Origin: Roseivirga echinicomitans
GTDB taxonomy: Bacteria; Bacteroidota; Bacteroidia; Cytophagales; Cyclobacteriaceae
DNA: 64,000 bases
Direction: 5' to 3'
Assembly: GCF_001592935.1 (NCBI RefSeq)
Contig: NZ_LRDB01000002.1
Location: 62,001-126,000, forward strand
This document shows, piece after piece, positions 1 through 64,000 of this stretch. The position numbers were made by a program, and so were the translations under genes. The notes beneath the pieces were generated by a model. It saw only the letters and a program-made list of their open reading frames with translations. It had not been told where the DNA came from and made no database searches. Numbering within the stretch: position 1 is the first letter of the stretch; every line of letters starts with the position of its first letter.

Positions 1-594
1 TGAATCGTTTTTGAATTTAAACTGAGGTTCTAAATAGGATGGGGATACCTTAATTGTTTTTTTCTCTTTATTAAGATAGGTGCTTACACTATTCCCGTAA
101 ATGGGAAATACGGATTTTTCAGCAGAGTAATAACCGTTATAATCATCCCAGCCCCAACCCGGACCAAATCTATCATCTTCCATTGGGCGTGGCCAATAGT
201 AGAGTTTTTCTGTGTGTGATTTTAGAAAGTGAAGTGCTGTTGTGTCATTATATTCAGGGTGAAGGAAGAGTGGATTGCCTGTTCCCCAAAAAATCAATGA
301 GTCGTCCTTAATAATGTATTGTAGGGCTGGAATATTATTCCCTAGAAAATGTAGACCAGCATATAAGGTGAAAAGCTTTGTGTTCGAAGCGGGGGTCATG
401 TACTTATCCTCGAACTGACTCACAATGGTCTTTCCGTTTTTCGGGTCGACCAACATAAATCCAACAAAGGCTTGCTCAAAACCGGGTAACTCTTTCAGGT
501 CTTTAAGAATTCTCTTCTTAGAATATTTTTGTGCCTGAATACCTTGAACGCTGTATACAAAACATACCAATATAAATAACAGTCTCTTATTCAT
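1..594 (-). CDS. D-Ala-D-Ala carboxypeptidase/endopeptidase, PBP4-type (peptidase S13), C-terminus missing
   Basis: The first 198 codons are visible; the rest lies beyond the left edge. A signal peptide (residues 1-21, ending IQAQ) is followed by the S13 active-site motif TPASNTKLF with Ser70 and Lys73 (SxxK), and by GPGWGWDDYN, which is typical of the PBP4/DacB family. Such enzymes trim or cleave peptidoglycan cross-links in the periplasm; that activity is known for the family and not shown here. The ATG (592-594) overlaps the end of the upstream nitroreductase gene by 8 bp, so the two are probably co-transcribed. The SxN and KTG motifs cannot be checked because they lie outside the window. 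Confidence 0.87.
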   Translation of the reverse strand, partial: MNKRLLFILVCFVYSVQGIQAQKYSKKRILKDLKELPGFEQAFVGFMLVDPKNGKTIVSQFEDKYMTPASNTKLFTLYAGLHFLGNNIPALQYIIKDDSLIFWGTGNPLFLHPEYNDTTALHFLKSHTEKLYYWPRPMEDDRFGPGWGWDDYNGYYSAEKSVFPIYGNSVSTYLNKEKKTIKVSPSYLEPQFKFKNDS

Positions 595-1282
595 AAAAAA
601 CAGCCACTTCATCTAGTGACTTTCTTCTGTTATTGGGTACATAAACCTCATCGGCTTCATAGCCCACAGGCAAAAGTAAGAATGCCCTTTCGTTTTCTGG
701 TCGGTTTAAAATTTTAGCCAAAAAGTTCATTGGACTAGGAGTGTGTGTTAATGTAACTAAGCCAGCATCGTGAATGGCGGTAATTAAAAAGCCAGCGGCC
801 AAGCCTACCGATTCTGCTACATAATAATTCTGGTGCTTTTTTCCTTCAGCATCGAACTCAAAAGGGCGTTTGAAAACAATGATTAAATATGGAGCGGTTT
901 CCAAAAAAGGCTTTTTCCAGTTTGTGCCCATTGGCTTTAGGTCATCCAGCCACTCTTCGCTCATGCGCTTGGTGTAACTTTCGTACTCCTCCTTTTCTGC
1001 GGCTTCGCGGATCTGTTTTTTGATTTCAGGGTTGCTGATTACACAAAAAGTCCATGGTTGCTTGTGTGCGCCTGATGGGGCTGTAGAAGCAGACATGATT
1101 ACATTTTCGATAACTTCCTTTGGAACAGGTTTGTCAGAGAAATCACGCACAGACCTGCGCGTTTCCATCCAGTTATAGAATTTATGGCTACGAACTTTCA
1201 TTTCTTCTGGTGAATAATGCACGTGCGAATACTTGATGAATTCGTGATCTTCTATAACCTTAATGTCTTGTTGTGCGCTCAT
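587..1282 (-). CDS. Nitroreductase-fold flavoprotein, iodotyrosine deiodinase (IYD)-like
   Basis: 231 aa, full length for the family. FMN-binding features are RRSVRDFSDKPVP (residues 42-54) and the STAPSGAHKQPWTF block (66-79). Unlike generic nitroreductases it carries the substrate-lid residues Glu99, Tyr103 and Lys124 with the same spacing (E-x3-Y-x20-K) as the Glu157/Tyr161/Lys182 triad that grips the halotyrosine zwitterion in human IYD. The inferred activity is FMN-dependent reductive dehalogenation of halotyrosines or a related phenol. No signal peptide, so cytoplasmic. It lies downstream of a terminator and overlaps the peptidase S13 gene by 8 bp. A general nitroreductase role remains possible. 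Confidence 0.85.
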   Translation of the reverse strand: MSAQQDIKVIEDHEFIKYSHVHYSPEEMKVRSHKFYNWMETRRSVRDFSDKPVPKEVIENVIMSASTAPSGAHKQPWTFCVISNPEIKKQIREAAEKEEYESYTKRMSEEWLDDLKPMGTNWKKPFLETAPYLIIVFKRPFEFDAEGKKHQNYYVAESVGLAAGFLITAIHDAGLVTLTHTPSPMNFLAKILNRPENERAFLLLPVGYEADEVYVPNNRRKSLDEVAVFYE

Positions 1283-1335
1283 TGTTTCGATTAATGACCC
1301 ACAAGATAGGAAAGAACTCAGAAGCGGGAAAGTAA

Positions 1336-1368
1336 AATAAAAAAACCCCGACTGATAATCAGCCAGGG
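1336..1368 (-). terminator. Rho-independent terminator after the doxX-family gene
   Basis: Read on the minus strand, a 10-bp stem (CCCTGGCTGA / TCAGTCGGGG, two G-U pairs) with a TTA loop is followed by a run of seven T. It ends the ABC/DoxX unit before the deiodinase-like gene. Confidence 0.8.
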
Positions 1369-1427
1369 CACGATTTGGATGTAAAATAACCCTACTCGAG
1401 GGTTGCCTTTAAGACGATTGAAAATCG

Positions 1428-2042
1428 TCAATGTTTCTTCAATCTGATTTTTTGTTTTTTAGCAATCATTTGGTTCGCTATTAAACCCAAAACTGCTCCT
1501 GCACAAATACTCCAAGCTACGGTGAGATTTAAATACGAAATGGGAATTGTGAGTAGAATGACAACGCACAACACTATCCATCCTCTATCAGCTTTTCTAG
1601 AAGTCCGTTTAAAGGGGATGTTTTTAACCGATTCAGTATGGTCCGAAAGAATAAACTTCAGTTTTGGATAGTCATAAATTAGAAGCCAAGCATTGAGTAA
1701 TAATAATGCTCCATTCACATAAGGTGTTCCTTGCCATTCTAATGATACTGTTACCATCAATATATTCAAGAGAATAGGGAAGAGGAGCACAGCCCCTAAA
1801 GTGGCAAAGCGTTGAGAAAATAAAAGCAGGCCTGTGATTACTTGAGCAATAGCAATAAATCTAGCGTACATTCCCAATCCGTATTGAGTCAGTTCATCTT
1901 CGAGCCAAACGGGGCCAATAATGCCCGGGAATTTATGTTCAAAATATAGCTTACTCATACCAGCCCCAAAGAAGATTAAGCCCAAGAAAACCCTGATGAG
2001 AATGATGACAGTAGGATATGGAACCCAAAGTATCTTTTTCAT
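1428..2042 (-). CDS. DoxX/MauE-family integral membrane protein
   Basis: 204 aa with about six hydrophobic helices. The N-terminal part (VFLGLIFFGAGMSKLYF) resembles the first DoxX helix, and the basic tail ends IRLKKH. DoxX-type proteins are small inner-membrane proteins often tied to redox or respiratory partners; no catalytic residue can be pointed to, so the function is unknown. It starts one base after the permease stop and probably shares its transcript, with a strong terminator downstream. The final two helices (about residues 150-195) extend beyond a minimal DoxX domain. Confidence 0.65.
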   Translation of the reverse strand: MKKILWVPYPTVIILIRVFLGLIFFGAGMSKLYFEHKFPGIIGPVWLEDELTQYGLGMYARFIAIAQVITGLLLFSQRFATLGAVLLFPILLNILMVTVSLEWQGTPYVNGALLLLNAWLLIYDYPKLKFILSDHTESVKNIPFKRTSRKADRGWIVLCVVILLTIPISYLNLTVAWSICAGAVLGLIANQMIAKKQKIRLKKH

Positions 2043-2043
2043 T

Positions 2044-2823
2044 TTAAACGATTCGTTTTCTGAGTTGAGTCACTCCTGCGAGGGTAAACATTGCAGCTGC
2101 AACGATTAAGCTTTTATACACAGAAACCATATCTGCCCAGATTTGATAACCCTCTTGCCTGATTCCGCCAGTGGCAAGAATGGCATAACCATAAGGGTGG
2201 TAAGGAGCGTACTCCCAACCTTGCACAACAATCATAAAAGAGATCAACCCAGCAATGCCAATGCCCAGTGGTAAAATCAGATTCTTTGATTGTTGACTAA
2301 TAAAGAATTGGATAGAAGCCATGCCTAAAGTGGCCAAGAAAATTTTAAACATCAACGCATATTCAAAACCAAAACTGAAGCTTTCTTCGAAACCTAAACC
2401 CGGCTGTACAACACGCATAGACAAGCCAACAAGAATTGTGAAGGTGCCAAATAACATTAGGCTGATAAAGATCATGACAATGAACACCTTCATTTTTGAA
2501 AGGTAGAGTGCCAAACGTGAAAGCGGTTGTGCATAAATCAGTTTCCAAGTATTCGAGCTGTACTCAATATTGTTGACCAATAAGGCGACCATCATTACAA
2601 AAAATGGGAATAGAAAGTTAGCGGGGTCAATACTAAAGCCAATCAGGGTCGGCCACGCATTCATTCCTTCTTTAATCATTTCTGGGCCTTTTCGCCACAG
2701 TATAATAAAGTTGATAATGGGTACAAAGGCTGGCGCTAAAATGAGCAGCCAAAGGGTAAAGGTCTTTTTGTATTTGAATATTTCTGCTGAAATCCCTCTT
2801 TTGAGTTGTAGTGCTATATTCAT
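2044..2823 (-). CDS. ABC-2 type transporter permease
   Basis: 259 aa, about six membrane helices (first near residues 24-43, then a pair at about 70-110, with a C-terminal helix at 237-250). The layout is typical of ABC-2 permeases such as NatB/LolC-unrelated drug or lipid exporters. The start ATG overlaps the stop of the ATP-binding gene by 4 bp, which makes them partners with confidence. The substrate cannot be told from sequence. A second, unrelated ATPase/permease pair of the same type occurs at 12.7-14.5 kb. Confidence 0.85.
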   Translation of the reverse strand: MNIALQLKRGISAEIFKYKKTFTLWLLILAPAFVPIINFIILWRKGPEMIKEGMNAWPTLIGFSIDPANFLFPFFVMMVALLVNNIEYSSNTWKLIYAQPLSRLALYLSKMKVFIVMIFISLMLFGTFTILVGLSMRVVQPGLGFEESFSFGFEYALMFKIFLATLGMASIQFFISQQSKNLILPLGIGIAGLISFMIVVQGWEYAPYHPYGYAILATGGIRQEGYQIWADMVSVYKSLIVAAAMFTLAGVTQLRKRIV

Positions 2824-3737
2824 TGGTCTAATTTTTTAGTAAGGTTTAAGAAGATGGCTTCGAGGGTTTCCTCAGTAGATTTAAGCTGATAGACTTCGAT
2901 ATCGTTTTGCACCAAAGCTTTGTTGATTTTTGAGATATCAGTTTTGTCAGAGATTGGCAACGTTATGGTTTTACTGTCATGCTCAGAGATGGTATAATTC
3001 AACTCCTTGATTACTTCGATTGCCTTTTGAACGTTGTCGAGCTTAATTTCTAAAAACTGACCAGAGTCGTTGCTATGAAGTCCATCGAGTTTGCCTTCAT
3101 ACATGATTTTACCTTGGTCGATAATGGCTACATCGGTGGCCATTTTTTCGATTTCAGTAAGAATATGGCTCGAAAGGAAAATCGTTTTACCATGTTCTTT
3201 ATTCAAGCGCATAATCAATTCGCGCATTTCGATAATGCCACTCGGGTCAAGCCCGTTCGTGGGTTCGTCTAAAATGAGCAGATCAGGGTCGCTGATGAGG
3301 GCAGAAGCAAGCCCCAGTCTTTGGCACATGCCTAAGGAATAGTTCTTGGCTTTTTTATTTGCGTTATCCGTCAGTCGAACGATTTTAAGCACTTCGTCAA
3401 TTCTAGATTTTGGAGCACCAATCATCCGTCTGACTACCTCAAGGTTTTGTCGACCAGTAAGGTGTTTGTAGATAGAAGGATTTTCAATCAGTGCGCCTAC
3501 TTTACCTAGTAATTCTACTTTGTTGGGAAGAAGTTCTTTGTTGAACAATTTTACTTGCCCCGGTTTGGAATGGAAAAGATCGAGTAGAATTCTTATGGTG
3601 GTAGTTTTACCTGCTCCATTCGGCCCCAAGAAACCATAAATGCTACCTTCGGGCACATTTAGATTCACCTGATCCAATGCTTTAAAGCTGCCGAAATGGA
3701 AGGTTAAGTTGTTGGTTTGAATAATTGATTTTGGCAT
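2820..3737 (-). CDS. ABC transporter ATP-binding protein
   Basis: 305 aa. Walker A GPNGAGKTT (residues 38-46), signature region SLGMCQR (134-140, the usual SxGM form of this export subfamily) and Walker B LLILDEPTNGLD (153-164) are intact, so it should hydrolyse ATP. The C-terminal 90 residues form the extra domain common in NatA/CcmA-like ATPases. It drives the adjacent ABC-2 permease (4-bp overlap). The gene is divergent from the LytS-type kinase at 3916, so this transporter could be a target of that system; this is inference only. Confidence 0.9.
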   Translation of the reverse strand: MPKSIIQTNNLTFHFGSFKALDQVNLNVPEGSIYGFLGPNGAGKTTTIRILLDLFHSKPGQVKLFNKELLPNKVELLGKVGALIENPSIYKHLTGRQNLEVVRRMIGAPKSRIDEVLKIVRLTDNANKKAKNYSLGMCQRLGLASALISDPDLLILDEPTNGLDPSGIIEMRELIMRLNKEHGKTIFLSSHILTEIEKMATDVAIIDQGKIMYEGKLDGLHSNDSGQFLEIKLDNVQKAIEVIKELNYTISEHDSKTITLPISDKTDISKINKALVQNDIEVYQLKSTEETLEAIFLNLTKKLDQ

Positions 3738-3915
3738 TTTTCAGTATTTAGTTGAAAGACGATGGATATTTGGTTTTGACAACCAAGCTATTTTTAATTA
3801 TACCAATGGAGTAATTCTCTAGATCAATAGAAGCTAATGCTCTACCAAAAACAAGCAACTTAATTAATAATCAAGGTTTGAGACCTTTCTTCATTTCAAT
3901 CGTCTCTCTAAGAGA

Positions 3916-4986
3916 ATGAAAAATATTAAGGCTTGGCTTGATCAGCACCAGGAAGATTTAATTATAGCCGTCCTGCATATTGTTGCTTGGGGACTTTATC
4001 TCTCTTTTATCAACTTAACTTTTTTAGGAAATCGTTTCAGTACTGAGTTTAGTGTTTGGTACATTATTTCAGTGGCCATTGTAGATATGAGTGTGTTCTA
4101 CTACCTCTATAGCATTGGCATTCCTAAATTGCTGATGAACCAGAAAGTGAGAATGCTTATTGGTTTAATTGTATTGATTTTGGCCATATACCCGTTTTTG
4201 GTGTTTTTAACCAATGCGGCTTTAGCGCACTTCTTTCCAGCCGATATCACCCCCATAGCGGCTTTAGAAAAAGCTCGCTTTTGGACTGCCTATGGGGTGC
4301 GGGTTTTGTCCTGCTTGTTTGTGGTAATGATGGCGGGCATTGGCAAGTTTACTTTCGATTGGTTCAAGAATTTAAGAATCAGAAGAGAGCTTGAAAATCA
4401 AAACCTCACCAGTGAACTGGCTTTCCTTAAGTCACAAATTAACCCTCATTTTCTTTTCAATACGCTCAATAATATTCATACACTGGCCTATAAAAAGGCA
4501 GATGGAGCACCAGAGTCCATAATGAAACTTTCGGAACTGATGCGCTATATGATTTATGATTCGAATACTGAATTGGTGCCTTTGAAGAAAGAGCTTCAAT
4601 ACCTCCAAAGCTTTATCGACCTTCAAGAACTTCGGTTTAAAGCCAAAGGAATTGTGAGTTTTAGAGTAGAAGGTAATATCTCTGAAAAGCACATTGCTCC
4701 ATTGATTTTATTTCCTTTTGTTGAAAATGCCTTTAAACATGGTGCTCAACTTAATCGTCCTGATGCCATTCAGGTTCAGTTGAGAGTTGAAGATGATTTG
4801 GTGTATGAGGTGAGGAATGGAGTGGTAGAGAGGAATGACGCTCAACAAAAAGACAGCGTAGGCGGAATAGGGATGGGAAATATTAGGCGGAGATTAGAGC
4901 TTATTTACCCTTCAGGCTTTGACCTAGACGTAGAGCAAAACGGATTGCATTTCAACATAAAACTAACCATTAGAAATCATGGATAA
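3916..4986 (+). CDS. LytS-type sensor histidine kinase
   Basis: 356 aa. Four predicted membrane helices fill residues 15-160. The cytoplasmic His_kinase domain contains LKSQINPHFLFNTLNNIH with phospho-acceptor His178, and an ATP-binding region with FPFVENAFKHG and GGIGMGNIRRRL. No separate sensory domain is present, so sensing probably occurs in or at the membrane, as in LytS/YehU kinases. The response regulator start overlaps its end by 8 bp. It is transcribed away from the ABC transporter at 2.0-3.7 kb. Confidence 0.93.
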   Translation: MKNIKAWLDQHQEDLIIAVLHIVAWGLYLSFINLTFLGNRFSTEFSVWYIISVAIVDMSVFYYLYSIGIPKLLMNQKVRMLIGLIVLILAIYPFLVFLTNAALAHFFPADITPIAALEKARFWTAYGVRVLSCLFVVMMAGIGKFTFDWFKNLRIRRELENQNLTSELAFLKSQINPHFLFNTLNNIHTLAYKKADGAPESIMKLSELMRYMIYDSNTELVPLKKELQYLQSFIDLQELRFKAKGIVSFRVEGNISEKHIAPLILFPFVENAFKHGAQLNRPDAIQVQLRVEDDLVYEVRNGVVERNDAQQKDSVGGIGMGNIRRRLELIYPSGFDLDVEQNGLHFNIKLTIRNHG

Positions 4987-5674
4987 AATTAGATGCATGG
5001 TAGTGGATGACGAACCATTGGCCATAGAGATTTTAGAAGAGTATATAAACAAAGTGCCGTGGTTAAGTTTTGTCGGAAGCTTTGATAAAGGTGTAGAGGC
5101 CATTGAATATATTAATAAAAATACAATTGATTTACTCTTTCTCGATATTCAAATGCCTGACCTGTCAGGCATACAAGTGGCTCAATTGATTGGGAAGAAA
5201 TGTAATGTGATTTTTACTACCGCCTATAACCAATATGCAGTAGTAGGTTTTGAACTTGAGGCGAAAGATTACTTGCTCAAGCCGATTTCGTTTGAACGTT
5301 TTCTTAAGTCTGTTCAGCGCATCAAAGGATCACAAGAACCATTACAGAAGGAAACGGATGATTTTGTATTTGTGAAGACAGAATACAAAACGAAGAAAAT
5401 ACGCCTGTCCGATATTCTATATATAGAAGGCATGAAGGACTATTTGCGCATAGTCACCCCGACAGAAAAGATTATGATTCTGCAAAGCTTCTCTAAGCTC
5501 TTGCCGACCTTGCCCTCAAACCGATTTTCACGCGTACACAAGTCCTTTGTGATTGCTTTAGATGCCATCGATATTATAGAAAAGAGCAAAGTTAAAATTA
5601 AGGAGCAGTGGATTCCAATAGGCGAATCCTACAAGGAGGGCTTTTTGAATGAAATTCAACGAAGAACGGTTTAG
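4979..5674 (+). CDS. LytTR-family response regulator
   Basis: 231 aa. The receiver domain (1-120) holds acidic residues DDE (10-12), phospho-acceptor Asp56 in LFLDIQMPD, and Lys105-type KPI switch sequence. A LytTR DNA-binding domain follows (about 130-228; YIEGMKDYLRI and FSRVHKSFVIALDAI). LytTR domains bind direct repeats in promoters. It overlaps the kinase gene by 8 bp, so this is a cognate pair. The target is unknown; the divergent ABC transporter is the obvious candidate. Confidence 0.93.
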   Translation: MDKIRCMVVDDEPLAIEILEEYINKVPWLSFVGSFDKGVEAIEYINKNTIDLLFLDIQMPDLSGIQVAQLIGKKCNVIFTTAYNQYAVVGFELEAKDYLLKPISFERFLKSVQRIKGSQEPLQKETDDFVFVKTEYKTKKIRLSDILYIEGMKDYLRIVTPTEKIMILQSFSKLLPTLPSNRFSRVHKSFVIALDAIDIIEKSKVKIKEQWIPIGESYKEGFLNEIQRRTV

Positions 5675-5750
5675 GTTTTACGAGAATATTTTTTCCAAAA
5701 TAATACCCTTCTACAATAACCTTTTGCTTACAACTTAGGTTAACCGAGTC

Positions 5751-6419
5751 ATGGAAAAGAAGGCGACAAGTAAATCTTCTAAAGCGAAGGTGAACGATTC
5801 AGAAAAACTCAAGAAGGCCTACATCGAGCATATTCTTGAACACGGAAACAGACCTGCTTCTATCTTTAAGTTTGTGAAAGAATTGAAGATTAAGGAAGAG
5901 GCTTTTTACGAGAACTTCAACTCTTTTGATACCCTAGAAAAGGAGCTTTGGCGCGATTGGCTTAGAGAAACCATTACTGCAATTCAAGCCGAAGAAGTCT
6001 ATGCTGAATATTCAGCACGAGAAAAGCTTCTGGCCTTCTATTTTACCTTTATTGAGGTTCTAAAAAGCAATCGAAGCTTTATTCTGCTGACCGTTAAGAA
6101 AACGATCAAACCAGAATTTACGCCCGCTCACCTTAAAGAATTTAGAAAGGATTTTAAAGATTTTGTGAATGAGGTGTTGGCAGAAGCCAAAGAAACCGAA
6201 GAGGTGCAAAATAGGCCGTACATAAGCGATAAGTACTATGAAGGAATTTGGCTTCAGTTTTTATTTGTTTTCAATTTCTGGATGAAAGACGACTCCAAAG
6301 CATTTGAAAAAACAGACGAGGCCATTGAAAAGGCCGTGAACTTATCTTTCGATCTAATGGGCAAGGGGCCATTAGATTCCATGATTGATTTCGGAAAATT
6401 CCTTTTTCAGAATAGATAA
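5751..6419 (+). CDS. TetR/AcrR-like transcriptional regulator
   Basis: 222 aa. After a basic, Lys/Ser-rich N-terminus (1-15), residues 20-75 resemble a TetR helix-turn-helix (the IFKFVKELKIKEEAFYENF stretch stands for the canonical A-xxLGvsxxxlYxyF pattern). An all-helical ligand or dimer domain follows. The DNA-binding helix is less conserved than in most TetR proteins, so DNA binding is inferred. The kinase gene downstream (54 bp away) is on the same strand, and a palindrome lies between them. Genes of this regulator type are often found beside ABC1 kinases in Bacteroidota. Confidence 0.7.
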   Translation: MEKKATSKSSKAKVNDSEKLKKAYIEHILEHGNRPASIFKFVKELKIKEEAFYENFNSFDTLEKELWRDWLRETITAIQAEEVYAEYSAREKLLAFYFTFIEVLKSNRSFILLTVKKTIKPEFTPAHLKEFRKDFKDFVNEVLAEAKETEEVQNRPYISDKYYEGIWLQFLFVFNFWMKDDSKAFEKTDEAIEKAVNLSFDLMGKGPLDSMIDFGKFLFQNR

Positions 6420-6427
6420 ATGAAACT

Positions 6428-6461
6428 AACCCTCCAAGGGTTTTGAAACCCTTGGAGGGTT
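6428..6461. repeat. Perfect 34-bp intergenic palindrome
   Basis: Two 16-bp arms (AACCCTCCAAGGGTTT and its exact complement) flank a TG centre. It lies between the TetR-like and ABC1-kinase genes with no T-tract after it, so it is not a standard terminator. It resembles short REP-like palindromes that recur between genes in Bacteroidota genomes. No second copy was found in this window. Confidence 0.8.
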
Positions 6462-6473
6462 GTAATAAACAAG

Positions 6474-7793
6474 ATGAAAGAACAATCTAAAATACCTACA
6501 GGGAAAGTGCAGAGGGCGGCCAAGTTTGTAACTACTGGCGCCAAGGTGGGAGGTAATTACATGAAACATTACGCCAAAAAAGTAATGAATCCGTCTATTT
6601 CAAAAGATCAGTTGCACGAAGACAATGCTCGGGATATTTATAATTCCTTGAGCGAGCTAAAAGGCAGTGCATTAAAGGTGGCGCAAATGATGAGCATGGA
6701 TAAAAACATGCTGCCAACAGCTTATCAAGATAAATTTTCCATGGCACAATACAGTGCCCCTCCATTGTCTTACCCTTTGGTGGTAAAAACTTTCCAACAA
6801 TATTTCAAGAAATCGCCCACTCAAATTTTTGAGACTTTCACCAAAAATGCCGTCAATGCGGCTTCCATTGGGCAGGTGCACAAAGCCACTTTAAACGGGA
6901 AGGAATATGCAGTTAAAATTCAATACCCAGGAGTAGCGTCTAGTGTTCGTTCCGACCTTAAATTGGTGCGTCCGTTTGCGGTTCGTCTAATGAATTTAAA
7001 TGAAAAGGACCTCGACCATTATATGGAAGAGGTGGAGACGAAGTTGATTGAAGAAACCGATTATCTGCTGGAAGTACAGCGCTCGGTAGAAATTTCAGAA
7101 GCTTGTGCTCACATTGAAAATATTAGGTTCCCAAAGTATTACCCTGAATTATCAGATGAGCGCATCATTACCATGGATTGGATGGATGGAAAGGTGCTCA
7201 AAGAGTTTATGAAATCAAATCCATCTCAGGAGGAAAGGAATAAGGTTGGGCAGGCCCTTTGGGATTTCTACGACTTCCAGATCCATACTTTAAGGCAAGT
7301 GCATGCCGATCCACACCCTGGGAACTTCATTATTAATGATGATGCCGAATTGGGTGTTATCGATTTTGGATGTGTAAAGGTGATTCCAGATGAATTTTAT
7401 GATCCGTACTTCAAGCTAATAAGGAAGGATATTCTTCATGAAGACAAAGAATTAGAGCAGCTTTTTACTCAATTGCAGTTTATTTATCCAGACGATAAAC
7501 AGGAAGATAAAGTCTATTTTTCTGCGGTAATCAAAGACATGATGGGTGTTTTAGGGCAACCATTTCACCAAAATGAATTCGACTTTGGTGAGGATAGTTA
7601 CTTTAGGAAAATCTATGAAATGGGTGAAGTAATTTCTCAATCGGCCAAGTTCAGGGAAAGTGAAAGGGCAAGGGGAGCGAGAGATGGGCTCTACATTAAC
7701 CGTACGTACTTTGGCCTCTATAATATTCTAAATGAATTGAAAGCCAAGGTAAAAACCACCAAGCCAGAGTGGGCCATAAAAGTGGCTGTGTAG
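6474..7793 (+). CDS. ABC1/AarF (UbiB/COQ8-like) atypical kinase
   Basis: 439 aa. Family landmarks in order: the N-terminal ALKVAQMMSMD (normally KxGQ; here the Gly is Ala), the Ala-rich loop NAASIGQVH, the lysine strand EYAVKIQYPG, the catalytic HADPHPGNF and the metal-binding VIDFG. COQ8/UbiB proteins are protein-kinase-like ATPases acting in quinone synthesis or membrane lipid homeostasis. Here a link to menaquinone is possible but not shown. No transmembrane tail is evident at the C-terminus, unlike E. coli UbiB. Its stop is 2 bp from the convergent lipoprotein gene. Confidence 0.88.
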   Translation: MKEQSKIPTGKVQRAAKFVTTGAKVGGNYMKHYAKKVMNPSISKDQLHEDNARDIYNSLSELKGSALKVAQMMSMDKNMLPTAYQDKFSMAQYSAPPLSYPLVVKTFQQYFKKSPTQIFETFTKNAVNAASIGQVHKATLNGKEYAVKIQYPGVASSVRSDLKLVRPFAVRLMNLNEKDLDHYMEEVETKLIEETDYLLEVQRSVEISEACAHIENIRFPKYYPELSDERIITMDWMDGKVLKEFMKSNPSQEERNKVGQALWDFYDFQIHTLRQVHADPHPGNFIINDDAELGVIDFGCVKVIPDEFYDPYFKLIRKDILHEDKELEQLFTQLQFIYPDDKQEDKVYFSAVIKDMMGVLGQPFHQNEFDFGEDSYFRKIYEMGEVISQSAKFRESERARGARDGLYINRTYFGLYNILNELKAKVKTTKPEWAIKVAV

Positions 7794-7795
7794 GA

Positions 7796-8146
7796 CTATA
7801 ACTCTAGATCGGCTGCTGTTTCGATTAAGAATTTCCCTTCTACTTTAACGGATTTGATGCTCATACGGCATGGGTCAAACTTTTTGATAAAGCAACTCGA
7901 AAGATCTGATGAATTGTTTAGCACTTCTATCAGTACTCCTTCTATACTGTAAATCTCAAACTTAAAGAGACCAGATTGAACAATGGATTCCATGTCTTCG
8001 AGTAATTCAGAGGCTTCTTTATTTAAATTTCGATGGACCGCATTCTCTACATTCAGTGTTTTTACTGAATTTGTTTGGTCATCAAAGGAGTTGCATCCTG
8101 TGAAGAATATCCCTAATAAAAGTAGTGAGGTAAAAGTGTATTTCAT
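7796..8146 (-). CDS. Small predicted lipoprotein, unknown function
   Basis: 116 aa. The N-terminus is a lipoprotein signal ending in the lipobox FTGC (Cys18), so the mature protein should be lipid-anchored in the envelope. The rest is soluble with two later Cys residues (about 95 and 102) that could form a disulphide. I do not recognise a family. It stands alone, convergent with the kinase gene. Confidence 0.6.
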   Translation of the reverse strand: MKYTFTSLLLLGIFFTGCNSFDDQTNSVKTLNVENAVHRNLNKEASELLEDMESIVQSGLFKFEIYSIEGVLIEVLNNSSDLSSCFIKKFDPCRMSIKSVKVEGKFLIETAADLEL

Positions 8147-8239
8147 TGACTGGAACTACTACCTGCTCAGTTGAAAATACCCCACCCTTTGTTCTTGAAT
8201 ATGTTCAAAATAGGTGAATTACCTAGAACTTGTTTTTTA

Positions 8240-8515
8240 TCAGTTTTCTTTATGCTGTCGATTCATTACCTCATCTTTTATTTGCTGGCGCAGTAGCTTC
8301 TGATTCTTTATAAATAGCCGTAATAAAAGGAAAGCCACAATAAGGTGCAAACCAATATAAGCCCAACGATTAAAGTCGAACCCAAGGTAGTCATAAACCT
8401 CTCTGGGTTTAATCAGGGAGCTTATTCCGTTAGCCAAATAAAATATCCCTCCAACTAAATAAAGCCATCTCCACTTTGTCCCGAAGCGTTCGGAACGAGT
8501 TCTTCTATCATCCAT
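8240..8515 (-). CDS. Small two-helix membrane protein, unknown
   Basis: 91 aa. A charged N-terminus (1-15) is followed by hydrophobic helices at about 17-35 and 52-70 and a basic, charged tail. No family is recognised. The gene is the last of three overlapping genes: its ATG overlaps the stop of the DUF1801 gene by 8 bp (ATGGATGA), which supports this start and co-transcription with dgkA. Confidence 0.65.
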   Translation of the reverse strand: MDDRRTRSERFGTKWRWLYLVGGIFYLANGISSLIKPREVYDYLGFDFNRWAYIGLHLIVAFLLLRLFIKNQKLLRQQIKDEVMNRQHKEN

Positions 8516-8930
8516 ATTTGTTGGTCATGTAATCGTAAGAATCCTTGATTAAGTCCTTCAATACTTCAATATCTACGTCCTCAATCTGTTTGATGTACAG
8601 GCATGATTTTCCTGTTTTATGTTTACCCAATTGCGCCATGTATTCTTCATACCTGTCAAAGCCGGGCATAATATAAAGCGTAAGGTTTTGAACCCTTGGC
8701 GAAAAACCAACTTTAAGAGAATCACCTTCCCTTCCGCTGTCGTATTTGTAATGGTATGTACCAAAACCAACAATGGAAGGACCCCACATTTTGGCGGGTT
8801 CGCCAGTTATTTCTTCCATTAAGTTTTTGATGATAACACAGTCGTTTTTTTTCTTTTCTTCTGCTAAACTGTTTAAAAAATCGGTAACACTTACTTTGGT
8901 TACTTTGGTTTTGTTTTGTGCTTTTGTCAT
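8508..8930 (-). CDS. DUF1801 (YdhG-like) protein
   Basis: 140 aa. The core MWGPSIVGFGTYHYKYDSG, followed by GFSPRVQNLTLYIMPGF, matches DUF1801, a small alpha/beta fold found widely in bacteria. The biochemical role is unknown. It is co-transcribed with dgkA (4-bp overlap upstream) and with a small membrane protein (8-bp overlap downstream). Confidence 0.82.
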   Translation of the reverse strand: MTKAQNKTKVTKVSVTDFLNSLAEEKKKNDCVIIKNLMEEITGEPAKMWGPSIVGFGTYHYKYDSGREGDSLKVGFSPRVQNLTLYIMPGFDRYEEYMAQLGKHKTGKSCLYIKQIEDVDIEVLKDLIKDSYDYMTNKYG

Positions 8931-9298
8931 GAGTTGAAAAAATATGGGTAAAAAATAATTGTGCCGATTACTACCGCAGTAATAGCCGTAATAAGAACAG
9001 CGGCAGCAGCGATGTCTTTTATAATAGCTGCTTTAGGGTTAAAGTCGGGTGAAACTAAGTCCACTAGCTTTTCGATAGAAGAATTAAAAAGTTCGGCCAC
9101 CAACACCATGGCAATTGCCGCGACAATCCAAAGCCATTCAAACACTGACAGGTTTAAATAAAAGCCCAATAAAAGAACTAGAAGGGTGGCAAACAAATGA
9201 ACTCTGAAATTATGCTCGTGCTGAACTACATGCCAAAGCCCCTTAAGAGCAAATTTGAAGCTTTTTAACCTTGCCAAGACAGAGAATTTTTTAGACAT
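8927..9298 (-). CDS. dgkA: Diacylglycerol/undecaprenol kinase, DgkA family
   Basis: 123 aa, three membrane helices. AELFNSSIEKLVDL (residues 69-82) is the conserved acidic catalytic helix, and IIKDIAAAAVLI (92-103) the second family motif. The N-terminal amphipathic stretch with FALKGLWHVVQHEHNFR is also typical. It phosphorylates diacylglycerol or undecaprenol in the inner membrane; the sequence is closer to the Gram-positive/Bacteroidota type, so undecaprenol recycling is likely. First gene of a three-gene overlapping operon, divergent from the TPR lipoprotein. Confidence 0.88.
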   Translation of the reverse strand: MSKKFSVLARLKSFKFALKGLWHVVQHEHNFRVHLFATLLVLLLGFYLNLSVFEWLWIVAAIAMVLVAELFNSSIEKLVDLVSPDFNPKAAIIKDIAAAAVLITAITAVVIGTIIFYPYFFNS

Positions 9299-9335
9299 CC
9301 GTTAAAAGTAAGAAGATTTATTACGCAATGAAAAA

Positions 9336-9343
9336 TAGGTTTG
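9336..9343 (+). promoter_or_regulatory. Candidate Bacteroidota -7 box (TAGGTTTG)
   Basis: TAGGTTTG matches TAnnTTTG exactly, 29 bp before the ATG at 9373. No good -33 TTTG is seen at the usual distance. Because it sits inside the first codons of the longer reading frame, it favours the later start for the TPR gene. Confidence 0.4.
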
Positions 9344-9372
9344 TAAAAGCACGAGGGCTAATTTTGAGCGTC

Positions 9373-10395
9373 ATGCAAAAAACTAAACATTTCTACCTAA
9401 TACTGATCCTCTTATGTACAACCTTGGGTTGTGATAACGACAAGGCGAAAGCTGGGAGATTCCTATTGATGGGAAACAATGAATTGGCTGATTTGAATTA
9501 TAAAGAAGCCATTAGACTGTATACTGAGGCCATCGGGAAAGATCCATTGTTTAAAGAAGCCTATAACAATAGAGGGGTAGCTTTATTCAAAAGTGGTCAT
9601 TATGCCGAAGCACTTAATGATTACTCTTTTGCCATTTTACAAATAGACCCGACCTATATAGATGCCTATAAAAATAGGTTTGAAGTGAACCTAGTTTCAG
9701 GGAATTTAGAGCGTGCTTTAGAAGATGCCGAGTATTTAAATAAGGCTTACCCTGATAGCGCATATACTTATTTATTTGAAGGATTGGCCCTTACAGATCT
9801 TAAGCGTTATGATGAGGCCATCGTAAAGTTTGATATGGCCTATCAGAAGGATCCGAAAAATGTGGAGGCTGTGGTAAATCAAGCCAATGCCTATTACATG
9901 TCTAATCGATATGAAGAAGCCCGAAAACTACTTCAAAAGGCAATTACCATTGATGCTACTGAGCCGAACATCTACAATACCTTGGCGTTAATAGCTACAC
10001 AGGAAGGTGATTTTGAAGAGGCTTTGAAGCAAGTAAATCAGGCAATAGAAATAGATGGCAGAAATGGCTACTTCAGCAATAATAGAGGCTTTATATACTT
10101 GAATTTAGGAAATCTTGAAAAGGCAGAAGCAGACATAAATATGGGGATCAGACTTGATCCTAGAAACCCATGGGCTTACCGCAACAAGGCGATTTTTTAT
10201 TACGAGAGTAAGAGTTTTGACTCCGCACTAAGAAATATTGAACTGGCTGCGCAGTATGATGACTCAATTCCTTTACTAAACCATTATTGGGGCTTGGTAT
10301 TGATAGAGTTAAATAGAGCAGATGAGGCCTGTGTTAAGTTTTCTTTATCTGAAACGCCAGATGCACAGTTACTTATGGAGAAATACTGCAAATAA
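9373..10395 (+). CDS. Tetratricopeptide-repeat lipoprotein
   Basis: 340 aa from the chosen start. The frame opens at 9328, but the ATG at 9373 gives a compact lipoprotein signal (MQKTKHFYLILILLCTTLGC) and has a -7 box just upstream. Nearly all of the mature protein is TPR units of 34 residues (about seven or eight), for example YKEAIRLYTEAIGKDP and LEKAEADINMGIRLDP. TPR lipoproteins act as protein-binding scaffolds in the periplasm or at the outer membrane; the partner is unknown. A terminator follows. Confidence 0.85.
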   Translation: MQKTKHFYLILILLCTTLGCDNDKAKAGRFLLMGNNELADLNYKEAIRLYTEAIGKDPLFKEAYNNRGVALFKSGHYAEALNDYSFAILQIDPTYIDAYKNRFEVNLVSGNLERALEDAEYLNKAYPDSAYTYLFEGLALTDLKRYDEAIVKFDMAYQKDPKNVEAVVNQANAYYMSNRYEEARKLLQKAITIDATEPNIYNTLALIATQEGDFEEALKQVNQAIEIDGRNGYFSNNRGFIYLNLGNLEKAEADINMGIRLDPRNPWAYRNKAIFYYESKSFDSALRNIELAAQYDDSIPLLNHYWGLVLIELNRADEACVKFSLSETPDAQLLMEKYCK

Positions 10396-10424
10396 AATCA
10401 TAGATTTCTACCCTATAGCACCTG

Positions 10425-10456
10425 CCGCTTTTTATCTTTAGAAGGCGGTTTTTTTG
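10425..10456 (+). terminator. Terminator after the TPR gene
   Basis: A stem CCGCTTT / GAAGGCGG, with a loop of about 9 nt, is followed by seven or more T. It separates the TPR gene from the sigma-factor module. Confidence 0.7.
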
Positions 10457-10524
10457 TGTCCTTAACAATAATTTCTAACACCAGTGTTAACAAGTCTTAA
10501 CAACCTGCCGTCTAACCATTGATT

Positions 10525-11037
10525 ATGGATGTAGCACAGTTCAAAACTGACGTTCTGCCTTTAAAGAACAAACTTTACCGCTTTGCCTTTAACATTGTAA
10601 AAGATGAGGAATTGGCGAAGGATGTGGTACAAGAATGTATGATTAAGGTGTGGGAAAAAAGAGATGAAGTCAAACACATTAATAACCTGGAAGCTTGGTG
10701 TATGCAGGTGACCAGAAACAAGGCCCTAGATAAGCTGCGGTCTAAACATGTCAAGAAAACTGATCTTTTTGAAGTCGAATTTGACACTAGAAAAGAAAAG
10801 GATACGCCAGTTGTATTGGCTGAACGAAACGAGATAATGAATCGCATTCAGTTTTTAATTGATGCACTTCCTAACAGACAACGCGAGGTAATGCAGTTAA
10901 GAGATATTGAAGGCTACAGCTATAAAGAAATAGCCGATATGCTGGAAATAGATATCAATTTGGTGAAAACGAATTTGTTTAGAGCACGCAGAAAGTTGAA
11001 GGAAAGCCTAATTAAAGAAAATGCTTATGGACTCTAG
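10525..11037 (+). CDS. ECF-type RNA polymerase sigma factor
   Basis: 170 aa. Region 2 (about 15-80; YRFAFNIVKDEELAKDVVQE and VTRNKALDKLRS) and region 4 (about 108-160; LPNRQREVMQLRDIEGYSYKEIA) are complete. A TTG at 10519 opens the frame slightly earlier, but the ATG at 10525 is the more likely start. It heads a plus-strand cluster in which the next gene is a membrane protein of anti-sigma layout, followed by two DUF4252 proteins and an ABC transporter. ECF factors usually answer envelope signals; the regulon is unknown. Confidence 0.92.
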   Translation: MDVAQFKTDVLPLKNKLYRFAFNIVKDEELAKDVVQECMIKVWEKRDEVKHINNLEAWCMQVTRNKALDKLRSKHVKKTDLFEVEFDTRKEKDTPVVLAERNEIMNRIQFLIDALPNRQREVMQLRDIEGYSYKEIADMLEIDINLVKTNLFRARRKLKESLIKENAYGL

Positions 11038-11578
11038 AATGGAGCAATTATTAGAAAAATACTGGGCTTCAGAGTCAAGTATTCAAGAAGAAAAAGAACT
11101 GAAGGAATTGGTGGCAAAAGCTGACAATTCAGAGGAGATGGAAGAACTGAAGGTCATGTTTGGTCACTTTCAATCGGAGCAAGCACTAAGCTTAGGCGAT
11201 GATTTCGATCGGGAGATTTTAGCATTGATTGAAGAAAAACCTGAAACGAAAGTAATCAGTATGTCTGGTTATTTTAAACGGTATGCAGGAGTGGCAGCAG
11301 CAATGTTGGTGTTGATCACTAGCTCATACTTCTTTATGCAACAACAAAAGGAATACGAACAAGAAGATACGTTTGATTCTCCAGAGTTGGCTTTGAAGGA
11401 ATTGAAAAAACAACTTGTGATGGTGTCCAACTACATGAATACGGGCTCAAGCAGTCTTAATGAGTTGAATAGCATGAGTAAAATGGATGTCGGAATGGAA
11501 GGTCTTAAATATATGGGGGATGCCGCCAGAGGAATGGAGCCAATTAGTGAAATGGATATTTTAGAAAAGAAATTTTAA
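11021..11578 (+). CDS. Single-span membrane protein, probable anti-sigma factor
   Basis: 185 aa. The cytoplasmic N-terminal part (1-80) is acidic and helical with EKYWASESSIQEEKELKEL, similar to the short anti-sigma heads found in Bacteroidota. One membrane helix (about 86-105; YAGVAAAMLVLITSSYFF) leads to an exported, helical C-terminus. It overlaps the sigma gene by 17 bp. In-frame ATGs at 11021, 11027 and 11039 are all possible. The anti-sigma role is inferred from position and topology; no zinc-binding HxxxCxxC motif is present. Confidence 0.72.
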   Translation: MLMDSRMEQLLEKYWASESSIQEEKELKELVAKADNSEEMEELKVMFGHFQSEQALSLGDDFDREILALIEEKPETKVISMSGYFKRYAGVAAAMLVLITSSYFFMQQQKEYEQEDTFDSPELALKELKKQLVMVSNYMNTGSSSLNELNSMSKMDVGMEGLKYMGDAARGMEPISEMDILEKKF

Positions 11579-11597
11579 AAACTTAAAATAGAACAAA

Positions 11598-12113
11598 ATG
11601 AAAAAGTTAGCAATGATTATGGTAATGGCTGTAATGGCCTTTGGAGCACAAGCTCAGAATGATGCGATTTCGAAGTATTTTTCGAAGTACGAAAAGGACA
11701 CTGATAAGTTTAGTGCTGTATCCATCAGTGGGAAAATGTTTGCAATGATCAACTCTATCCAAGTAGAGGATGATGAAGATAAGGCTTTGGTTGAGTCACT
11801 AGGTAAAATTAAAGGAGTAAAAGTGCTTTTTGCTCAAAAGGATGTTGATGGAGTTGCTATGTACAAAGAGGCAATGGGCGCTATCAAAGGCAGAGATTTT
11901 GAAGAGTTAATGTCTGTTAGAGATGAAGACAAAGATATCAAATTCTATATCAAAGAGAAGGGCAATAAAATTGACGAGCTCTTTATGGTAATGGGAGGAA
12001 ACAGAGAGTTTGGAATGGTGAGTATTGTTGGAGATGGTATTGATATCAACCAATTGTATAAGCTCTCTAAGAGTTTAGGGATGGATGAATTTAAACACTT
12101 AGGTGGGAAATAG
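11598..12113 (+). CDS. DUF4252 exported protein (first of two)
   Basis: 171 aa with a signal peptide (MKKLAMIMVMAVMAFGAQAQ). The rest matches the DUF4252 pattern: an N-terminal KYFSKYEKDTDKFSAVSISG, a middle KIKGVKVLFAQ strand, and the late MVSIVGDGIDINQLYKLSK segment. The function is unknown, but in Bacteroidota these proteins are commonly encoded beside ECF sigma/anti-sigma pairs, as here. It is 19 bp after the anti-sigma-like gene. Confidence 0.82.
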   Translation: MKKLAMIMVMAVMAFGAQAQNDAISKYFSKYEKDTDKFSAVSISGKMFAMINSIQVEDDEDKALVESLGKIKGVKVLFAQKDVDGVAMYKEAMGAIKGRDFEELMSVRDEDKDIKFYIKEKGNKIDELFMVMGGNREFGMVSIVGDGIDINQLYKLSKSLGMDEFKHLGGK

Positions 12114-12166
12114 TCCTTTTATCCCTTTTTAAATTCAAAAACTCAACAATTTTTTATATTTGGATT

Positions 12167-12697
12167 ATGCGCAAAACAACACTGATACTAACGCTGGTCT
12201 TATTCTCCACTCTTGCTTTCGGTCAAAGCAAGAGTGTTGAAGAATTCAGGAACGACAATAAGCCCACACTGAAGTTATTTTTTTATAAGAGTACGCTTAA
12301 AATGTTTGCCAACTTACAATTGCAAATGACAGACGAAATTGAAGGACTACCTGATTTTTCTTCCGTAATCAAGAACATTGAGAAAGTGAAATTCTTTGTA
12401 TTCGATAAGGAGAGGTATGAAATGGATGATCCTATGTTTTCTAAACTTGAAAAGGATATTCTCTTAGAAGGCTATGAATCAATGATGACAGCCCGTATGT
12501 CTGAGGCAAATATGAACTTTATGATGAAAGGGACTGCTGAAAAACCCAAAGGTTTTGTAGTGGTGATGAGGTCAGAAGAAGGGATTAGTGTGGTGGATAT
12601 TGAAGGATATCCTGACCTAAAGCAAATCATGAAACTCTCTGAATTTATGAGTAAAAATACTAGCGGCCTTGAGTCCATCTTGGACGCTTTCAATTAA
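12167..12697 (+). CDS. DUF4252-like exported protein (second of two)
   Basis: 176 aa with a signal peptide (MRKTTLILTLVLFSTLAFGQ). It parallels the previous protein (middle strand VIKNIEKVKFFVFD, late SVVDIEGYPDLKQIMKLSEF), so the pair looks like a diverged tandem duplication. The function is unknown. It is followed 24 bp later by the ABC ATPase gene, suggesting a single transcript from the sigma factor to the permease. Confidence 0.75.
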   Translation: MRKTTLILTLVLFSTLAFGQSKSVEEFRNDNKPTLKLFFYKSTLKMFANLQLQMTDEIEGLPDFSSVIKNIEKVKFFVFDKERYEMDDPMFSKLEKDILLEGYESMMTARMSEANMNFMMKGTAEKPKGFVVVMRSEEGISVVDIEGYPDLKQIMKLSEFMSKNTSGLESILDAFN

Positions 12698-12721
12698 AAG
12701 AATTACGGGAACTGGTTTTGG

Positions 12722-13672
12722 ATGGGCCGGTTGCTGAATATCAACAAAACTCAAAAACACGATTTGGAAACTGTATTGTCAATTAAAGGGCTCTCCAAGC
12801 AATATGGAAGAGTCAGGGCACTTGATAACCTCAATCTTGAGGTGAAGAAAGGAGATGTCTTCGGCATTCTCGGCCCCAACGGTAGCGGAAAAACGACTAC
12901 CCTCGGTATTATCTTAAGCGTAATTAACCAAACCAGTGGTCAATTTGAATGGTTTGGAGAAAAAGCGAATAAGGATACCCGAAAAACAATAGGAGCTATT
13001 TTAGAGCATCCCATTTTTTATCCCTACCTCACTGCGGTTCAAAACCTCAAAATTGTATGCGATATCAAGGAAGTCCCTTATGCTAGGGTAGACGAGGTAT
13101 TGACGCAAGTAGGACTTGATGAGCGCAAGGATACAAAATTTAAAACCTTCTCACTGGGAATGAAGCAGCGTCTGTCCATTGCGTCAGCATTGCTTTGCAA
13201 CCCTACGGTAATGATTCTGGATGAGCCTACGAATGGCCTCGATCCTCAAGGAATTGCCGAAATCAGAGAACTCATTATTGAAATTGCCAATAGTGGTAAA
13301 ACCATCATTATTGCTAGCCATTTACTAGACGAAGTTCAAAAAGTATGCTCACATTTCTGTGTGCTCCAGCGCGGTAAATTGATCTATAATGGATTGGTAG
13401 AAGACGTTGGTAAGGGCTCAGTTTCTGTAGAAGTAAAAGCCGATCATGACGATTTGCAGACCGTTTTGGAGGCATCAGGTCTCGGGACGACAGTGAAGCG
13501 AGAACTTGATAAGTACATTATTAAGATGGAGGGAGATCATTCCGCTGCAGAAGTAAATGCTTATCTGTTCAAGCAGGGAATCACCGCCAAGCATTTGCTG
13601 GTGCAATCGAAGAGCCTTGAAAAGCAATTCTTAGAAATTTTAGCTGGTAATAAAGAAGGAGGTGCCCAATGA
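12722..13672 (+). CDS. ABC transporter ATP-binding protein
   Basis: 316 aa. Walker A GPNGSGKTTT (51-60), signature FSLGMKQRLS and Walker B VMILDEPTNGLD are intact, with the H-loop in IIIASHLLDEV. The C-terminal region resembles the extra domain of NatA-type ATPases. The ATG at 12722 gives about 18 residues before the domain begins, which is slightly long. It overlaps the permease gene by 4 bp (ATGA). This is a second ABC-2 exporter in the window, distinct in sequence from the one at 2-3.7 kb. Confidence 0.9.
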   Translation: MGRLLNINKTQKHDLETVLSIKGLSKQYGRVRALDNLNLEVKKGDVFGILGPNGSGKTTTLGIILSVINQTSGQFEWFGEKANKDTRKTIGAILEHPIFYPYLTAVQNLKIVCDIKEVPYARVDEVLTQVGLDERKDTKFKTFSLGMKQRLSIASALLCNPTVMILDEPTNGLDPQGIAEIRELIIEIANSGKTIIIASHLLDEVQKVCSHFCVLQRGKLIYNGLVEDVGKGSVSVEVKADHDDLQTVLEASGLGTTVKRELDKYIIKMEGDHSAAEVNAYLFKQGITAKHLLVQSKSLEKQFLEILAGNKEGGAQ

Positions 13673-14481
13673 TGAGATTACTGAAAATAGAACTGAAAAA
13701 AGTAATGCCAAACCGTGCATTTAAGGTATTGGCCATTATGTACATCGTTGCAATGGTTATTGTGAGCATGGGGGTAATGCCCTTCTTCCAGTTTCTGAAG
13801 GCAAAATTTACTGAATTTGGTGCTGACGGGATTGATCCAACCATTATTCCTTTTTATGAGTTTCCAGACATTTGGCAGAACCTCACAAGTGTGATGATCT
13901 GGTTTAAGATGTTGCTTGGCTTTAGTCTAATATTCTCAATCACCAACGAGTATTCGTATAGAACCATCAGGCAAAATGTAATTGATGGCCTGACTAAAAA
14001 TGAATTTATTTGGTCGAAGATTATTATGGCTGGCTTTTTAAGTGCTGTGTCAACGTTAGCCTTATTTGTGCTAGGCTTGATAACAGGCTTCATTTATTCA
14101 AGTGAAATTTCTTTCGCGCTCGTATTCAGCGATGTTTATTTCCTTTTGGCCTTTTTCTTCCAGCTGTTCGCATTCTTGCTTTTTACGCTTTTTGTTGGGA
14201 CGCTCATAAGGAAATCGATTATAGCCATGGGCTTACTGATTTTCTGGGTTTTGGCTGTTGAAAATGGGTTTTATGTTTGGAGTAAAGTGAAGAATATTGA
14301 ATGGGTTGAGTACCTTCTTCCTGTAAAAACTATTAATTCGCTAATTCATAATCCGTTCCCAAAATATGCCTTTATGGAAGTACAAGACTATGTTGCTTGG
14401 CACGAAATGGGTCTTGTTATACTGTGGGGAGCCCTATTCTATTGGGCTACGACAAGAATGGTATTAAAAAGAGATTTATAG
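13669..14481 (+). CDS. ABC-2 type transporter permease
   Basis: 270 aa, about six membrane helices. EYSYRTIRQNVIDGLTKNEF (residues about 103-122) is the conserved cytoplasmic segment following the second helix of ABC-2 permeases of this group. It overlaps the ATPase gene by 4 bp and ends just before a terminator. The substrate is unknown; its position in the sigma/DUF4252 cluster suggests a role in envelope upkeep under control of that sigma factor (inference). Confidence 0.85.
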   Translation: MMRLLKIELKKVMPNRAFKVLAIMYIVAMVIVSMGVMPFFQFLKAKFTEFGADGIDPTIIPFYEFPDIWQNLTSVMIWFKMLLGFSLIFSITNEYSYRTIRQNVIDGLTKNEFIWSKIIMAGFLSAVSTLALFVLGLITGFIYSSEISFALVFSDVYFLLAFFFQLFAFLLFTLFVGTLIRKSIIAMGLLIFWVLAVENGFYVWSKVKNIEWVEYLLPVKTINSLIHNPFPKYAFMEVQDYVAWHEMGLVILWGALFYWATTRMVLKRDL

Positions 14482-14506
14482 AGAACTCCCTTTAACTTAA
14501 AAACAA

Positions 14507-14541
14507 AAGCCCTGTTCGTTTTATACGGACAGGGCTTCTTT
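14507..14541 (+). terminator. Terminator after the ABC permease
   Basis: A 12-bp stem (AAGCCCTGTTCG / CGGACAGGGCTT, one G-U pair) with a TTTTATA loop and a short T-rich tail. It ends the sigma-factor cluster. Confidence 0.8.
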
Positions 14542-14543
14542 AT

Positions 14544-14685
14544 GGTCATTGCGAGCCTTTAATTCGATTCTGAGAGATGCCGATTACGCGAAGCAATCTC
14601 TCCTTTAAAATCACAGAAACTGCGGTTTTGAGACTTTTTAGTTTCAGTCCATTGCTAAAGCATGTCTTGCATCTCGCAGTGACGG
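14544..14685. repeat. Dispersed MITE-like repeat with imperfect terminal inverted repeats
   Basis: The about 140-bp element begins GGTCATTGCGAG and ends with the near-complement CTCGCAGTGACGG (one mismatch across the termini). Its interior contains GCGAAGCAATCTCT. This composition (CATTGCGAG ... GAAGCAATCTC ... CTCGC-TGAC) is familiar from short non-coding repeats scattered through Bacteroidota genomes. It encodes nothing and lies between a terminator and menB. A shorter match (GAAGCAATCTC) recurs at 33804-33814. Confidence 0.65.
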
Positions 14686-14700
14686 TTCTGATTTGTCAAC

Positions 14701-15546
14701 TTAAGGAATCCATTTAATGTCTTTAAAATTGGGTTTTCGCTTTTCTAAGAAGGCATTTCTACCTTCTTTGGCTTCGTCTGTCATGTAAGCAAGCCTGGTT
14801 GCTTCTCCAGCAAATACCTGCTGCCCAACCATCCCGTCATCAGTTAAGTTCATAGCGAATTTCAACATTTTGATCGAAGTGGGTGACTTCTCTAAAATCT
14901 CTTGTGCCCATTGGTAGGCAGTATCTTCCAATTCATCATGTGGAATTACTGCATTCACCATACCCATATCAAAAGCATCTTGGGCAGAATAATTTCTTCC
15001 TAAGAAGAAGATTTCTCTTGCCCTTTTTTGACCTACCATTTTGGCCAAATATGCAGAGCCATAACCACCATCAAAACTGGTGACATCGGCATCCGTTTGC
15101 TTGAAAATAGCATGTTCTTTACTTGCCAAGGTCAGGTCACAAACGGTGTGGAGGCTATGTCCGCCACCAACAGCCCATCCTGGCACTACGGCAATCACAA
15201 CTTTCGACATAAAACGGATTAAACGCTGAACTTCAAGGATATTTAACCTTGGCATTCCATCATCATCTACATAGCCTTGGTGGCCTCTAGCATTTTGGTC
15301 ACCACCGCTGCAAAATGCCCAGCCACCATCTTTGGCCGATGGGCCTTCGCCTGAAAGCAAAACTACACCGATGGAAGTGTCTTCGCGGGCGTCTAAGAAT
15401 GCATCGAATAATTCTGACACAGTTTTAGGACGAAAAGCATTACGCACTTCTGGGCGGTTGAATGCAATTCTAGCTACGCCATCGCCTGATTTTTTGTAGG
15501 TGATGTCTTGGTATTCTTTAACGGTGGTCCAATTGGGTGTATTCAT
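14701..15546 (-). CDS. menB: 1,4-dihydroxy-2-naphthoyl-CoA synthase
   Basis: 281 aa, crotonase fold. Diagnostic segments are FNRPEVRNAFRPKTV, CSGGDQ with the following Arg, the oxyanion-hole loop PGWAVGGGHSLH and TSFDGGYGSAYLAKMVGQ. MenB closes the second ring of menaquinone from succinylbenzoyl-CoA, so the organism should make menaquinone, as Bacteroidota do. No other men gene is in the window; the next gene is a small membrane protein 46 bp downstream. Confidence 0.95.
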   Translation of the reverse strand: MNTPNWTTVKEYQDITYKKSGDGVARIAFNRPEVRNAFRPKTVSELFDAFLDAREDTSIGVVLLSGEGPSAKDGGWAFCSGGDQNARGHQGYVDDDGMPRLNILEVQRLIRFMSKVVIAVVPGWAVGGGHSLHTVCDLTLASKEHAIFKQTDADVTSFDGGYGSAYLAKMVGQKRAREIFFLGRNYSAQDAFDMGMVNAVIPHDELEDTAYQWAQEILEKSPTSIKMLKFAMNLTDDGMVGQQVFAGEATRLAYMTDEAKEGRNAFLEKRKPNFKDIKWIP

Positions 15547-15592
15547 AATGCTTTATTTGTTGCTAAGATAAAACTTTTGATTGGGAGGGGAT

Positions 15593-15880
15593 TTAATTTT
15601 CATCCCTGAAATATTTCTTTTCAGCTATAAAAGTACCAAAGGGAAGAAGAGAGGCCAATAATGATAAAAATGTAACGACTATGGACCACTGCTTTTTTCT
15701 TGCTACAATAAGTACCCAAAGGCAATAACTGACAAATAACACTCCGTGCGCCAAGCCAACGGGGTGGGTGGGCTCCGGAATGTTGAAGATATATTTTAGG
15801 GGCACGCAAATGCCGAGTAAAAGTAAATAACTTATTCCTTCTAAAATGGCGAGTAATCGAAGTGTTTTTAGGTGGTTCAT
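15593..15880 (-). CDS. DUF3817 (YdzA-like) small membrane protein
   Basis: 95 aa from the ATG at 15880, chosen over an upstream in-frame ATG at 15931 because family members begin with this LKTLRLLAILEGISYLLLL helix. Three membrane helices; the segment THPVGLAHGVLFV is typical of DUF3817. The function is unknown. It lies upstream of menB on the same strand. Confidence 0.78.
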   Translation of the reverse strand: MNHLKTLRLLAILEGISYLLLLGICVPLKYIFNIPEPTHPVGLAHGVLFVSYCLWVLIVARKKQWSIVVTFLSLLASLLPFGTFIAEKKYFRDEN

Positions 15881-16112
15881 GTTCGGTTTATCCTTATTCG
15901 CTGCGAAGATAGGTAATGAAGTATTTGACACTGAGCTTTATCTTTCTTTTTTGGCAGCCATTATTGAATAGATTACGATGATAACCAATACGGACTGATG
16001 TTATAATGTATTGACCGTATAATCACTTTATACTATTTTTTTACAGTCGAAAGTAGTAGTATTAGCCACGTGTTCCCTTTTTGGAATGAAAATCGATATT
16101 AAAATGAACTCA

Positions 16113-18215
16113 ATGAAAAAGAAACTTGCATCAGTGATAGCCGCTGTGGTCTTTTTGGCTAGCAGTGCGAGCATTTTGACAGCGCAGGACAAGCTAAAAA
16201 GCATGCCTGGTTATGATCAATATCAGAAGGTAGCACCTCAGATTAGATCGTCCGTTGTTTCGGGAAGCCTATTTGTACAGTGGAGTGACGATGGATCGTC
16301 ATTTGAGTACACAAAGGATGGTAAGAGATACCAGTATGACGTTAAAAAGAAAAAGACAACTGAAATCGATGCGCCAGAAGCAGCGTCTAGAGGAAGAGGT
16401 TTCAGCCGTGGTCCAGCCAGGGGAAGACAATTTCCTTCAGCGGATTCTCCTGACGGTAAATTAATGGCTTTTACAAAGGACAGAAACATGTACCTGAGTA
16501 ATCCTGACGGAAGCAATGTCGTTGCTATCACTACCGATGGTAATCCTGAGAATCAAATCAAGTATGGTATTGCCACTTGGGTTTATGGTGAAGAACTAGG
16601 TCAGCGTACTGCTATGTGGTGGTCGCCTGACAGTAAAAAGATTGCTTTTTACAGATTTGATGAGAAGAATGCTCAAAAGTACTATGTGCTTTTAGATCAA
16701 CTGAAACTTTATGATTCTCTGGAAGTAATGTCTTACCCTAAAGTGGGTGCAGATAATTTGCCTGTTGACTTGATGGTGTATGATATTGACACCAAGCAAA
16801 TGAAGAAATTGGATACCCGTGATGGCAAGCCATTTAACGATGGTGCCGTAGGTACCTACCTTTATGGCATGGATTGGACGCCTGATGGAAAGGAATTGCT
16901 TTTCCATAGCACCAACCGCAAGCAAGACATCATGGAGTACCGTGCTGCTGATCCAATTACAGGGAAATCTAGAGTAGTAGTTCGGGAAGAGTGGTTACCA
17001 AGTTTCACGAAAAACACTCCTGAAATTCAAGTTTTAGAAGATGGAAAGCGTTTCGTTTGGGCTTCTGAGCGTTCTGGCTTCAATAACTACTATCTATACA
17101 ATTTTGATGGTACATTGATCAATGCCATTACTAGTCATCCTTTCGAAGTATCAAACATTGTTAAGATAGACGAGAAAGCTGGTGAAATGTATTACATGGC
17201 CAGAAGTGGTGAAAACCACATGAAAATGCAGTTACACAGAGTGAAATTAGATGGGACAAAAGATACCCGTTTAACTGACCCTAAATTTAACCACAGTGTG
17301 AATGTTTCTCCTGATGGGAAATATTTTGTGGATGTTGCTCAAACACATAACATTGCGCCTGTTACTAATCTGGTAGATGCAAAAGGTAAAGTAGTTGCTG
17401 AGTTAGCGAAAAGTGATTTGACTAAGTTCAATGAACTAGGATTGAAAAAAGCAGAGGTATTTACATTCACTTCGGCTGATGGGGTTACACAGCTACACGG
17501 AATGATTAACTTCCCATCTAACTTCGATCCTAACAAAAAATACCCAACGCTTTTGGCCAACTACGGTGGCCCAGCGACAAACGAATTCTCTGAGAACTTT
17601 TCTATGCCAAGTCCATTGACTGAGTATGGATTCTTAGTAGTAAGTATTGATGGTAGAAACGTGAGAGGTAGAGGTAAGAGATTACTTGATCAACTCTATG
17701 GTCACTTGGGTATTGTGGAGCAAGATGACTTTGCGGAAGGTATTAAATCACTTTATAACCGCCCTTATTTCGATAAAAACAGAGTGGGTGTATATGGAAC
17801 TTCTTATGGTGGAACTACTGCAGCGATGAGTTTGCTAAGATTTCCTGATGTATACCAAGCCGCTGTTGCTAATTCAGCTGTTGCGGATTGGGTATTCTAT
17901 GACAACATCTATACTGAGCGTTACATGAACCTTTTAGAGGATAACAAAGCAGGGTATGATAATTTCAGGCTAGCTAAGTATGCGCCAAACTTGAAAGGTG
18001 AATTGATGATTTATTATGGAACTGCGGACAACAACGTTCACCCGTCTAACTCAATGCAATTGATCAAGGCTTTACAAGATGCAGGCAAGAGTTTCGAAGT
18101 TCAAGTAGGTCCTGATAGAGGTCATACGGCAGTGAACTCTGAAAGAATGATGGAGTTCTTTATTCAGCATTTAGTATTGACAAATCAGCCTTTGACTTCG
18201 ATTCAGAGACGTTAA
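16113..18215 (+). CDS. Dipeptidyl-peptidase IV-family secreted serine peptidase (S9)
   Basis: 700 aa from the ATG at 16113, which directly precedes a signal peptide (MKKKLASVIAAVVFLASSAS). Two earlier in-frame ATGs exist (16086, 16104). The N-terminal half is a DPP-IV beta-propeller; the C-terminal alpha/beta-hydrolase holds the nucleophile Ser564 in GTSYGG, Asp in YYGTADNNVHP and His in DRGHT. Such enzymes release N-terminal dipeptides, often after Pro or Ala, in the periplasm or at the surface. A low-complexity RGRGFSRGPARGR loop (about 90) is unusual. Monocistronic, with a terminator downstream. Confidence 0.92.
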   Translation: MKKKLASVIAAVVFLASSASILTAQDKLKSMPGYDQYQKVAPQIRSSVVSGSLFVQWSDDGSSFEYTKDGKRYQYDVKKKKTTEIDAPEAASRGRGFSRGPARGRQFPSADSPDGKLMAFTKDRNMYLSNPDGSNVVAITTDGNPENQIKYGIATWVYGEELGQRTAMWWSPDSKKIAFYRFDEKNAQKYYVLLDQLKLYDSLEVMSYPKVGADNLPVDLMVYDIDTKQMKKLDTRDGKPFNDGAVGTYLYGMDWTPDGKELLFHSTNRKQDIMEYRAADPITGKSRVVVREEWLPSFTKNTPEIQVLEDGKRFVWASERSGFNNYYLYNFDGTLINAITSHPFEVSNIVKIDEKAGEMYYMARSGENHMKMQLHRVKLDGTKDTRLTDPKFNHSVNVSPDGKYFVDVAQTHNIAPVTNLVDAKGKVVAELAKSDLTKFNELGLKKAEVFTFTSADGVTQLHGMINFPSNFDPNKKYPTLLANYGGPATNEFSENFSMPSPLTEYGFLVVSIDGRNVRGRGKRLLDQLYGHLGIVEQDDFAEGIKSLYNRPYFDKNRVGVYGTSYGGTTAAMSLLRFPDVYQAAVANSAVADWVFYDNIYTERYMNLLEDNKAGYDNFRLAKYAPNLKGELMIYYGTADNNVHPSNSMQLIKALQDAGKSFEVQVGPDRGHTAVNSERMMEFFIQHLVLTNQPLTSIQRR

Positions 18216-18242
18216 GAGAATCAATCTTATATGTATTAAGAG

Positions 18243-18272
18243 AGCAGTGCTATTTGGCGCTGCTTTTTTTTA
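18243..18272 (+). terminator. Terminator after the S9 peptidase gene
   Basis: The stem AGCAGTGC / GCGCTGCT (one G-U pair) with the loop TATTTG is followed by eight T. Confidence 0.85.
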
Positions 18273-18281
18273 TGCTGTGGT

Positions 18282-20120
18282 TTAATTGAGCAACTGTGAT
18301 ATCAGCGATACACTGAATATGGTAAGCATAAACCAGCCAATAAAACCTTCTATAATGGCTAAATAGCGAGGGAGGCCTTTGATAGGAATTTCGCCAAAGC
18401 CCAAAGTAGTAAAGGCATTAATGCTTAACATAAGGGCATTGAGCACGCGTATGGAGAGGTCGAAACCGACACCAATAATCAGGTAGGTCCCAATTTGTAT
18501 GTTTTTCCAACGCTTTTGAGTAGGGCTAAGCTTATGCCACTCGCCACTCAGAATATCGGTGAACTTAAGTGCTTTGCTTGTGAGTTTTGTGCCTACCATG
18601 GCCGCATTATACACTGGTTTAGACCAAACAATAAAGAAACGAGGTAGTTCTAATTTCCCATCCTCTATTCGCTTTTTAAAAGCATCATATTCACTGAGTT
18701 CTTTCTTTTTCTCTACCAAGTAGATGTCGTTCATGCCTTCTTTGCTTCGCAGGTATTTTTGGAAGAAGTCGAAACGATGCAGTATTCTATGCTTGCCTTG
18801 TTCATCCCAACTATTTGGGAAAAAGAGATAAATGAAGGCGAATAGAATGACCACATTTACCGAAAACACTATGGCTTTTGAAGGCTCTGTTCCGTAATCC
18901 GAAAAGGCCTTGAGAAACTGATTTACTTTCCATTTAAAGAATGTATTGAAGGATGGATTTTGAGAATAGAGATAAGCTAAGCGCTCCGTCTCTAAGTTTT
19001 TAATTCCAATATAAACTGTATTTACATCTTCTAAATCGTGTTGAGCCTTATATAAATCAAGGAGCTTACCCCTCAACTTCACTTCTTGTTTGTACGATTT
19101 TCCAAACTGAACTATATCATTTTTATAGTTAGCGAGAATGCTATCATTGGCTTCATAACTTATGAAGCTACTCATTTTCACAGAATCAGCGAGGGTATTG
19201 AAGTAGTCGTTATAGCCTTGTGATGAGATCAATTGATCGCCCCATTGAGACCACTGGAAAGTACTGCTGGTGGTTAGGTCATCAAAATCCAAGAGCACAT
19301 GATTGTTAAAGGTGTTTTCTTCCAAGATGGAAGTATTCAATTCCATAGAACCTAAAACCTTTATTTCAGCAATCCACTCCCCAAAGTCGTTACCGGAGAC
19401 ATCTACCTGATCCGTTAAATTTCCAGTGATGGTAACTCTACCTTGTTCATAAAACGTACAGTTTTTAACGGTAACTGAGACTACTGAAGTCCCATTGAAT
19501 CTAGACCCTCGCCCTTCTTTAGAGCCCCATATTTCAGAATTTTCGATCCTTATTCGAGATCTCATTTTTTCATCTGTAGTACCTAAATCCATGTTTACGC
19601 TTTTCTTGAGCTTACTGTCTGTTACGGCTACGGCTAGATTTATGCTTCGGCTGTTTCTATCTAATAATTCAATCGTGTTTGCCATGGACTCTGTTGACAT
19701 AATGGTCAGTCGTCCTTCGAATGTACAGTTTGTAAACAGCACAGATGAAGTGTTGCGCAACGCAACACTCTTATTGAATTTGATATGATGCAAGGGGATG
19801 GACTGTCTTCTGTCAGAAATATCGAAGTGTACATTAGTGAGCACTAATTCTTTGTCTATTACAATGGTGTCAGTATTATTGAAGACCCTTATGAAACTTC
19901 CAGGTGCACTACTATATCCAAAACGACTATCGGTAGCCTGATCATATTTAATAATGGCATTCTCAAGCCTAAAAGTGGAGTCTTCCGAACTTTCTATCAT
20001 CTGAAAAAGCTCAGCGTAAGAGTAGTTCTTAAACTCACTGGTTTGGGCGAACAACCACTGGGAGGCAGACAAAAATAAAAGCAATATGAAGATTAACCTA
20101 AAACGAGGGTGGGTTTGCAT
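18282..20120 (-). CDS. Ion-channel (two-helix pore) protein with a large exported N-terminal domain
   Basis: 612 aa from the ATG at 20120, where a signal peptide ends SQWLFAQ; an upstream in-frame ATG at 20189 adds 23 residues. Residues about 25-330 are exported and beta-rich, with repeated short segments (LRNTSSVLFTNCTFEG, VSVTVKNCTFYEQG) like a right-handed beta-helix. A membrane helix near 425-442 and a cytoplasmic stretch of about 100 residues follow. The C-terminus is a channel pore: helix, TTLGFGEIP filter (about 571-579), helix. The filter resembles the K-channel TVGYGD with Phe and Glu replacements. K-channel-type transport gated by the exported domain is inference. Confidence 0.75.
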   Translation of the reverse strand: MQTHPRFRLIFILLLFLSASQWLFAQTSEFKNYSYAELFQMIESSEDSTFRLENAIIKYDQATDSRFGYSSAPGSFIRVFNNTDTIVIDKELVLTNVHFDISDRRQSIPLHHIKFNKSVALRNTSSVLFTNCTFEGRLTIMSTESMANTIELLDRNSRSINLAVAVTDSKLKKSVNMDLGTTDEKMRSRIRIENSEIWGSKEGRGSRFNGTSVVSVTVKNCTFYEQGRVTITGNLTDQVDVSGNDFGEWIAEIKVLGSMELNTSILEENTFNNHVLLDFDDLTTSSTFQWSQWGDQLISSQGYNDYFNTLADSVKMSSFISYEANDSILANYKNDIVQFGKSYKQEVKLRGKLLDLYKAQHDLEDVNTVYIGIKNLETERLAYLYSQNPSFNTFFKWKVNQFLKAFSDYGTEPSKAIVFSVNVVILFAFIYLFFPNSWDEQGKHRILHRFDFFQKYLRSKEGMNDIYLVEKKKELSEYDAFKKRIEDGKLELPRFFIVWSKPVYNAAMVGTKLTSKALKFTDILSGEWHKLSPTQKRWKNIQIGTYLIIGVGFDLSIRVLNALMLSINAFTTLGFGEIPIKGLPRYLAIIEGFIGWFMLTIFSVSLISQLLN

Positions 20121-20197
20121 AGAGTAGTTTGTGGTTGTGCTGCTTGAGTAAAATAGTACTGAATATACCGAAAATGCTGGCGAAATCAATTTTATTG

Positions 20198-20221
20198 ACT
20201 CGTCTGTGATTTTAGACGAGT
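20198..20221 (-). terminator. Hairpin, possible terminator of the small DoxX-like gene
   Basis: A perfect 8-bp stem (ACTCGTCT / AGACGAGT) with an 8-nt loop lies downstream of the gene at 20261-20611. The following minus-strand sequence (CAATAAAATT) is only weakly T-rich, so termination is uncertain. Confidence 0.4.
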
Positions 20222-20260
20222 AGATCGACTGCTGGTTTAGTGTTCAGTAGAATAGACTGG

Positions 20261-20611
20261 CTAGGTAAACGTCCAAGCCCAATAGATTAAAAAGGCTTGA
20301 AGTGGAAGCCTAATCCAAAGTGCGATAATGTACCATGTCTTTTTAACCTTATTCGTTTGGAGCATGTGGATATTGGCGGGAAAAACCCCAATGAGCACAG
20401 CAATAATTCCCCAAGCACCAATTTCTTGAGTAGCGGGAAAGAGCAATAAAGCACCAAAAACGATTTCGAAAACTCCACTCACATACACCAATGGTAGATG
20501 GTAAGGGAGGTAACGCGGCATAATCCTGAGGTATGCTTTAGGTTTAATAAAATGCATGACACCCGCTAAAATGTACATGATACTCATAATGTAAAGCGAA
20601 GAGTTTTCCAT
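20261..20611 (-). CDS. DoxX-family small membrane protein
   Basis: 116 aa from the ATG at 20611 (an in-frame ATG at 20662 would add 17 residues and lies closer to the efflux operon end). Four membrane helices with LAGVMHFIKPKAYLRIMP, SGVFEIVFGALLLFP and IHMLQTN, the usual pattern of DoxX/YphA-like proteins. The function is unknown. It follows the efflux operon on the same strand, 81 bp after the TolC stop. Confidence 0.75.
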   Translation of the reverse strand: MENSSLYIMSIMYILAGVMHFIKPKAYLRIMPRYLPYHLPLVYVSGVFEIVFGALLLFPATQEIGAWGIIAVLIGVFPANIHMLQTNKVKKTWYIIALWIRLPLQAFLIYWAWTFT

Positions 20612-20692
20612 AGTTAGTGATGCATTCAATTGGCTAAATATAAGCCAAATCAGCTGGCCCACTAGTATAGTTTAAATTGTGGCGATGATATA

Positions 20693-22099
20693 CTAAAATA
20701 GCCGACCCGAAGCATAATCAATTCCAGTGCTTGAAATATTGAATTTAGAAACCAATGCGATTACCTTGAGCCTAGCGTCAATTAAGCTGGATTCACGGGA
20801 GTTGACTAGGAAAAGAGAGCTTTCTCCTGTGTCAAATTTAATCTTCTCACCTTCAAGCAAGCGGCCATAGTTAAGAACTGCGTCTTTGTAAATTTCTACT
20901 TGTTCCCTTAAGGCAATATGCTCGTTGAAATAGCTGAGTACTTTATTCTTTATTTCCTGTTGCTTTTGGCGTTGGCCGAACTGTGTTTGTTGAATTTTAT
21001 ACTTGGCCAATTGAAGGTTGCCGCGTTCTTCTCTCAGGAAGATAGGTAAGCTAAATTCAAGACCCCATTTGTAGTTTTGGCTTGAGAAATTGTTGATGAA
21101 GTTGTCACCAACTGGTTCGCTTAAGAAGTTATAGTTGAGGTTGAGTTTTGGTTTTATTTTCTCCGCTCTCAACTTTCTTTCAATCTCTAATGAAGACAAT
21201 TTAAAGTCATAAAGCTGCATGTCAGGATGAGCACTTGGAATGGCATCAACTATGGTTTGAAGTGTATCAAAAGAAGTTTGAATGCTCAGCACAATCTCAT
21301 CGAAAAGGGGAGGTCTGAGTTCATTAGTAATCTCTAATGGCGTATTGTTTACAAACCACAAGTAGTTCGAGAGTTCGAGTGTAGCATTTTGGTAGGCAAG
21401 CTTATACTCGTTGCGGCTCAGTTCTCTGTTTTGAATCTGAATTTTGGCTTCCAGCGTATCTATGGCTGGTTTGTCACCGAGTAGGTAGCTGTTTTTTACG
21501 GCTTCAAAACGAGTGACGGCTAAGCTGACAGATTCTTCAAAAACGTTATACTCATTATAGGTCTGCACCCATTTCCAATATTGCTTGATGGCATCAAAGT
21601 AAAGTTCATTCATCAGTACTTTTTGCTCAGCGATAGTGGAAGAGGCGAATACATTGGCTTTTTGCAACTCAGCCCTGCGTTTATCAATAAATAAGCCCTG
21701 ACCTAGTGATACTGAAATACCGCCATACCAAAGCCCTCCATTGGGGACTTTATTTTCAGGGTTTAAGTATATACCTCTGTTCTGCTCAAACCCAGTTTTA
21801 AATTCAACACCATACCAAGTCGGGATTTTTAATCCACTGTTCAGAATGCTGTAATATTCCTTTTCGTCAAACTGTTTTTGATCTAAGTTGGCGAATAACT
21901 TTGGGTCAAATCCACCACGAGCAGCTCGAATAGAGCTTTCTCCTTGGTCGATCAAAAGCCTGCCTTGCTGTGCAACTGGGTGATAGTTTTCTATATACCA
22001 AAGAAGCTGATCTTGGGTGAACACTTTGTTTTCCTCTTGCCCAAAGGTGAAATTATAGCAGACTGAAAGTAATAAGATGGTTTTGGTCAATCTTCTCAT
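20693..22099 (-). CDS. TolC-family outer-membrane efflux protein
   Basis: 468 aa from the ATG at 22099; this gives a signal peptide (MRRLTKTILLLSVCYNFTFG) and a TAATG junction with the HlyD gene, so the longer frame to 22177 is rejected. Long coiled-coil helices, with the two OEP repeats about residues 150-240 and 340-450, form the trans-periplasmic tunnel. It should work with the HlyD-type adaptor and ABC protein upstream in a tripartite export system. Last gene of the four-gene operon. Confidence 0.88.
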   Translation of the reverse strand: MRRLTKTILLLSVCYNFTFGQEENKVFTQDQLLWYIENYHPVAQQGRLLIDQGESSIRAARGGFDPKLFANLDQKQFDEKEYYSILNSGLKIPTWYGVEFKTGFEQNRGIYLNPENKVPNGGLWYGGISVSLGQGLFIDKRRAELQKANVFASSTIAEQKVLMNELYFDAIKQYWKWVQTYNEYNVFEESVSLAVTRFEAVKNSYLLGDKPAIDTLEAKIQIQNRELSRNEYKLAYQNATLELSNYLWFVNNTPLEITNELRPPLFDEIVLSIQTSFDTLQTIVDAIPSAHPDMQLYDFKLSSLEIERKLRAEKIKPKLNLNYNFLSEPVGDNFINNFSSQNYKWGLEFSLPIFLREERGNLQLAKYKIQQTQFGQRQKQQEIKNKVLSYFNEHIALREQVEIYKDAVLNYGRLLEGEKIKFDTGESSLFLVNSRESSLIDARLKVIALVSKFNISSTGIDYASGRLF

Positions 22100-23454
22100 T
22101 ACTTCTTTTTTTGGATTTTGTCCGAACTGTTTTCCGAAACATAATAGTCTGCTGGAAAGCCATTGAGTTTTCTCCATAGCTCATACCATATCGGTACATC
22201 CTTTAGCAAGGCCATTCCATTGGCACCAGAACCTACGCGTAAACCTTCTGGCCAAGCCTCATCATTATCATCTGGAGCGACCAAAACTCTATACTGTCCG
22301 TTCGGACTGGCGAAATTGTCTATGGCCACGACTTCACCTCCGAATGTTCCATACGACAGGTTGGGCCAGCCAGAAAAGGCAATGGACGGCCAGCCATCGA
22401 ATATGAAACGGATGGGTTGACCTTCTCGAATCAAAGGCAAGTCCATAGGTTTAATGTAAAGTGAAACAGCCAAGTCATACTCAGATGGCATAATGGTGAG
22501 TAGTTGTTCCCCTTCCTTTAGAGTCTCTCCAATCCCTGACTTAATCGTCTCAGTAATGTATCCGTTTTGTGGGGCTGTAATGTAATGCATGCCCAACCTC
22601 ACAGAATAATTCTTATACTGATTTTCCATTTTTGACACCGTGGCTTCGGTATCAAACTTATTGGACATTGCAGTGTATTTGTCTGATTCCGTTTTCGCCA
22701 GCTTGTCGCGGTATTGATTTTCAATAGAGTTAATTTCTACTTGGGCATTAATGAGTTCATTCCTGCTGCTGAGTAATTTGTTTTCGGCACTAATCTTTTT
22801 TGCTTGCGTTTCTTGAAGCTTTAATCGAGTGCTTTCTAAGTCTGTCAGCGATTTTAAACCGCTTTTATGAAGTTGCTCCATCCTCTCCAATTGGTTTTCG
22901 GCAATTGAATTGTTTGTTTTAGATGCTTGAAAATCAATGCTGTCCGATTGAATTTTAAGTTCTATTTGACGGATATAATTCTTGGCTTGCTCTAACTTGA
23001 GTTCCTTGGTTTTTAGTAAGGCCTCAATTTGGTTCTCTAAAGCATTTATTTTTCCTGAATAAGAATCTAAGCTTGAAGACTTAGAAGTGATTTGATCTTG
23101 CGTTCTAGATAGAAGTTCAGGATCGAAATAATCGTCTTTCACTTCGGATATATAGAGAAGTGTGTCTCCCTTATTTACATAATTGCCCTCTCTTACATAC
23201 CACTTTTCTATTCGGCCACTAATAACGGAGTTCACGTTTTGCGGCCTCTGATCGGGCTGCAAAGTAGTCACTACACCTGTCGATCTAATGTTCTGTGTCC
23301 AAGGCAAGAACAGCGCAAGAATAAAAAGGATGAAGAATATAATGATGAGGCGAGTAAAGGTTTTACCAGCATGATAATCCTTTACCATGGCAAACGATCG
23401 GAATTTTGACGTATCAACCTTCCCCTCAATTTTGTTAGGACTTATGTTTAGCAT
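22099..23454 (-). CDS. HlyD-family periplasmic adaptor
   Basis: 451 aa. An N-terminal cytoplasmic stretch (1-35), one membrane helix (36-55), a lipoyl-like half (about 70-100; SGRIEKWYVREGNYVNKGDT), a long coiled coil (about 110-270), the second lipoyl/beta-barrel half (YITAPQNGYI and later), and a Lys-rich C-terminus. Such adaptors bridge an inner-membrane transporter and TolC. It lies 7 bp from the ABC gene and overlaps the TolC ATG by one base. Confidence 0.9.
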   Translation of the reverse strand: MLNISPNKIEGKVDTSKFRSFAMVKDYHAGKTFTRLIIIFFILFILALFLPWTQNIRSTGVVTTLQPDQRPQNVNSVISGRIEKWYVREGNYVNKGDTLLYISEVKDDYFDPELLSRTQDQITSKSSSLDSYSGKINALENQIEALLKTKELKLEQAKNYIRQIELKIQSDSIDFQASKTNNSIAENQLERMEQLHKSGLKSLTDLESTRLKLQETQAKKISAENKLLSSRNELINAQVEINSIENQYRDKLAKTESDKYTAMSNKFDTEATVSKMENQYKNYSVRLGMHYITAPQNGYITETIKSGIGETLKEGEQLLTIMPSEYDLAVSLYIKPMDLPLIREGQPIRFIFDGWPSIAFSGWPNLSYGTFGGEVVAIDNFASPNGQYRVLVAPDDNDEAWPEGLRVGSGANGMALLKDVPIWYELWRKLNGFPADYYVSENSSDKIQKKK

Positions 23455-23461
23455 GCTATTG

Positions 23462-25183
23462 TTATTTTTTTGAAAAAACGTTTGAATACCATGGGTAAGT
23501 GGTCATTGAGGCCACGGTACCCTTCGCTATTATTTCTCCCTTTTCCATAACAATGGTGCGGTCGAACTTATTTGCCACAAATGGGTCGTTGGAAACCGCT
23601 ACTACCGTCCAATTCTGAGTTACCAGATAGTCTAAGAAAGAGCCTTTATCTTTTTCATTCAATTGATTAAAATCATTTTCTAAGAGAATCATTTTGAAAT
23701 TCCCAGCAATACTTCTGGCCAACATTATCCTCAGGATAATACTCTGTGGTAAGTTGCGTCCTTCGGGCAATAGGGTAGTGTAATAGCCCTGAGGTATCGC
23801 ATCTACAAAGTCTTTAAGACCAACTATTTCTGCTACTTGTTGTACTCGGCTCATGGTGATTTCAGGTTTTCCTAAAGAGATGTTCTCGAAAAGGGTTGCG
23901 TTGAAAATATCACCACGCGTAAGGTTGTCACCTATAAGTTTATGAAAGTCAGCTTTACACCAATTTGTCAATGGAACTCCTTGGCATGATATGGAGCCAC
24001 TGTATTCATCGTATAAACCAGAAACAACATGGAGAAGCAGCGATTTACCCGAGCCATTATAACCCGATAAGCATATTTTTTCTCCTGATTCAATACTCAG
24101 GTTCACATTCCTGATGGTGTCTTCTTTTAAATAGCTGAACCTATAACCTAAATTGGTAATGTTAATGGATAGACCCAGTTCGTCTGATGTATCACCAGCA
24201 GTACCACTGTCGCTGTCGAGAGGAATGTCCGTTACATTCCCGATTTTTTCAATCGAAGTAAGAACATCATAAATGGTTTCCATACTCAGAATAAGCTTTT
24301 CAACAGAGGTTAATACAAGAATGATAATGATTTCAGCCGCTACGAATTGGCCAATGTTCATTTGCTGATTAATGACGAGAAGACCACCAATGAGGAGTAA
24401 CCCAGCCGTTACCAATACCTTAAAACCGACTAGGTTAATGTATTGCGTAAGCAAGGTTTTGAAATGGGCTTTTCTTGAGGTTAAATAGCCCTCTACTACA
24501 TCGTCCGTTTTAGATAAGGGTAATGGAGATTGACCCGCTAGCTTGAATGTTTCCATAGCACGGGCCAATTCTTCCAGCCAATGTGCAACCATGTACTTGT
24601 TTTTGGATTCGATGATGCTCGTTTTTAATCCTTTAGGCGCTGTAAAGCGGAATATTAAGTAAACGACCACCACCAAAAGCAGCCCGAACATTATAAAGAA
24701 TGGGTGGTACAGTGAAAGCAGAATTAAGCCAAAGACCACCTGAAGCGTTGCACTCGAAAAGTCAATCAGAATTTTTGATAAGCCCTTTTGAACCGATAAA
24801 GTGTCAAAAAATCGGTTTGCAAGCTCTGGGATATAAGCGTTTTTTATCGACTCCATTTTCATTCTTGGAATGCGATAGGCAAACTCAAAAGCGGAGCGTG
24901 TGAATATTTTTTGCTGGATATTCTCCGTAATGGTGAGCTGCATAATTTGCATTACGCCTGAGGCTATAACTCCAACGATAACGAAAGTGACAAGAATAAA
25001 CCACGAAGTAGAGACCTGACCTCCACTGATCAGGTTGATGATGGCTTGGATCCCTAGCGGTAGAGAAAGTGTGATAATTCCATTGAATAGCGCATATACA
25101 TATACACTCATGATTTCACGCTTATCTACTTTAAGCATGTTCAAGAACCGTTTTACTGGAGAAATACTTATTGCTGGATTCAT
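23462..25183 (-). CDS. ABC exporter with degenerate ATPase motifs
   Basis: 573 aa, a fused ABC exporter: six membrane helices (about 20-310) and a nucleotide-binding domain (about 335-565). Walker A is normal (GYNGSGKS, 374-381). The other motifs are not: the signature LSGGQ is replaced by NLPQS (477-481), Walker B and the catalytic Glu read ILLEND (499-504), and the H-loop reads SND (531-533). It should bind nucleotide poorly or hydrolyse little. No N-terminal C39 peptidase domain. The 1-bp TAATG overlap with TetR and proximity to HlyD/TolC show an export operon; the substrate is unknown. Confidence 0.88.
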   Translation of the reverse strand: MNPAISISPVKRFLNMLKVDKREIMSVYVYALFNGIITLSLPLGIQAIINLISGGQVSTSWFILVTFVIVGVIASGVMQIMQLTITENIQQKIFTRSAFEFAYRIPRMKMESIKNAYIPELANRFFDTLSVQKGLSKILIDFSSATLQVVFGLILLSLYHPFFIMFGLLLVVVVYLIFRFTAPKGLKTSIIESKNKYMVAHWLEELARAMETFKLAGQSPLPLSKTDDVVEGYLTSRKAHFKTLLTQYINLVGFKVLVTAGLLLIGGLLVINQQMNIGQFVAAEIIIILVLTSVEKLILSMETIYDVLTSIEKIGNVTDIPLDSDSGTAGDTSDELGLSINITNLGYRFSYLKEDTIRNVNLSIESGEKICLSGYNGSGKSLLLHVVSGLYDEYSGSISCQGVPLTNWCKADFHKLIGDNLTRGDIFNATLFENISLGKPEITMSRVQQVAEIVGLKDFVDAIPQGYYTTLLPEGRNLPQSIILRIMLARSIAGNFKMILLENDFNQLNEKDKGSFLDYLVTQNWTVVAVSNDPFVANKFDRTIVMEKGEIIAKGTVASMTTYPWYSNVFSKK

Positions 25184-25869
25184 TATGGAGTATTTTGCTT
25201 AATGGTTGAAATGGCCATATCAGTATAGAATTGAGCGAGCACAACAGTGTTGTTTGAGATGTCCGTTAAGCTTGGCAGGTGGTCAGCAAAATATTTTTGA
25301 TGATGAATGCCTTCTATGATGGTTGATGTTAAGGTGTTCGCAAACTTGAAATCGGGATTAATGTCTTTAATGATTTCGCTCACCCTGGCCGTTAATCTTT
25401 TATAACCAGCGTAAAAACCTTCCTTATTTGCGTCATCTACTAATTTGGTTAGGTAGGCTTTAGAAGATTCAGAGATTACAATCTTATTTAGCAAGCCAAG
25501 ATTAATGTGACCAAATATTTCATTGTCTGGGATGTCCATTGAAACTACTTTAATAGCCACTTTAAGTCGCTCTTCGGCTGATGAGATGTTAGCCGTAGAA
25601 AAAACCAGGTGATACTCTAGCCAACCCCAATACCAAGAAGTAAGGTATAAAAGGAGCTTATGTTTGCTTTCAAAGTACCTGTATATAGAACTTTCGGTGG
25701 TTTCTAGCTTCAAAGCTAACTTCCTGAAAGTGAAACTTTCTAAGCCCATTTCATCGATTAAAACGATGCTGTTGGCAATTATCTTTTTACCAAGCTCCGA
25801 TGAGTTTGGATCTTTTAAGAAGATCTTCTCATTGACTTGGATTTGCATTTGGCTGATTAGATTATTCAT
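25183..25869 (-). CDS. TetR/AcrR-family transcriptional regulator
   Basis: 228 aa. HTH at about residues 38-75: SFTFRKLALKLETTESSIYRYFESKHKLL-type pattern with the invariant YRYF. A helical ligand-binding region follows. First gene of an operon with the ABC, HlyD and TolC genes (TAATG junction), so it is probably an autoregulator of the exporter; family members are usually repressors released by a ligand. A spaced inverted repeat (AATACTAT ... ATAGTATT, 25908-25952) upstream is a candidate operator. Confidence 0.9.
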   Translation of the reverse strand: MNNLISQMQIQVNEKIFLKDPNSSELGKKIIANSIVLIDEMGLESFTFRKLALKLETTESSIYRYFESKHKLLLYLTSWYWGWLEYHLVFSTANISSAEERLKVAIKVVSMDIPDNEIFGHINLGLLNKIVISESSKAYLTKLVDDANKEGFYAGYKRLTARVSEIIKDINPDFKFANTLTSTIIEGIHHQKYFADHLPSLTDISNNTVVLAQFYTDMAISTIKQNTP

Positions 25870-26011
25870 ATCGCCAAAACCTAACGCTTACTTTTAGAAA
25901 AGGTTTAAATACTATTGGAAAAAGAATGAAAATAGACTTATTCGATAGTATTACTTTTAATATGAAGTATTTCACGATTTGAAAAACCTTTGAGTTTTCA
26001 GGATTGGGCAT

Positions 26012-26045
26012 AAAAAAAGCAGCCCAACCTTTCGGCTGAGCTGCT
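26012..26045 (-). terminator. Terminator after the M1 peptidase gene
   Basis: On the minus strand a 12-bp stem (AGCAGCTCAGCC / GGTTGGGCTGCT) with a GAAA tetraloop is followed by seven T. A very strong terminator. Confidence 0.9.
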
Positions 26046-26068
26046 CATTAATTTCTATTCTCAGTAAA

Positions 26069-27988
26069 CTATTTGTTTGTTGTCAATGAGTTTACCTCCC
26101 ACTTGTTGTTCCCTCTTTCTACATCGGCCATTCTTCCTGAAGGGTCAATTTCGATTGAAGCAATGTCAGACATTGGTCTGTCAATTGAGAAGTCATAAGT
26201 AGGGTTTACCCAAGCCCAGTCAGGGTGTACAATTCTTTTATCTTGAGTTTCGGCTGGCTTTTCGCCACGCATCATTCTCAAAGCCATGTAGTGTACTTCT
26301 TTAGAGCCGTCTTTGTAAGTGACAACCACGTCCATTGGCATTGGCATCATGCCTACTTTTTCTAAAGTAACATTGGTTTTGTTGCCTTCTCCGCTTACTT
26401 CTTTCACACCATAATCAATTGATTTTGTAGTGTAAACGAAGTATTCGTTATACCAATCCAACTCCAATCCTGATACTTTTTCGAAAGATCTGATAAGGTC
26501 ATTAGGGTTTGGATGCTTGAATTTCCAATCATCAAAGTAAGCCAACAATGCTTTATTAAGATTTTCTTCACCCATTATGTAACCCATTTGGCTCATCCAA
26601 ACAGCACCTTTACCATAAGCAGAGCTGCTATATGCACCATTCATGTTGAAATGGTCAGAGTGTGTGCTTAAAGGCTCTTCTCTTCCGCTTTTAGATAAAC
26701 CTACATAGCTTCTTTGGCCTGAGTTATTTCCTAGGTTGTCTAAAGTAACTGCTGGTTCAGACTCTCCTCTTGTAACTCTATTAATGTGGCTCGAAATACG
26801 AGTGGAAGCATATGATGCAAACCCTTCATCCATCCATGGGTGAAGCGCCTCATTACTGCCTAATATTCCATGGTACCAATCGTGCATTGCTTCGTGAATG
26901 GTTACACCAATAAGGCTACCTCTTGATCCTGTGATCAATGTAGACATTGGGTATTCCATACCACCATCACCACCTTGAATCACTGAGAATTGCTTGTATG
27001 GGTACTCACCGAAGTTGGCGCTTGCATATTCAAACAACATTTCTGTTTGAGGCATCACTTTATCCCAGTTCTCTTCGTTTTGTCCTTCTTTATGAATGAA
27101 GTGAAGTACCATTCCATTCTTCATGGTTAATTTCTTGTGTACATATTCAGGGTCAGCTGCCCATACGAAATCATGAACATTTGGTGCAAAGAAGTGCCAA
27201 GTAAGTTTACCGTCTTCAATTTTTTGGTTTACAGTTTCACCTTCGTTTTCATAACCGTGACCAATTTCTAAAGGGTTCTGTAAGTAACCAGTACCGCCAA
27301 TTAAGTAGTCTTTGTCAATTTTGATTTTAATATCAAAGCTACCCCAAACACCATAAAACTCACGGCCAATATATTCATCTGCATGCCAGCCTTGGTAATC
27401 ATATTCTGCCATTTTAGGGAACCATTGTGCCATAGAATAACGTACGCCTTCAGCATTGTCACGACCAGTTCTTCTGATTTGAATAGGAACTTGCGCTTCA
27501 AACTCCATGTCAAAATCAACAGTGCTTCCTGGAGCAATCGGTTGGTCAAGTTGAACCTCTAAAACAGTTCCTACCACTTCATACTTTACAGGTTTTCCGT
27601 TTAATTTTAACGACTTGATTTTTTGGTATCCAATCTCGTCTTCTTTCAAATTGAAAATTCTATCTCTTACTCTGCGGTCTGGATCAGCGATGGTTCTAGA
27701 TCTTACGTCCATCATACTTCCAGGTTGGAAAGCATTGAAGTATAGGTGATAGAAGACCTTGTCTAATGCATCAGGAGAATTGTTAGTGTATTTTACATTT
27801 TGGACTCCCTGATACCTGTTGGTATTCACGTCCATATCAATTTCCATTTTGTATTCAATGGCTTGTTGCCATCGGTCATTGTCAGGCTTTGTTGCCCCTG
27901 TTCCAGTTCCGTTTCCTTGAGAACAGGCCTGTAAACTAAGCATTAGCAAGGCCATGGAAAGGAAGTAATTTCCAAATTTTTTCGTCAT
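26069..27988 (-). CDS. M1-family metallopeptidase lipoprotein
   Basis: 639 aa. Lipobox LSLQAC places the mature N-terminus on a lipid anchor. The catalytic zinc motif is HEAMH (His365-His369), with the third ligand Glu in WMDEGFAS, and the substrate-loop GGMEYP replaces the common GAMEN. The N-terminal domain is the M1 beta-saddle. This is a periplasmic or surface aminopeptidase, probably for peptide nutrition. Monocistronic, with its own terminator. Confidence 0.9.
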   Translation of the reverse strand: MTKKFGNYFLSMALLMLSLQACSQGNGTGTGATKPDNDRWQQAIEYKMEIDMDVNTNRYQGVQNVKYTNNSPDALDKVFYHLYFNAFQPGSMMDVRSRTIADPDRRVRDRIFNLKEDEIGYQKIKSLKLNGKPVKYEVVGTVLEVQLDQPIAPGSTVDFDMEFEAQVPIQIRRTGRDNAEGVRYSMAQWFPKMAEYDYQGWHADEYIGREFYGVWGSFDIKIKIDKDYLIGGTGYLQNPLEIGHGYENEGETVNQKIEDGKLTWHFFAPNVHDFVWAADPEYVHKKLTMKNGMVLHFIHKEGQNEENWDKVMPQTEMLFEYASANFGEYPYKQFSVIQGGDGGMEYPMSTLITGSRGSLIGVTIHEAMHDWYHGILGSNEALHPWMDEGFASYASTRISSHINRVTRGESEPAVTLDNLGNNSGQRSYVGLSKSGREEPLSTHSDHFNMNGAYSSSAYGKGAVWMSQMGYIMGEENLNKALLAYFDDWKFKHPNPNDLIRSFEKVSGLELDWYNEYFVYTTKSIDYGVKEVSGEGNKTNVTLEKVGMMPMPMDVVVTYKDGSKEVHYMALRMMRGEKPAETQDKRIVHPDWAWVNPTYDFSIDRPMSDIASIEIDPSGRMADVERGNNKWEVNSLTTNK

Positions 27989-28139
27989 CGTCTTTTAAGT
28001 TTAAAGATGTAAAGTATTAAACGGATGGCAGCAGTCCAAAACAATATTTTCGAGTGGTAGGGATTTAATGGTTTAGATACACGGAGGGTTGGAGAATTGA
28101 GTGATAATATTTACCGCCATAGTCTGAGTTCAGGCAGGC

Positions 28140-30224
28140 TCAATTCAATTTATAACGCACTTGAAATTTTAATTCTGTGCGTTTATTTCCTGAAATGGTT
28201 TCAAGTCCTGTCCCAATTTCATCACGGTCATAATAAGTTGTTTTGGCTATTCTTGCCCAAAGGTCCATTTCACGAAATACCTTATACTGTATTAATAGGT
28301 AGTTTCGAATTCCTTTACCACTGTATGCTGGAATAGAAAAGGCATAGAGCACATCGCGTTCATAAGCATATTGTTTGTTTTGACTCCCCTCTGTGTCGAA
28401 TAGTGCCATTCGACTACTGAAGACCCAATCACCATTTTTATAAACGGCATCTTGAATAAAAGCATAACCTTTGGTTTTTTCATCTATCAAATGATATTCG
28501 CTGAATTGTACCCTCGATTTGAAATTAAACCGAATGCCAGAAGCATATTCCCAGTTAATGAGATATTGATCTTTACGGCCTGGTACAACGATGTTGTTAT
28601 TTGAGGTTTCGATGCTGACATTGGTGTCTTTTAGCTCTCTTCTAAACTGACCGTATAACTTTATACGGCTACCTGGATTGTAGTTCAGTCGGAATAAATA
28701 ATCATGTCCGTTGGAAGGCGTATCAACTCCAAACCGTAACCAAGGAAAATGATAAGTGTCATAGTAAGCCGTAAGGTAGAATTTTCTATTCAGGGTGTAC
28801 TTGAGGCCCCAATAGACTCCCTTTTCATTGATGTTACGACTTCCTTCAGCAAAGGAAGTGCCCCGGAAAGTATGAAAATTCATTTGATAGGAGCGAAGCA
28901 CCATGGCGAATTCTACACGCGGGGTTAAGCGGGTTGTAAAACCTCCAACAGCACCCAAACCACCACTTTTGGAAACCGCGCTTTCTCCAAAAAGTAAGAA
29001 ATGTTGCCATTGATATTTTCCGTATATACCCATGTTAAAATTGGATTGGCCTCTAAATTCAAACTTATTGTAAGGTTGATTGCTCCTGAGAATTGGGACA
29101 GAAAAGTGATGAGCATTAACTATAGAACCTAATTCGGTTTGGTCATTTGGTCTAAAGTTGAGATTCATTCCGATAATAGTTTCTGCCACCTGCTTTTTAT
29201 TGGCCAGTTCCGTTGGTGTACGGTGCATTCCTGTAAGCTGCAAGGAAGAGGTATAGGACACAAAACCTTCATCATTCGCACCTGTCTGAATATTTGCATC
29301 CTGATTTAAATGAGAGGCAAATGTGGTAGCAGTGAGCTTCTTGTGCAATGAATAACTTGCGGCAACACCTCTTAAAAAGCCACCTTCTAGTACCGAAGTA
29401 TAAGGTTTAATGCCTAGGGTTACTCTATTGGCTGTGTTCACGGTTTCGGAACCCTTACCTACGCCAAAGCCAGCCCCAAAGAGTAAGCCTTGCCCAAATT
29501 GCAATTGATAATCTCCAATAATGAGCTTTTGCCATTTGCCCTGATTTTCGAGCATGAAATGAGCGGACCAAAAATCGTTGAAATAGGTTTTGCTTTTTGG
29601 ATTCCAATGAAACTGTTCGCCAGCATCTTTTTCTGTAGTGAAGCCAATACTGAAATCATTTGGCTTGGAAACTCTATAACGAAGGTAGAATTTGTTGGCA
29701 GTTCCTGCATAACGTGAGTCGTCTGGTGATTTCTTTGGGCTATTGCCCTTTTTCTGGTTCAAAATTCGTTCGTAACGAGAAATAAAATAGTTGTTCCGTT
29801 CTTCTAGAATTCTTTGCAATAGGGGCCTTTCGTCCGTCAATGCATCCTTGGAGTTTACGGAAACAAAGGGCTTTAAGTGTTCAATAGTGGTGTAATCAAA
29901 ACCCTCAATTACCTGAAGTTCATAGAGTGTAATTAGCTTTCCTTTTTGCTCAATGTAGTTCTGCAAGTTTTGAATCTGTGTGCTAGAAAGAATATATAAA
30001 CTTTGAAGCGCATATGTGTTGGCGGTGTTGAGGTTTAGCGGATTTTGATAGAGCGTGAAAAGAGACTCATAGAGGTCCTCATAATTAATGTCTTCGGCTT
30101 GAAGGTTGAAAAGGTCTTCAATAAATGACTCTAGGTCAAACTGTTCTTCTTTTTGTGCTAGTAGCTTTTCTTCACAAAGGAGTAAAGCTGTAATCGTCAC
30201 TATGAGTAACCGCGCACATTTCAT
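28140..30224 (-). CDS. Exported helix-hairpin-helix protein with C-terminal beta-barrel
   Basis: 694 aa. A signal peptide (1-24) is followed by tandem helix-hairpin-helix motifs (about 45-125): NPLNLNTANTYALQSLYIL and the EQKGKLITLYELQVIEGF repeat, as in ComEA-type proteins. From about residue 145 the sequence alternates beta-strands (residues such as YFISRYERIL, FYLRYRVSKP) to the aromatic C-terminus FQVRYKLN, typical of an outer-membrane barrel. Its ATG overlaps the stop of the PorV-like gene (TAATG). The function is unknown; a DNA- or surface-related role is speculation. Confidence 0.7.
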   Translation of the reverse strand: MKCARLLIVTITALLLCEEKLLAQKEEQFDLESFIEDLFNLQAEDINYEDLYESLFTLYQNPLNLNTANTYALQSLYILSSTQIQNLQNYIEQKGKLITLYELQVIEGFDYTTIEHLKPFVSVNSKDALTDERPLLQRILEERNNYFISRYERILNQKKGNSPKKSPDDSRYAGTANKFYLRYRVSKPNDFSIGFTTEKDAGEQFHWNPKSKTYFNDFWSAHFMLENQGKWQKLIIGDYQLQFGQGLLFGAGFGVGKGSETVNTANRVTLGIKPYTSVLEGGFLRGVAASYSLHKKLTATTFASHLNQDANIQTGANDEGFVSYTSSLQLTGMHRTPTELANKKQVAETIIGMNLNFRPNDQTELGSIVNAHHFSVPILRSNQPYNKFEFRGQSNFNMGIYGKYQWQHFLLFGESAVSKSGGLGAVGGFTTRLTPRVEFAMVLRSYQMNFHTFRGTSFAEGSRNINEKGVYWGLKYTLNRKFYLTAYYDTYHFPWLRFGVDTPSNGHDYLFRLNYNPGSRIKLYGQFRRELKDTNVSIETSNNNIVVPGRKDQYLINWEYASGIRFNFKSRVQFSEYHLIDEKTKGYAFIQDAVYKNGDWVFSSRMALFDTEGSQNKQYAYERDVLYAFSIPAYSGKGIRNYLLIQYKVFREMDLWARIAKTTYYDRDEIGTGLETISGNKRTELKFQVRYKLN

Positions 30225-31039
30225 TACTCATTGATTTGGAAGGTTAATCCGAAGTTGTGCGTGTGTCCTAATTTTCTGTCAATTCGAATTCCATAATCCA
30301 AACCGAAGCGATTGAGCTGCAAACCTCCACCAAAAGAATGAGTGTTGGTTAAGGTAGAAAAACCAGTTCTGACTTTTACTTTTTCTATTGCTTGATATTC
30401 TAAACCTAACTTTAAGTCTGGTTCAAGATCAATATCTTTTTCGCCTTCAATTGCTAGAACTATATCCTCTTTAGGGCTATAAGCCATCCCTAGACTTATT
30501 ACTGTGGGTACTTTCTCTCTGTTATCGGCTGAAATTGAAGACTGGGTAAAGTTATAGATGTGCGCTCCAAATCTAAGCTGGGGAGTGAGGTCCGCCACTA
30601 CTCCAATGTCGGAAAGCAAAGTGCTCTTGCTTCCAAAACCTTCTATATTATATTGTAGGTAGTTCAGTTTAAGTCCCAGTCTAATAATACCGGTCTTTTG
30701 GGCAATTGAAAGGCTTGCCATTTGACTATTGAAAACATCATCACCAAATCTAAAAACTGAAAAGCTAAAACTACCTATGCCTGTGGGCATTGCAACACCG
30801 GCCGAAACTGTATTAAAAGGAATAAAGTCGAAAATGGTTTTGTAGGCAAGAAGGGCGGTCAGTTGTTTTATGTCCGTAACGCCAGCTGGATTATTGAATA
30901 TAGACCAACTATCATGAAATACTGAAGACACACCACCCATACTAAGCGCTCGTGGCCCAATGGGGGCTCGACTGGCTTGCTGGGCGGAAACTTTGAGCGA
31001 AAGATAGAATATGATTAAAATAGCATAAATAATTTTCAC
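30224..31039 (-). CDS. PorV/PorQ-like outer-membrane protein
   Basis: 271 aa from a GTG at 31039, which places a clean signal peptide (MKIIYAILIIFYLSLKVSAQ) at the N-terminus; the frame opens at a TTG (31054). The mature start APIGPRALSMGGVSSVFHDSWSI-type segment, with its GGxS and N-P-AG motif (SIFNNPAG), is the hallmark of PorV/PorQ and FadL-like barrels. PorV-type proteins belong to type IX secretion; whether this one does is unknown. Likely partner of the HHH-barrel protein, with a TAATG junction. Confidence 0.72.
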   Translation of the reverse strand: MKIIYAILIIFYLSLKVSAQQASRAPIGPRALSMGGVSSVFHDSWSIFNNPAGVTDIKQLTALLAYKTIFDFIPFNTVSAGVAMPTGIGSFSFSVFRFGDDVFNSQMASLSIAQKTGIIRLGLKLNYLQYNIEGFGSKSTLLSDIGVVADLTPQLRFGAHIYNFTQSSISADNREKVPTVISLGMAYSPKEDIVLAIEGEKDIDLEPDLKLGLEYQAIEKVKVRTGFSTLTNTHSFGGGLQLNRFGLDYGIRIDRKLGHTHNFGLTFQINE

Positions 31040-31120
31040 AAATTGAAAATACAATATTTTGAATTAATCCTAAAATATTTTTTTACTATTTAAAACAGTC
31101 TAGCCCTGTGCTTTATACTC

Positions 31121-32563
31121 TTAAAGGGCTGATCTAAAATTGACGAAGAACCCGGTTTGCTTCTGTCGGTTTACACTAAATTCAAAACGCACTACAAAGT
31201 CATAGTAAGTGACAATGTCTAACCCAAGGCCTGCACTAAGCATTAATTCTCTATTGTAGAAATTGTTGGTGGTAGAACGAATAGGGTCTCCAGTATAACC
31301 CATATCTACGAATGCCTTAAAGTAAAAAGCATAAGGCATAGTTCTAAATTGATCAATCAGACTTCTTCTACTTAACACTTGAATACCTGAAATAAATTTG
31401 TATTTGAACTCACTTCGGTTCGATACGAATGCATTACTTTCAACCACATAACGTTCATAGCCACGAATGAAATCTGGACGATAACCAAAGCCAGAGCGTA
31501 GCATGTAAGGAATTTCGTCACTGAAATTATAATACCCTTCAAGGCTATTGGCCAAGTATAGCTTACCACCCAAGTCAAAGAAGTTACTCGTGGAGCCACG
31601 TAGTGAGAACATGTTCAGGTCATTAAAAATACCCAAACCATAATTACTGACTTCCCCTCTAAATAAATTGCCAGATAGTGGGTAAGCGAAGTAATCTCGG
31701 TTATCCCATGAGTAAACATAGCTTAGCCTGAAATACTTCTGTAATGCTTCTCCATTTTGAAAGTATTCTGAATTTGCATCAGTAATGAGTTCGCTGACAC
31801 TTGCTCGGCTGAAACCCGCGTCAATTGAGTGTCGACTATAAAATGAAGGGCGATAAGTGAGCGTTCCACTCGAAGAGAAAATTCTTCGGTTAATATCGTC
31901 CGATTGTTCAAATTCGAGTCTGTGTCCATCGGTATTGGTGGCTACTGTTTTGTTATTCGCGAAGCTAGTTCTTAATGTAAGTCCTAAGGTTTGAGCCTTA
32001 TTGATATATGGTCGTTGATATTGTAATTCGTACTGCTTTGTGAAACCAAACTGGGTTCTAAAGATGAGTTTGTCATTTCGTCCTGTTAGGTTAAAATGAT
32101 AAAGTTGAATCCCATAGTTAACCCTTGAGAAATCGCGTTTTTGATTAACCCACCATTCAGTGAAATTTCGATCGGCTAATTTAAAGATGGGAAGGGGGAA
32201 AATGTACCAGCGTTCTTGTAATCGAATTAATATATCCACTTCAGTGTCGGAAGTAAAAAGTGGAACGACTTCTACCGTAATGAACAAGCGAGTGTTAATT
32301 AACTTTTGCTGACTTAGAACAATCGACTGGTTAAATTCTTGAATATCAACTTTGTCACCTTCTATAAAATCGAGCTCTCTGAGAATGATTTCGGCTTTGG
32401 TTTTTTTGTTCCCTGTAATATAGGTTTTACCTATTTTGATATAGCCAGCGCTCAGGCTGTCTGTAAATAGAGTGTTTTGTCCAAAGCCGCGTAGGCTGAG
32501 GACACATAGGAAAGTTAAGATAGCTATCCCCTTCAAACTCTTTTTCAAGGTTATTCCGATCAC
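31121..32563 (-). CDS. BamA/TamA-like outer-membrane protein
   Basis: 480 aa. Signal peptide, then one or two POTRA-type domains (about 35-120; YIKIGKTYITGNKKTKAEIILREL), then a 16-strand barrel ending in FFVNFRSAL. The FIRGYERY motif corresponds to the VRGF/Y signature of the Omp85 substrate loop. It is short for BamA (which has five POTRA), so it is a TamA-like or lipid-transport Omp85 protein. The start is GTG at 32563 with a GTGA overlap with lgt. Confidence 0.85.
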   Translation of the reverse strand: MIGITLKKSLKGIAILTFLCVLSLRGFGQNTLFTDSLSAGYIKIGKTYITGNKKTKAEIILRELDFIEGDKVDIQEFNQSIVLSQQKLINTRLFITVEVVPLFTSDTEVDILIRLQERWYIFPLPIFKLADRNFTEWWVNQKRDFSRVNYGIQLYHFNLTGRNDKLIFRTQFGFTKQYELQYQRPYINKAQTLGLTLRTSFANNKTVATNTDGHRLEFEQSDDINRRIFSSSGTLTYRPSFYSRHSIDAGFSRASVSELITDANSEYFQNGEALQKYFRLSYVYSWDNRDYFAYPLSGNLFRGEVSNYGLGIFNDLNMFSLRGSTSNFFDLGGKLYLANSLEGYYNFSDEIPYMLRSGFGYRPDFIRGYERYVVESNAFVSNRSEFKYKFISGIQVLSRRSLIDQFRTMPYAFYFKAFVDMGYTGDPIRSTTNNFYNRELMLSAGLGLDIVTYYDFVVRFEFSVNRQKQTGFFVNFRSAL

Positions 32564-33699
32564 TCCTTTTCCTTACCGATTACTACGGAGCGGATTAAAA
32601 CAAAGCATCCGATAAGCACTAAAGGAATGCTCAAGATTTGGCCCATATTGTAGGTCATTCCTTCTTCAAACGCCACTTGATTTTCTTTGAAGATTTCATG
32701 GAAGAAACGAAAGCCAAATTGCCAAATCAGGAAGGTTCCGAACAGTAACCCTTCAGGTGTCTTTTCTTTGTATCTGAACCAAAGGCCTAGGAGAATTAAG
32801 AATAAGATGAGGGAAGTGGCAGCTTCATAAAGCTGGGCTGGATGCCTCACAATTCCATAGGTATGGATAGTGGCTGCCCATTGCCTACCATTCGGTGTTA
32901 ACTCATAATTCAAGGGTTTTCCAAGGGGTTCTTGGTAATGCTCGTTTACTGGGTAGCGTGTAAGCATGGGTTTGAATTCTCTTTCTAATTTCGCCCTTAT
33001 TTGTTGTTCAGTGCTGCTTGTTCCTTCAAAAGTCACGTAAATATCTACTGGCACAATACCTGCAGCAAGTTTTTCTGTGCTTAACCCTTTAGAAGCTTCG
33101 GCACGATCAACACCGTTGATGCCATCTTCAAAATACATTTCTGCTACACGCCCAAATACAACACCGTAGTCGCTATCAGTAGGTTTTCCAACAATTTCGG
33201 AATTCACAAAATTACCCATGCGGATGAAAACTGCCGCTAAGGCTATAGTAATTACTATTCGATCGACAATCCAGAGATAACTTTGACCTACCTTTTTCTG
33301 TTTTTTGAACTTGAGTGGAGGAAAGCCACCTGCAGTAATAAAATAATTTCTGTATAAGAAAAGGGCGAGTAAGATTAAAGGAACCGCCCCGTGACTGGCC
33401 AAACCGCCTTCCCAAGTCCTAAAGAACATTAGAGGGTCTGCGAAAAAGCGATCGGGTTCGTAAAATAGCAAATGGCCTAGGCGTGCTCCAATGATAGTAG
33501 CCAATACCATGTACACAGTAAGCGTATCTACATTCAGTGGGTCTTTACCTTCTTTCTTAAAAATATAGACCATGATTTGGTAGCCTATAATAAATCCAAG
33601 CGCAAAAAGTACACTGTACCAAACTGGCGGTTGTATTCCCCTGATGATTTCTTTCATAGGGTCCCAAACGATGTAAGAGAGTATTGTCAAATGGTGCAT
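32560..33699 (-). CDS. lgt: Prolipoprotein diacylglyceryl transferase
   Basis: 379 aa. Family landmarks: ARLGHLLFYEP, the WEGGLASHG motif in place of GGLSFHG, RMGNFVNSEIVG, and RHPAQLYEA. An extra segment (residues about 200-280) lies between the last two; such insertions are common in Bacteroidota Lgt. It attaches diacylglycerol to the lipobox cysteine, which fits the many lipoproteins nearby. Overlaps the BamA-like gene by 4 bp. Confidence 0.93.
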   Translation of the reverse strand: MHHLTILSYIVWDPMKEIIRGIQPPVWYSVLFALGFIIGYQIMVYIFKKEGKDPLNVDTLTVYMVLATIIGARLGHLLFYEPDRFFADPLMFFRTWEGGLASHGAVPLILLALFLYRNYFITAGGFPPLKFKKQKKVGQSYLWIVDRIVITIALAAVFIRMGNFVNSEIVGKPTDSDYGVVFGRVAEMYFEDGINGVDRAEASKGLSTEKLAAGIVPVDIYVTFEGTSSTEQQIRAKLEREFKPMLTRYPVNEHYQEPLGKPLNYELTPNGRQWAATIHTYGIVRHPAQLYEAATSLILFLILLGLWFRYKEKTPEGLLFGTFLIWQFGFRFFHEIFKENQVAFEEGMTYNMGQILSIPLVLIGCFVLIRSVVIGKEKE

Positions 33700-33778
33700 A
33701 GAGCAAAGATATACGAATTAGGAAAAGGTTTTAGTAAGTATAAACCTTAATCTTTGGAAGGGTAGTATAAGTATTAAG

Positions 33779-33817
33779 AAAAAAGTGGCGAGATTAATTA
33801 ATTGAAGCAATCTCACT
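33779..33817 (-). terminator. Terminator after the small Lacal_2735-type gene
   Basis: On the minus strand AGTGAGATT pairs with AATCT-CGC-CACT (3-nt bulge) around a loop of about 13 nt, followed by six T. Part of the arm matches the GAAGCAATCTC core of the repeat at 14.6 kb. Confidence 0.6.
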
Positions 33818-33831
33818 GGCTTTAAAAAAGG

Positions 33832-33993
33832 TTATTTTAAGGTATCAATTTGCTTTAAAATAGCATCCGCTTCTGCGGTTTTTAGATCGCTGGCTCTTCG
33901 GTTGGTGTGTGATAACTTATAAGCTTCATCGATTAGTTTTTTATACTTTGCCTGAAGCTTCTCCTTTTCTGTTTTTCTCGAAAATAATCCCAT
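33832..33993 (-). CDS. Lacal_2735-type small protein
   Basis: 53 aa (too short for a standard 60-codon cutoff). It begins MGLFSRKTEKEKLQAKYKKL and continues with LIDEAYKLSHTNRRASDLKTAEA-type sequence, matching the Lacal_2735 family of short cytoplasmic helical proteins widespread in Bacteroidota. The function is unknown. It is on the minus strand between lgt and the MORN gene, 31 bp downstream of the latter, with a terminator after it. Confidence 0.82.
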   Translation of the reverse strand: MGLFSRKTEKEKLQAKYKKLIDEAYKLSHTNRRASDLKTAEADAILKQIDTLK

Positions 33994-34024
33994 GACTAAA
34001 GTAACAGTAATTGAATGAGAATGT

Positions 34025-35551
34025 TTAGCGACCTACTTCATCAATCAGTTCTCCATTTTCATACATTTCTATTCTGATAAGTTTCCCATTTTTCGCATAG
34101 ATACTCCAACCACCTTCTTTAATGCCATTGATTAATTCACCAACACTTAATTTTCGACCCTTTTCGTCAAAGAATATCCAGTCCCCATTAGGGAGGCCTT
34201 TTTTGTAAGGCCCCTCGGAAAATTTAGTGCCATCAGGATAATAACTGGTTTTTTTGCCTTCTCCATTTATCAATGATCCAGAACTGTGTTTGTCGCCATC
34301 ATCGTCAGTGAATTCAGATACTTTAATAAGTTTACCTTTCTCATAAGTTTCTTCTAACATTGGTGAGCCATCTTCATGGAAGTATCCCCATAATCCATCC
34401 TTTTCACCACCCAAATAACTTCCTATTGAGGAAAGGTTTCCACCTTCGTGGTAAGTAAACCATTGTCCTTGTTGTTTGCCTAATCGGTAATCGCCCTCGG
34501 AGGTGAGTTTGCCTGTCGGACTAAAGCTTTTCCAGTTTCCAACTCTTTGGTCACTTTTGTAGCTGCCGAATTCTGAAATCATGCCGTTCTCATGGTAGTA
34601 TTTCCAAACGCCTTCTTTAAGGCCTAAATTGAATTCTCCAGTTTCGGCAATTACTTTATTATCATAATAAGCGATAAAAGTGCTGTCTATAAATCCAAGG
34701 CGATATCGACTTTCACTGGCAACTTGGCCACTTGGATACCACTCCTTTGATATGCCCACGGGTTTATCGTCAGCGTAAGTGATCTCGCTGGCCTTTCTTC
34801 CTGAATCATGGTAGGTTGTCCAGGTGCCAACTTTCTTACCATTATCATAATATTCCTTAATTGAGGGAGATAACTCACTGAATTCATAATAGAGCCATTC
34901 TCCATTTCTTTCGCCATAAACAAATTGACCTTTTTCTATCACGACAGTGCCATCATATTTAACCCAATTACCATTAAGATAACCGTCTTTATAGTTGGTG
35001 TCAATCATTAATGAGCCATAAGGGTCGTACTGCTCAAATGAGCCATCAAGCTTCCCTTTTTTATATTGACTTCTAATCTGAAGTACACCGTTGTCGTAGT
35101 AGCTATTCCATGTGCCCGTTTTTAGTCCTTCCTCAAAGTCACCTTTTTCATAGGTCTTCCCTGAGCCATAGTAGGAAGACCATGTGCCATTAAGCTTTCC
35201 CTTTGAGTAGTTTGTGATGACTGTCGATTTCCCTTCTTCGTTGAAAAGTACATAGGCCCCATTTAAGGAGCCGTTATCATATTTGAGTCTGGCCCTTTCT
35301 TGTCGGTCAAGAAAGATCATCCAAATACCAGCTTTTTTTCCTTCAACATAGTATCCTCTCTGAAGAAAGCTACTATCAGAATTATACATTGTCCAAAGAC
35401 CATCGCGCTTACCTTCTTTTGTTTTACCTTCTTTCGTCAAGGATGGATCATCGGAAGGGAATATAAGTTCATAGCCTTCCTCTTGGGCAATGCCCGAAAA
35501 ACTTAGAGTAATGAAGAAAAGGCTAGAAAGTATTAATTGATGAAAGCGCAT
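34025..35551 (-). CDS. Exported MORN-repeat (YwqK-like) protein
   Basis: 508 aa from the ATG at 35551, giving a signal peptide (MRFHQLILSSLFFITLSFSG); an earlier frame start at 35587 is less likely. Almost the whole mature protein is about 18-20 MORN-type repeats of about 23 residues (GLWTMYNSDSSFLQRGYYVEG pattern: W-x-x-Y-x-x-x-G-x-x-x-x-x-G). Such proteins are often called toxin-antitoxin YwqK antitoxins by automatic annotation, but the long repeat array suggests a surface scaffold. No partner toxin is adjacent. Confidence 0.85.
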   Translation of the reverse strand: MRFHQLILSSLFFITLSFSGIAQEEGYELIFPSDDPSLTKEGKTKEGKRDGLWTMYNSDSSFLQRGYYVEGKKAGIWMIFLDRQERARLKYDNGSLNGAYVLFNEEGKSTVITNYSKGKLNGTWSSYYGSGKTYEKGDFEEGLKTGTWNSYYDNGVLQIRSQYKKGKLDGSFEQYDPYGSLMIDTNYKDGYLNGNWVKYDGTVVIEKGQFVYGERNGEWLYYEFSELSPSIKEYYDNGKKVGTWTTYHDSGRKASEITYADDKPVGISKEWYPSGQVASESRYRLGFIDSTFIAYYDNKVIAETGEFNLGLKEGVWKYYHENGMISEFGSYKSDQRVGNWKSFSPTGKLTSEGDYRLGKQQGQWFTYHEGGNLSSIGSYLGGEKDGLWGYFHEDGSPMLEETYEKGKLIKVSEFTDDDGDKHSSGSLINGEGKKTSYYPDGTKFSEGPYKKGLPNGDWIFFDEKGRKLSVGELINGIKEGGWSIYAKNGKLIRIEMYENGELIDEVGR

Positions 35552-35833
35552 AGAACGTATATCGGATTGCATGCAATTGAGTTTCATAAAAAATGATTCG
35601 GATCTTCCTTCTCAAATATTACGCCAATAAAGCCCAAATCATTGTGCTATTTGATGTCTTTCAATAAACATTCTAAAGCATTAATTTAATTAGGTAATAG
35701 CAATGCTTAAATTACCCTCATATTGGATGCTCTTAGGCTAATCAGTTAACAGTTAAAGGTGTATTTGGTTCAAAATACTGGAATGTAATTGTTGCTGAAA
35801 AAAAGGCGATGAAAATATAACAATTTACCCGTC

Positions 35834-36832
35834 CTACCAACGGATTAGCGCTGAAGCCCATGTGAAGCCACTTCCGAATGCGGCCAAGCAGATCAAGTCT
35901 CCTTCTTTAATCTTACCCTGCTCCCAAGCCTCACTTAAGGCAATTGGAATTGAGGCAGCTGTTGTATTTCCATAATGCATAATGTTATTAAACACTTTCT
36001 CATCAGGCATATTTAGCTGCTTCTGTACGTAGTTACTGATCCTTAAGTTAGCCTGATGCGGCACCAAAAGGTCAATGTCTTCTGGTTGTAGATTGTTTGC
36101 AGCCAAAGCTTCTGCGATTACCTCACTAAAACGAACCACAGCATGTTTGAATACTGCGTTTCCGTTCATGGTGAGATGAAAAGTAGGTCCTTCTATTAAT
36201 TCGGTTGAAAGCCTAATCGTTCTACTGCTACCAGGGTCTTTAACGTATAGTTCCTCCGCAAAATCACCATCGGCATGAAGATGAGTAGATAGTATTCCGC
36301 CTTCAGTTGGTTCAGATGCTTTTAGTACAGCTGCTCCAGCTCCATCTGCGAAAATGACAGCACTTGACCTTCCTGCTGTAGATTTGTCAATTGCTGAAGA
36401 TTGAATTTCGGCCCCAACCACTAAAATGGTTTTGTACATTCGAGTTTTAATAAATTGGTCGGCAACAGAGAGTGCATAGATAAACCCGCTACATGCGTTT
36501 CTGATATCTAGCGCACCGATGCCTTGAAGTCCAAGTTCTCTTTGCATCAACACACCCGATCCTGGGAAAAAATAATCAGGAGTAATAGTAGCGAATACAA
36601 TGAAGTCCACTTCACTGACATCGGTTTGAGCTCTTTCAAGCGCCATTTTTGCAGCTTTAGTGGCCATATTGGATACTGTATCTGTTTCTGGGTCGAACCA
36701 CCTTCGCTCTTCAATGCCCGTTCGTTCTATGATCCATTCATTATTGGTGTCGATTATTTTTTCGAGGTCTTTATTTGTAACAATGTTTTTTGGTACGTAA
36801 TGACCTAAACCAACAATTCGGGAACTCTTCAT
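35834..36832 (-). CDS. fabH: 3-oxoacyl-ACP synthase III
   Basis: 332 aa. Catalytic triad visible: Cys114 in RNACSGF, His in VPHQANLRI and Asn in YGNTTAASIP. It condenses an acyl-CoA primer with malonyl-ACP to start fatty-acid chains; in Bacteroidota this often uses branched primers. Stands alone between the MORN gene and the divergent lipoprotein gene. A paralogue role in a secondary pathway cannot be excluded. Confidence 0.92.
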   Translation of the reverse strand: MKSSRIVGLGHYVPKNIVTNKDLEKIIDTNNEWIIERTGIEERRWFDPETDTVSNMATKAAKMALERAQTDVSEVDFIVFATITPDYFFPGSGVLMQRELGLQGIGALDIRNACSGFIYALSVADQFIKTRMYKTILVVGAEIQSSAIDKSTAGRSSAVIFADGAGAAVLKASEPTEGGILSTHLHADGDFAEELYVKDPGSSRTIRLSTELIEGPTFHLTMNGNAVFKHAVVRFSEVIAEALAANNLQPEDIDLLVPHQANLRISNYVQKQLNMPDEKVFNNIMHYGNTTAASIPIALSEAWEQGKIKEGDLICLAAFGSGFTWASALIRW

Positions 36833-37043
36833 GGCAATGTTATTTATGGATACAAAGTAAAGAAATATCCGATAGTTCTATATTGTTTCTGAAAGCTTCC
36901 TTCTTTAAAGCGGAATAAGGCCACTCATCATAGCATTTGTTGTCCTACTCAGTTCAAAGGAATTTATTCGGCCACCCAAGTAATGGAAGTAACCAATTGG
37001 AGGCAATAGCGTAATGGCTTACGGAAGAATTGAATTGTGTAAA

Positions 37044-37790
37044 ATGATAAGAATTAATCCAAGCGTATTTTTGGCGCTGGCGTGGGTAATGGCTTCTTCG
37101 AGTTGTTCGGTGAATGAACCAACAGCCCAACAGATATTGAATTCGGCCATTCAAAAACACGGATACAAATCGAGTGAGGCGCTTGAAATTCAATTTGATT
37201 TCCGAGGTAATCATTACAATGCCAGAATCTCTGATAAAGGAGATGTATACAAACGTATTTCCCATGAAAATGGAAATGAATTAGAAGATATATTAACTTC
37301 TAATACCTATATAAGAAGAGTTAACCAGAAAGAGGTTAAGGTGATAGAAGATTCACTCTCAAATGTATTAGCAGGTGATACTAGGTCCGTAGTCTATTTT
37401 GCTTTGTTGCCATATGGGACTAACCGTGAGGCAATGAGTAAACACCTTATGCCCTCTATTAAAATAAAAGATGAATCTTATTATAAGGTAGAAGTAACTT
37501 ATGGTAAGAATGGAGGGGGGAAAAATTTTGAAAATATATTTGTGTATTGGGTAAACCAAAATACACATACGATCGATTACTTGGCCTATAGCTACTATAT
37601 TAATGGTGGAGGGGTGAGGTTCCGTGAAGCATACAATCGAAGAGAGGTGAACGGGGTACTGTTTCAAGATTATATCAATTACACCATCGATAGTGACTTC
37701 CCAGCCCATGAATTGGATTATGCTTTCCAAACCAATCAATTGAGAGAGATATCAAGAATTGACCTTGAGAACATTCAAGTAATTCGGTAA
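37044..37790 (+). CDS. Predicted lipoprotein, DUF6503-like
   Basis: 248 aa from the ATG at 37044 (an in-frame ATG at 37014 would add ten residues before the signal). Lipobox MASSSC at about Cys21. The N-terminal AIQKHGYKSSEALEIQFDFRG and later aromatic beta-strands resemble DUF6503, a group of Bacteroidota envelope proteins of unknown function with an LolA-like curved sheet. It is convergent with the SRAP-like gene and shares no operon. Confidence 0.65.
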   Translation: MIRINPSVFLALAWVMASSSCSVNEPTAQQILNSAIQKHGYKSSEALEIQFDFRGNHYNARISDKGDVYKRISHENGNELEDILTSNTYIRRVNQKEVKVIEDSLSNVLAGDTRSVVYFALLPYGTNREAMSKHLMPSIKIKDESYYKVEVTYGKNGGGKNFENIFVYWVNQNTHTIDYLAYSYYINGGGVRFREAYNRREVNGVLFQDYINYTIDSDFPAHELDYAFQTNQLREISRIDLENIQVIR

Positions 37791-37806
37791 CTTTACTTTC
37801 CGTTTT

Positions 37807-38505
37807 TTAACCAAACAAGGTGAAACTCCCGAATTGATTGGCTGGGGGGGCTTTCTTGAAAAGTTCTGGGCCATCAAATTCTGGATTGTTTATTTTTGGA
37901 GTGATTGAGTAGCGGTCTAACGCCTTTTCACGATAGGGGGTAATGAAGTTAATTATGCTCTCTTCCGTATTGGACTCGTTCAGCCAATCTGTCATCAAAT
38001 CACTATTGAGTATGGCGGGCATTTCGTTTGAAATGTCTTCCACATCTGAATTGGCCTTTGTCGTAATCATCATGAAAGTATGAATAGATACTCCATTTTC
38101 ATCTTCAAACTCATCCCACAGTCCAGCAATACCAAAAGGGCTATTGTCAACCAAATGAAAACGGTAAGGCACTTTCTCTTTCTTTGATATATGCTTCCAC
38201 GCGTAAAAACCATCAGCAATAATTACACAGCGCTGAGATTTTAGATTTTTCCTCAGACTGGCTTTGTTTAATATCTGATCTACTGGAGCAAATATTAATT
38301 TTTCACTAATGCTATTTTTTTTGACAAATGCAGGATTGATTCCCCAATAGAAAAATGAAAGTCCATCTGGGCTTTCTGCTGTGATTACAGGAAGTAATTT
38401 AGTGGGTGAAGCATTATATTTTTGTGCATACTGCCCAGTGACTTCTACATTGAAATACTCTTCAATAACTTTAGCAGAACTGGCAATCGAATAGCTGGAT
38501 GGCAT
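37807..38505 (-). CDS. SRAP-fold (YedK/HMCES-like) protein lacking catalytic residues
   Basis: 232 aa with the SRAP fold: YSIASSAKVIEEYF (N-terminal), NASPTKLLPVI with conserved Asn31, YWGINPAF, ADGFYAW and EMPAIL. Active members start MCGR because Cys2 is the nucleophile that crosslinks to abasic DNA; here residues 2-4 are Pro-Ser-Ser. The conserved Glu of GFYEW is Ala102 and the His of IHxRMP is Ser159 (Arg also lost, Glu161). DNA-abasic-site crosslinking should be impossible; DNA binding may remain. This is probably a diverged paralogue. Confidence 0.85.
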   Translation of the reverse strand: MPSSYSIASSAKVIEEYFNVEVTGQYAQKYNASPTKLLPVITAESPDGLSFFYWGINPAFVKKNSISEKLIFAPVDQILNKASLRKNLKSQRCVIIADGFYAWKHISKKEKVPYRFHLVDNSPFGIAGLWDEFEDENGVSIHTFMMITTKANSDVEDISNEMPAILNSDLMTDWLNESNTEESIINFITPYREKALDRYSITPKINNPEFDGPELFKKAPPANQFGSFTLFG

Positions 38506-38655
38506 ATTAAACTTTTTAGAAATTTAAGCGATCAGGTTCATAAATACTAATACTTCGAGCCATTACATACTGGTCTAAGTTGGTGAAGTAGTGCCTTGAA
38601 GATTAGCCGATTATAAAATGATAACAAAAGCTTAGGGCAATAGGTCATTCAATAA

Positions 38656-38686
38656 TTTGAATATCGGTTGTTTAAAACTATTTTTG
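38656..38686 (+). promoter_or_regulatory. Bacteroidota-type promoter for pdhC
   Basis: TTTG (38656-38659), 19 bp, TATTTTTG (38679-38686) matches the consensus in both boxes. The start codon at 38709 is 22 bp downstream, leaving a short leader. Confidence 0.7.
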
Positions 38687-38708
38687 GGCTCAATTTTTCA
38701 CAAATCAT

Positions 38709-39320
38709 ATGGCAGAAATCGTTAGGATGCCGAAAATGAGCGACACCATGGAAGAAGGGGTGATCGCTGTTTGGCATAAAAAAATAGGTGATAAAGTAGA
38801 ATCAGGTGAGTTAATGGCTGAAATCGAGACCGATAAAGCGACCATGGACTACGAATCATATAATGAAGGAACCGTATTATACCTTGGCGCTGAAGAAGGT
38901 GAGGCTGTTCAAATCAATGGTATTTTAGCCATTGTAGGAGAAAAGGGAGAGGATTATAAGGCACTTCTGAATGAGTCAAGTGAAAATGGCTCCGAAATTA
39001 AAGAAGAAAAACCAGTGGAAGAGAAAAAAACTGAAGCGATTGATACGAGTAACATAAAAGCGGAAGTGGTGAGAATGCCAAAAATGAGCGACACCATGGA
39101 AGAAGGGGTTATTTCGGCTTGGCATAAAAAGGTGGGGGATACAGTAGAATCAGGTGAACTGATGGCTGAAATCGAAACCGATAAAGCGACCATGGAATAC
39201 GAGTCATATAATGACGGAACTGTATTATACCTTGGCGCCAAAGAAGGAGAGTCTGTAGCTGTAAATGGTGTTTTGGCTGTTGTTGGTGAAAAGGGCGCTG
39301 ACTATGAGACGCTTTTGAAA
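38709..39320 (+). repeat. Intragenic direct repeat encoding tandem lipoyl domains
   Basis: DNA from 38709 to about 38972 is repeated with few changes from 39057 to about 39320 (348-bp offset). Stretches such as GACACCATGGAAGAAGGGGT and GATAAAGCGACCATGGA are identical. The encoded domains differ at only a few residues, pointing to recent duplication or gene conversion. Confidence 0.85.
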
Positions 39321-40337
39321 GCTGAAGGTCAATCTGGAGACACATCTGAACCGACCAAGGAAGAAACAACCGAAGCCGCTCCAAAGCAGGAGGTTGCCGC
39401 ATCTAAGAAAGAAGAAGTTTCGGCACCCGCTGAAACAAATAATAACGGAAGAATTAAAGCGTCTCCTTTGGCCAAGCGTTTGGCAGAAGAAAAAGGAATC
39501 AATATTGCTGAAGTGAAAGGTTCTGGAGATGGCGGAAGAATTATAAAAAGAGACGTTGAGGAGTTTGTTCCTGCTAAAACTACTGAGCAAGCTAAACCAG
39601 CTGCTGGTAAACCAACATCAGCACCAGCTGTGGAGCTACCTAAGATTGTAGGAGAAGAGAGCTTTGAAGAATTTAAAGTGTCTCAAATGCGAAAAACAAT
39701 CGCGAAGCGTTTGGCTGAAAGTAAATTTACTGCTCCTCACTTCTACCTTACCATGGAAATCAATATGGACAAGGCCATTGAAGCAAGGGTGAGCATGAAT
39801 GAGGTTTCTCCAGTGAAGATTTCATTTAATGATATGGTAATTAAAGCAGCAGCAGCAGCTTTAAGAAAACACCCTCAGGTGAATTCATCTTGGTTGGGAG
39901 ATAAGATCAGAATCAACCACCATATCCATATTGGAGTAGCAGTTGCTGTTGAAGATGGTTTGTTAGTGCCTGTAGTGAGGTTTGCTGATAATAAGCCACT
40001 TTCGCACATTGCGGCTGAAGTGAAACAACTAGGTGCTAAGGCAAAGAATAAAGAATTGCAGCCTGCTGAATGGGAAGGAAATACCTTTACCATTTCTAAT
40101 TTAGGGATGTTTGGTATTGAAGAATTTACTGCCATAATCAATCCGCCAGATGCCTGTATTATGGCTGTTGGTGGAATCAAGCAAACGGCAATCGTTAAAG
40201 ATGATCAGTTGGTTATTGGGAACATCATGAAAGTAACAATGTCATGCGACCACAGGGTTGTTGATGGCGCAGTTGGCTCTGCCTTTTTACAAACCTTTAA
40301 ATCTTTATTAGAAGACCCAGTAAGGTTGCTGGTTTAG
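38709..40337 (+). CDS. pdhC: Dihydrolipoamide acetyltransferase (E2) of pyruvate dehydrogenase
   Basis: 542 aa. Two lipoyl domains (1-88 and 117-204), each with the lipoylated Lys in EIETDKATM, are followed by a Glu/Lys-rich linker, a peripheral subunit-binding domain (about 245-285; [20 protein letters not shown]) and the catalytic domain with the His motif SCDHRVVDG near the C-terminus. It transfers acetyl groups from pyruvate to CoA in the PDH core. E1 and E3 genes are not in this window. A promoter lies upstream and a terminator follows. Confidence 0.94.
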
Positions 40338-40351
40338 AAACTTATTAAGTC

Positions 40352-40382
40352 AAAGTCCCGTTCTCATACGGGACTTTTTATT
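40352..40382 (+). terminator. Terminator after pdhC
   Basis: A perfect 10-bp stem (AAAGTCCCGT / ACGGGACTTT) with loop TCTCAT and five T. It ends 5 bp before hslV, so hslV may depend on read-through or an internal promoter. Confidence 0.85.
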
Positions 40383-40386
40383 TAGA

Positions 40387-40932
40387 ATGAACATGACCAA
40401 AATTAGATCAACCACCGTATTAGCGGTAAAACATAATGGTTCAATTTCAATTGGGGCTGACGGGCAAGCTACGATGGGAAATACCGTAGCTAAGAGTAAT
40501 GTAAAGAAGATCAGAAAGCTTCAGAATGGTAAGATAGTGACGGGCTTTGCCGGGTCAACTGCCGATGCTTTCACCTTATTGGAAAGGTTTGATGAAAAAT
40601 TAAGTGCTTACGGGGGCAATATGAAGAGGGCCGCAATTGAATTGGCGAAAGATTGGCGTACCGATCGTTACTTAAGAAAACTTGAGTCCATGCTGATTGT
40701 AGCCGATAAGGATGATATTCTCATCTTATCTGGGACAGGTGATGTTCTGGAGCCAGATAACGGTATTGCGGCTATAGGTTCTGGGAGTATGTATGCTCAA
40801 GCTGCTGCTCAGGCGCTGAAAACTCATGCCAAGGATCTAAACAGCTATGAAATTGTTGAAGAGAGCCTTAAAATAGCTGCTGACATCTGTATATATACAA
40901 ACCACAATTTGATTATAGAGAAAATTTCTTAA
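40387..40932 (+). CDS. hslV: ATP-dependent protease proteolytic subunit HslV
   Basis: 181 aa (an alternative ATG at 40393 removes two residues). Pro-peptide MNMTKIRS, then the catalytic N-terminal nucleophile in [10 protein letters not shown], followed by [10 protein letters not shown] and [14 protein letters not shown], which are diagnostic. HslV forms a dodecamer with the HslU ATPase; hslU is absent from this window. It begins directly after the pdhC terminator. Confidence 0.95.
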
Positions 40933-41020
40933 TTTCGTAATAAGAAAAAGATTTTCAGCTACTTAGCTCTGATTTTAACAGGAGGGGGTAGGTGGAGAAC
41001 AACATAAACGAAATAAGATA

Positions 41021-41548
41021 ATGCGCACTCATACCTCAAAAATCTTTGTTTTAGTAGCATTGATTGTCATGAGCAGTAGCTGTGTAGATACTAAGATGCC
41101 TTCTTATACCGCGGAGAGTGAAGGAAGACTCCTTTTGGGCGCAACAGTGCATTTGGGGAATGGCGAGGTAATTGAAAATGCTGCTTTGATAATCAAGGAT
41201 GGATATGTCACCCGGTTGGAGAGAAATGCTTCAGAAAAGTTCGACCTTTCGAAATTTCAAGTAGAACTCTTAAGCTCGGAATATCATATTTATCCCTTTA
41301 AGAAAACTAAATTAGGTAATTCAGGGATTGTGCTGCCTAGGGCGGATGCAAAGCCTTTCAATATCACTATTAGCGATAGCGAAGCAGAAAAAGGGGTCGC
41401 TATTGGGGCTGAAGCTGCTTTGTTAATTTGCAAAGGAAGCATAACGGACATCAGTAAGTTTAAAGTAGAATATGTTGTGGATGGCAGGGATAAAATAAAA
41501 ATACTTGAGCAGTCGGACTACAAGGCAAAAGGGAATAACAATCGCTAA
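41021..41548 (+). CDS. Small lipoprotein resembling an amidohydrolase without its catalytic barrel
   Basis: 175 aa. Lipobox MSSSC (Cys21). Residues about 37-72 (LLGATVHLGNGEVIENAALI) match the N-terminal beta-sandwich of amidohydrolases, and residues about 125-160 (KGVAIGAEAALLICKG then VEYVVDGRDKI) match the C-terminal strands that normally return after the TIM barrel (GxIxxGxxADLV). The barrel and all metal ligands are absent; about 50 residues join the two halves. So the protein appears to be the sandwich domain alone, anchored in the envelope. The assignment is by motif only; the function is unknown. Confidence 0.6.
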   Translation: MRTHTSKIFVLVALIVMSSSCVDTKMPSYTAESEGRLLLGATVHLGNGEVIENAALIIKDGYVTRLERNASEKFDLSKFQVELLSSEYHIYPFKKTKLGNSGIVLPRADAKPFNITISDSEAEKGVAIGAEAALLICKGSITDISKFKVEYVVDGRDKIKILEQSDYKAKGNNNR

Positions 41549-41574
41549 TACGCAAGCCTTGATACATGAATTTG

Positions 41575-41604
41575 AAAGAGCTACCCATTGGTAGCTCTTT
41601 TTTG
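41575..41604 (+). terminator. Terminator after the small lipoprotein gene
   Basis: A perfect 11-bp stem (AAAGAGCTACC / GGTAGCTCTTT) with loop CATT is followed by three more T (six T in total). Confidence 0.85.
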
Positions 41605-41676
41605 TTGCCTTTTACTTTTGGAAACCTGTGGTTTTACTTTTTGCAATTTTTGAGAGTCTCTTCCAATAGTGAATGT

Positions 41677-41703
41677 AAAAAAGGGTCACCGATTTCGGTG
41701 ACC
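41677..41703 (-). terminator. Terminator after the M61 peptidase gene
   Basis: On the minus strand the stem GGTCACCG / CGGTGACC (loop AAAT) is followed by a T run. The opposite strand also has T after it, so it could act in both directions between the convergent genes. Confidence 0.85.
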
Positions 41704-41734
41704 TTTCAATTGTTTTAACTCAAAATATGGAATC

Positions 41735-43642
41735 TCAATTCTTTGGTTCTAACCAAGCCTTTCTCAATTTGAGCTGAGCTGGAGTAGCATTCTCATCAAA
41801 GGCCAATGTAAGGGCTATAGGCACATCGATTTGTTGGTTAGGCGCAGTAAGTGTCATTTCTTTAGGCTCGCCATCTACGGCCCTAATTACTGTTACGCTC
41901 ATAGTTTCTAGTTCTGGGATTTTCTGAAATTGTCCGCCTAAGAAGTTATTGATTTCTGGACCAAGCTCTGGAAGCTCGTCTCCGTTCATTTTCAAGATGA
42001 TATCACCGTTTTGTAATCCAAGCGCTTTGCCCATAGCATCGAGTTTATCTTGATTACCAATCGCCAACATTCTTTTTCCATTGTATTCGGCTGCGGCTAT
42101 GCTTTCTTGACTGATGATTAATGAATATTGCTTTGTTGTACCGCCTTCAATCATATTTACACCAACTTCGGCCAATACTTCTTCATAGTTGATGGGGGTG
42201 TTCCCTGCTACATAAGTGTTCAAAAATTCACCAACTTCCGGGTAGGTCATGGCTACTATCTCACTGAACAATTTATCGTCTTGAAAAGACTTCTCCATAC
42301 CGTATTTTTTAGATAGCCCAGCCATCATGTCTTGTACACCATAAGCGCCATCAGAAAGCTTTCTAAGCTTGATATCTAAAGCCATTCCAATTAAGGCACC
42401 TTTCATGTACACATTGTAGTATTGGTCCGCATAGGTGTCTAAAGCGCCAAGGCTCAATTCAGTAAAAGGTAAATCATCTTTGAATTGCGCAGAAGTGAGG
42501 ATCTTTTCTCTTAACATGTCCAAGTATTCATCAGGGCTGACCAAGTCGTATTTTACTTGAACACTCCCCGCGAAATATTCCGTCATGCCTTCGTACATCC
42601 AAAGATGACGCGACATTTTAGGGTCGTTAAAATCGAAACTTCCAATTTCTTCAGAATGAATGGTCAATGGAGTTACTATATGAAAGAACTCATGTGCCGC
42701 AAAGTCACGTAACTGTTGATTCATTTGTTGAATGGTTTGCTCAGGCATAAAATAGAGTGAGCTGAATGAATGCTCGAGTGCTCCATAAGAAACTACTGGC
42801 TGATCTGTAAAGTAGAAAATGAAGGCATACTTCTCAACAGGTAATTTCCCGCCTAAGAATGTACTCTGTGCCGCCAATACTTCTTTGATACTGGTTGCAA
42901 TTTCTTTAGCAGTTACCTTGTTGTTAGGAGAGTAGCTGGCAACTAGTACTTCTGTATTGGCTACTTTAATCACTGCTGTATCAGCCTTGCTGTACATTAA
43001 TGGAGAGTCCACCAAGCGATCATAATCTGACACTTCGAATCTGTCAACTGTACTGTTTACATCAGGAGTAATGAAATCTCGCTTTCTTAATGATCGGCTT
43101 AAGCTTGTATTTGTGGCTTCTGCTTTTAAACCAGTAGCACCATAAAAATTCTTAGGGCGAATGATATTAAGCTCGAAGGTTTCTTTTTTCATTCCTTCAA
43201 AGTAACCGAAGAAACCGCTTGTGTTTAAAAGGAAGTTTTCTCCTTCCGCAATGTTGGTTCCTGCAGGTTGGAATATCTCAGCGCCCTCTTTCGGGTTGTC
43301 GTAAGTATCATCCACCCAATAGCTTATTTTGGCTATTTTCTTTGCATTGCTGATTTTCCAAGTGTTGTCATCAAGCCTTTTAACGAGAAGCGCATTTCCT
43401 TTTTTATCGAAGGCTTCAAAATCAGATACCATACGACCATAGTCTGCAATGGCGTAAGTGCCAGGAATGATTTTGGGTAGATAGAAAATGATTTCGTCTT
43501 GTTTGATTTTTGGAGGAGCAAGCTCTACAAGTACTCTATCGTCTGACACACGGGTAAGATCAATAACATACTTGTATGGGGTCGCTGCCCATGTGAGTGT
43601 TGTGAATAGGAGACCTAAACAGATAAATTTGAGTTTGTTCAT
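41735..43642 (-). CDS. M61-family metallopeptidase with PDZ domain
   Basis: 635 aa from the ATG at 43642 (signal peptide MNKLKFICLGLLFTTLTWA); the frame opens at 43684. Zinc motif HEFFH (His317-His321) with the third ligand Glu in WMYEGMTEYF. The N-terminal region is the M61 beta-domain (VELAPPKIKQDEIIFYLPK), and a PDZ domain follows the catalytic one (about 500-600; LGLQNGDIILKMNGDEL). Family members are glycyl aminopeptidases; this one is probably periplasmic. Monocistronic. Confidence 0.92.
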   Translation of the reverse strand: MNKLKFICLGLLFTTLTWAATPYKYVIDLTRVSDDRVLVELAPPKIKQDEIIFYLPKIIPGTYAIADYGRMVSDFEAFDKKGNALLVKRLDDNTWKISNAKKIAKISYWVDDTYDNPKEGAEIFQPAGTNIAEGENFLLNTSGFFGYFEGMKKETFELNIIRPKNFYGATGLKAEATNTSLSRSLRKRDFITPDVNSTVDRFEVSDYDRLVDSPLMYSKADTAVIKVANTEVLVASYSPNNKVTAKEIATSIKEVLAAQSTFLGGKLPVEKYAFIFYFTDQPVVSYGALEHSFSSLYFMPEQTIQQMNQQLRDFAAHEFFHIVTPLTIHSEEIGSFDFNDPKMSRHLWMYEGMTEYFAGSVQVKYDLVSPDEYLDMLREKILTSAQFKDDLPFTELSLGALDTYADQYYNVYMKGALIGMALDIKLRKLSDGAYGVQDMMAGLSKKYGMEKSFQDDKLFSEIVAMTYPEVGEFLNTYVAGNTPINYEEVLAEVGVNMIEGGTTKQYSLIISQESIAAAEYNGKRMLAIGNQDKLDAMGKALGLQNGDIILKMNGDELPELGPEINNFLGGQFQKIPELETMSVTVIRAVDGEPKEMTLTAPNQQIDVPIALTLAFDENATPAQLKLRKAWLEPKN

Positions 43643-43762
43643 AATGTTGAATTTGAATACCAGAAGTTTGACATGCTCTGGCATTGATTTATGTTATAAC
43701 TGCAATATTAATGCTATTGTGTAAATGTTAAACGCGAAAAGTACGGGTTTAGAGTACAAGGC

Positions 43763-43797
43763 AAAAAAAAGACCATCAATAATTGATAGTCTTTTTA
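43763..43797 (-). terminator. Terminator after secG
   Basis: On the minus strand, AGACTATCAA / TTGATGGTCT (one G-U pair) with a TTA loop is followed by eight T. Confidence 0.85.
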
Positions 43798-43817
43798 TTA
43801 TAGAGTCTTTTGTGTGC

Positions 43818-44168
43818 TTACTGGTTACCAGTTGTGTCAGGAACCGTTTGAGTTTCTGGAGTTACTGGAACCGGTTGTTGCATCGGTATTTCTTGCAGTG
43901 CCTTATCTATATTGGGGTTATTGGAAAAGTCGCTATTACTGTTGTCTACCATCATACCTGATGCCAAGCTGAGGGCCAATAAGGTTAGTGCAAAACCCCA
44001 AGTTACTTTTTCTAATAAATCGGTAGTCTTCTTTGCTCCAATTACTTGAGTAGCGCCTGCGCCACCGAACTGGCTTGATAGACCGCCACCTTTAGAATTT
44101 TGAACCAATACGATTAAAATTAAAAGTATGGCAACGATGATGGCAAGGATTATTAATAGCTTAAACAT
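43818..44168 (-). CDS. secG: Protein translocase subunit SecG
   Basis: 116 aa. Two membrane helices (1-22 and about 55-73) flank the conserved loop QNSKGGGLSSQFGGAGATQVIGAKK, with the usual GGG and FLxK region replaced by LLEKVTW. The Gln/Pro/Thr-rich C-terminal tail (about 90-116) is typical of Bacteroidota SecG. It partners SecY/E in export. Its ATG overlaps the preceding gene by 8 bp; end of the miaB-to-secG cluster. Confidence 0.93.
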   Translation of the reverse strand: MFKLLIILAIIVAILLILIVLVQNSKGGGLSSQFGGAGATQVIGAKKTTDLLEKVTWGFALTLLALSLASGMMVDNSNSDFSNNPNIDKALQEIPMQQPVPVTPETQTVPDTTGNQ

Positions 44169-45015
44169 TCTGTACTTCCTTTATTTTTTGAATTTGGCTC
44201 GCAAAGTAAGTTCTTTTTTCAGGAAATTTCAAGCTTAGTTTTTCATAAATGTCAATAGCCCGAGTATATTTTTTCTGTTTCAGTAGTAATTTGGCCAGTG
44301 TTTCAGTGATGAACTCGTCTTTTGACTTCATATGCTTGGCCGCAAGGTCCTCCTGAGAGTATTCATTGTCCTCGTTATTGCCCTTTTTGTTTTCAAAACG
44401 AGGTTCATTTTTGATGAATTTCTCAATCAGTTCAACTTGAGATTTATTGCTTTGCTGTTTTGGCTCTCGTTTGGCCTTTTCTATCTGTTCTTGACCTTCA
44501 AACATCTTAGCCAATCGGAGTTTGCGCTCTTTGATCTCTAATAAGTCTTGCTCAAGCTGATTAATTTCTTGGCTTTGCTGACTCAATGGTGTAGTAGCTA
44601 AGGTTTCTTTCGTCACCTCTTTGTTGTCGGTATTGACCAGAGCATCTTGAATCGCGTCTTCCTCCTTTACTTGCTCATCAAACCTAATGTTTGCTGTTGC
44701 CTGTGTTTTCACAGTTAAGGGTTCAGAAGCTGTACTGATATTTATTTTAGGAGAAGTGCTCTTTGGGGCATCCTCAAAGCTTATTTCACCTAGGATTATT
44801 TTCTTTAGGTGAGCCCTATTAGGAGAATAGATGGCTGCTTTTTTAATGAATGCATCCGTTTTTGGGTGATTTCTGTCTTTTAGCGCTTTGGCTACTAGTA
44901 CATAGGGCGTTTGAAAGAAAGGATATTTTTTACGCAGTTCATTCAGGGATTTAATGTCCTTATTGGTGACTTGGTGTAGGTTGCCAAGAAGTTGATTAAA
45001 CCGTTCTTTATTCAC
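44161..45015 (-). CDS. Helical TPR-like protein of the lptE-secG cluster
   Basis: 284 aa from a GTG at 45015; the frame opens at a TTG (45087) but that would overlap lptE by 35 bp, and homologues start near MNKERFNQLLG. The N-terminal segment (LRKKYPFFQTPYVLVAKAL) and the C-terminal YTRAIDIYEKLSLKFPEKRTYF are TPR-like; a charged coiled coil fills about 150-230. Cytoplasmic, function unknown. The neighbourhood miaB / sigma-54 activator / lptE / this / secG is conserved in Bacteroidota. Confidence 0.7.
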   Translation of the reverse strand: MNKERFNQLLGNLHQVTNKDIKSLNELRKKYPFFQTPYVLVAKALKDRNHPKTDAFIKKAAIYSPNRAHLKKIILGEISFEDAPKSTSPKINISTASEPLTVKTQATANIRFDEQVKEEDAIQDALVNTDNKEVTKETLATTPLSQQSQEINQLEQDLLEIKERKLRLAKMFEGQEQIEKAKREPKQQSNKSQVELIEKFIKNEPRFENKKGNNEDNEYSQEDLAAKHMKSKDEFITETLAKLLLKQKKYTRAIDIYEKLSLKFPEKRTYFASQIQKIKEVQNV

Positions 45016-45052
45016 TGGTTTTTGTTTTGGGATGTCTAAAATAGAATGAAAA

Positions 45053-45586
45053 TTACCATTGGGCAACTGAGGCCTGGAAAATTTCAAAAATAATCTCTTT
45101 AAAAATCTGGCTTACCAACTCTGGTTCGACAGTGGTTAATGATGTTGTTTGAGGATCATAGTCCGCATAAAAACTAAAGGTACGCTTAAAATTCTCTTCT
45201 TCTTTCTTCACATTGGTAAACGCAACTTCAACACCTATGGTCAATCTCATTAAACCCGATCTATCAGCTACATTCTGGTTTCCGGATGATACAACGGCCT
45301 GAGGGGCTATGTTGTATTGGGAGATGGCACCTTCAAACTGTAAATCTCCTTTTGAAGGGATCAATTCTAATTTGGTGTTTCGTTGAAAATAATCCTTCAA
45401 GTCTTCTGTAAAGGTCTGGCCCATGTTAGGAAGCCCACCGTCAACGGCATCATTGAAAAAATTTGCAATAGAAACAGTTTTGGTAGTATTGTAGTCTATT
45501 GAAGCACCAGAAAAACCATAGGTACAACCATAAAGCATTGAAACCAATAGGGAAAGACTTATTAATAATGACTTACTCAATTTCAT
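45053..45586 (-). CDS. lptE: LPS assembly lipoprotein LptE
   Basis: 177 aa with lipobox SMLYGC (Cys21). The LptE fold is seen in YGFSGASIDYNTTKTVSIANFF, then TFTEDLKDYFQRNTKLELIPSKGDLQFEG and the helical C-terminus. LptE plugs LptD in the outer membrane and is needed for LPS insertion. It overlaps the sigma-54 activator by 14 bp. Confidence 0.88.
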   Translation of the reverse strand: MKLSKSLLISLSLLVSMLYGCTYGFSGASIDYNTTKTVSIANFFNDAVDGGLPNMGQTFTEDLKDYFQRNTKLELIPSKGDLQFEGAISQYNIAPQAVVSSGNQNVADRSGLMRLTIGVEVAFTNVKKEEENFKRTFSFYADYDPQTTSLTTVEPELVSQIFKEIIFEIFQASVAQW

Positions 45587-46850
45587 ACTGCTTGATTTTA
45601 CGATAGAGAGTACGTTCAGAGATCCCTAAATCTTTAGCTGCGTATTTTCTTTTATTATTATTCTTCTTCAAGGCTTTTATAATCAGTTCTTGCTCCTTCT
45701 TTTCAATGGATAACGACTCGTCTTCCATTTCATGTGTAATGTCCTCTACTTTATCTTCCTCGTAATCATAGTCATCAGCAATTGGTTTGGGCTCTAAGTA
45801 ATAACTTTCATTTGTTTGCTTTTCAACCTGATCGCTGAGAGGGGAGTTACTGTCATCATCTATATTCCTAAACAGGTTTGGATGGTCACTAATACTCTTT
45901 TCGCTCAGATCACCAGACTCTAAAATATCGTGAACCAATTTTTTAAGCTCAGTCATGTCCTTTTTCATATCGAACAATACTTTGTAGAGCAGGTCTCTCT
46001 CACTCAGGCTTTCTCCACCTTGGCCATTATGTGCTTTGTATAGTGCAGGTAAACTTGATCTATTCTGAGGCAAATATTTGACCAAAGTCTCAGCAGAAAC
46101 CTGCCTTTCCATTTCTAGTGCAGAAATTTGTTCTACTAAATTTTTCAGCTGGCGAATATTACCAGGGAAATTATAGCGTAAAAGAATGTTTTTGGCTTCG
46201 TCATCGAGCTTAATAGATTCTACTCTATATTTTTCAGCAAAGTCAGAAGCGAACTTTCTAAAGAGTAAATCAACGTCTGCTCCTCTGTTCCTTAATGGAG
46301 GGACAGAAATTGGAACTGTGCTTAATCGATAATATAAATCTTCTCTGAATTTCCCATTGTCTACAGCATCGAGTAAATCCACATTGGTGGCTGCAACTAC
46401 TCTCACATCCGTTTTTTGAACTTTGGAAGAACCTACTTTGATGAATTCCCCATTCTCTAGAACACGAAGTAAACGCGCTTGCGTAGACATTGGCATTTCC
46501 CCAATTTCATCTAAAAAGATGGTGCCGCCATCAGTTCCTTCAAAATAACCTTTTCGAGCATCATAAGCACCTGTAAAGGAGCCTTTCTCGTGACCAAATA
46601 GTTCAGAGTCGATAGTGCCTTCGGGAATTGCTCCACAGTTTATCGCGATAAACTTACCGTGCTTTCTTGGGCTTAACTGATGAATTATTTTTGAAAACGA
46701 TTCTTTACCGCTACCACTTTCGCCAGTAATCAATACAGTCATGTCGGTAGGGGCTACTTGAGCCGCTACTTGAATGGCGTGGTTTAATTGGGGGCTATTG
46801 CCTATGATACCAAACCGCTGTTTTATGCTTAATATTTCGTTGCTATTCAA
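45573..46850 (-). CDS. Sigma-54-dependent transcriptional activator (no receiver domain)
   Basis: 425 aa with a TTG start (46850); no ATG lies before the AAA+ domain except at residue 37, and IKQRFGIIGNSP at the N-terminus fits homologues. Walker A GESGSGKES, the sigma-54-contacting GSFTGAYD loop, Walker B GGTIFLDEIGEM and the C-terminal Fis-type HTH (YAAKDLGISERTLYRKIKQY) are intact. A charged region (about 285-390) replaces a sensor domain, so input is unknown. It activates sigma-54 promoters, perhaps envelope genes, given lptE downstream. Confidence 0.92.
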   Translation of the reverse strand: MNSNEILSIKQRFGIIGNSPQLNHAIQVAAQVAPTDMTVLITGESGSGKESFSKIIHQLSPRKHGKFIAINCGAIPEGTIDSELFGHEKGSFTGAYDARKGYFEGTDGGTIFLDEIGEMPMSTQARLLRVLENGEFIKVGSSKVQKTDVRVVAATNVDLLDAVDNGKFREDLYYRLSTVPISVPPLRNRGADVDLLFRKFASDFAEKYRVESIKLDDEAKNILLRYNFPGNIRQLKNLVEQISALEMERQVSAETLVKYLPQNRSSLPALYKAHNGQGGESLSERDLLYKVLFDMKKDMTELKKLVHDILESGDLSEKSISDHPNLFRNIDDDSNSPLSDQVEKQTNESYYLEPKPIADDYDYEEDKVEDITHEMEDESLSIEKKEQELIIKALKKNNNKRKYAAKDLGISERTLYRKIKQYEIE

Positions 46851-46867
46851 AGTATAGGGATTGCGGG

Positions 46868-48337
46868 TTAATCAACAGAGTTTCCTAGAAGTGTGGCAGT
46901 TGTACAGTCGTCCACAAAAACATTTACATAGTCTCCTTTCTTGAAGTTCTTTTTAGGGAAGATCACCACTTTATTTGCCGTGTTTCTTCCACTAAGGTGT
47001 TCTTCGGAACGTTTTGAAGTGCCTTCTACTAGTACCTTATGTACCTTGTTTAGGTCAAGTTTGTTTCGTTCGAATGAATAATTGCGCTGTTTATCGATGA
47101 TTTCTTGTAGCCTTCTCTTCTTTACGGCCAATGGAATGTCGTCCTCGTGTTTTTTGGCGGCCAGCGTGCCTGGTCTTTCAGAATAGAAAAACATATAAGA
47201 GAAATCGAATTTCACATAATCCATCAAGGTTAATGTATCCTGATGTTCTTCTTCTGTTTCGCTACAAAAGCCAGCAATCATGTCGGAAGATATGCCACAT
47301 TCATCACCCAAAATTTCTCTGATGGCATCAACTCTGTTAATGTACCATTCGCGTGTATACGTTCTATTCATCAGCTCTAACACTCGGCTGTTACCACTTT
47401 GTGCAGGCAAATGGATGTATTTACAAATGTTCTCATACTTTTTCATAGTATGGAGCACTTTGTTGGTAATGTCTTTTGGATGTGAAGTAGAAAAACGAAC
47501 CCTGAGGTCAGGAGATACTTTGGCGACCATTTCGATCAAATTGGCAAAATTGACCAATGCTTCGGCTTCACCTTGCTTTTCCTTCTTCTCTAGCCACGCC
47601 TTGTTGTTCTCTTCCGGAGACCATTTGTAGCTGTCTACATTTTGGCCCAAGAGCGTTACTTCTCTATACCCTTGATCGAAAAGTTCTTGTGCTTCGCGAA
47701 CAATTGAATGCGGGTCTCTACTTCTTTCACGGCCTCTGGTAAATGGGACTACACAGAAAGAGCACATGTTGTCACAACCTCGCATGATTGAAATGAATGC
47801 GTTAATTCCGTTTGAGTTTAATCGAACAGGGGAGATATCGGCATAGGTTTCTTCTCTGGAAAGGAGGGTATTTATAACCTTTAAGCCTTCTTCTGCCGAA
47901 CCTACTAAATTTGGCAAGTCACGATAGGCATCTGGCCCAACGACAAGATCTACCAGCTTTTCTTCCTCAAGAAGTTTGTCTTTCAGCCTTTCAGCCATAC
48001 AGCCCAAAACACCTATGGTGAGCTCTGGCTTCCTTTTCTTTATTTTATTGAAATCGGTTAAACGTTTTCTAACGGTTTGTTCGGCCTTTTCTCTGATGGA
48101 GCAGGTATTCAAAAAGATGACATCGGCTTGTTCAAATTCCGAAGTGGTGTCATAACCGTTGTCTTTCATGATGGAGCTTACAATCTCGCTATCAGCGAAA
48201 TTCATTTGGCATCCATAACTTTCTATGTAGAGTTTCTTTTTCTTGCCTGTGTTTTCCTCTTTCGAAGTCATCACAGTATCGGTCACTTCCTGATTATTTC
48301 TATCTAGAATGTCTATATCCTGAATAATGTTATCCAT
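46868..48337 (-). CDS. miaB: tRNA-2-methylthio-N6-dimethylallyladenosine synthase
   Basis: 489 aa. MTTase N-terminal domain with cluster cysteines in [18 protein letters not shown] and LGCMAERLK; radical-SAM motif [19 protein letters not shown]-terminal TRAM domain. It methylthiolates A37 of tRNAs reading UNN codons. Stands 17 bp upstream of the sigma-54 activator gene, so it heads the cluster. A promoter match lies upstream. Confidence 0.95.
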
Positions 48338-48370
48338 TTACTTCTATCTCTATTCTACAAATTTGAACCG

Positions 48371-48404
48371 CAAATATAGGTGTTTTGCGTGAAGAAGTGC
48401 CAAT
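48371..48404 (-). promoter_or_regulatory. Probable promoter for the miaB cluster
   Basis: On the minus strand ATTG, 22 bp, TATATTTG. The -7 box is an exact TAnnTTTG match; the -33 is weaker and the spacing long. The ATG at 48337 lies about 34 bp beyond. Confidence 0.5.
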
Positions 48405-48495
48405 ATGGCAGCGAAGTGTTGGGTTAATGTGTTTGGGTATTGACGTGTGGAGTTGTTGATGTTTTTAAAAATAATTTTAAGGGATGATCAGGGAA

Positions 48496-48942
48496 TTAGA
48501 TTTCGTCATAGCGTTTAGTTAAACGGTCGTAAGCTGAATTTAAATCCAGATGAAAATCACTGTCCGTTTGATCTAAATCCAGTTGTAGTAATGAAGAAAG
48601 ACCGAATCTGTTTTTGTCGGATAACACGAAAGAAGTAATGAAACCCTCTTCGGGGTAAATAACTACGTCATGAAAAATCTGGAAGAGGCTAATGATTCTG
48701 TCACCATAATCATATTGCATGTCTCGCATGTCGACCAGAATAGCTAACGGTTTAAAGGTGAGTAATGCCAACCCTATTTTTTGATAGAGAAATTTGCCGT
48801 AATGTTCTCCTTGAGAGCCATGGCTACACTTGCCCTTTATTTCTACCCAAAGAATACTTTCTACTTTGTGTTCATAGATGTCGCAGGCAATTTCGGTGCA
48901 GGGAAGAATAGAAAGTTCTTGGTGTATGAAGCTATTTATCAT
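48496..48942 (-). CDS. Conserved-looking cytoplasmic protein, unknown
   Basis: 148 aa, no signal or membrane segment. Alternating strands and helices (VESILWVEIKGKCSHGSQGE; LALLTFKPLAILVDMRDMQ) faintly resemble a STAS-like fold, but no motif settles it. Monocistronic between the miaB promoter and the proC leader. I do not recognise it. Confidence 0.55.
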   Translation of the reverse strand: MINSFIHQELSILPCTEIACDIYEHKVESILWVEIKGKCSHGSQGEHYGKFLYQKIGLALLTFKPLAILVDMRDMQYDYGDRIISLFQIFHDVVIYPEEGFITSFVLSDKNRFGLSSLLQLDLDQTDSDFHLDLNSAYDRLTKRYDEI

Positions 48943-49212
48943 TTGTAATAGTGAGGTGTCATTTTCAAGATAAGATGTTTTTTAAATTAATTGGAACATT
49001 AAACCCTTACTGTTGTTGACTAAGTATAATGAGCTACGCAAAACATATTAAATACTCGAGAAAGGTTACTTTCTCTAACTCTCTGGCCCTTCCTGTGGTC
49101 TACTGCGTGTTCGTTAATTAATTCATCAAAATCTAATTGTTGTCGCCACCGAGGTATTCGCCTGGGGCAGTTTGCTATAAGCAATCTTTAAATTCATTTA
49201 ATAAACACAATC
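48943..49212 (+). promoter_or_regulatory. Structured leader upstream of proC, with a 30-codon small ORF
   Basis: The 270 bp hold no full-length gene. A small open frame (ATG 49029, TAA 49119-49121, 30 residues) encodes MSYAKHIKYSRKVTFSNSLA followed by LPVVYCVFVN. Inside it GAGAAAG-GTTA-CTTTCTC (49058-49075) forms a perfect 7-bp hairpin. Further on, TTGCTATAAGCAA (about 49170-49182) could form another, followed by TCTTTAAA. No TAnnTTTG promoter was found. It may be an attenuator or sensing RNA for the proline operon. Confidence 0.4.
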
Positions 49213-50040
49213 ATGAAAGTGCTAGTAATTGGTGCAGGAAATATGGGCTTAATCTATACGTCCTCCATCGCAAAATCGGGTTATTTAAAAAAGGAAAACC
49301 TGATCATCTTCGATAAATCTCTTGAGTTAAGAGAAACGCTTAAAAAATCTATAGAAAATTATGAAGTCTACGATAGTCTAGAGGAATGCCTCCCTATAGC
49401 GGACATCATTTTTCTGGCGGTAAAACCTTACCACAGTGATGAACTCATGCACGAAATGAGGGAAATGATGAATGACCAACAATTGGTGATTTCTATTATG
49501 GCAGGGATTACCATTGAAACCATTCAACAAGGTTTGGGAATTACAAAAGTGGTGCGCGCCATGCCAAACCTGCCTGCGCAAGTGGGTAAAGGAATGACTT
49601 CCTACTTGGCAGCACCAGAAGTTTCACGCATAGAACTGTGGAGAGTTGAAGATTTATTGAACACCACAGGTAAGTCGGTAAGGGTTGATTCGCAGCGCTT
49701 TATTGATGCCTCTACTGGTATTTCCGGCTCGGGACCAGCTTATGTATTCTATTTTATGGAATCCATGATGGAATCCGCTAAAAGCATGGGCTTTTCAGAT
49801 AACGACTCAAAGGTATTGGTGAGTGCGACTTTTGAAGGGGCCATTGAACTGTTCAATAAGAATAAGCTTTCTGCAAACGGTTGGATGAAAAAGGTCAGCT
49901 CAAAAGGAGGTACTACCCAAGCAGCATTAGACTCTTTGGATGACAATAATGTGCAACAGTTAATTCATGATGCCGCATATGCTGCCTTTAATAAAGCAGT
50001 AGAATTAGGGCAGGAAGAAACAGAACTACAAGTAAAATAG
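49213..50040 (+). CDS. proC: Pyrroline-5-carboxylate reductase
   Basis: 275 aa. Rossmann motif VLVIGAGNMG, AVKPYHSD, VRAMPNLPAQVGKGMT, SGSGPAYVFYFMESM and KGGTTQAALDSL, all diagnostic. It reduces pyrroline-5-carboxylate to proline using NAD(P)H. First gene of proC-proB-proA, which supplies the complete pathway from glutamate. Confidence 0.95.
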   Translation: MKVLVIGAGNMGLIYTSSIAKSGYLKKENLIIFDKSLELRETLKKSIENYEVYDSLEECLPIADIIFLAVKPYHSDELMHEMREMMNDQQLVISIMAGITIETIQQGLGITKVVRAMPNLPAQVGKGMTSYLAAPEVSRIELWRVEDLLNTTGKSVRVDSQRFIDASTGISGSGPAYVFYFMESMMESAKSMGFSDNDSKVLVSATFEGAIELFNKNKLSANGWMKKVSSKGGTTQAALDSLDDNNVQQLIHDAAYAAFNKAVELGQEETELQVK

Positions 50041-50042
50041 TC

Positions 50043-50822
50043 GTGGTAAAATCAGGAAAAAAAAGAGTAGTGATAAAAGTAGGTACCAACGTACTGACCA
50101 ATAAAGACAACCGTATTGTAAGACCTGTAATTCAGGGAATTGTAAGACAAATAGCAGAACTGTATGAAAGAGACATTCTTTCGGTCTTGATTTCATCAGG
50201 GTCAGTGATTGCTGGAAAAGAAGTGCTTGGGCATTCTAAAATCAAAGATAAGGCCATCAGAAGGCAAGTTTTCTCCTCTGTGGGGCAACCACGAATGATG
50301 CGAACCTATTACGAAACCTTTCATGATTACGGAATGAAGTGTGCTCAAGTGTTGGCCACCAAAAGGGATTTTAACCCTGGCGTTTGGCGCGAAAATATGA
50401 TCAATTGTTACGAAGGATTGATGTCGGAAGGCATCATTCCAATTGCGAATGAAGATGACGCTACATCGCTATCGCACACCATGTTTACCGATAATGATGA
50501 AATGGCGAGTTTGGTGGCGGAACTGATCAATGCCGATATGCTTATTCTTTTGACCGATACGCAGGGACTTTACAATGGTCACCCTGATCATAGTGACACT
50601 TCAATTATTAGAGAAGTGAGTGCGGATGAAAATCTGGAAAAATACATTCAGAAAAATGAAAAGGGAGAGGCGGAAGGAAGAGGCGGCATGGGCTCTAAAT
50701 TAAAGATTGCTCAAGGCGCTGCCGCTAAGAACATCACCACATTTATAGCAAATGGTAAGCGTGAAAACGTCATTATAGACATTGTTGATGGGAAGAAGGT
50801 AGGTACCAAATTCACAGCATAA
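50043..50822 (+). CDS. proB: Glutamate 5-kinase
   Basis: 259 aa, GTG start at 50043 just 2 bp after proC. Amino-acid-kinase fold: VVIKVGTNVL, SSGSVIAGKEVLG, FTDNDEMASLVAELI and the GRGGMGSKLKIAQGAA nucleotide loop. It lacks the C-terminal PUA domain of E. coli ProB, as is usual for short forms. It makes glutamyl phosphate for ProA. Confidence 0.94.
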   Translation: MVKSGKKRVVIKVGTNVLTNKDNRIVRPVIQGIVRQIAELYERDILSVLISSGSVIAGKEVLGHSKIKDKAIRRQVFSSVGQPRMMRTYYETFHDYGMKCAQVLATKRDFNPGVWRENMINCYEGLMSEGIIPIANEDDATSLSHTMFTDNDEMASLVAELINADMLILLTDTQGLYNGHPDHSDTSIIREVSADENLEKYIQKNEKGEAEGRGGMGSKLKIAQGAAAKNITTFIANGKRENVIIDIVDGKKVGTKFTA

Positions 50823-50831
50823 AAAGTAAAA

Positions 50832-52031
50832 ATGGAATTATTAAAAACAAATAAGAAGAATAAAGTATTAGCATCATTTATAAAAATTTTAGGGCTGAAT
50901 AGGGCTCAAATCATAGCGGCAAATCAGTTAGATTTGGCTGCTTTTGATCCAACCGATCGCGCCATGTACGATAGGCTAATCGTTGACAATGACAAGATCG
51001 ATAGCATGGTAAAAGCCGTGGAAGAAGTCATGGAGAAGGATGATCCAGTAGGACAGACAAAGTCTACCTTCAAACGAGAAGATGGGCTCGAGATCATTAA
51101 CAAAACTGCACCATTCGGCACCATCATGATGATTTACGAATCTCGACCTGATGTAACGGTTGAGGCTTCGGTTTTGGCTTTTAAAGCCAATAATAGAATT
51201 CTCCTAAAAGGAGGGAAGGAAGCGATACATTCCAATCAGATTTTAATCGACTGTTGGCATCAAGCTTTACACTTAAATGGCCTAGATACGGATTGGGTGC
51301 AGCTGCTCAAAATGTCGAGAACGGAAACTCAAGCGTTCTTGAAAAATCCAGATCAGAAAATTGACTTGATTGTTCCTCGCGGAGGAGAGCGTTTGATTGC
51401 TTTTGTGAAAGAACATGCCACTTGTCCAGTGTTGGTAAGTGGAAGAGGGAACAACTTCATTTATGTAGATCATATAGCGGATTGGGACCAAGCATTGAAA
51501 GTGATTTTGAATGCTAAAACCGATAAAATCTCTGCTTGTAACGCCCTCGACAAGATTTTGCTGGATAGGCGCTTACCTGATTTAAAGAATAAACTGATTC
51601 AGCTACAAAAGGCCTTACACGAGTTCGAGGTAGAGCTTGTTGTAGATCAGGAAGTGAAGAAGATTTTGACGGAAGAGCAAGTTATTGAAAACGAAAAAAT
51701 TTGGTTCGAAGAGTTTTTGGCACTCAAGGCATGCGTAGCCCTTGTAGGTGACGAAAAGGAAGCCATTCAGAAGATTAATAAATATTCTGGTGGCCACTCT
51801 TCAGCCATTATGACAACCGATAAAGTGTTGGCGCAAAGCTTTATGGAGCAGGTAGATTGTGGAGCAGTGTATCACAACGCTTCCACCCGTTTTACCGATG
51901 GTGGTCAAATGGGAATTGGTGGCGAACTGGCCATCAGTACCGATAAATTGCATCACCGTGGCCCATTGGGGCTAGAACAATTGGTGACCAATAAATATTA
52001 TTTCTTCGGGAATGGTCAGGTTAGAGTATAA
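50832..52031 (+). CDS. proA: Glutamate-5-semialdehyde dehydrogenase
   Basis: 399 aa, aldehyde-dehydrogenase fold. Catalytic Cys236 in SACNALDKI; IYESRPDVTVEAS and the LKGGKEAIHSN cofactor segment; VDCGAVYHNASTRFTDGG near the C-terminus. It reduces glutamyl phosphate to the semialdehyde. Starts 9 bp after proB. Confidence 0.95.
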   Translation: MELLKTNKKNKVLASFIKILGLNRAQIIAANQLDLAAFDPTDRAMYDRLIVDNDKIDSMVKAVEEVMEKDDPVGQTKSTFKREDGLEIINKTAPFGTIMMIYESRPDVTVEASVLAFKANNRILLKGGKEAIHSNQILIDCWHQALHLNGLDTDWVQLLKMSRTETQAFLKNPDQKIDLIVPRGGERLIAFVKEHATCPVLVSGRGNNFIYVDHIADWDQALKVILNAKTDKISACNALDKILLDRRLPDLKNKLIQLQKALHEFEVELVVDQEVKKILTEEQVIENEKIWFEEFLALKACVALVGDEKEAIQKINKYSGGHSSAIMTTDKVLAQSFMEQVDCGAVYHNASTRFTDGGQMGIGGELAISTDKLHHRGPLGLEQLVTNKYYFFGNGQVRV

Positions 52032-52073
52032 ACTGAACCGATGATTTTTAGGCCTGTGGGATGTAAGTATTGA

Positions 52074-52772
52074 TTATTTACAGTCTATGGGCCCTGTTTT
52101 TTGCTCTTGATTTTTCAGCAAACCTACTTCTATCAAAGAAGATGGGTCAGTGCCCAACCAAGCATGAACTTCTCTAGTAATTCCTCCAATGTGATCTTTA
52201 GAAGAAGGTCCCGTTTCATAGCCTGCAATCACTACCACACTTTTGTTATTGGCAGTAAGTAAGAGTTTGGTACCCCTTTTCGGTTTTGATTCACTGGCCC
52301 ACATCATGGTTATGAACCACATTTCATCCTCTGGCGATAATTCACTTCGCTGTACTTCCCCCACAGAACCTTGTCCAAAATGCCCGCCTTCTTCAGGTGT
52401 CCATTCTTTGTTCCACTTTCTATAATACAATTGCTCAAAAGTAATTTTTGGGTCGAAGGATTGATAGAGAAGGAAACTGCGCTGAAGGTGCTGCTGTATG
52501 TTCTCGGTTATCGTTTTAGGCCAAGGCGCTTGGTTGTCGAACTTATCGGATTGAGTGACATAATGGTTTTCTTCCACAAACTTCCCACTTGTCGGTAAGT
52601 TGATGGTTCTCCTCCAAGGAGAATTTCCATAAGGCATATTGTGCACTATCTCTATTGGGCTTGTCTCACAAAAGGAGGTAGGTAATTGTATTTCTTGAAT
52701 CGATTTATTCACCGTCAGTGTGGTACAACTACAAACCAAAAACAGGAGTGCGAATAACTTGAATGATTTCAT
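52074..52772 (-). CDS. Predicted lipoprotein, unknown function
   Basis: 232 aa. Lipobox VCSC (Cys16). The mature protein is soluble with two later Cys (about 35 and 231). The segment AGYETGPSSKDHIGGITREVHAW is distinctive and may be catalytic, but I cannot assign it. It lies directly downstream of the Mo-hydroxylase genes (8 bp), so it could belong to that operon. Confidence 0.6.
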   Translation of the reverse strand: MKSFKLFALLFLVCSCTTLTVNKSIQEIQLPTSFCETSPIEIVHNMPYGNSPWRRTINLPTSGKFVEENHYVTQSDKFDNQAPWPKTITENIQQHLQRSFLLYQSFDPKITFEQLYYRKWNKEWTPEEGGHFGQGSVGEVQRSELSPEDEMWFITMMWASESKPKRGTKLLLTANNKSVVVIAGYETGPSSKDHIGGITREVHAWLGTDPSSLIEVGLLKNQEQKTGPIDCK

Positions 52773-52780
52773 TTAATGGT

Positions 52781-55051
52781 TTAGACTAATTTAAAACCGT
52801 GATTTTTTAAAGGAAGGGAACGCACACGTTCGCCAGTTGCAGCAAAGATAGCATTGGTGAGTGCTGGAGCAATAGGCGGGGTACCAGGTTCGCCAACACC
52901 ACCTGGTGCTTCATTGTTTTCCATGATGTGCGTGAACACCTCAGGCATATGTTTCAACTTCCACATTTCATAGTTAGGGAAGTTTGACTGCTGAATTTTG
53001 CCTTCTTCAATGGTGATTTCTCCATAGACAGCTGCCGTTAAGCCAAAAACAATCCCGCTTTGCATCTGTGCAATAATGGTGTCAGGGTTTACATAATTGC
53101 CACAGTCAATCACGCAAAAGACTTTGTCTACACTAAACTCTTTATCGGGGTTAATGCTGATTTCAGCTACTTGCGCCACAATGGAGCCGAAAGATTCGTG
53201 AAAGGCAATGCCTCGGCTTTTCCCTTCGGGAAGAGGTGAATTCCAATTGCTTATTTGGGCTACTTTGTCCAGCACTTTTTTCTGTCTAGAATTTGAAGAA
53301 AGAAGTTTTGCTCTAAACGCATAAGGATCGGTATCGGCTTCATTAGCGAGTTCATCAATAAAACTTTCAGTGAAGAAGCCATTGTAAGAATGGCCTACAC
53401 TTCGCCAAAAACCTAAACGCATTGGGCTTTCAATAAACGAATACCCCACTTTTCGTGCACCCAGATTATAAGCTAAACCCAAAGCGCCTTCGGCTGCGGT
53501 AGTGTCCTGAGATTCTGGTGGAGTCATCAATGGGAAGTTCCGCCCAATGCTGCTCCGTAAAACCGACTGAAGCGTAACATGATTTTCCCAAGCGGGTATT
53601 GTTCCGTCATTATTGATCCCTGCCTTAAAACGGGCCATGGCCGCTGGGCGATAGGTATCGAATTGTGTATCTTCTTCTCTCGACCAAACCATTTGAATAG
53701 GTGTGCCTTTCATAGATTTGGCAATGCGCACGGCTTCGGTAACAAAGTCGTTTTCGGCCCTTCTGCCAAAACCACCTCCCAAGTACTTTATATCGATTTC
53801 AACTTTACTGCTGTTAATATCGGCTTCTTTGGCGGTGGCCATGGTGACCAGGAATGGTGCTTGATGCCCCACCCAAACCTTGGCTTTGTCTTCTTCCACC
53901 AACACCGTGCAGTTGATGGGTTCCATGGTAGCGTGGGCTAAAAATGGAACTTCATATTCTGCTTCGAAGACTCTATCGGAAGTTTCAAATGCCGTAGCCG
54001 TATCGTCAATATCCTCTTTTATGTGTCCGATTTCTTTGTCGAGTCTTGCCTTTAGAAGCTTAGAGATATGAGCAGAAGAAAGCTGTTCTTGCCCCTTACT
54101 GTCAATTTCAAAAGTTAGGGCTTTGGCTGCTTGTTGGGCTCGCCAAGTATTGTCTGCAATTACAGCGGCACCCGCAGGCCACTGCACTATGTGCTTTACC
54201 CCACGCATGGCCATTACTTCCGCTTCATTCATAATGCTCGTAATTTCTCCCCCAGTAATTGGGCAGTGCTGGACGGCAGCAAAAAGCATATTCGGTAAAC
54301 GCACATCAATGCCATATTCGGCTGCTCCCGTCACCTTTCCTTTTAGATCGATGCGCTGGGTAGGTTTGCCAATGATTTTGAAATTGGACTTCGCTTTTAA
54401 AGTCGGACGGTTATTGGGTTTTTCTTCCGCAGCAAAAGGCGCAAGAGATCCGTAAGTGACTTTTTCTCCGGTTTCAGTATTGATGATAAAGCCTTTTTCT
54501 GCTTTCAATTTATCAATGTCAACAAACCATTTTTTCATGGCCACTTTCATTAACATTTCCTTGGCAGAAGCGCCCATAATGCGGTAATGCTCGTAGCCGT
54601 CACGAATGGTGGTGCTTCCGCCAGTGGCGATATAAGGAAGAATGTAGGCCACTTTTTCCATGAAATGGAAACCTGTAGAGCTTGACGTCCTTTCGTAATG
54701 GGTCGCTAAGTTGACATTGGCATAAGGCGATTCTACTTGTGGGTGAATTACTTCAATTTGATCTAAATCCACTTCTAATTCTTCAGCAGTAAGCATGGCC
54801 AATGCCGTATGAACACCTTGACCCATTTCTGCACGAGCAATGGCCAGTTTGATTTTGTTGTCTGGGGTAATATGAATGAAGGCATTGAGCGATTTTGCCC
54901 CCTCAAAGCCCATTCCGCTAAACTGCTTTTTCTTATAATTAGAAAAGGCCACTCCGCCCAAACCTAATGCAAAACCACCTCCGATTACAGCTCCGGAAAT
55001 TATAAATGCCCTGCGACTTATTTTCTGTCCTCTAGTTCTTTCTTTAGCCAT
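52781..55051 (-). CDS. iorB: Molybdenum hydroxylase large subunit (isoquinoline 1-oxidoreductase beta type)
   Basis: 756 aa. The N-terminus carries a twin-arginine signal (KISRRAFIISGAVIGG), so the enzyme is exported folded, as known for this group. The molybdopterin-binding GGGFGRRAENDF is visible, with the late ESPMRLGFWRSVGHS and the proline-rich EAPGGVGEPGTPPIAP active-site loop. It oxidises N-heteroaromatics or aldehydes; the actual substrate is unknown. It overlaps the 2Fe-2S subunit gene by 8 bp. No xdhC-type maturation gene is in the window. Confidence 0.88.
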   Translation of the reverse strand: MAKERTRGQKISRRAFIISGAVIGGGFALGLGGVAFSNYKKKQFSGMGFEGAKSLNAFIHITPDNKIKLAIARAEMGQGVHTALAMLTAEELEVDLDQIEVIHPQVESPYANVNLATHYERTSSSTGFHFMEKVAYILPYIATGGSTTIRDGYEHYRIMGASAKEMLMKVAMKKWFVDIDKLKAEKGFIINTETGEKVTYGSLAPFAAEEKPNNRPTLKAKSNFKIIGKPTQRIDLKGKVTGAAEYGIDVRLPNMLFAAVQHCPITGGEITSIMNEAEVMAMRGVKHIVQWPAGAAVIADNTWRAQQAAKALTFEIDSKGQEQLSSAHISKLLKARLDKEIGHIKEDIDDTATAFETSDRVFEAEYEVPFLAHATMEPINCTVLVEEDKAKVWVGHQAPFLVTMATAKEADINSSKVEIDIKYLGGGFGRRAENDFVTEAVRIAKSMKGTPIQMVWSREEDTQFDTYRPAAMARFKAGINNDGTIPAWENHVTLQSVLRSSIGRNFPLMTPPESQDTTAAEGALGLAYNLGARKVGYSFIESPMRLGFWRSVGHSYNGFFTESFIDELANEADTDPYAFRAKLLSSNSRQKKVLDKVAQISNWNSPLPEGKSRGIAFHESFGSIVAQVAEISINPDKEFSVDKVFCVIDCGNYVNPDTIIAQMQSGIVFGLTAAVYGEITIEEGKIQQSNFPNYEMWKLKHMPEVFTHIMENNEAPGGVGEPGTPPIAPALTNAIFAATGERVRSLPLKNHGFKLV

Positions 55052-55505
55052 TTTCTTGATTTTGAGTCAATACCTCTTTAATGGCTTCTTTAATTCTTTG
55101 GTAAGTTCCGCAGCGGCAAATGTTAGAAATGGAAGCGTCAATTTCTTCTTCGGAAGGCTGGCTATTGTTTGCAAAGAGGCTTTCTACGGCCATAATCATT
55201 CCCGATTGGCAATAACCACATTGCGGCACTTGATGGTCGATCCAAGCTTGTTGAACCCGTGATAGCCGATCATCTTTTGCAATGGATTCAATGGTAGTAA
55301 TGGCTTTTCCTTGCAAGGCAGCAATAGGCAATACGCATGAGCGAACGGCCTGTCCATCTAGGTGAACAGTGCAGGCGCCACAAGCGGCAACTCCGCAGCC
55401 ATACTTGGTTCCAGTAAGGTTAAGTTCATCGCGCAGTACCCAAAGCAAAGGCATATTGGGTTCCACATCCACTTCACGGTCAATACCATTCACGTTAATC
55501 TTCAT
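55044..55505 (-). CDS. iorA: Molybdenum hydroxylase 2Fe-2S subunit
   Basis: 153 aa. Both [2Fe-2S] clusters are covered: the plant-ferredoxin-like cysteines in KYGCGVAACGACTVH and the second in CGYCQSGM plus ICRCGTYQRI. It passes electrons from the Mo centre; in this family the acceptor is often a periplasmic cytochrome. Pairs with iorB (8-bp overlap). No signal peptide of its own, which fits export as a complex with the Tat-tagged partner. Confidence 0.9.
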   Translation of the reverse strand: MKINVNGIDREVDVEPNMPLLWVLRDELNLTGTKYGCGVAACGACTVHLDGQAVRSCVLPIAALQGKAITTIESIAKDDRLSRVQQAWIDHQVPQCGYCQSGMIMAVESLFANNSQPSEEEIDASISNICRCGTYQRIKEAIKEVLTQNQENG

Positions 55506-55558
55506 AGCAAAATTTATCCGTTTTGGAATTTAAGAAAAGAAAGCGGAGGTGAAAAGCT

Positions 55559-56383
55559 TTACTGTTTTTTGATTGCTGTATAGGTATTCCCTTCTATCAG
55601 AATTTCGGCTTTATCGTTTGAAGTCTTGAATAGAGTGGGGAGAGAAACTTGTCCGTCTTTTTCTGTTTTACGCACTATAAAATGAAGGTGAGCCCCCGTG
55701 CTCCAGCCCGTATTGCCACTTAAGGCAATCGGGTCACCAGCTTCCACTTTGTCGCCCAATTCGACCGTAACACCTTCGAACTGCAAGTGGAGGTAGTCTG
55801 CATAGGTGCCGTCTTCATGCAATATGGTGACGTAGTTGCCCATATCATTGCACCTTCTACTTCCACAGCCTTGATTGGAATCTTCTTTGATACGCACCAC
55901 TTCTCCCGCTCTAGCAGCTAAAATTGTCGTGCCTTCATCCATAGTGAAATCGAGTGCATTATCACCTTGATGAGTGCGAGTACCGTTGTAGCCTTGTGTA
56001 AGTCTATAGCTTGTGCCTTCTTCAAAAGGAAGAAAATATTCTTGTTTAGGGTTGTGTTGTGCATTTGCGTCTCCAAAACGATAGATGTAGCTGAAGGAAT
56101 ACTGCCAAGATCTATCATGAGGTATAATGAGGCTTGTAAGCCTAAATTCTTTACTATTTGCAGGGACTACAATAAAATCAGGGACATCTTTAGAAGGCCT
56201 CAAACCTTTCAGTTTCAGTGTTAATGTCACCGTTTGCGGATAGGGTTTGTCATTGTCTGCGTAAAGCCCAATTCTCCCATCTTCTTTTATATCATATACA
56301 TGGATCTCTTTTTCCTGGGCAAAAGAAAGCGTGTAGAAACTGGAAAGAAAGAGTAAACCGAGAAGTATTAACCGAATGTGCAT
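55559..56383 (-). CDS. Secreted M23-family peptidase
   Basis: 274 aa with a signal peptide (about 1-22). The LytM/M23 domain occupies the C-terminal half; zinc ligands are His and Asp in THQGDNALDF and the HLHF motif in GAHLHF. The N-terminal half is a beta-rich domain of unknown type. Such enzymes cut peptidoglycan cross-bridges or act as LytM-type activators. A likely disulphide pair lies in GCGSRRCND. Confidence 0.87.
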   Translation of the reverse strand: MHIRLILLGLLFLSSFYTLSFAQEKEIHVYDIKEDGRIGLYADNDKPYPQTVTLTLKLKGLRPSKDVPDFIVVPANSKEFRLTSLIIPHDRSWQYSFSYIYRFGDANAQHNPKQEYFLPFEEGTSYRLTQGYNGTRTHQGDNALDFTMDEGTTILAARAGEVVRIKEDSNQGCGSRRCNDMGNYVTILHEDGTYADYLHLQFEGVTVELGDKVEAGDPIALSGNTGWSTGAHLHFIVRKTEKDGQVSLPTLFKTSNDKAEILIEGNTYTAIKKQ

Positions 56384-56466
56384 ATGTGATCAGGCCAATG
56401 TGTTAAAGACGGTTTTAATATACGATTTATTGTAAAAGGTAGTTTGAAACGGTTTCGCCTTTTCTA

Positions 56467-57276
56467 CTAAAGCTCGATTAGTTTATGCACATGTTTTTCG
56501 AACACTGGCGTAATCTCTGGTTTTTCGGTATACAACCCGAAGAGGGTAGAACCAGAACCACTCATGGCGGCATACACTGCTCCGTTTTGATAAAGAGCTT
56601 CTTTGATCTCACCTAAAATAGGATGATTAGGAAAGATGGAAGCCTCAAAATCGTTGACTAGCTTTTCGCGCCATTGCGCAAAATCCTTGCTTTCTAAAAG
56701 TGATTTCAAGTCTACTTCATTTGACTTGGGCGTTACATTTGCGTAAGCTTCTTGGGTAGAAATGTGTACATCGGGTTTGACCAAAAGCAACCACATGCCA
56801 GATAAATCAAGGGTGAGGACTTCTAAATCGGTACCAGTTCCTGTGGCAATAGCTGGTTTGTTCTGAATAAAGAAGGGACAATCACTACCGAGTTGGGCTG
56901 CATAATCTTCGAGGACAGAATCATCTAAGAATAACTGAAATTCACTGTTTAGCATTTTCAGCATAAAAGCAGCGTCTGCTGAACCCCCGCCTAAGCCAGC
57001 ACCCATCGGAATGATTTTGTGTAGGCAAATATTCAATTCGGGCAAGCCGAAATCTTTGCGTAGCAGTTTGTAAGCCTTTAGAACAAGGTTGTCTTTTTCA
57101 TCACCAGGAATGGCAATCCCGCTAGAAGAGAAGGAGATTTTTTTACTTGGAACAAATTCCAATACATCACACCAAGGAATAGGGTAGAGGCAGCTTTCGA
57201 TGCTATGGTAGCCAGTATGAAGCTTCCCCGTTATGGAAAGGCCTAAATTGATTTTAGCATTGGGGAATGTAACCAT
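56467..57276 (-). CDS. ispE: 4-diphosphocytidyl-2-C-methyl-D-erythritol kinase
   Basis: 269 aa, GHMP kinase. N-terminal FPNAKINLGLSITGKLHTGYH, ATP-binding PMGAGLGGGSADAAFML and the late AMSGSGSTLFGLY are diagnostic. It phosphorylates CDP-methylerythritol in the non-mevalonate isoprenoid pathway, feeding menaquinone and undecaprenyl phosphate. It starts 18 bp past the fabI terminator. Confidence 0.95.
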   Translation of the reverse strand: MVTFPNAKINLGLSITGKLHTGYHSIESCLYPIPWCDVLEFVPSKKISFSSSGIAIPGDEKDNLVLKAYKLLRKDFGLPELNICLHKIIPMGAGLGGGSADAAFMLKMLNSEFQLFLDDSVLEDYAAQLGSDCPFFIQNKPAIATGTGTDLEVLTLDLSGMWLLLVKPDVHISTQEAYANVTPKSNEVDLKSLLESKDFAQWREKLVNDFEASIFPNHPILGEIKEALYQNGAVYAAMSGSGSTLFGLYTEKPEITPVFEKHVHKLIEL

Positions 57277-57290
57277 GGCGCGATTGGTGA

Positions 57291-57344
57291 ATTAAAAACA
57301 GCCTGCTGATTTTCGTTTTAAAACGCTTTGTCGGCAGGCTGTTT
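57291..57344 (-). terminator. Terminator after fabI
   Basis: A long hairpin: 11 bp AAACAGCCTGC / GCAGGCTGTTT plus an inner CGTTTT / AAAACG, followed on the minus strand by five T. It separates fabI from ispE. Confidence 0.8.
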
Positions 57345-57375
57345 AAATATTGTCCTTAACGGACTATTGATCTGT

Positions 57376-58191
57376 TTAATCTTTCTTTAACTGCTCAATC
57401 AATCGATCAGTAATGCCTGAAGAAGAGAAGCCTCCATCGTGCATTAAGTTTTGCATGGTTACCATTTTGGTGTAGTCTGAGAACATCATGGCACAGTAGT
57501 TAGCGCAGTCTAGCGCACTAGCATTGCCTAATGGGCTCATTTGGTCAGCATAAGAATAGAATACATCAAAACCGCCAACACCCGTTCCCGCAGTGGTCAT
57601 GGTAGGCGATTGAGAAATAGTGTTTACTCTCACTTTTTTCAGTCTAGCATAACGCTCACCGTAGCTTCTTGCAATAGATTCAAGCATGGCTTTCGCATGT
57701 GCCATGTCAGAATAATCAGGGAAAGTACGTTGTGCCGCAATGTATGATAAACCTAGAATTGAACCCCATTCGTTCATGGCGTCTAATTTTTCGGCTGTCT
57801 GCATTACTTTATGAAAAGAAATGGCTGAAACATCTAAGGTTTTAGTTAACCAATCGTAGTTCAAATCGCCATAATCACGGCCTTTTCTTACGTTCGGGCT
57901 CATGCCTATTGAGTGTAAAACGAAATCGATTTTACCACCCAAAATTTCTACTGACTTGGAGAAAAGGTTTTCTAAATCTTCGATTGAAGTTGCGTCTGCT
58001 GGTATAATTTCAGAGTCACAGGCTTCAGCCAATTTATTGATTTCACCCATTCTCATAGCGATTGGCGCATTGGTAAGGGTGAAAATAGCCCCTTCAGCCT
58101 TTGCTACTTCAGCTACTTTCCAAGCGATAGATCGTTCGTCTAATGCGCCAAATATGATTCCTCGTTTACCTTTTAATAGATTATTTGCCAT
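57376..58191 (-). CDS. fabI: Enoyl-ACP reductase
   Basis: 271 aa from the ATG at 58191, where homologues begin (MANNLLKGKRGIIFGALDE); an in-frame ATG at 58227 adds 12 residues. The NAD-binding GIIFGALDERSIAW and the catalytic SYIAAQRTFPDYSDMAHAK (Tyr-x6-Lys pattern) match FabI. It completes each elongation cycle of fatty-acid synthesis. Flanked by a strong terminator; together with fabH (35.8 kb) it covers two steps. Confidence 0.94.
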   Translation of the reverse strand: MANNLLKGKRGIIFGALDERSIAWKVAEVAKAEGAIFTLTNAPIAMRMGEINKLAEACDSEIIPADATSIEDLENLFSKSVEILGGKIDFVLHSIGMSPNVRKGRDYGDLNYDWLTKTLDVSAISFHKVMQTAEKLDAMNEWGSILGLSYIAAQRTFPDYSDMAHAKAMLESIARSYGERYARLKKVRVNTISQSPTMTTAGTGVGGFDVFYSYADQMSPLGNASALDCANYCAMMFSDYTKMVTMQNLMHDGGFSSSGITDRLIEQLKKD

Positions 58192-58306
58192 AGTACGTTT
58201 TCTTATTTCGGTCGTAAAAATAGACATTCAATTTAATAAACCGATACGAAATGTGTTTTCGAACAATCAAACATACTATGACAAATAGCTCACTGGTCTT
58301 GATATA

Positions 58307-58903
58307 TTAAAATGCAGTTGATACATCTAAGTCTTTAATCAAACCATTTTTAATGTCATAGACCCAACCGTGAACCTTTGGCGCATCATCTTTTGCCCAA
58401 GAGTTTCTGATAATACTTGTTGTGGTAAGGTCATACACTTGTTCTATCACATTGAGCTCTACAAACCTATCTGCACGGGATTTTTGATCTTCAATGCCAT
58501 CTAATTCTGTTTTATGCAGTCTGTAAACATCCTTGATATGACGAATCCAGTTGTCTACCAAGCCATATTGGTTGTCGTCCATTGCAGCTAAAACACCACC
58601 GCAACCATAGTGACCACATACGATTACATGCTTCACTTTTAAGATATTTACCGCATAATCTAGCACACTTAACATATTCATGTCGGTGTGAACAACCATG
58701 TTGGCAATATTTCTATGTACGAAGATCTCACCTGGCTCTGTACCTGTAATTTGGTTGGCAGGAACTCGGCTATCGGCACAGCCAATCCATAAAACGGGTG
58801 GCTTTTGGCCATTCGCTAATTTGTTAAAGAAGTCTTTGTCTTCGTTTAATTTATCTTCAACCCACTTTTGGTTGTTATCGAGTAATTGTTTAGCTAAAGT
58901 CAT
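58307..58903 (-). CDS. can: Beta-class carbonic anhydrase
   Basis: 198 aa. Zinc ligands Cys42, His98 and Cys101 and the Asp44-Arg46 dyad are visible in GCADSRVPANQITG and CGHYGCGGV. It interconverts CO2 and bicarbonate in the cytoplasm. It is 11 bp downstream of the SulP transporter gene, which strongly suggests bicarbonate as the cargo. Confidence 0.94.
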   Translation of the reverse strand: MTLAKQLLDNNQKWVEDKLNEDKDFFNKLANGQKPPVLWIGCADSRVPANQITGTEPGEIFVHRNIANMVVHTDMNMLSVLDYAVNILKVKHVIVCGHYGCGGVLAAMDDNQYGLVDNWIRHIKDVYRLHKTELDGIEDQKSRADRFVELNVIEQVYDLTTTSIIRNSWAKDDAPKVHGWVYDIKNGLIKDLDVSTAF

Positions 58904-58914
58904 ATCTATGTCTA

Positions 58915-60489
58915 TTAATGGTTTACGGTTACTGTTGATCCTATAGGAATATTAATGAGTTCAATGGTGATGTCCTTTTCATGAGCGAACTCTTGGAAAT
59001 TATAGATTACTTCGAGGGCATCATGGTCTATTTTTTTCGACCTAGATCCATCCAATATCACAGCGCTACTGTGCGGAAGATGCTCTAGTGTAAGTTGTAA
59101 GCTGGCCTTATTTAAGAAGGAAACGTGCTCACTCAATTCTATTCTAATTTTACTGTTGTTGGTGCTCACTTGTTTTTCTTCCTTGTAGTGGTAAGGTACT
59201 TTGTAATTCGCTTTTAGGATATAGAAGATACCAACAGCCATACCGATTAGAATACCTATTAAAAGATCAGTAAAGAGAATGGCTACTACTGTGGTAATAA
59301 ATGGAACGAACTGTTCGCGACCAAGCTTGAATTGTTGCTTATAGAGTGCTGGTTTGGTTAATTTAAACCCAACCACTATTAGAATTGCTGCCAATGAGGC
59401 CAACGGAATCATATTCATGATTGCTGGGAATATAGCAACGGCAATCAATAATAGCACACCATGAAATACAGCCGACATTTTAGATTTTGCGCCAGCTTCA
59501 ATATTAGCGGAACCCCTTACGATTACAGCAGTAATAGGAAGCCCACCAATTAGGCCAGCAACAATATTACCTACTCCTTGCGCTTTTAATTCAGCGTTTT
59601 GAGGTGTACGTCTTTTGTGCGGATCAAGCTTGTCCATGGCTTCAACACAAAGCAATGTTTCTAAACTGGCTACAATGGCTAAGGTGAAAGCAGTGATGTA
59701 TACGTTAATATTTCCCAGCATAGAGAAGTCAGGGAACTGGAATACAGCACCTAACGAATCTAAATCTGAAATCACAGGAATGTTTACCATATGATCTCCA
59801 GTGATAGAAAGGTCAGGGTAGAAGGCGTTAAAAAGGTAGTTGATTAGAACACCTACAGCCACTACGATAATTCCACCTGGAACTCCTTTAAGGAACTTGT
59901 TCTGTTTTACAAAATTACTTCCCCAGCCGATCAAAATGAATAATGATACTAGCCCTACAATTAAACTTCCGAGGTAGATGTGGTCGAAGGACGAAACAAG
60001 AAATGAAAGCGTGTTGCTACCATCTTGCTGCATAAACTCCATTTCACCAAAGGCATCAGCATCAAAGCCAATGAGGTGTGGTACTTGCTTCAGGATAAGA
60101 ATTAACCCGATTGCGGCCAACATCCCCTTGATTACTGGTGAAGGGAAGTATAAGCCGATAATTCCTGCTTTTAAGTAACCTAAGGCTACTTGAATTATCC
60201 CTGCTAATAGAACAGCAAGAAGGAAACCTTGAAATCCACCTAAGTCGTCAATGGCTGACAGAACGATGACTACAAGGCCAGCGGCTGGGCCACTTACACT
60301 TAAGTGGGACTTACTTAGTAAACCCACCACAATACCACCTACAATACCAGCAATTAAGCCAGAGAACAAAGGGGCTCCAGAGGCAAGTGCAATACCTAAA
60401 CAAAGGGGTAAGGCAACTAGGAATACTACCACACTGGATAGCATGTCACTTTTAAGATTCTCTTTCGAAAAAATATCTTTAATACTCAT
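58915..60489 (-). CDS. SulP-family inorganic anion transporter
   Basis: 524 aa. About 11-12 membrane helices, with the family motif FLVALPLCLGIALASGAP (helix 1) and the helix 8-10 region AIVASLETLLCVEAMDKLD. A C-terminal STAS domain occupies about 435-524 (VSFLNKASLQLTLEHLP). SulP proteins transport sulphate or bicarbonate; the adjacent carbonic anhydrase favours HCO3-. A hairpin lies in its leader. Confidence 0.92.
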   Translation of the reverse strand: MSIKDIFSKENLKSDMLSSVVVFLVALPLCLGIALASGAPLFSGLIAGIVGGIVVGLLSKSHLSVSGPAAGLVVIVLSAIDDLGGFQGFLLAVLLAGIIQVALGYLKAGIIGLYFPSPVIKGMLAAIGLILILKQVPHLIGFDADAFGEMEFMQQDGSNTLSFLVSSFDHIYLGSLIVGLVSLFILIGWGSNFVKQNKFLKGVPGGIIVVAVGVLINYLFNAFYPDLSITGDHMVNIPVISDLDSLGAVFQFPDFSMLGNINVYITAFTLAIVASLETLLCVEAMDKLDPHKRRTPQNAELKAQGVGNIVAGLIGGLPITAVIVRGSANIEAGAKSKMSAVFHGVLLLIAVAIFPAIMNMIPLASLAAILIVVGFKLTKPALYKQQFKLGREQFVPFITTVVAILFTDLLIGILIGMAVGIFYILKANYKVPYHYKEEKQVSTNNSKIRIELSEHVSFLNKASLQLTLEHLPHSSAVILDGSRSKKIDHDALEVIYNFQEFAHEKDITIELINIPIGSTVTVNH

Positions 60490-60515
60490 AAAAGAATTGT
60501 TAATGTTTTTGGCGT

Positions 60516-60532
60516 ACCCCTTTAGCAGGGGT
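60516..60532 (-). other. Small hairpin in the sulP leader
   Basis: The stem ACCCCT / AGGGGT with a 5-nt loop lies 27-43 bp upstream of the sulP ATG. It is too short to be called a terminator and may affect translation or be chance. Confidence 0.3.
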
Positions 60533-60599
60533 GACCTAAATTACTATAGCTTATGCCACAGCATTTTTGATAAAGTAAATGTTGATAGAAATTGTTTTG

Positions 60600-60986
60600 T
60601 TAAGTAGCAGTTAACAAATCGGGGGGTGGGGTAGGTATCTTTTCTTTTATGAAATCTCCATCTAAGATAAAGAAGTAGAAATCTCTTTTAATAAAGTCTA
60701 ATCGAAGCGAATTTCTGTAAATCAATGATTGATTTAAAACAAGGTCATCAATATCCACGCAATCCTCTTTAGTTTCTTCGTCAGGCAAAGTAAGTGGAAT
60801 TGGAATTGAATCTGAATCCGATTCGTCTTGCTCTTCAGAGTCACTTTGTTCGTCTTGGTTTGCATCAAGCACAATGCTCTGGTTTGGCGCCAAAACAACT
60901 CTATTGAACGAATATACTCCGAAGCCCTGTATCGAAACGAGAAAACTCATTAAGACAATCAAACATGTATGGAGGTATTTGCGCAT
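60600..60986 (-). CDS. Acidic exported protein, unknown
   Basis: 128 aa with a signal peptide (about 1-23), an acidic low-complexity stretch (DANQDEQSDSEEQDESDSDS, 42-61) and a Pro-rich end (PTPPPD). I recognise no domain. The acidity could bind cations or a basic partner, but this is speculation. It lies 110 bp upstream of sulP on the same strand. Confidence 0.55.
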   Translation of the reverse strand: MRKYLHTCLIVLMSFLVSIQGFGVYSFNRVVLAPNQSIVLDANQDEQSDSEEQDESDSDSIPIPLTLPDEETKEDCVDIDDLVLNQSLIYRNSLRLDFIKRDFYFFILDGDFIKEKIPTPPPDLLTAT

Positions 60987-61015
60987 TAAAGCAGACTATT
61001 CTTTTAAATATGCTG

Positions 61016-61023
61016 CAAATATA
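61016..61023 (-). promoter_or_regulatory. Candidate -7 box upstream of the acidic protein
   Basis: TATATTTG on the minus strand matches TAnnTTTG, 30 bp before the ATG at 60986. No TTTG at the usual distance, so only half of the signal is present. Confidence 0.4.
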
Positions 61024-61076
61024 CGGGCTACTTGAAGGGAGGGCTGAATCTCAAGATTAGAATACCATTAGAATTT

Positions 61077-62447
61077 CTAACGATCGATAGAAACCGCCTG
61101 TCTGTAGTTAGGAAGCCTGATTTTTACATTGGTACCCTCACCTTCTTTTGAGTTGATTATAAGGCTTCCGCCATGGATTTTAATCACTTTTTGAGCCAAA
61201 GGCAAGCCAATTCCAAAACCATTGAAGGCCCTAGCGTTTGAAGCACGGAAGAAATGCTCAAAGATGTTTTTTAATTCCTGAGGAGGAATTCCAATGCCTT
61301 TATCGTCCACTTCTATTTCAACCCAATTTTCATTGGCCGAGACCTTAATTTTTACGGGCTTATTTGTAGAGAATTTGCAGGCGTTCTCTACAATATTGTT
61401 CAAAACCATTCGAAGGAGGCTTTGGCTTCCTTGAACAATTAGGCATTCCGCTGTTTCAGGCAATTCAGAAAAATCGAAGCTAATTTGGTTCTCAGGCTTG
61501 ATCTTATCAATGTCACTTTTCACAATAAGCATTAATTCGTCAATACGGATGCTTTCAATGATAAGTCCTTTGTTGTCGTGATCGGCTTGGGCCAATTCAA
61601 GTAAACATTTTACAAGAATCTCCAGCCTATTAGATTCCTTTTCAATGGTATTTAAAGAAGCAATGTATTCGTCAACAGTTCTTTGTTTTCGCAGTGCCAC
61701 TTCAACTTCCCCTAAAATAGCGGTTAAAGGGTTTTTAAGTTCATGCGATGCATTACTCACAAAGTTGCTCTGAATTTCAAACGAGGTTTCTAGCCTGTCG
61801 AGCATATTGTTGAAGGTGGAAGAAAGTTCCGCAAGTTCATCGTTATTTTCTCCTGTGTCTAGCCTTAAGTGAAGGTTAGAGGCCCTTATCTCATTCGCCC
61901 TTTTGACAATACCTGAAATGGGAATTAATACTTGTTTAGCTTGAAAGACACCAACAATAAAAATAATAATTGAGCAGGTGATGAAAGCAATGAGTAGAAT
62001 GTTTTTAAGGCTGTGAAGAAGGTTTATACCGTGTTCATCAATGGCTGAAACAATAACGATAAAGTCATCTTGATGATGTGCGTAGATGATTCCGAAATAA
62101 GCGGTGTCATTGATTTTTTGAGTAGCGGCCTCATTATCGGTTATGGATGAGGCAAAAGATAGAATTGGCTCGGGTAAAGAACTGAAATTTGACTTTGGAA
62201 CTACATAAGCATGTTCGTTAGTCAGGTGCAGTAAATGTTCTGTTTGAATCTCATTGAAAGTTAAAGAGTCAAGTTCTTCTGCTTTTAGAAAGAAATCAGC
62301 CTCGATTTTCGCTCGTTTACTTAAGTGTTCATAGAATTCCTTTTCTGAATATACTTTCGCGAAATAATAAATAGACACAAAAGTAGCCAAGAGCAATGTG
62401 CAAGTAGTCAGTGTGAAAATAAGGGTGATCTTACTTCTGATTTTCAT
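61077..62447 (-). CDS. Two-component sensor histidine kinase (EnvZ/CusS-like)
   Basis: 456 aa. Two membrane helices (about 8-30 and 148-168) enclose a periplasmic domain of about 115 residues; HAMP (about 168-222); HisKA with phospho-acceptor His235 in ASHELKNPL; HATPase with NIVENACKFS, DKGIGIPPQ and GFGIGLPLAQ. It is paired with the OmpR-type regulator (1-bp spacing). The signal is unknown. Confidence 0.94.
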   Translation of the reverse strand: MKIRSKITLIFTLTTCTLLLATFVSIYYFAKVYSEKEFYEHLSKRAKIEADFFLKAEELDSLTFNEIQTEHLLHLTNEHAYVVPKSNFSSLPEPILSFASSITDNEAATQKINDTAYFGIIYAHHQDDFIVIVSAIDEHGINLLHSLKNILLIAFITCSIIIFIVGVFQAKQVLIPISGIVKRANEIRASNLHLRLDTGENNDELAELSSTFNNMLDRLETSFEIQSNFVSNASHELKNPLTAILGEVEVALRKQRTVDEYIASLNTIEKESNRLEILVKCLLELAQADHDNKGLIIESIRIDELMLIVKSDIDKIKPENQISFDFSELPETAECLIVQGSQSLLRMVLNNIVENACKFSTNKPVKIKVSANENWVEIEVDDKGIGIPPQELKNIFEHFFRASNARAFNGFGIGLPLAQKVIKIHGGSLIINSKEGEGTNVKIRLPNYRQAVSIDR

Positions 62448-62448
62448 C

Positions 62449-63129
62449 TCAAGTTTCTTCTTTTAAAATATAGCCCATCCCAATTACGGTTTGGATCATT
62501 TTCACTTCAAATCCCTTGTCAATTTTATTTCTCAGGTAGTTCACATAGACATCCACCACGTTAGTGCCGACATCGAAATGTAAATCCCATACGTTTTTCA
62601 GAAGTTCTGCCCTGGAAAGTACCTTTCCTGAGTTTTTCATTATGTACTCAAGGAGCTTGTATTCTGTCGAAGTGAGTTTGATTTCTGTTCCGGCCCGACT
62701 TGCCGTTTTTGCATCTTTATCTAGTACTAGTTGGCCTACGGTTAATGATTGGTTGTTCTGAAATTTTTGGGTTCTTCGTGCCAAAGCGTTGATTCTAGCA
62801 AGCAGTTCTTGAAACTTAAAGGGTTTAGCCAAATAATCATCTGCTCCAGTATTTAAGCCTTTAACCACATTTTCTGTAGAACTCAAAGCCGTAAGCATCA
62901 GTATCGGGGTTTGAATATCCTCGGTTCGGAGTTGCTTGCACAGTTCTAAACCACTGATACCTGGTAGGATAACATCCAAAATGAACATATCGAATTGGCT
63001 CGCTATCAATTTTTCTCGTCCAGATTCTGCACTATGAGCAACCTCTACAGCATAACCTTCTTCCTCAAGCCCTTTTTTTATAAAGGCCGCCACATTCTGT
63101 TCATCTTCTACTAAGAGTATTTTTTTCAT
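62449..63129 (-). CDS. OmpR-family response regulator
   Basis: 226 aa. Receiver domain with DDE-type EDE (8-10), Asp52 in MFILDVILPG and Lys in AKPF; winged-helix domain (about 130-222) with LTSTEYKLLEYIMKNSGKVLSRAELL. First gene of a two-gene operon with its own promoter. Closest in layout to CusR/PcoR-type regulators, but the target genes are unknown. Confidence 0.94.
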   Translation of the reverse strand: MKKILLVEDEQNVAAFIKKGLEEEGYAVEVAHSAESGREKLIASQFDMFILDVILPGISGLELCKQLRTEDIQTPILMLTALSSTENVVKGLNTGADDYLAKPFKFQELLARINALARRTQKFQNNQSLTVGQLVLDKDAKTASRAGTEIKLTSTEYKLLEYIMKNSGKVLSRAELLKNVWDLHFDVGTNVVDVYVNYLRNKIDKGFEVKMIQTVIGMGYILKEET

Positions 63130-63174
63130 GGTTTTATAAAGAGGTCATCATGAATTTTGCAATTCAGCTTACGA

Positions 63175-63204
63175 CAAAAATAGAGATTCAGATGGATTAA
63201 CAAA
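63175..63204 (-). promoter_or_regulatory. Bacteroidota-type promoter of the OmpR/kinase operon
   Basis: On the minus strand TTTG (63204-63201), 18 bp, TATTTTTG (63182-63175) match the consensus in both boxes. The expected start point gives a leader of about 38 nt before the ATG at 63129. Confidence 0.72.
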
Positions 63205-63313
63205 CCTGTCAATCGTTTTCAAGCACAGAAATGGCTATATAATCACAACTAAGGCTTCCATCTTATTTTTTCGTCTCAATCTGTTATCTAAATGTTAAAT
63301 AAATATTACCTTC

Positions 63314-63370
63314 ATGTCGATTTTAAGACAAAGAAAACGAAGGCATGTAGGATTACATGTTTTTGATTAG
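63314..63370 (+). ncRNA. Possible small RNA or 18-residue peptide gene
   Basis: A basic peptide frame (MSILRQRKRRHVGLHVFD) is followed within 5 nt by an independent terminator, in a gap with no other plus-strand gene. It could be a small transcript with or without translation, or the end of a leader for the downstream hydrolase. No promoter box was found upstream. Confidence 0.3.
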
Positions 63371-63374
63371 GTAG

Positions 63375-63406
63375 AAGGGAGGTGTGATGGCCTCCTTTCA
63401 TTTTTT
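63375..63406 (+). terminator. Terminator of the small transcript
   Basis: The stem AAGGGAGG / CCTCCTTT (one G-U pair) with an 8-nt loop is followed by CA and six T. As it precedes the hydrolase gene, it must end a separate upstream transcript or act as an attenuator. Confidence 0.7.
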
Positions 63407-63472
63407 CCTCCAATAAAAGTCCGTTTGTAAATCTTGCCCTTTCTGTTTAACTCGGGTTAAACCCTTCCAAAA

Positions 63473-64000
63473 ATGAACAGATTTGCTATTACTTTGTGCA
63501 TAACTCTTGCGCTATTCGCTACAATCCCTACATACGCTCAGAATTACTTTCCGACCAGAGGGAAATGGGAAACCCGAACGCCTCAGTCTTTGGGTTTGAA
63601 TGCAGCTCAAATTGATGTAGCGGTTAAATATGCCCAAGACAATGAGTATTCAGGCTCTAAAGACTCCAGAATTGCTTCATACGAAGGTTTTAGTACCGAG
63701 CCTTACCACGAATTAGTCGGTCCAACCCGAGAACGTGGTGGGCCTGCAGGTGTAATTATAAAGAATGGTTATATCGTTGCCCAATGGGGAGATGTGAAAC
63801 GAGTGGACATGACACACAGTGTAACTAAAAGTTACCTTTCCACAGTCGCTGGCTTGGCTTTGGATAAGGGACTGATCGGTAATGTTCATGACAAAGTGAG
63901 CGAATATGTTTGGGACAACACCTTTGATGGTGCCCATAACCAAAAAATAGAATGGCATTCTTTACTGAATCAATCTTCTGCTTGGTCGGGAACGCTGTTT
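63473..64000 (+). CDS. Beta-lactamase-fold serine hydrolase, C-terminus missing
   Basis: The first 176 codons are visible before the right edge. Signal peptide ending TYAQ (1-23). SxxK motif with Ser116 and Lys119 in HSVTKSYLS, preceded by VIIKNGYIVAQWGD, typical of class C beta-lactamase/esterase-like (Beta-lactamase, PF00144) proteins. It is more often an esterase or D-amino-peptidase in such contexts than a true antibiotic-degrading enzyme; substrate unknown. Confidence 0.85.
   Translation, partial: MNRFAITLCITLALFATIPTYAQNYFPTRGKWETRTPQSLGLNAAQIDVAVKYAQDNEYSGSKDSRIASYEGFSTEPYHELVGPTRERGGPAGVIIKNGYIVAQWGDVKRVDMTHSVTKSYLSTVAGLALDKGLIGNVHDKVSEYVWDNTFDGAHNQKIEWHSLLNQSSAWSGTLF

Follow-up and report, generated by a model that had tools for sequence, protein, structure and literature searches.

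The window analyzed here, a 64,000-nucleotide stretch of Roseivirga DNA, carries an SRAP-fold gene whose full-length product lacks Cys2, Glu and His, the residues of the crosslinking chemistry by which SRAP proteins are usually described. This loss, which a preliminary description of the DNA had reported, is confirmed by the translation and by an alignment with orthologues. Pro2, Ala102 and Ser159 occupy the positions of Cys2, Glu105 and His160 of YedK; at the aligned positions, two canonical orthologues (L006 and L056) have Cys2, the Glu of GF[YF]EWK and the His of IHDRMP. The gene is a selected, decatalyzed orthologue of a DNA-repair protein, one among many in its family. Coordinates are collected in the table.

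Table. Features of the SRAP-fold gene and its recurrent neighbors, in window coordinates
Feature	Position	Strand	Remarks
SRAP-fold gene	37807..38505	-	232 codons plus stop; catalytic residues lost
Codon 2, Pro replacing the nucleophile Cys2	38500..38502	-	Translation, orthologue alignment
Codons 72-74, Phe-Ala-Pro replacing Asn-Ala-Arg of the INARAET motif	38284..38292	-	Translation, alignment
Codon 102, Ala replacing the catalytic Glu	38200..38202	-	Translation, alignment
Codon 159, Ser replacing the catalytic His	38029..38031	-	Translation, alignment
C-terminal tail, residues 223-232 (NQFGSFTLFG)	37810..37839	-	Clade-conserved; predicted disordered; proposed docking motif
fabH (beta-ketoacyl-ACP synthase III)	35834..36832	-	Recurrent neighbor marking the ancestral locus; outside the mechanism
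aceF (pyruvate dehydrogenase E2)	38709..40337	+	Recurrent neighbor marking the ancestral locus; outside the mechanism
hslV	40387..40932	+	Recurrent neighbor marking the ancestral locus; outside the mechanism

The translation begins MPSSYSI and contains YNASPT (with Asn31), KLIFAPVDQ, DGFYAWK (Ala102) and ISNEMP (Ser159). Further residues are also replaced: the INARAET motif has become IFAPVDQ, with Phe and Pro in place of its Asn and Arg (columns 72 and 74), Ser replaces Arg4, and Glu replaces Arg161, which is the Arg of HDRMP. Hence none of the hallmarks of a YedK/HMCES-type crosslinking enzyme (Cys2, Glu and His, the INARAET Asn/Arg) is found in the protein, which has a net charge of -6 and a pI of 5.2. 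The fold, on the other hand, is retained together with Asn31, as the preliminary description had also stated. The protein matches the Pfam SRAP profile (PF02586) with 161.7 bits, against a curated cut-off of 27.1, over profile positions 4-214 of 214, and an AlphaFold2 model based on an alignment of 30 sequences has a mean pLDDT of 87.5 and a pTM of 0.87. Foldseek gave 21 matches to this model at E <= 0.001, all of them HMCES, YedK or structural-genomics entries. Three of these structures (2f20, 1zn6 and 2bdv) were also retrieved by sequence search, where the closest relatives of solved structure were BT_1218 (2f20) and HMCES and YedK entries. The whole-domain profile match and the SRAP fold place the protein in the SRAP superfamily by descent.

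Loss of these residues is widespread among the protein's relatives. We collected 184 distinct closed ORFs of at least 190 aa from 233 profile hits in loci L001-L237, the genomes and loci having been selected in part for their resemblance to degenerate copies, in part for spread over genera. From this set, a clade of 140 distinct sequences was picked by the pattern of the C-terminal tail, which makes the tail count inside the clade (134 of 140) circular. At least one of Cys, Glu and His is lost in 114 of the 140 sampled members, a figure that is no census, canonical genera being under-sampled. All three residues are kept in 26 members and lost in 87, so a clade substituted at these very positions, which the preliminary description had proposed to look for, does exist. 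The remaining 27 are mixed: 12 keep Cys only, five His only and five Glu only, while three have lost just Cys and two just His. The replacements vary at each site (I, P, L, S, V, Q, G, F, Y or T at position 2; A, L, D, V, I, G and others at the Glu position; T, S, Q, G, N, Y and others at the His position). Neither Glu nor His is lost in any of the 44 SRAPs that lack the clade tail, and all 44 have an in-frame MC start.

Two trees, both computed with the trait columns excluded, were used to count changes of state. A quick tree of 130 rows (one per 80% identity cluster, plus 14 of the 44 outside SRAPs) requires 13, 12 and 11 changes for Cys, Glu and His, respectively; a careful tree of 62 rows, hand-chosen from those 130, requires 6, 10 and 10. 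On the latter, the canonical/non-canonical distinction needs about seven changes, at least three of which are forced by starred (strong) branches, and a single change was seen in 0% of 200 bootstrap trees. Such counts are directionless by themselves; all 14 outgroup rows are canonical. The catalytic residues have apparently been lost several separate times in the family, and in differing orders.

The clade is centered on one family; among 392 genomes drawn from across the phylum, scores drop from 317 bits inside that family to 237 bits and lower outside it. A long branch, L045, comes from another family of the order; this tail-bearing SRAP is partly dead (Cys kept, Glu replaced by Ile, His by Gln), and the same genome also holds a canonical tail-less SRAP (L002). 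We considered a phage origin and rejected it, as one scan of viral_contigs with the clade alignment yielded 94 relatives, of which 80 were kept, with at most 35% identity in the best segment and hence no near viral relative.

What the substitutions would do to activity can be gauged from YedK. According to PMC9436759, YedK crosslinks AP sites through Cys2 with Glu105 and His160, the N-terminal amine of Cys2 attacking first and the thiol then closing the thiazolidine. The same study reports that C2A, which behaves as a lyase, yields no stable crosslink, that E105A and E105Q are severely impaired and E105D only modestly so, that H160A is at least tenfold slower, and that E105Q in the C2A background cuts lyase activity 25-fold (PMC9436759). 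By analogy, the window protein, with Pro2, Ala102 and Ser159, is expected to be inactive or nearly so, and would neither crosslink nor cleave AP sites.

The C-terminal tail, unlike the catalytic columns, is conserved. Its sequence, given in the table, corresponds to DQFGNx[ST]LFx in most of the clade. Among 73 dead representatives, G226, L230 and F231 never vary, and Q224 and N227 hardly ever do; columns 2, 102 and 159 rank 149th, 181st and 152nd in conservation among the 232. AlphaFold2 assigns residues 221-230 a mean pLDDT of 51 and residues 231-232 one of 35, values obtained with only 7 of the 30 alignment rows bearing the tail. A short, conserved and seemingly disordered C-terminus of this kind suggests a docking motif.

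The beta sliding clamp is a candidate partner. The clamp-binding consensus is QL[SD]LF. The corresponding residues are SFTLF in the window protein, with Ser at the first position, and N[LYF][ST]LF in most of the clade; Leu-Phe is invariant, and Gln comes first in 0 of the 140 members. Outside the clade, [QN]xxLF C-termini occur on 11 of 44 SRAPs versus 3 of 645 neighboring proteins, a contrast that is descriptive because many of the SRAPs are related. The 11 are catalytic SRAPs (L005, L013, L017, L018, L036, L049, L212, L213, L218, L219 and L230), with ends such as QLSLF (L017), QLDLF (L018), QGSLF (L005) and NNTLF (L212), and these C-termini, several of them a perfect QLSLF or QLDLF, suggest clamp tethering of catalytic SRAPs too. 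Among the three neighboring proteins is one that its motif marks as a DinB-like polymerase, ending in QLKLF. It is encoded in L194 from position 3039 onward (+), about 2.3 kb from the dead SRAP gene, and L194 was the only one of the 140 loci in which that motif found a DinB-like neighbor.

Within the source genome, the two Y-family polymerases served as positive controls for a clamp-type motif: both carry Gln-first motifs, QLTIDF at the C-terminus in one and QINLF internally in the other. The replicative polymerase and a second PolC-like protein (L235, L236) have no LF-type C-terminus and hence provide no positive control. A search of the same genome with the tail pattern gave three forward and three reverse matches, as did the reversed control (3 + 3); none of the five matches besides the window gene closes an open frame of more than 39 residues, and no second tail protein was found. 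Of 73 distinct viral SRAPs, a single one has an LF end, so such a tail is not general. This rarity, the missing first Gln of the clade and the Gln-first motifs of the genome's own Y-family polymerases speak against the clamp reading; clamp binding by the tail is a plausible hypothesis.

The explanation we favor, tentatively and with a little less than even confidence, is that the protein serves as a scaffold with an SRAP fold, acting non-covalently and anchored through its tail to some factor of replication or repair, of which the beta sliding clamp is the likeliest. An SRAP orthologue would have lost its abasic-site chemistry and retained its fold as a scaffold; the flexible C-terminal tail would dock this scaffold onto the partner; and the docked protein would act without covalent crosslinking, as a passive shield, a competitor or an adaptor. 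A broader proposition, which we regard as more doubtful, is that, within the family, the chemistry of the chromosomal SRAP was turned off several times independently, the fold being kept with a clamp-docking tail, so that the lasting function at the fork would be non-covalent and crosslinking dispensable. If this is true, the non-covalent role of SRAPs at the fork would be clamp-tethered occupancy or an adaptor function.

Among the alternatives, the one that survives best is that the SRAP groove continues to protect single-stranded or damaged DNA by binding it, with no crosslink formed and the tail playing a secondary part. We consider this unlikely, if far from negligible. The fold is kept, and R92, K104, K108, K109, N31, P34 and W54 are conserved in the 73 dead representatives; the retained R92, K104, K108 and K109 could mediate DNA binding. 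Moreover, Arg4 is kept in 118 and Arg161 in 93 of the 140 clade members, including many dead ones outside Roseivirga. In Roseivirga itself, however, the INARAET motif and Arg4 are gone from 19 of 19 copies, which form one starred clade in the trees and all have Pro74, and Arg161 is lost in the window protein. Median net charge falls from 0 in the 26 canonical clade members to -4 in the 87 fully dead ones and -9 in the 19 Roseivirga copies. Given this acidic shift and the missing Asn/Arg motif, strong DNA binding is less likely in the genus. The preliminary description had offered binding of single-stranded DNA without crosslinking as a possible function; that suggestion is weakened by the lost motif and the acidic proteins, while the four retained basic residues could still point to it.

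Residual chemistry has also to be weighed. In Fpg/Nei, an N-terminal Pro serves as the nucleophile, and the window protein could likewise be a weak AP lyase, its Pro amine, exposed by removal of Met, attacking AP sites to form a Schiff base. The initial attack by the N-terminal amine in YedK and the lyase activity of C2A fit this idea, as does the occurrence of Pro2 in 9 of the 19 Roseivirga copies and, with Glu and His, in L107 and L117. The other 10 Roseivirga copies, however, have Gln (five) or Leu (five) at position 2, where Met is expected to stay, and the window protein has Ala in place of the Glu, a position at which even substitution by Gln costs YedK C2A most of its lyase activity. 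We therefore rate this possibility as rather improbable for the window protein. Better candidates for a Pro-amine lyase are L107 and L117, along with the three Roseivirga copies that combine Pro2 with Asp102 (L024, L032 and L034). Three members of the same family, L107, L117 and L105 (genera g45, g15 and g47), have lost only Cys2 (to Pro, Pro and Ser) and keep Glu and His; as natural analogues of YedK C2A/C2S, they are candidate AP lyases.

That the fold was co-opted for another enzymatic activity, relying on a new set of active-site residues, seems less probable again. Some polar residues (N31, C93, K104, K108 and K109) are highly conserved in dead members, which could favor this reading, but four of them (N31, C93, K104 and K108) also belong to the best-conserved residues of canonical members, so no new function is needed to explain them, and the replaced sites are filled by many different residues.

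The gene's surroundings bear on its ancestry. In sister genera, the canonical SRAP gene lies in the arrangement fabH / SRAP / aceF / hslV, and the window gene occupies the same locus. The dead gene thus sits where the canonical gene sits, which makes it a vertically inherited, decatalyzed SRAP orthologue of the family rather than an extra paralogue. By ORF clustering, a fabH-like ORF occurs around 70 of the 140 clade loci (69 of the 70 members on the same strand, downstream), an aceF-like ORF around 60 and hslV around 43 (both on the opposite strand, upstream); these side labels are wrong for short overlaps. When counts are restricted to the 79 of 140 loci of at least 5 kb, a fabH- or aceF-like neighbor is present at all 6 canonical loci, at 37 of the 55 that are fully dead and at 9 of the 18 mixed ones. 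Another recurrent ORF, which we take to be alpha/beta-hydrolase-like, lies near the SRAP gene in 83 of the 140 loci, on the same strand, with a median gap of 4 bases and mostly labeled upstream; co-transcription of the two in those genera is possible. Elsewhere in the window, 34025-35587 (-) encodes repeats that weakly match the LIC20035 adhesin model (124.9 bits, below the cut-off of 250), and a 649-aa ORF at 41735-43684 (-) has no NCBIfam match at E <= 0.001.

Comparison with other SRAPs of the same genome, also proposed in the preliminary description, showed that the source genome (99.96% complete, 52 contigs) contains a single SRAP match. With this and the same-locus orthology, we rejected for the source genome a specialized paralogue beside a canonical copy. 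Across the 19 genomes of the genus, 11 (the source genome included) have one match and eight have two. Three of the second copies were read (L016, L020 and L049); each starts in frame with MC and retains Glu and His. In those eight genomes, the degenerate protein might in principle regulate, as had been suggested earlier, or else partner with a separate catalytic SRAP of the cell. But a search at E <= 0.001 found no second match in the source genome or in 10 other genomes of the genus, and this role is highly improbable for the window protein.

Errors of annotation or assembly do not account for these observations. The in-frame stretch from the ATG back to the preceding stop comprises six codons (ISKKFN), with no Cys and no alternative MC start; a mis-set start, one way in which the preliminary description could have failed, was thus rejected. 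A degenerate copy with an intact frame is present in each of the 19 genus genomes, and the nearest named relatives, R. ehrenbergii and R. seohaensis, hold copies 89% identical to the window protein, which excludes chance or an assembly error.

The intact frame had been taken as a sign of selection, and substitution rates bear this out. NG86 dN/dS for the window gene is 0.032 against R. ehrenbergii and 0.036 against R. seohaensis, inside the range of four neighboring genes in the same comparison (fabH, 0.013-0.015; hslV, 0.010-0.014; aceF, 0.069-0.076; the convergent gene at 37014-37790, 0.033-0.038). Close Roseivirga pairs give SRAP values of about 0.02-0.05, and the median is 0.041 over eight dead pairs, including one outlier (0.346), versus 0.056 over six canonical pairs. 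One caveat here is that these values are rough because dS is high in most pairs, saturated or failed pairs having been dropped. Tail codons differ synonymously between species, with residues unchanged. At the level of sequence, then, repeated loss under purifying selection is demonstrated. Decay toward a pseudogene, which the loss of the catalytic residues and DNA-contact motif, the many different replacements and the 0.346 outlier (L169/L170) might suggest, is the least likely reading of all, given the frame intact in 19 of 19 genomes, dN/dS of about 0.03 and low across several species, and synonymous tail differences; we rejected it.

Syntenic orthology with the canonical enzyme, recurring loss and the conserved C-terminal tail go beyond the preliminary description. 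Among the matches listed in a search of open-licence literature, no paper dealt with recurrent SRAP catalytic loss or bacterial SRAP clamp tethering. The clade amounts to a natural separation-of-function experiment, in which canonical, single-loss and fully dead orthologues sharing the tail can be compared for a non-crosslinking role, and with [QN]xxLF ends on 11 of the 44 outside SRAPs, the idea that bacterial SRAPs are tethered to the clamp can be tested directly.

The window protein shares the SRAP fold with E. coli YedK (Foldseek E of about 1e-16; TM of 0.69-0.77, normalized to query length), but YedK is a Cys2/Glu105/His160 crosslinker, whereas the window protein lacks all three residues and has a conserved C-terminal tail. 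BT_1218 of Bacteroides thetaiotaomicron (2f20), the best solved-structure match by both sequence and fold, differs in keeping the Glu motif (GYFEWRH) and is only about 25% identical. The canonical orthologues (L006, L008, L056, L067 and others) have the same length, locus and DQFGNx[ST]LF tail, but keep Cys2, Glu, His and INA[RK]. The SRAP domain of human HMCES likewise shares the fold and, unlike the window protein, is catalytic. HMCES uses a C-terminal motif to bind PCNA, which parallels the docking proposed here for the tail of the window protein.
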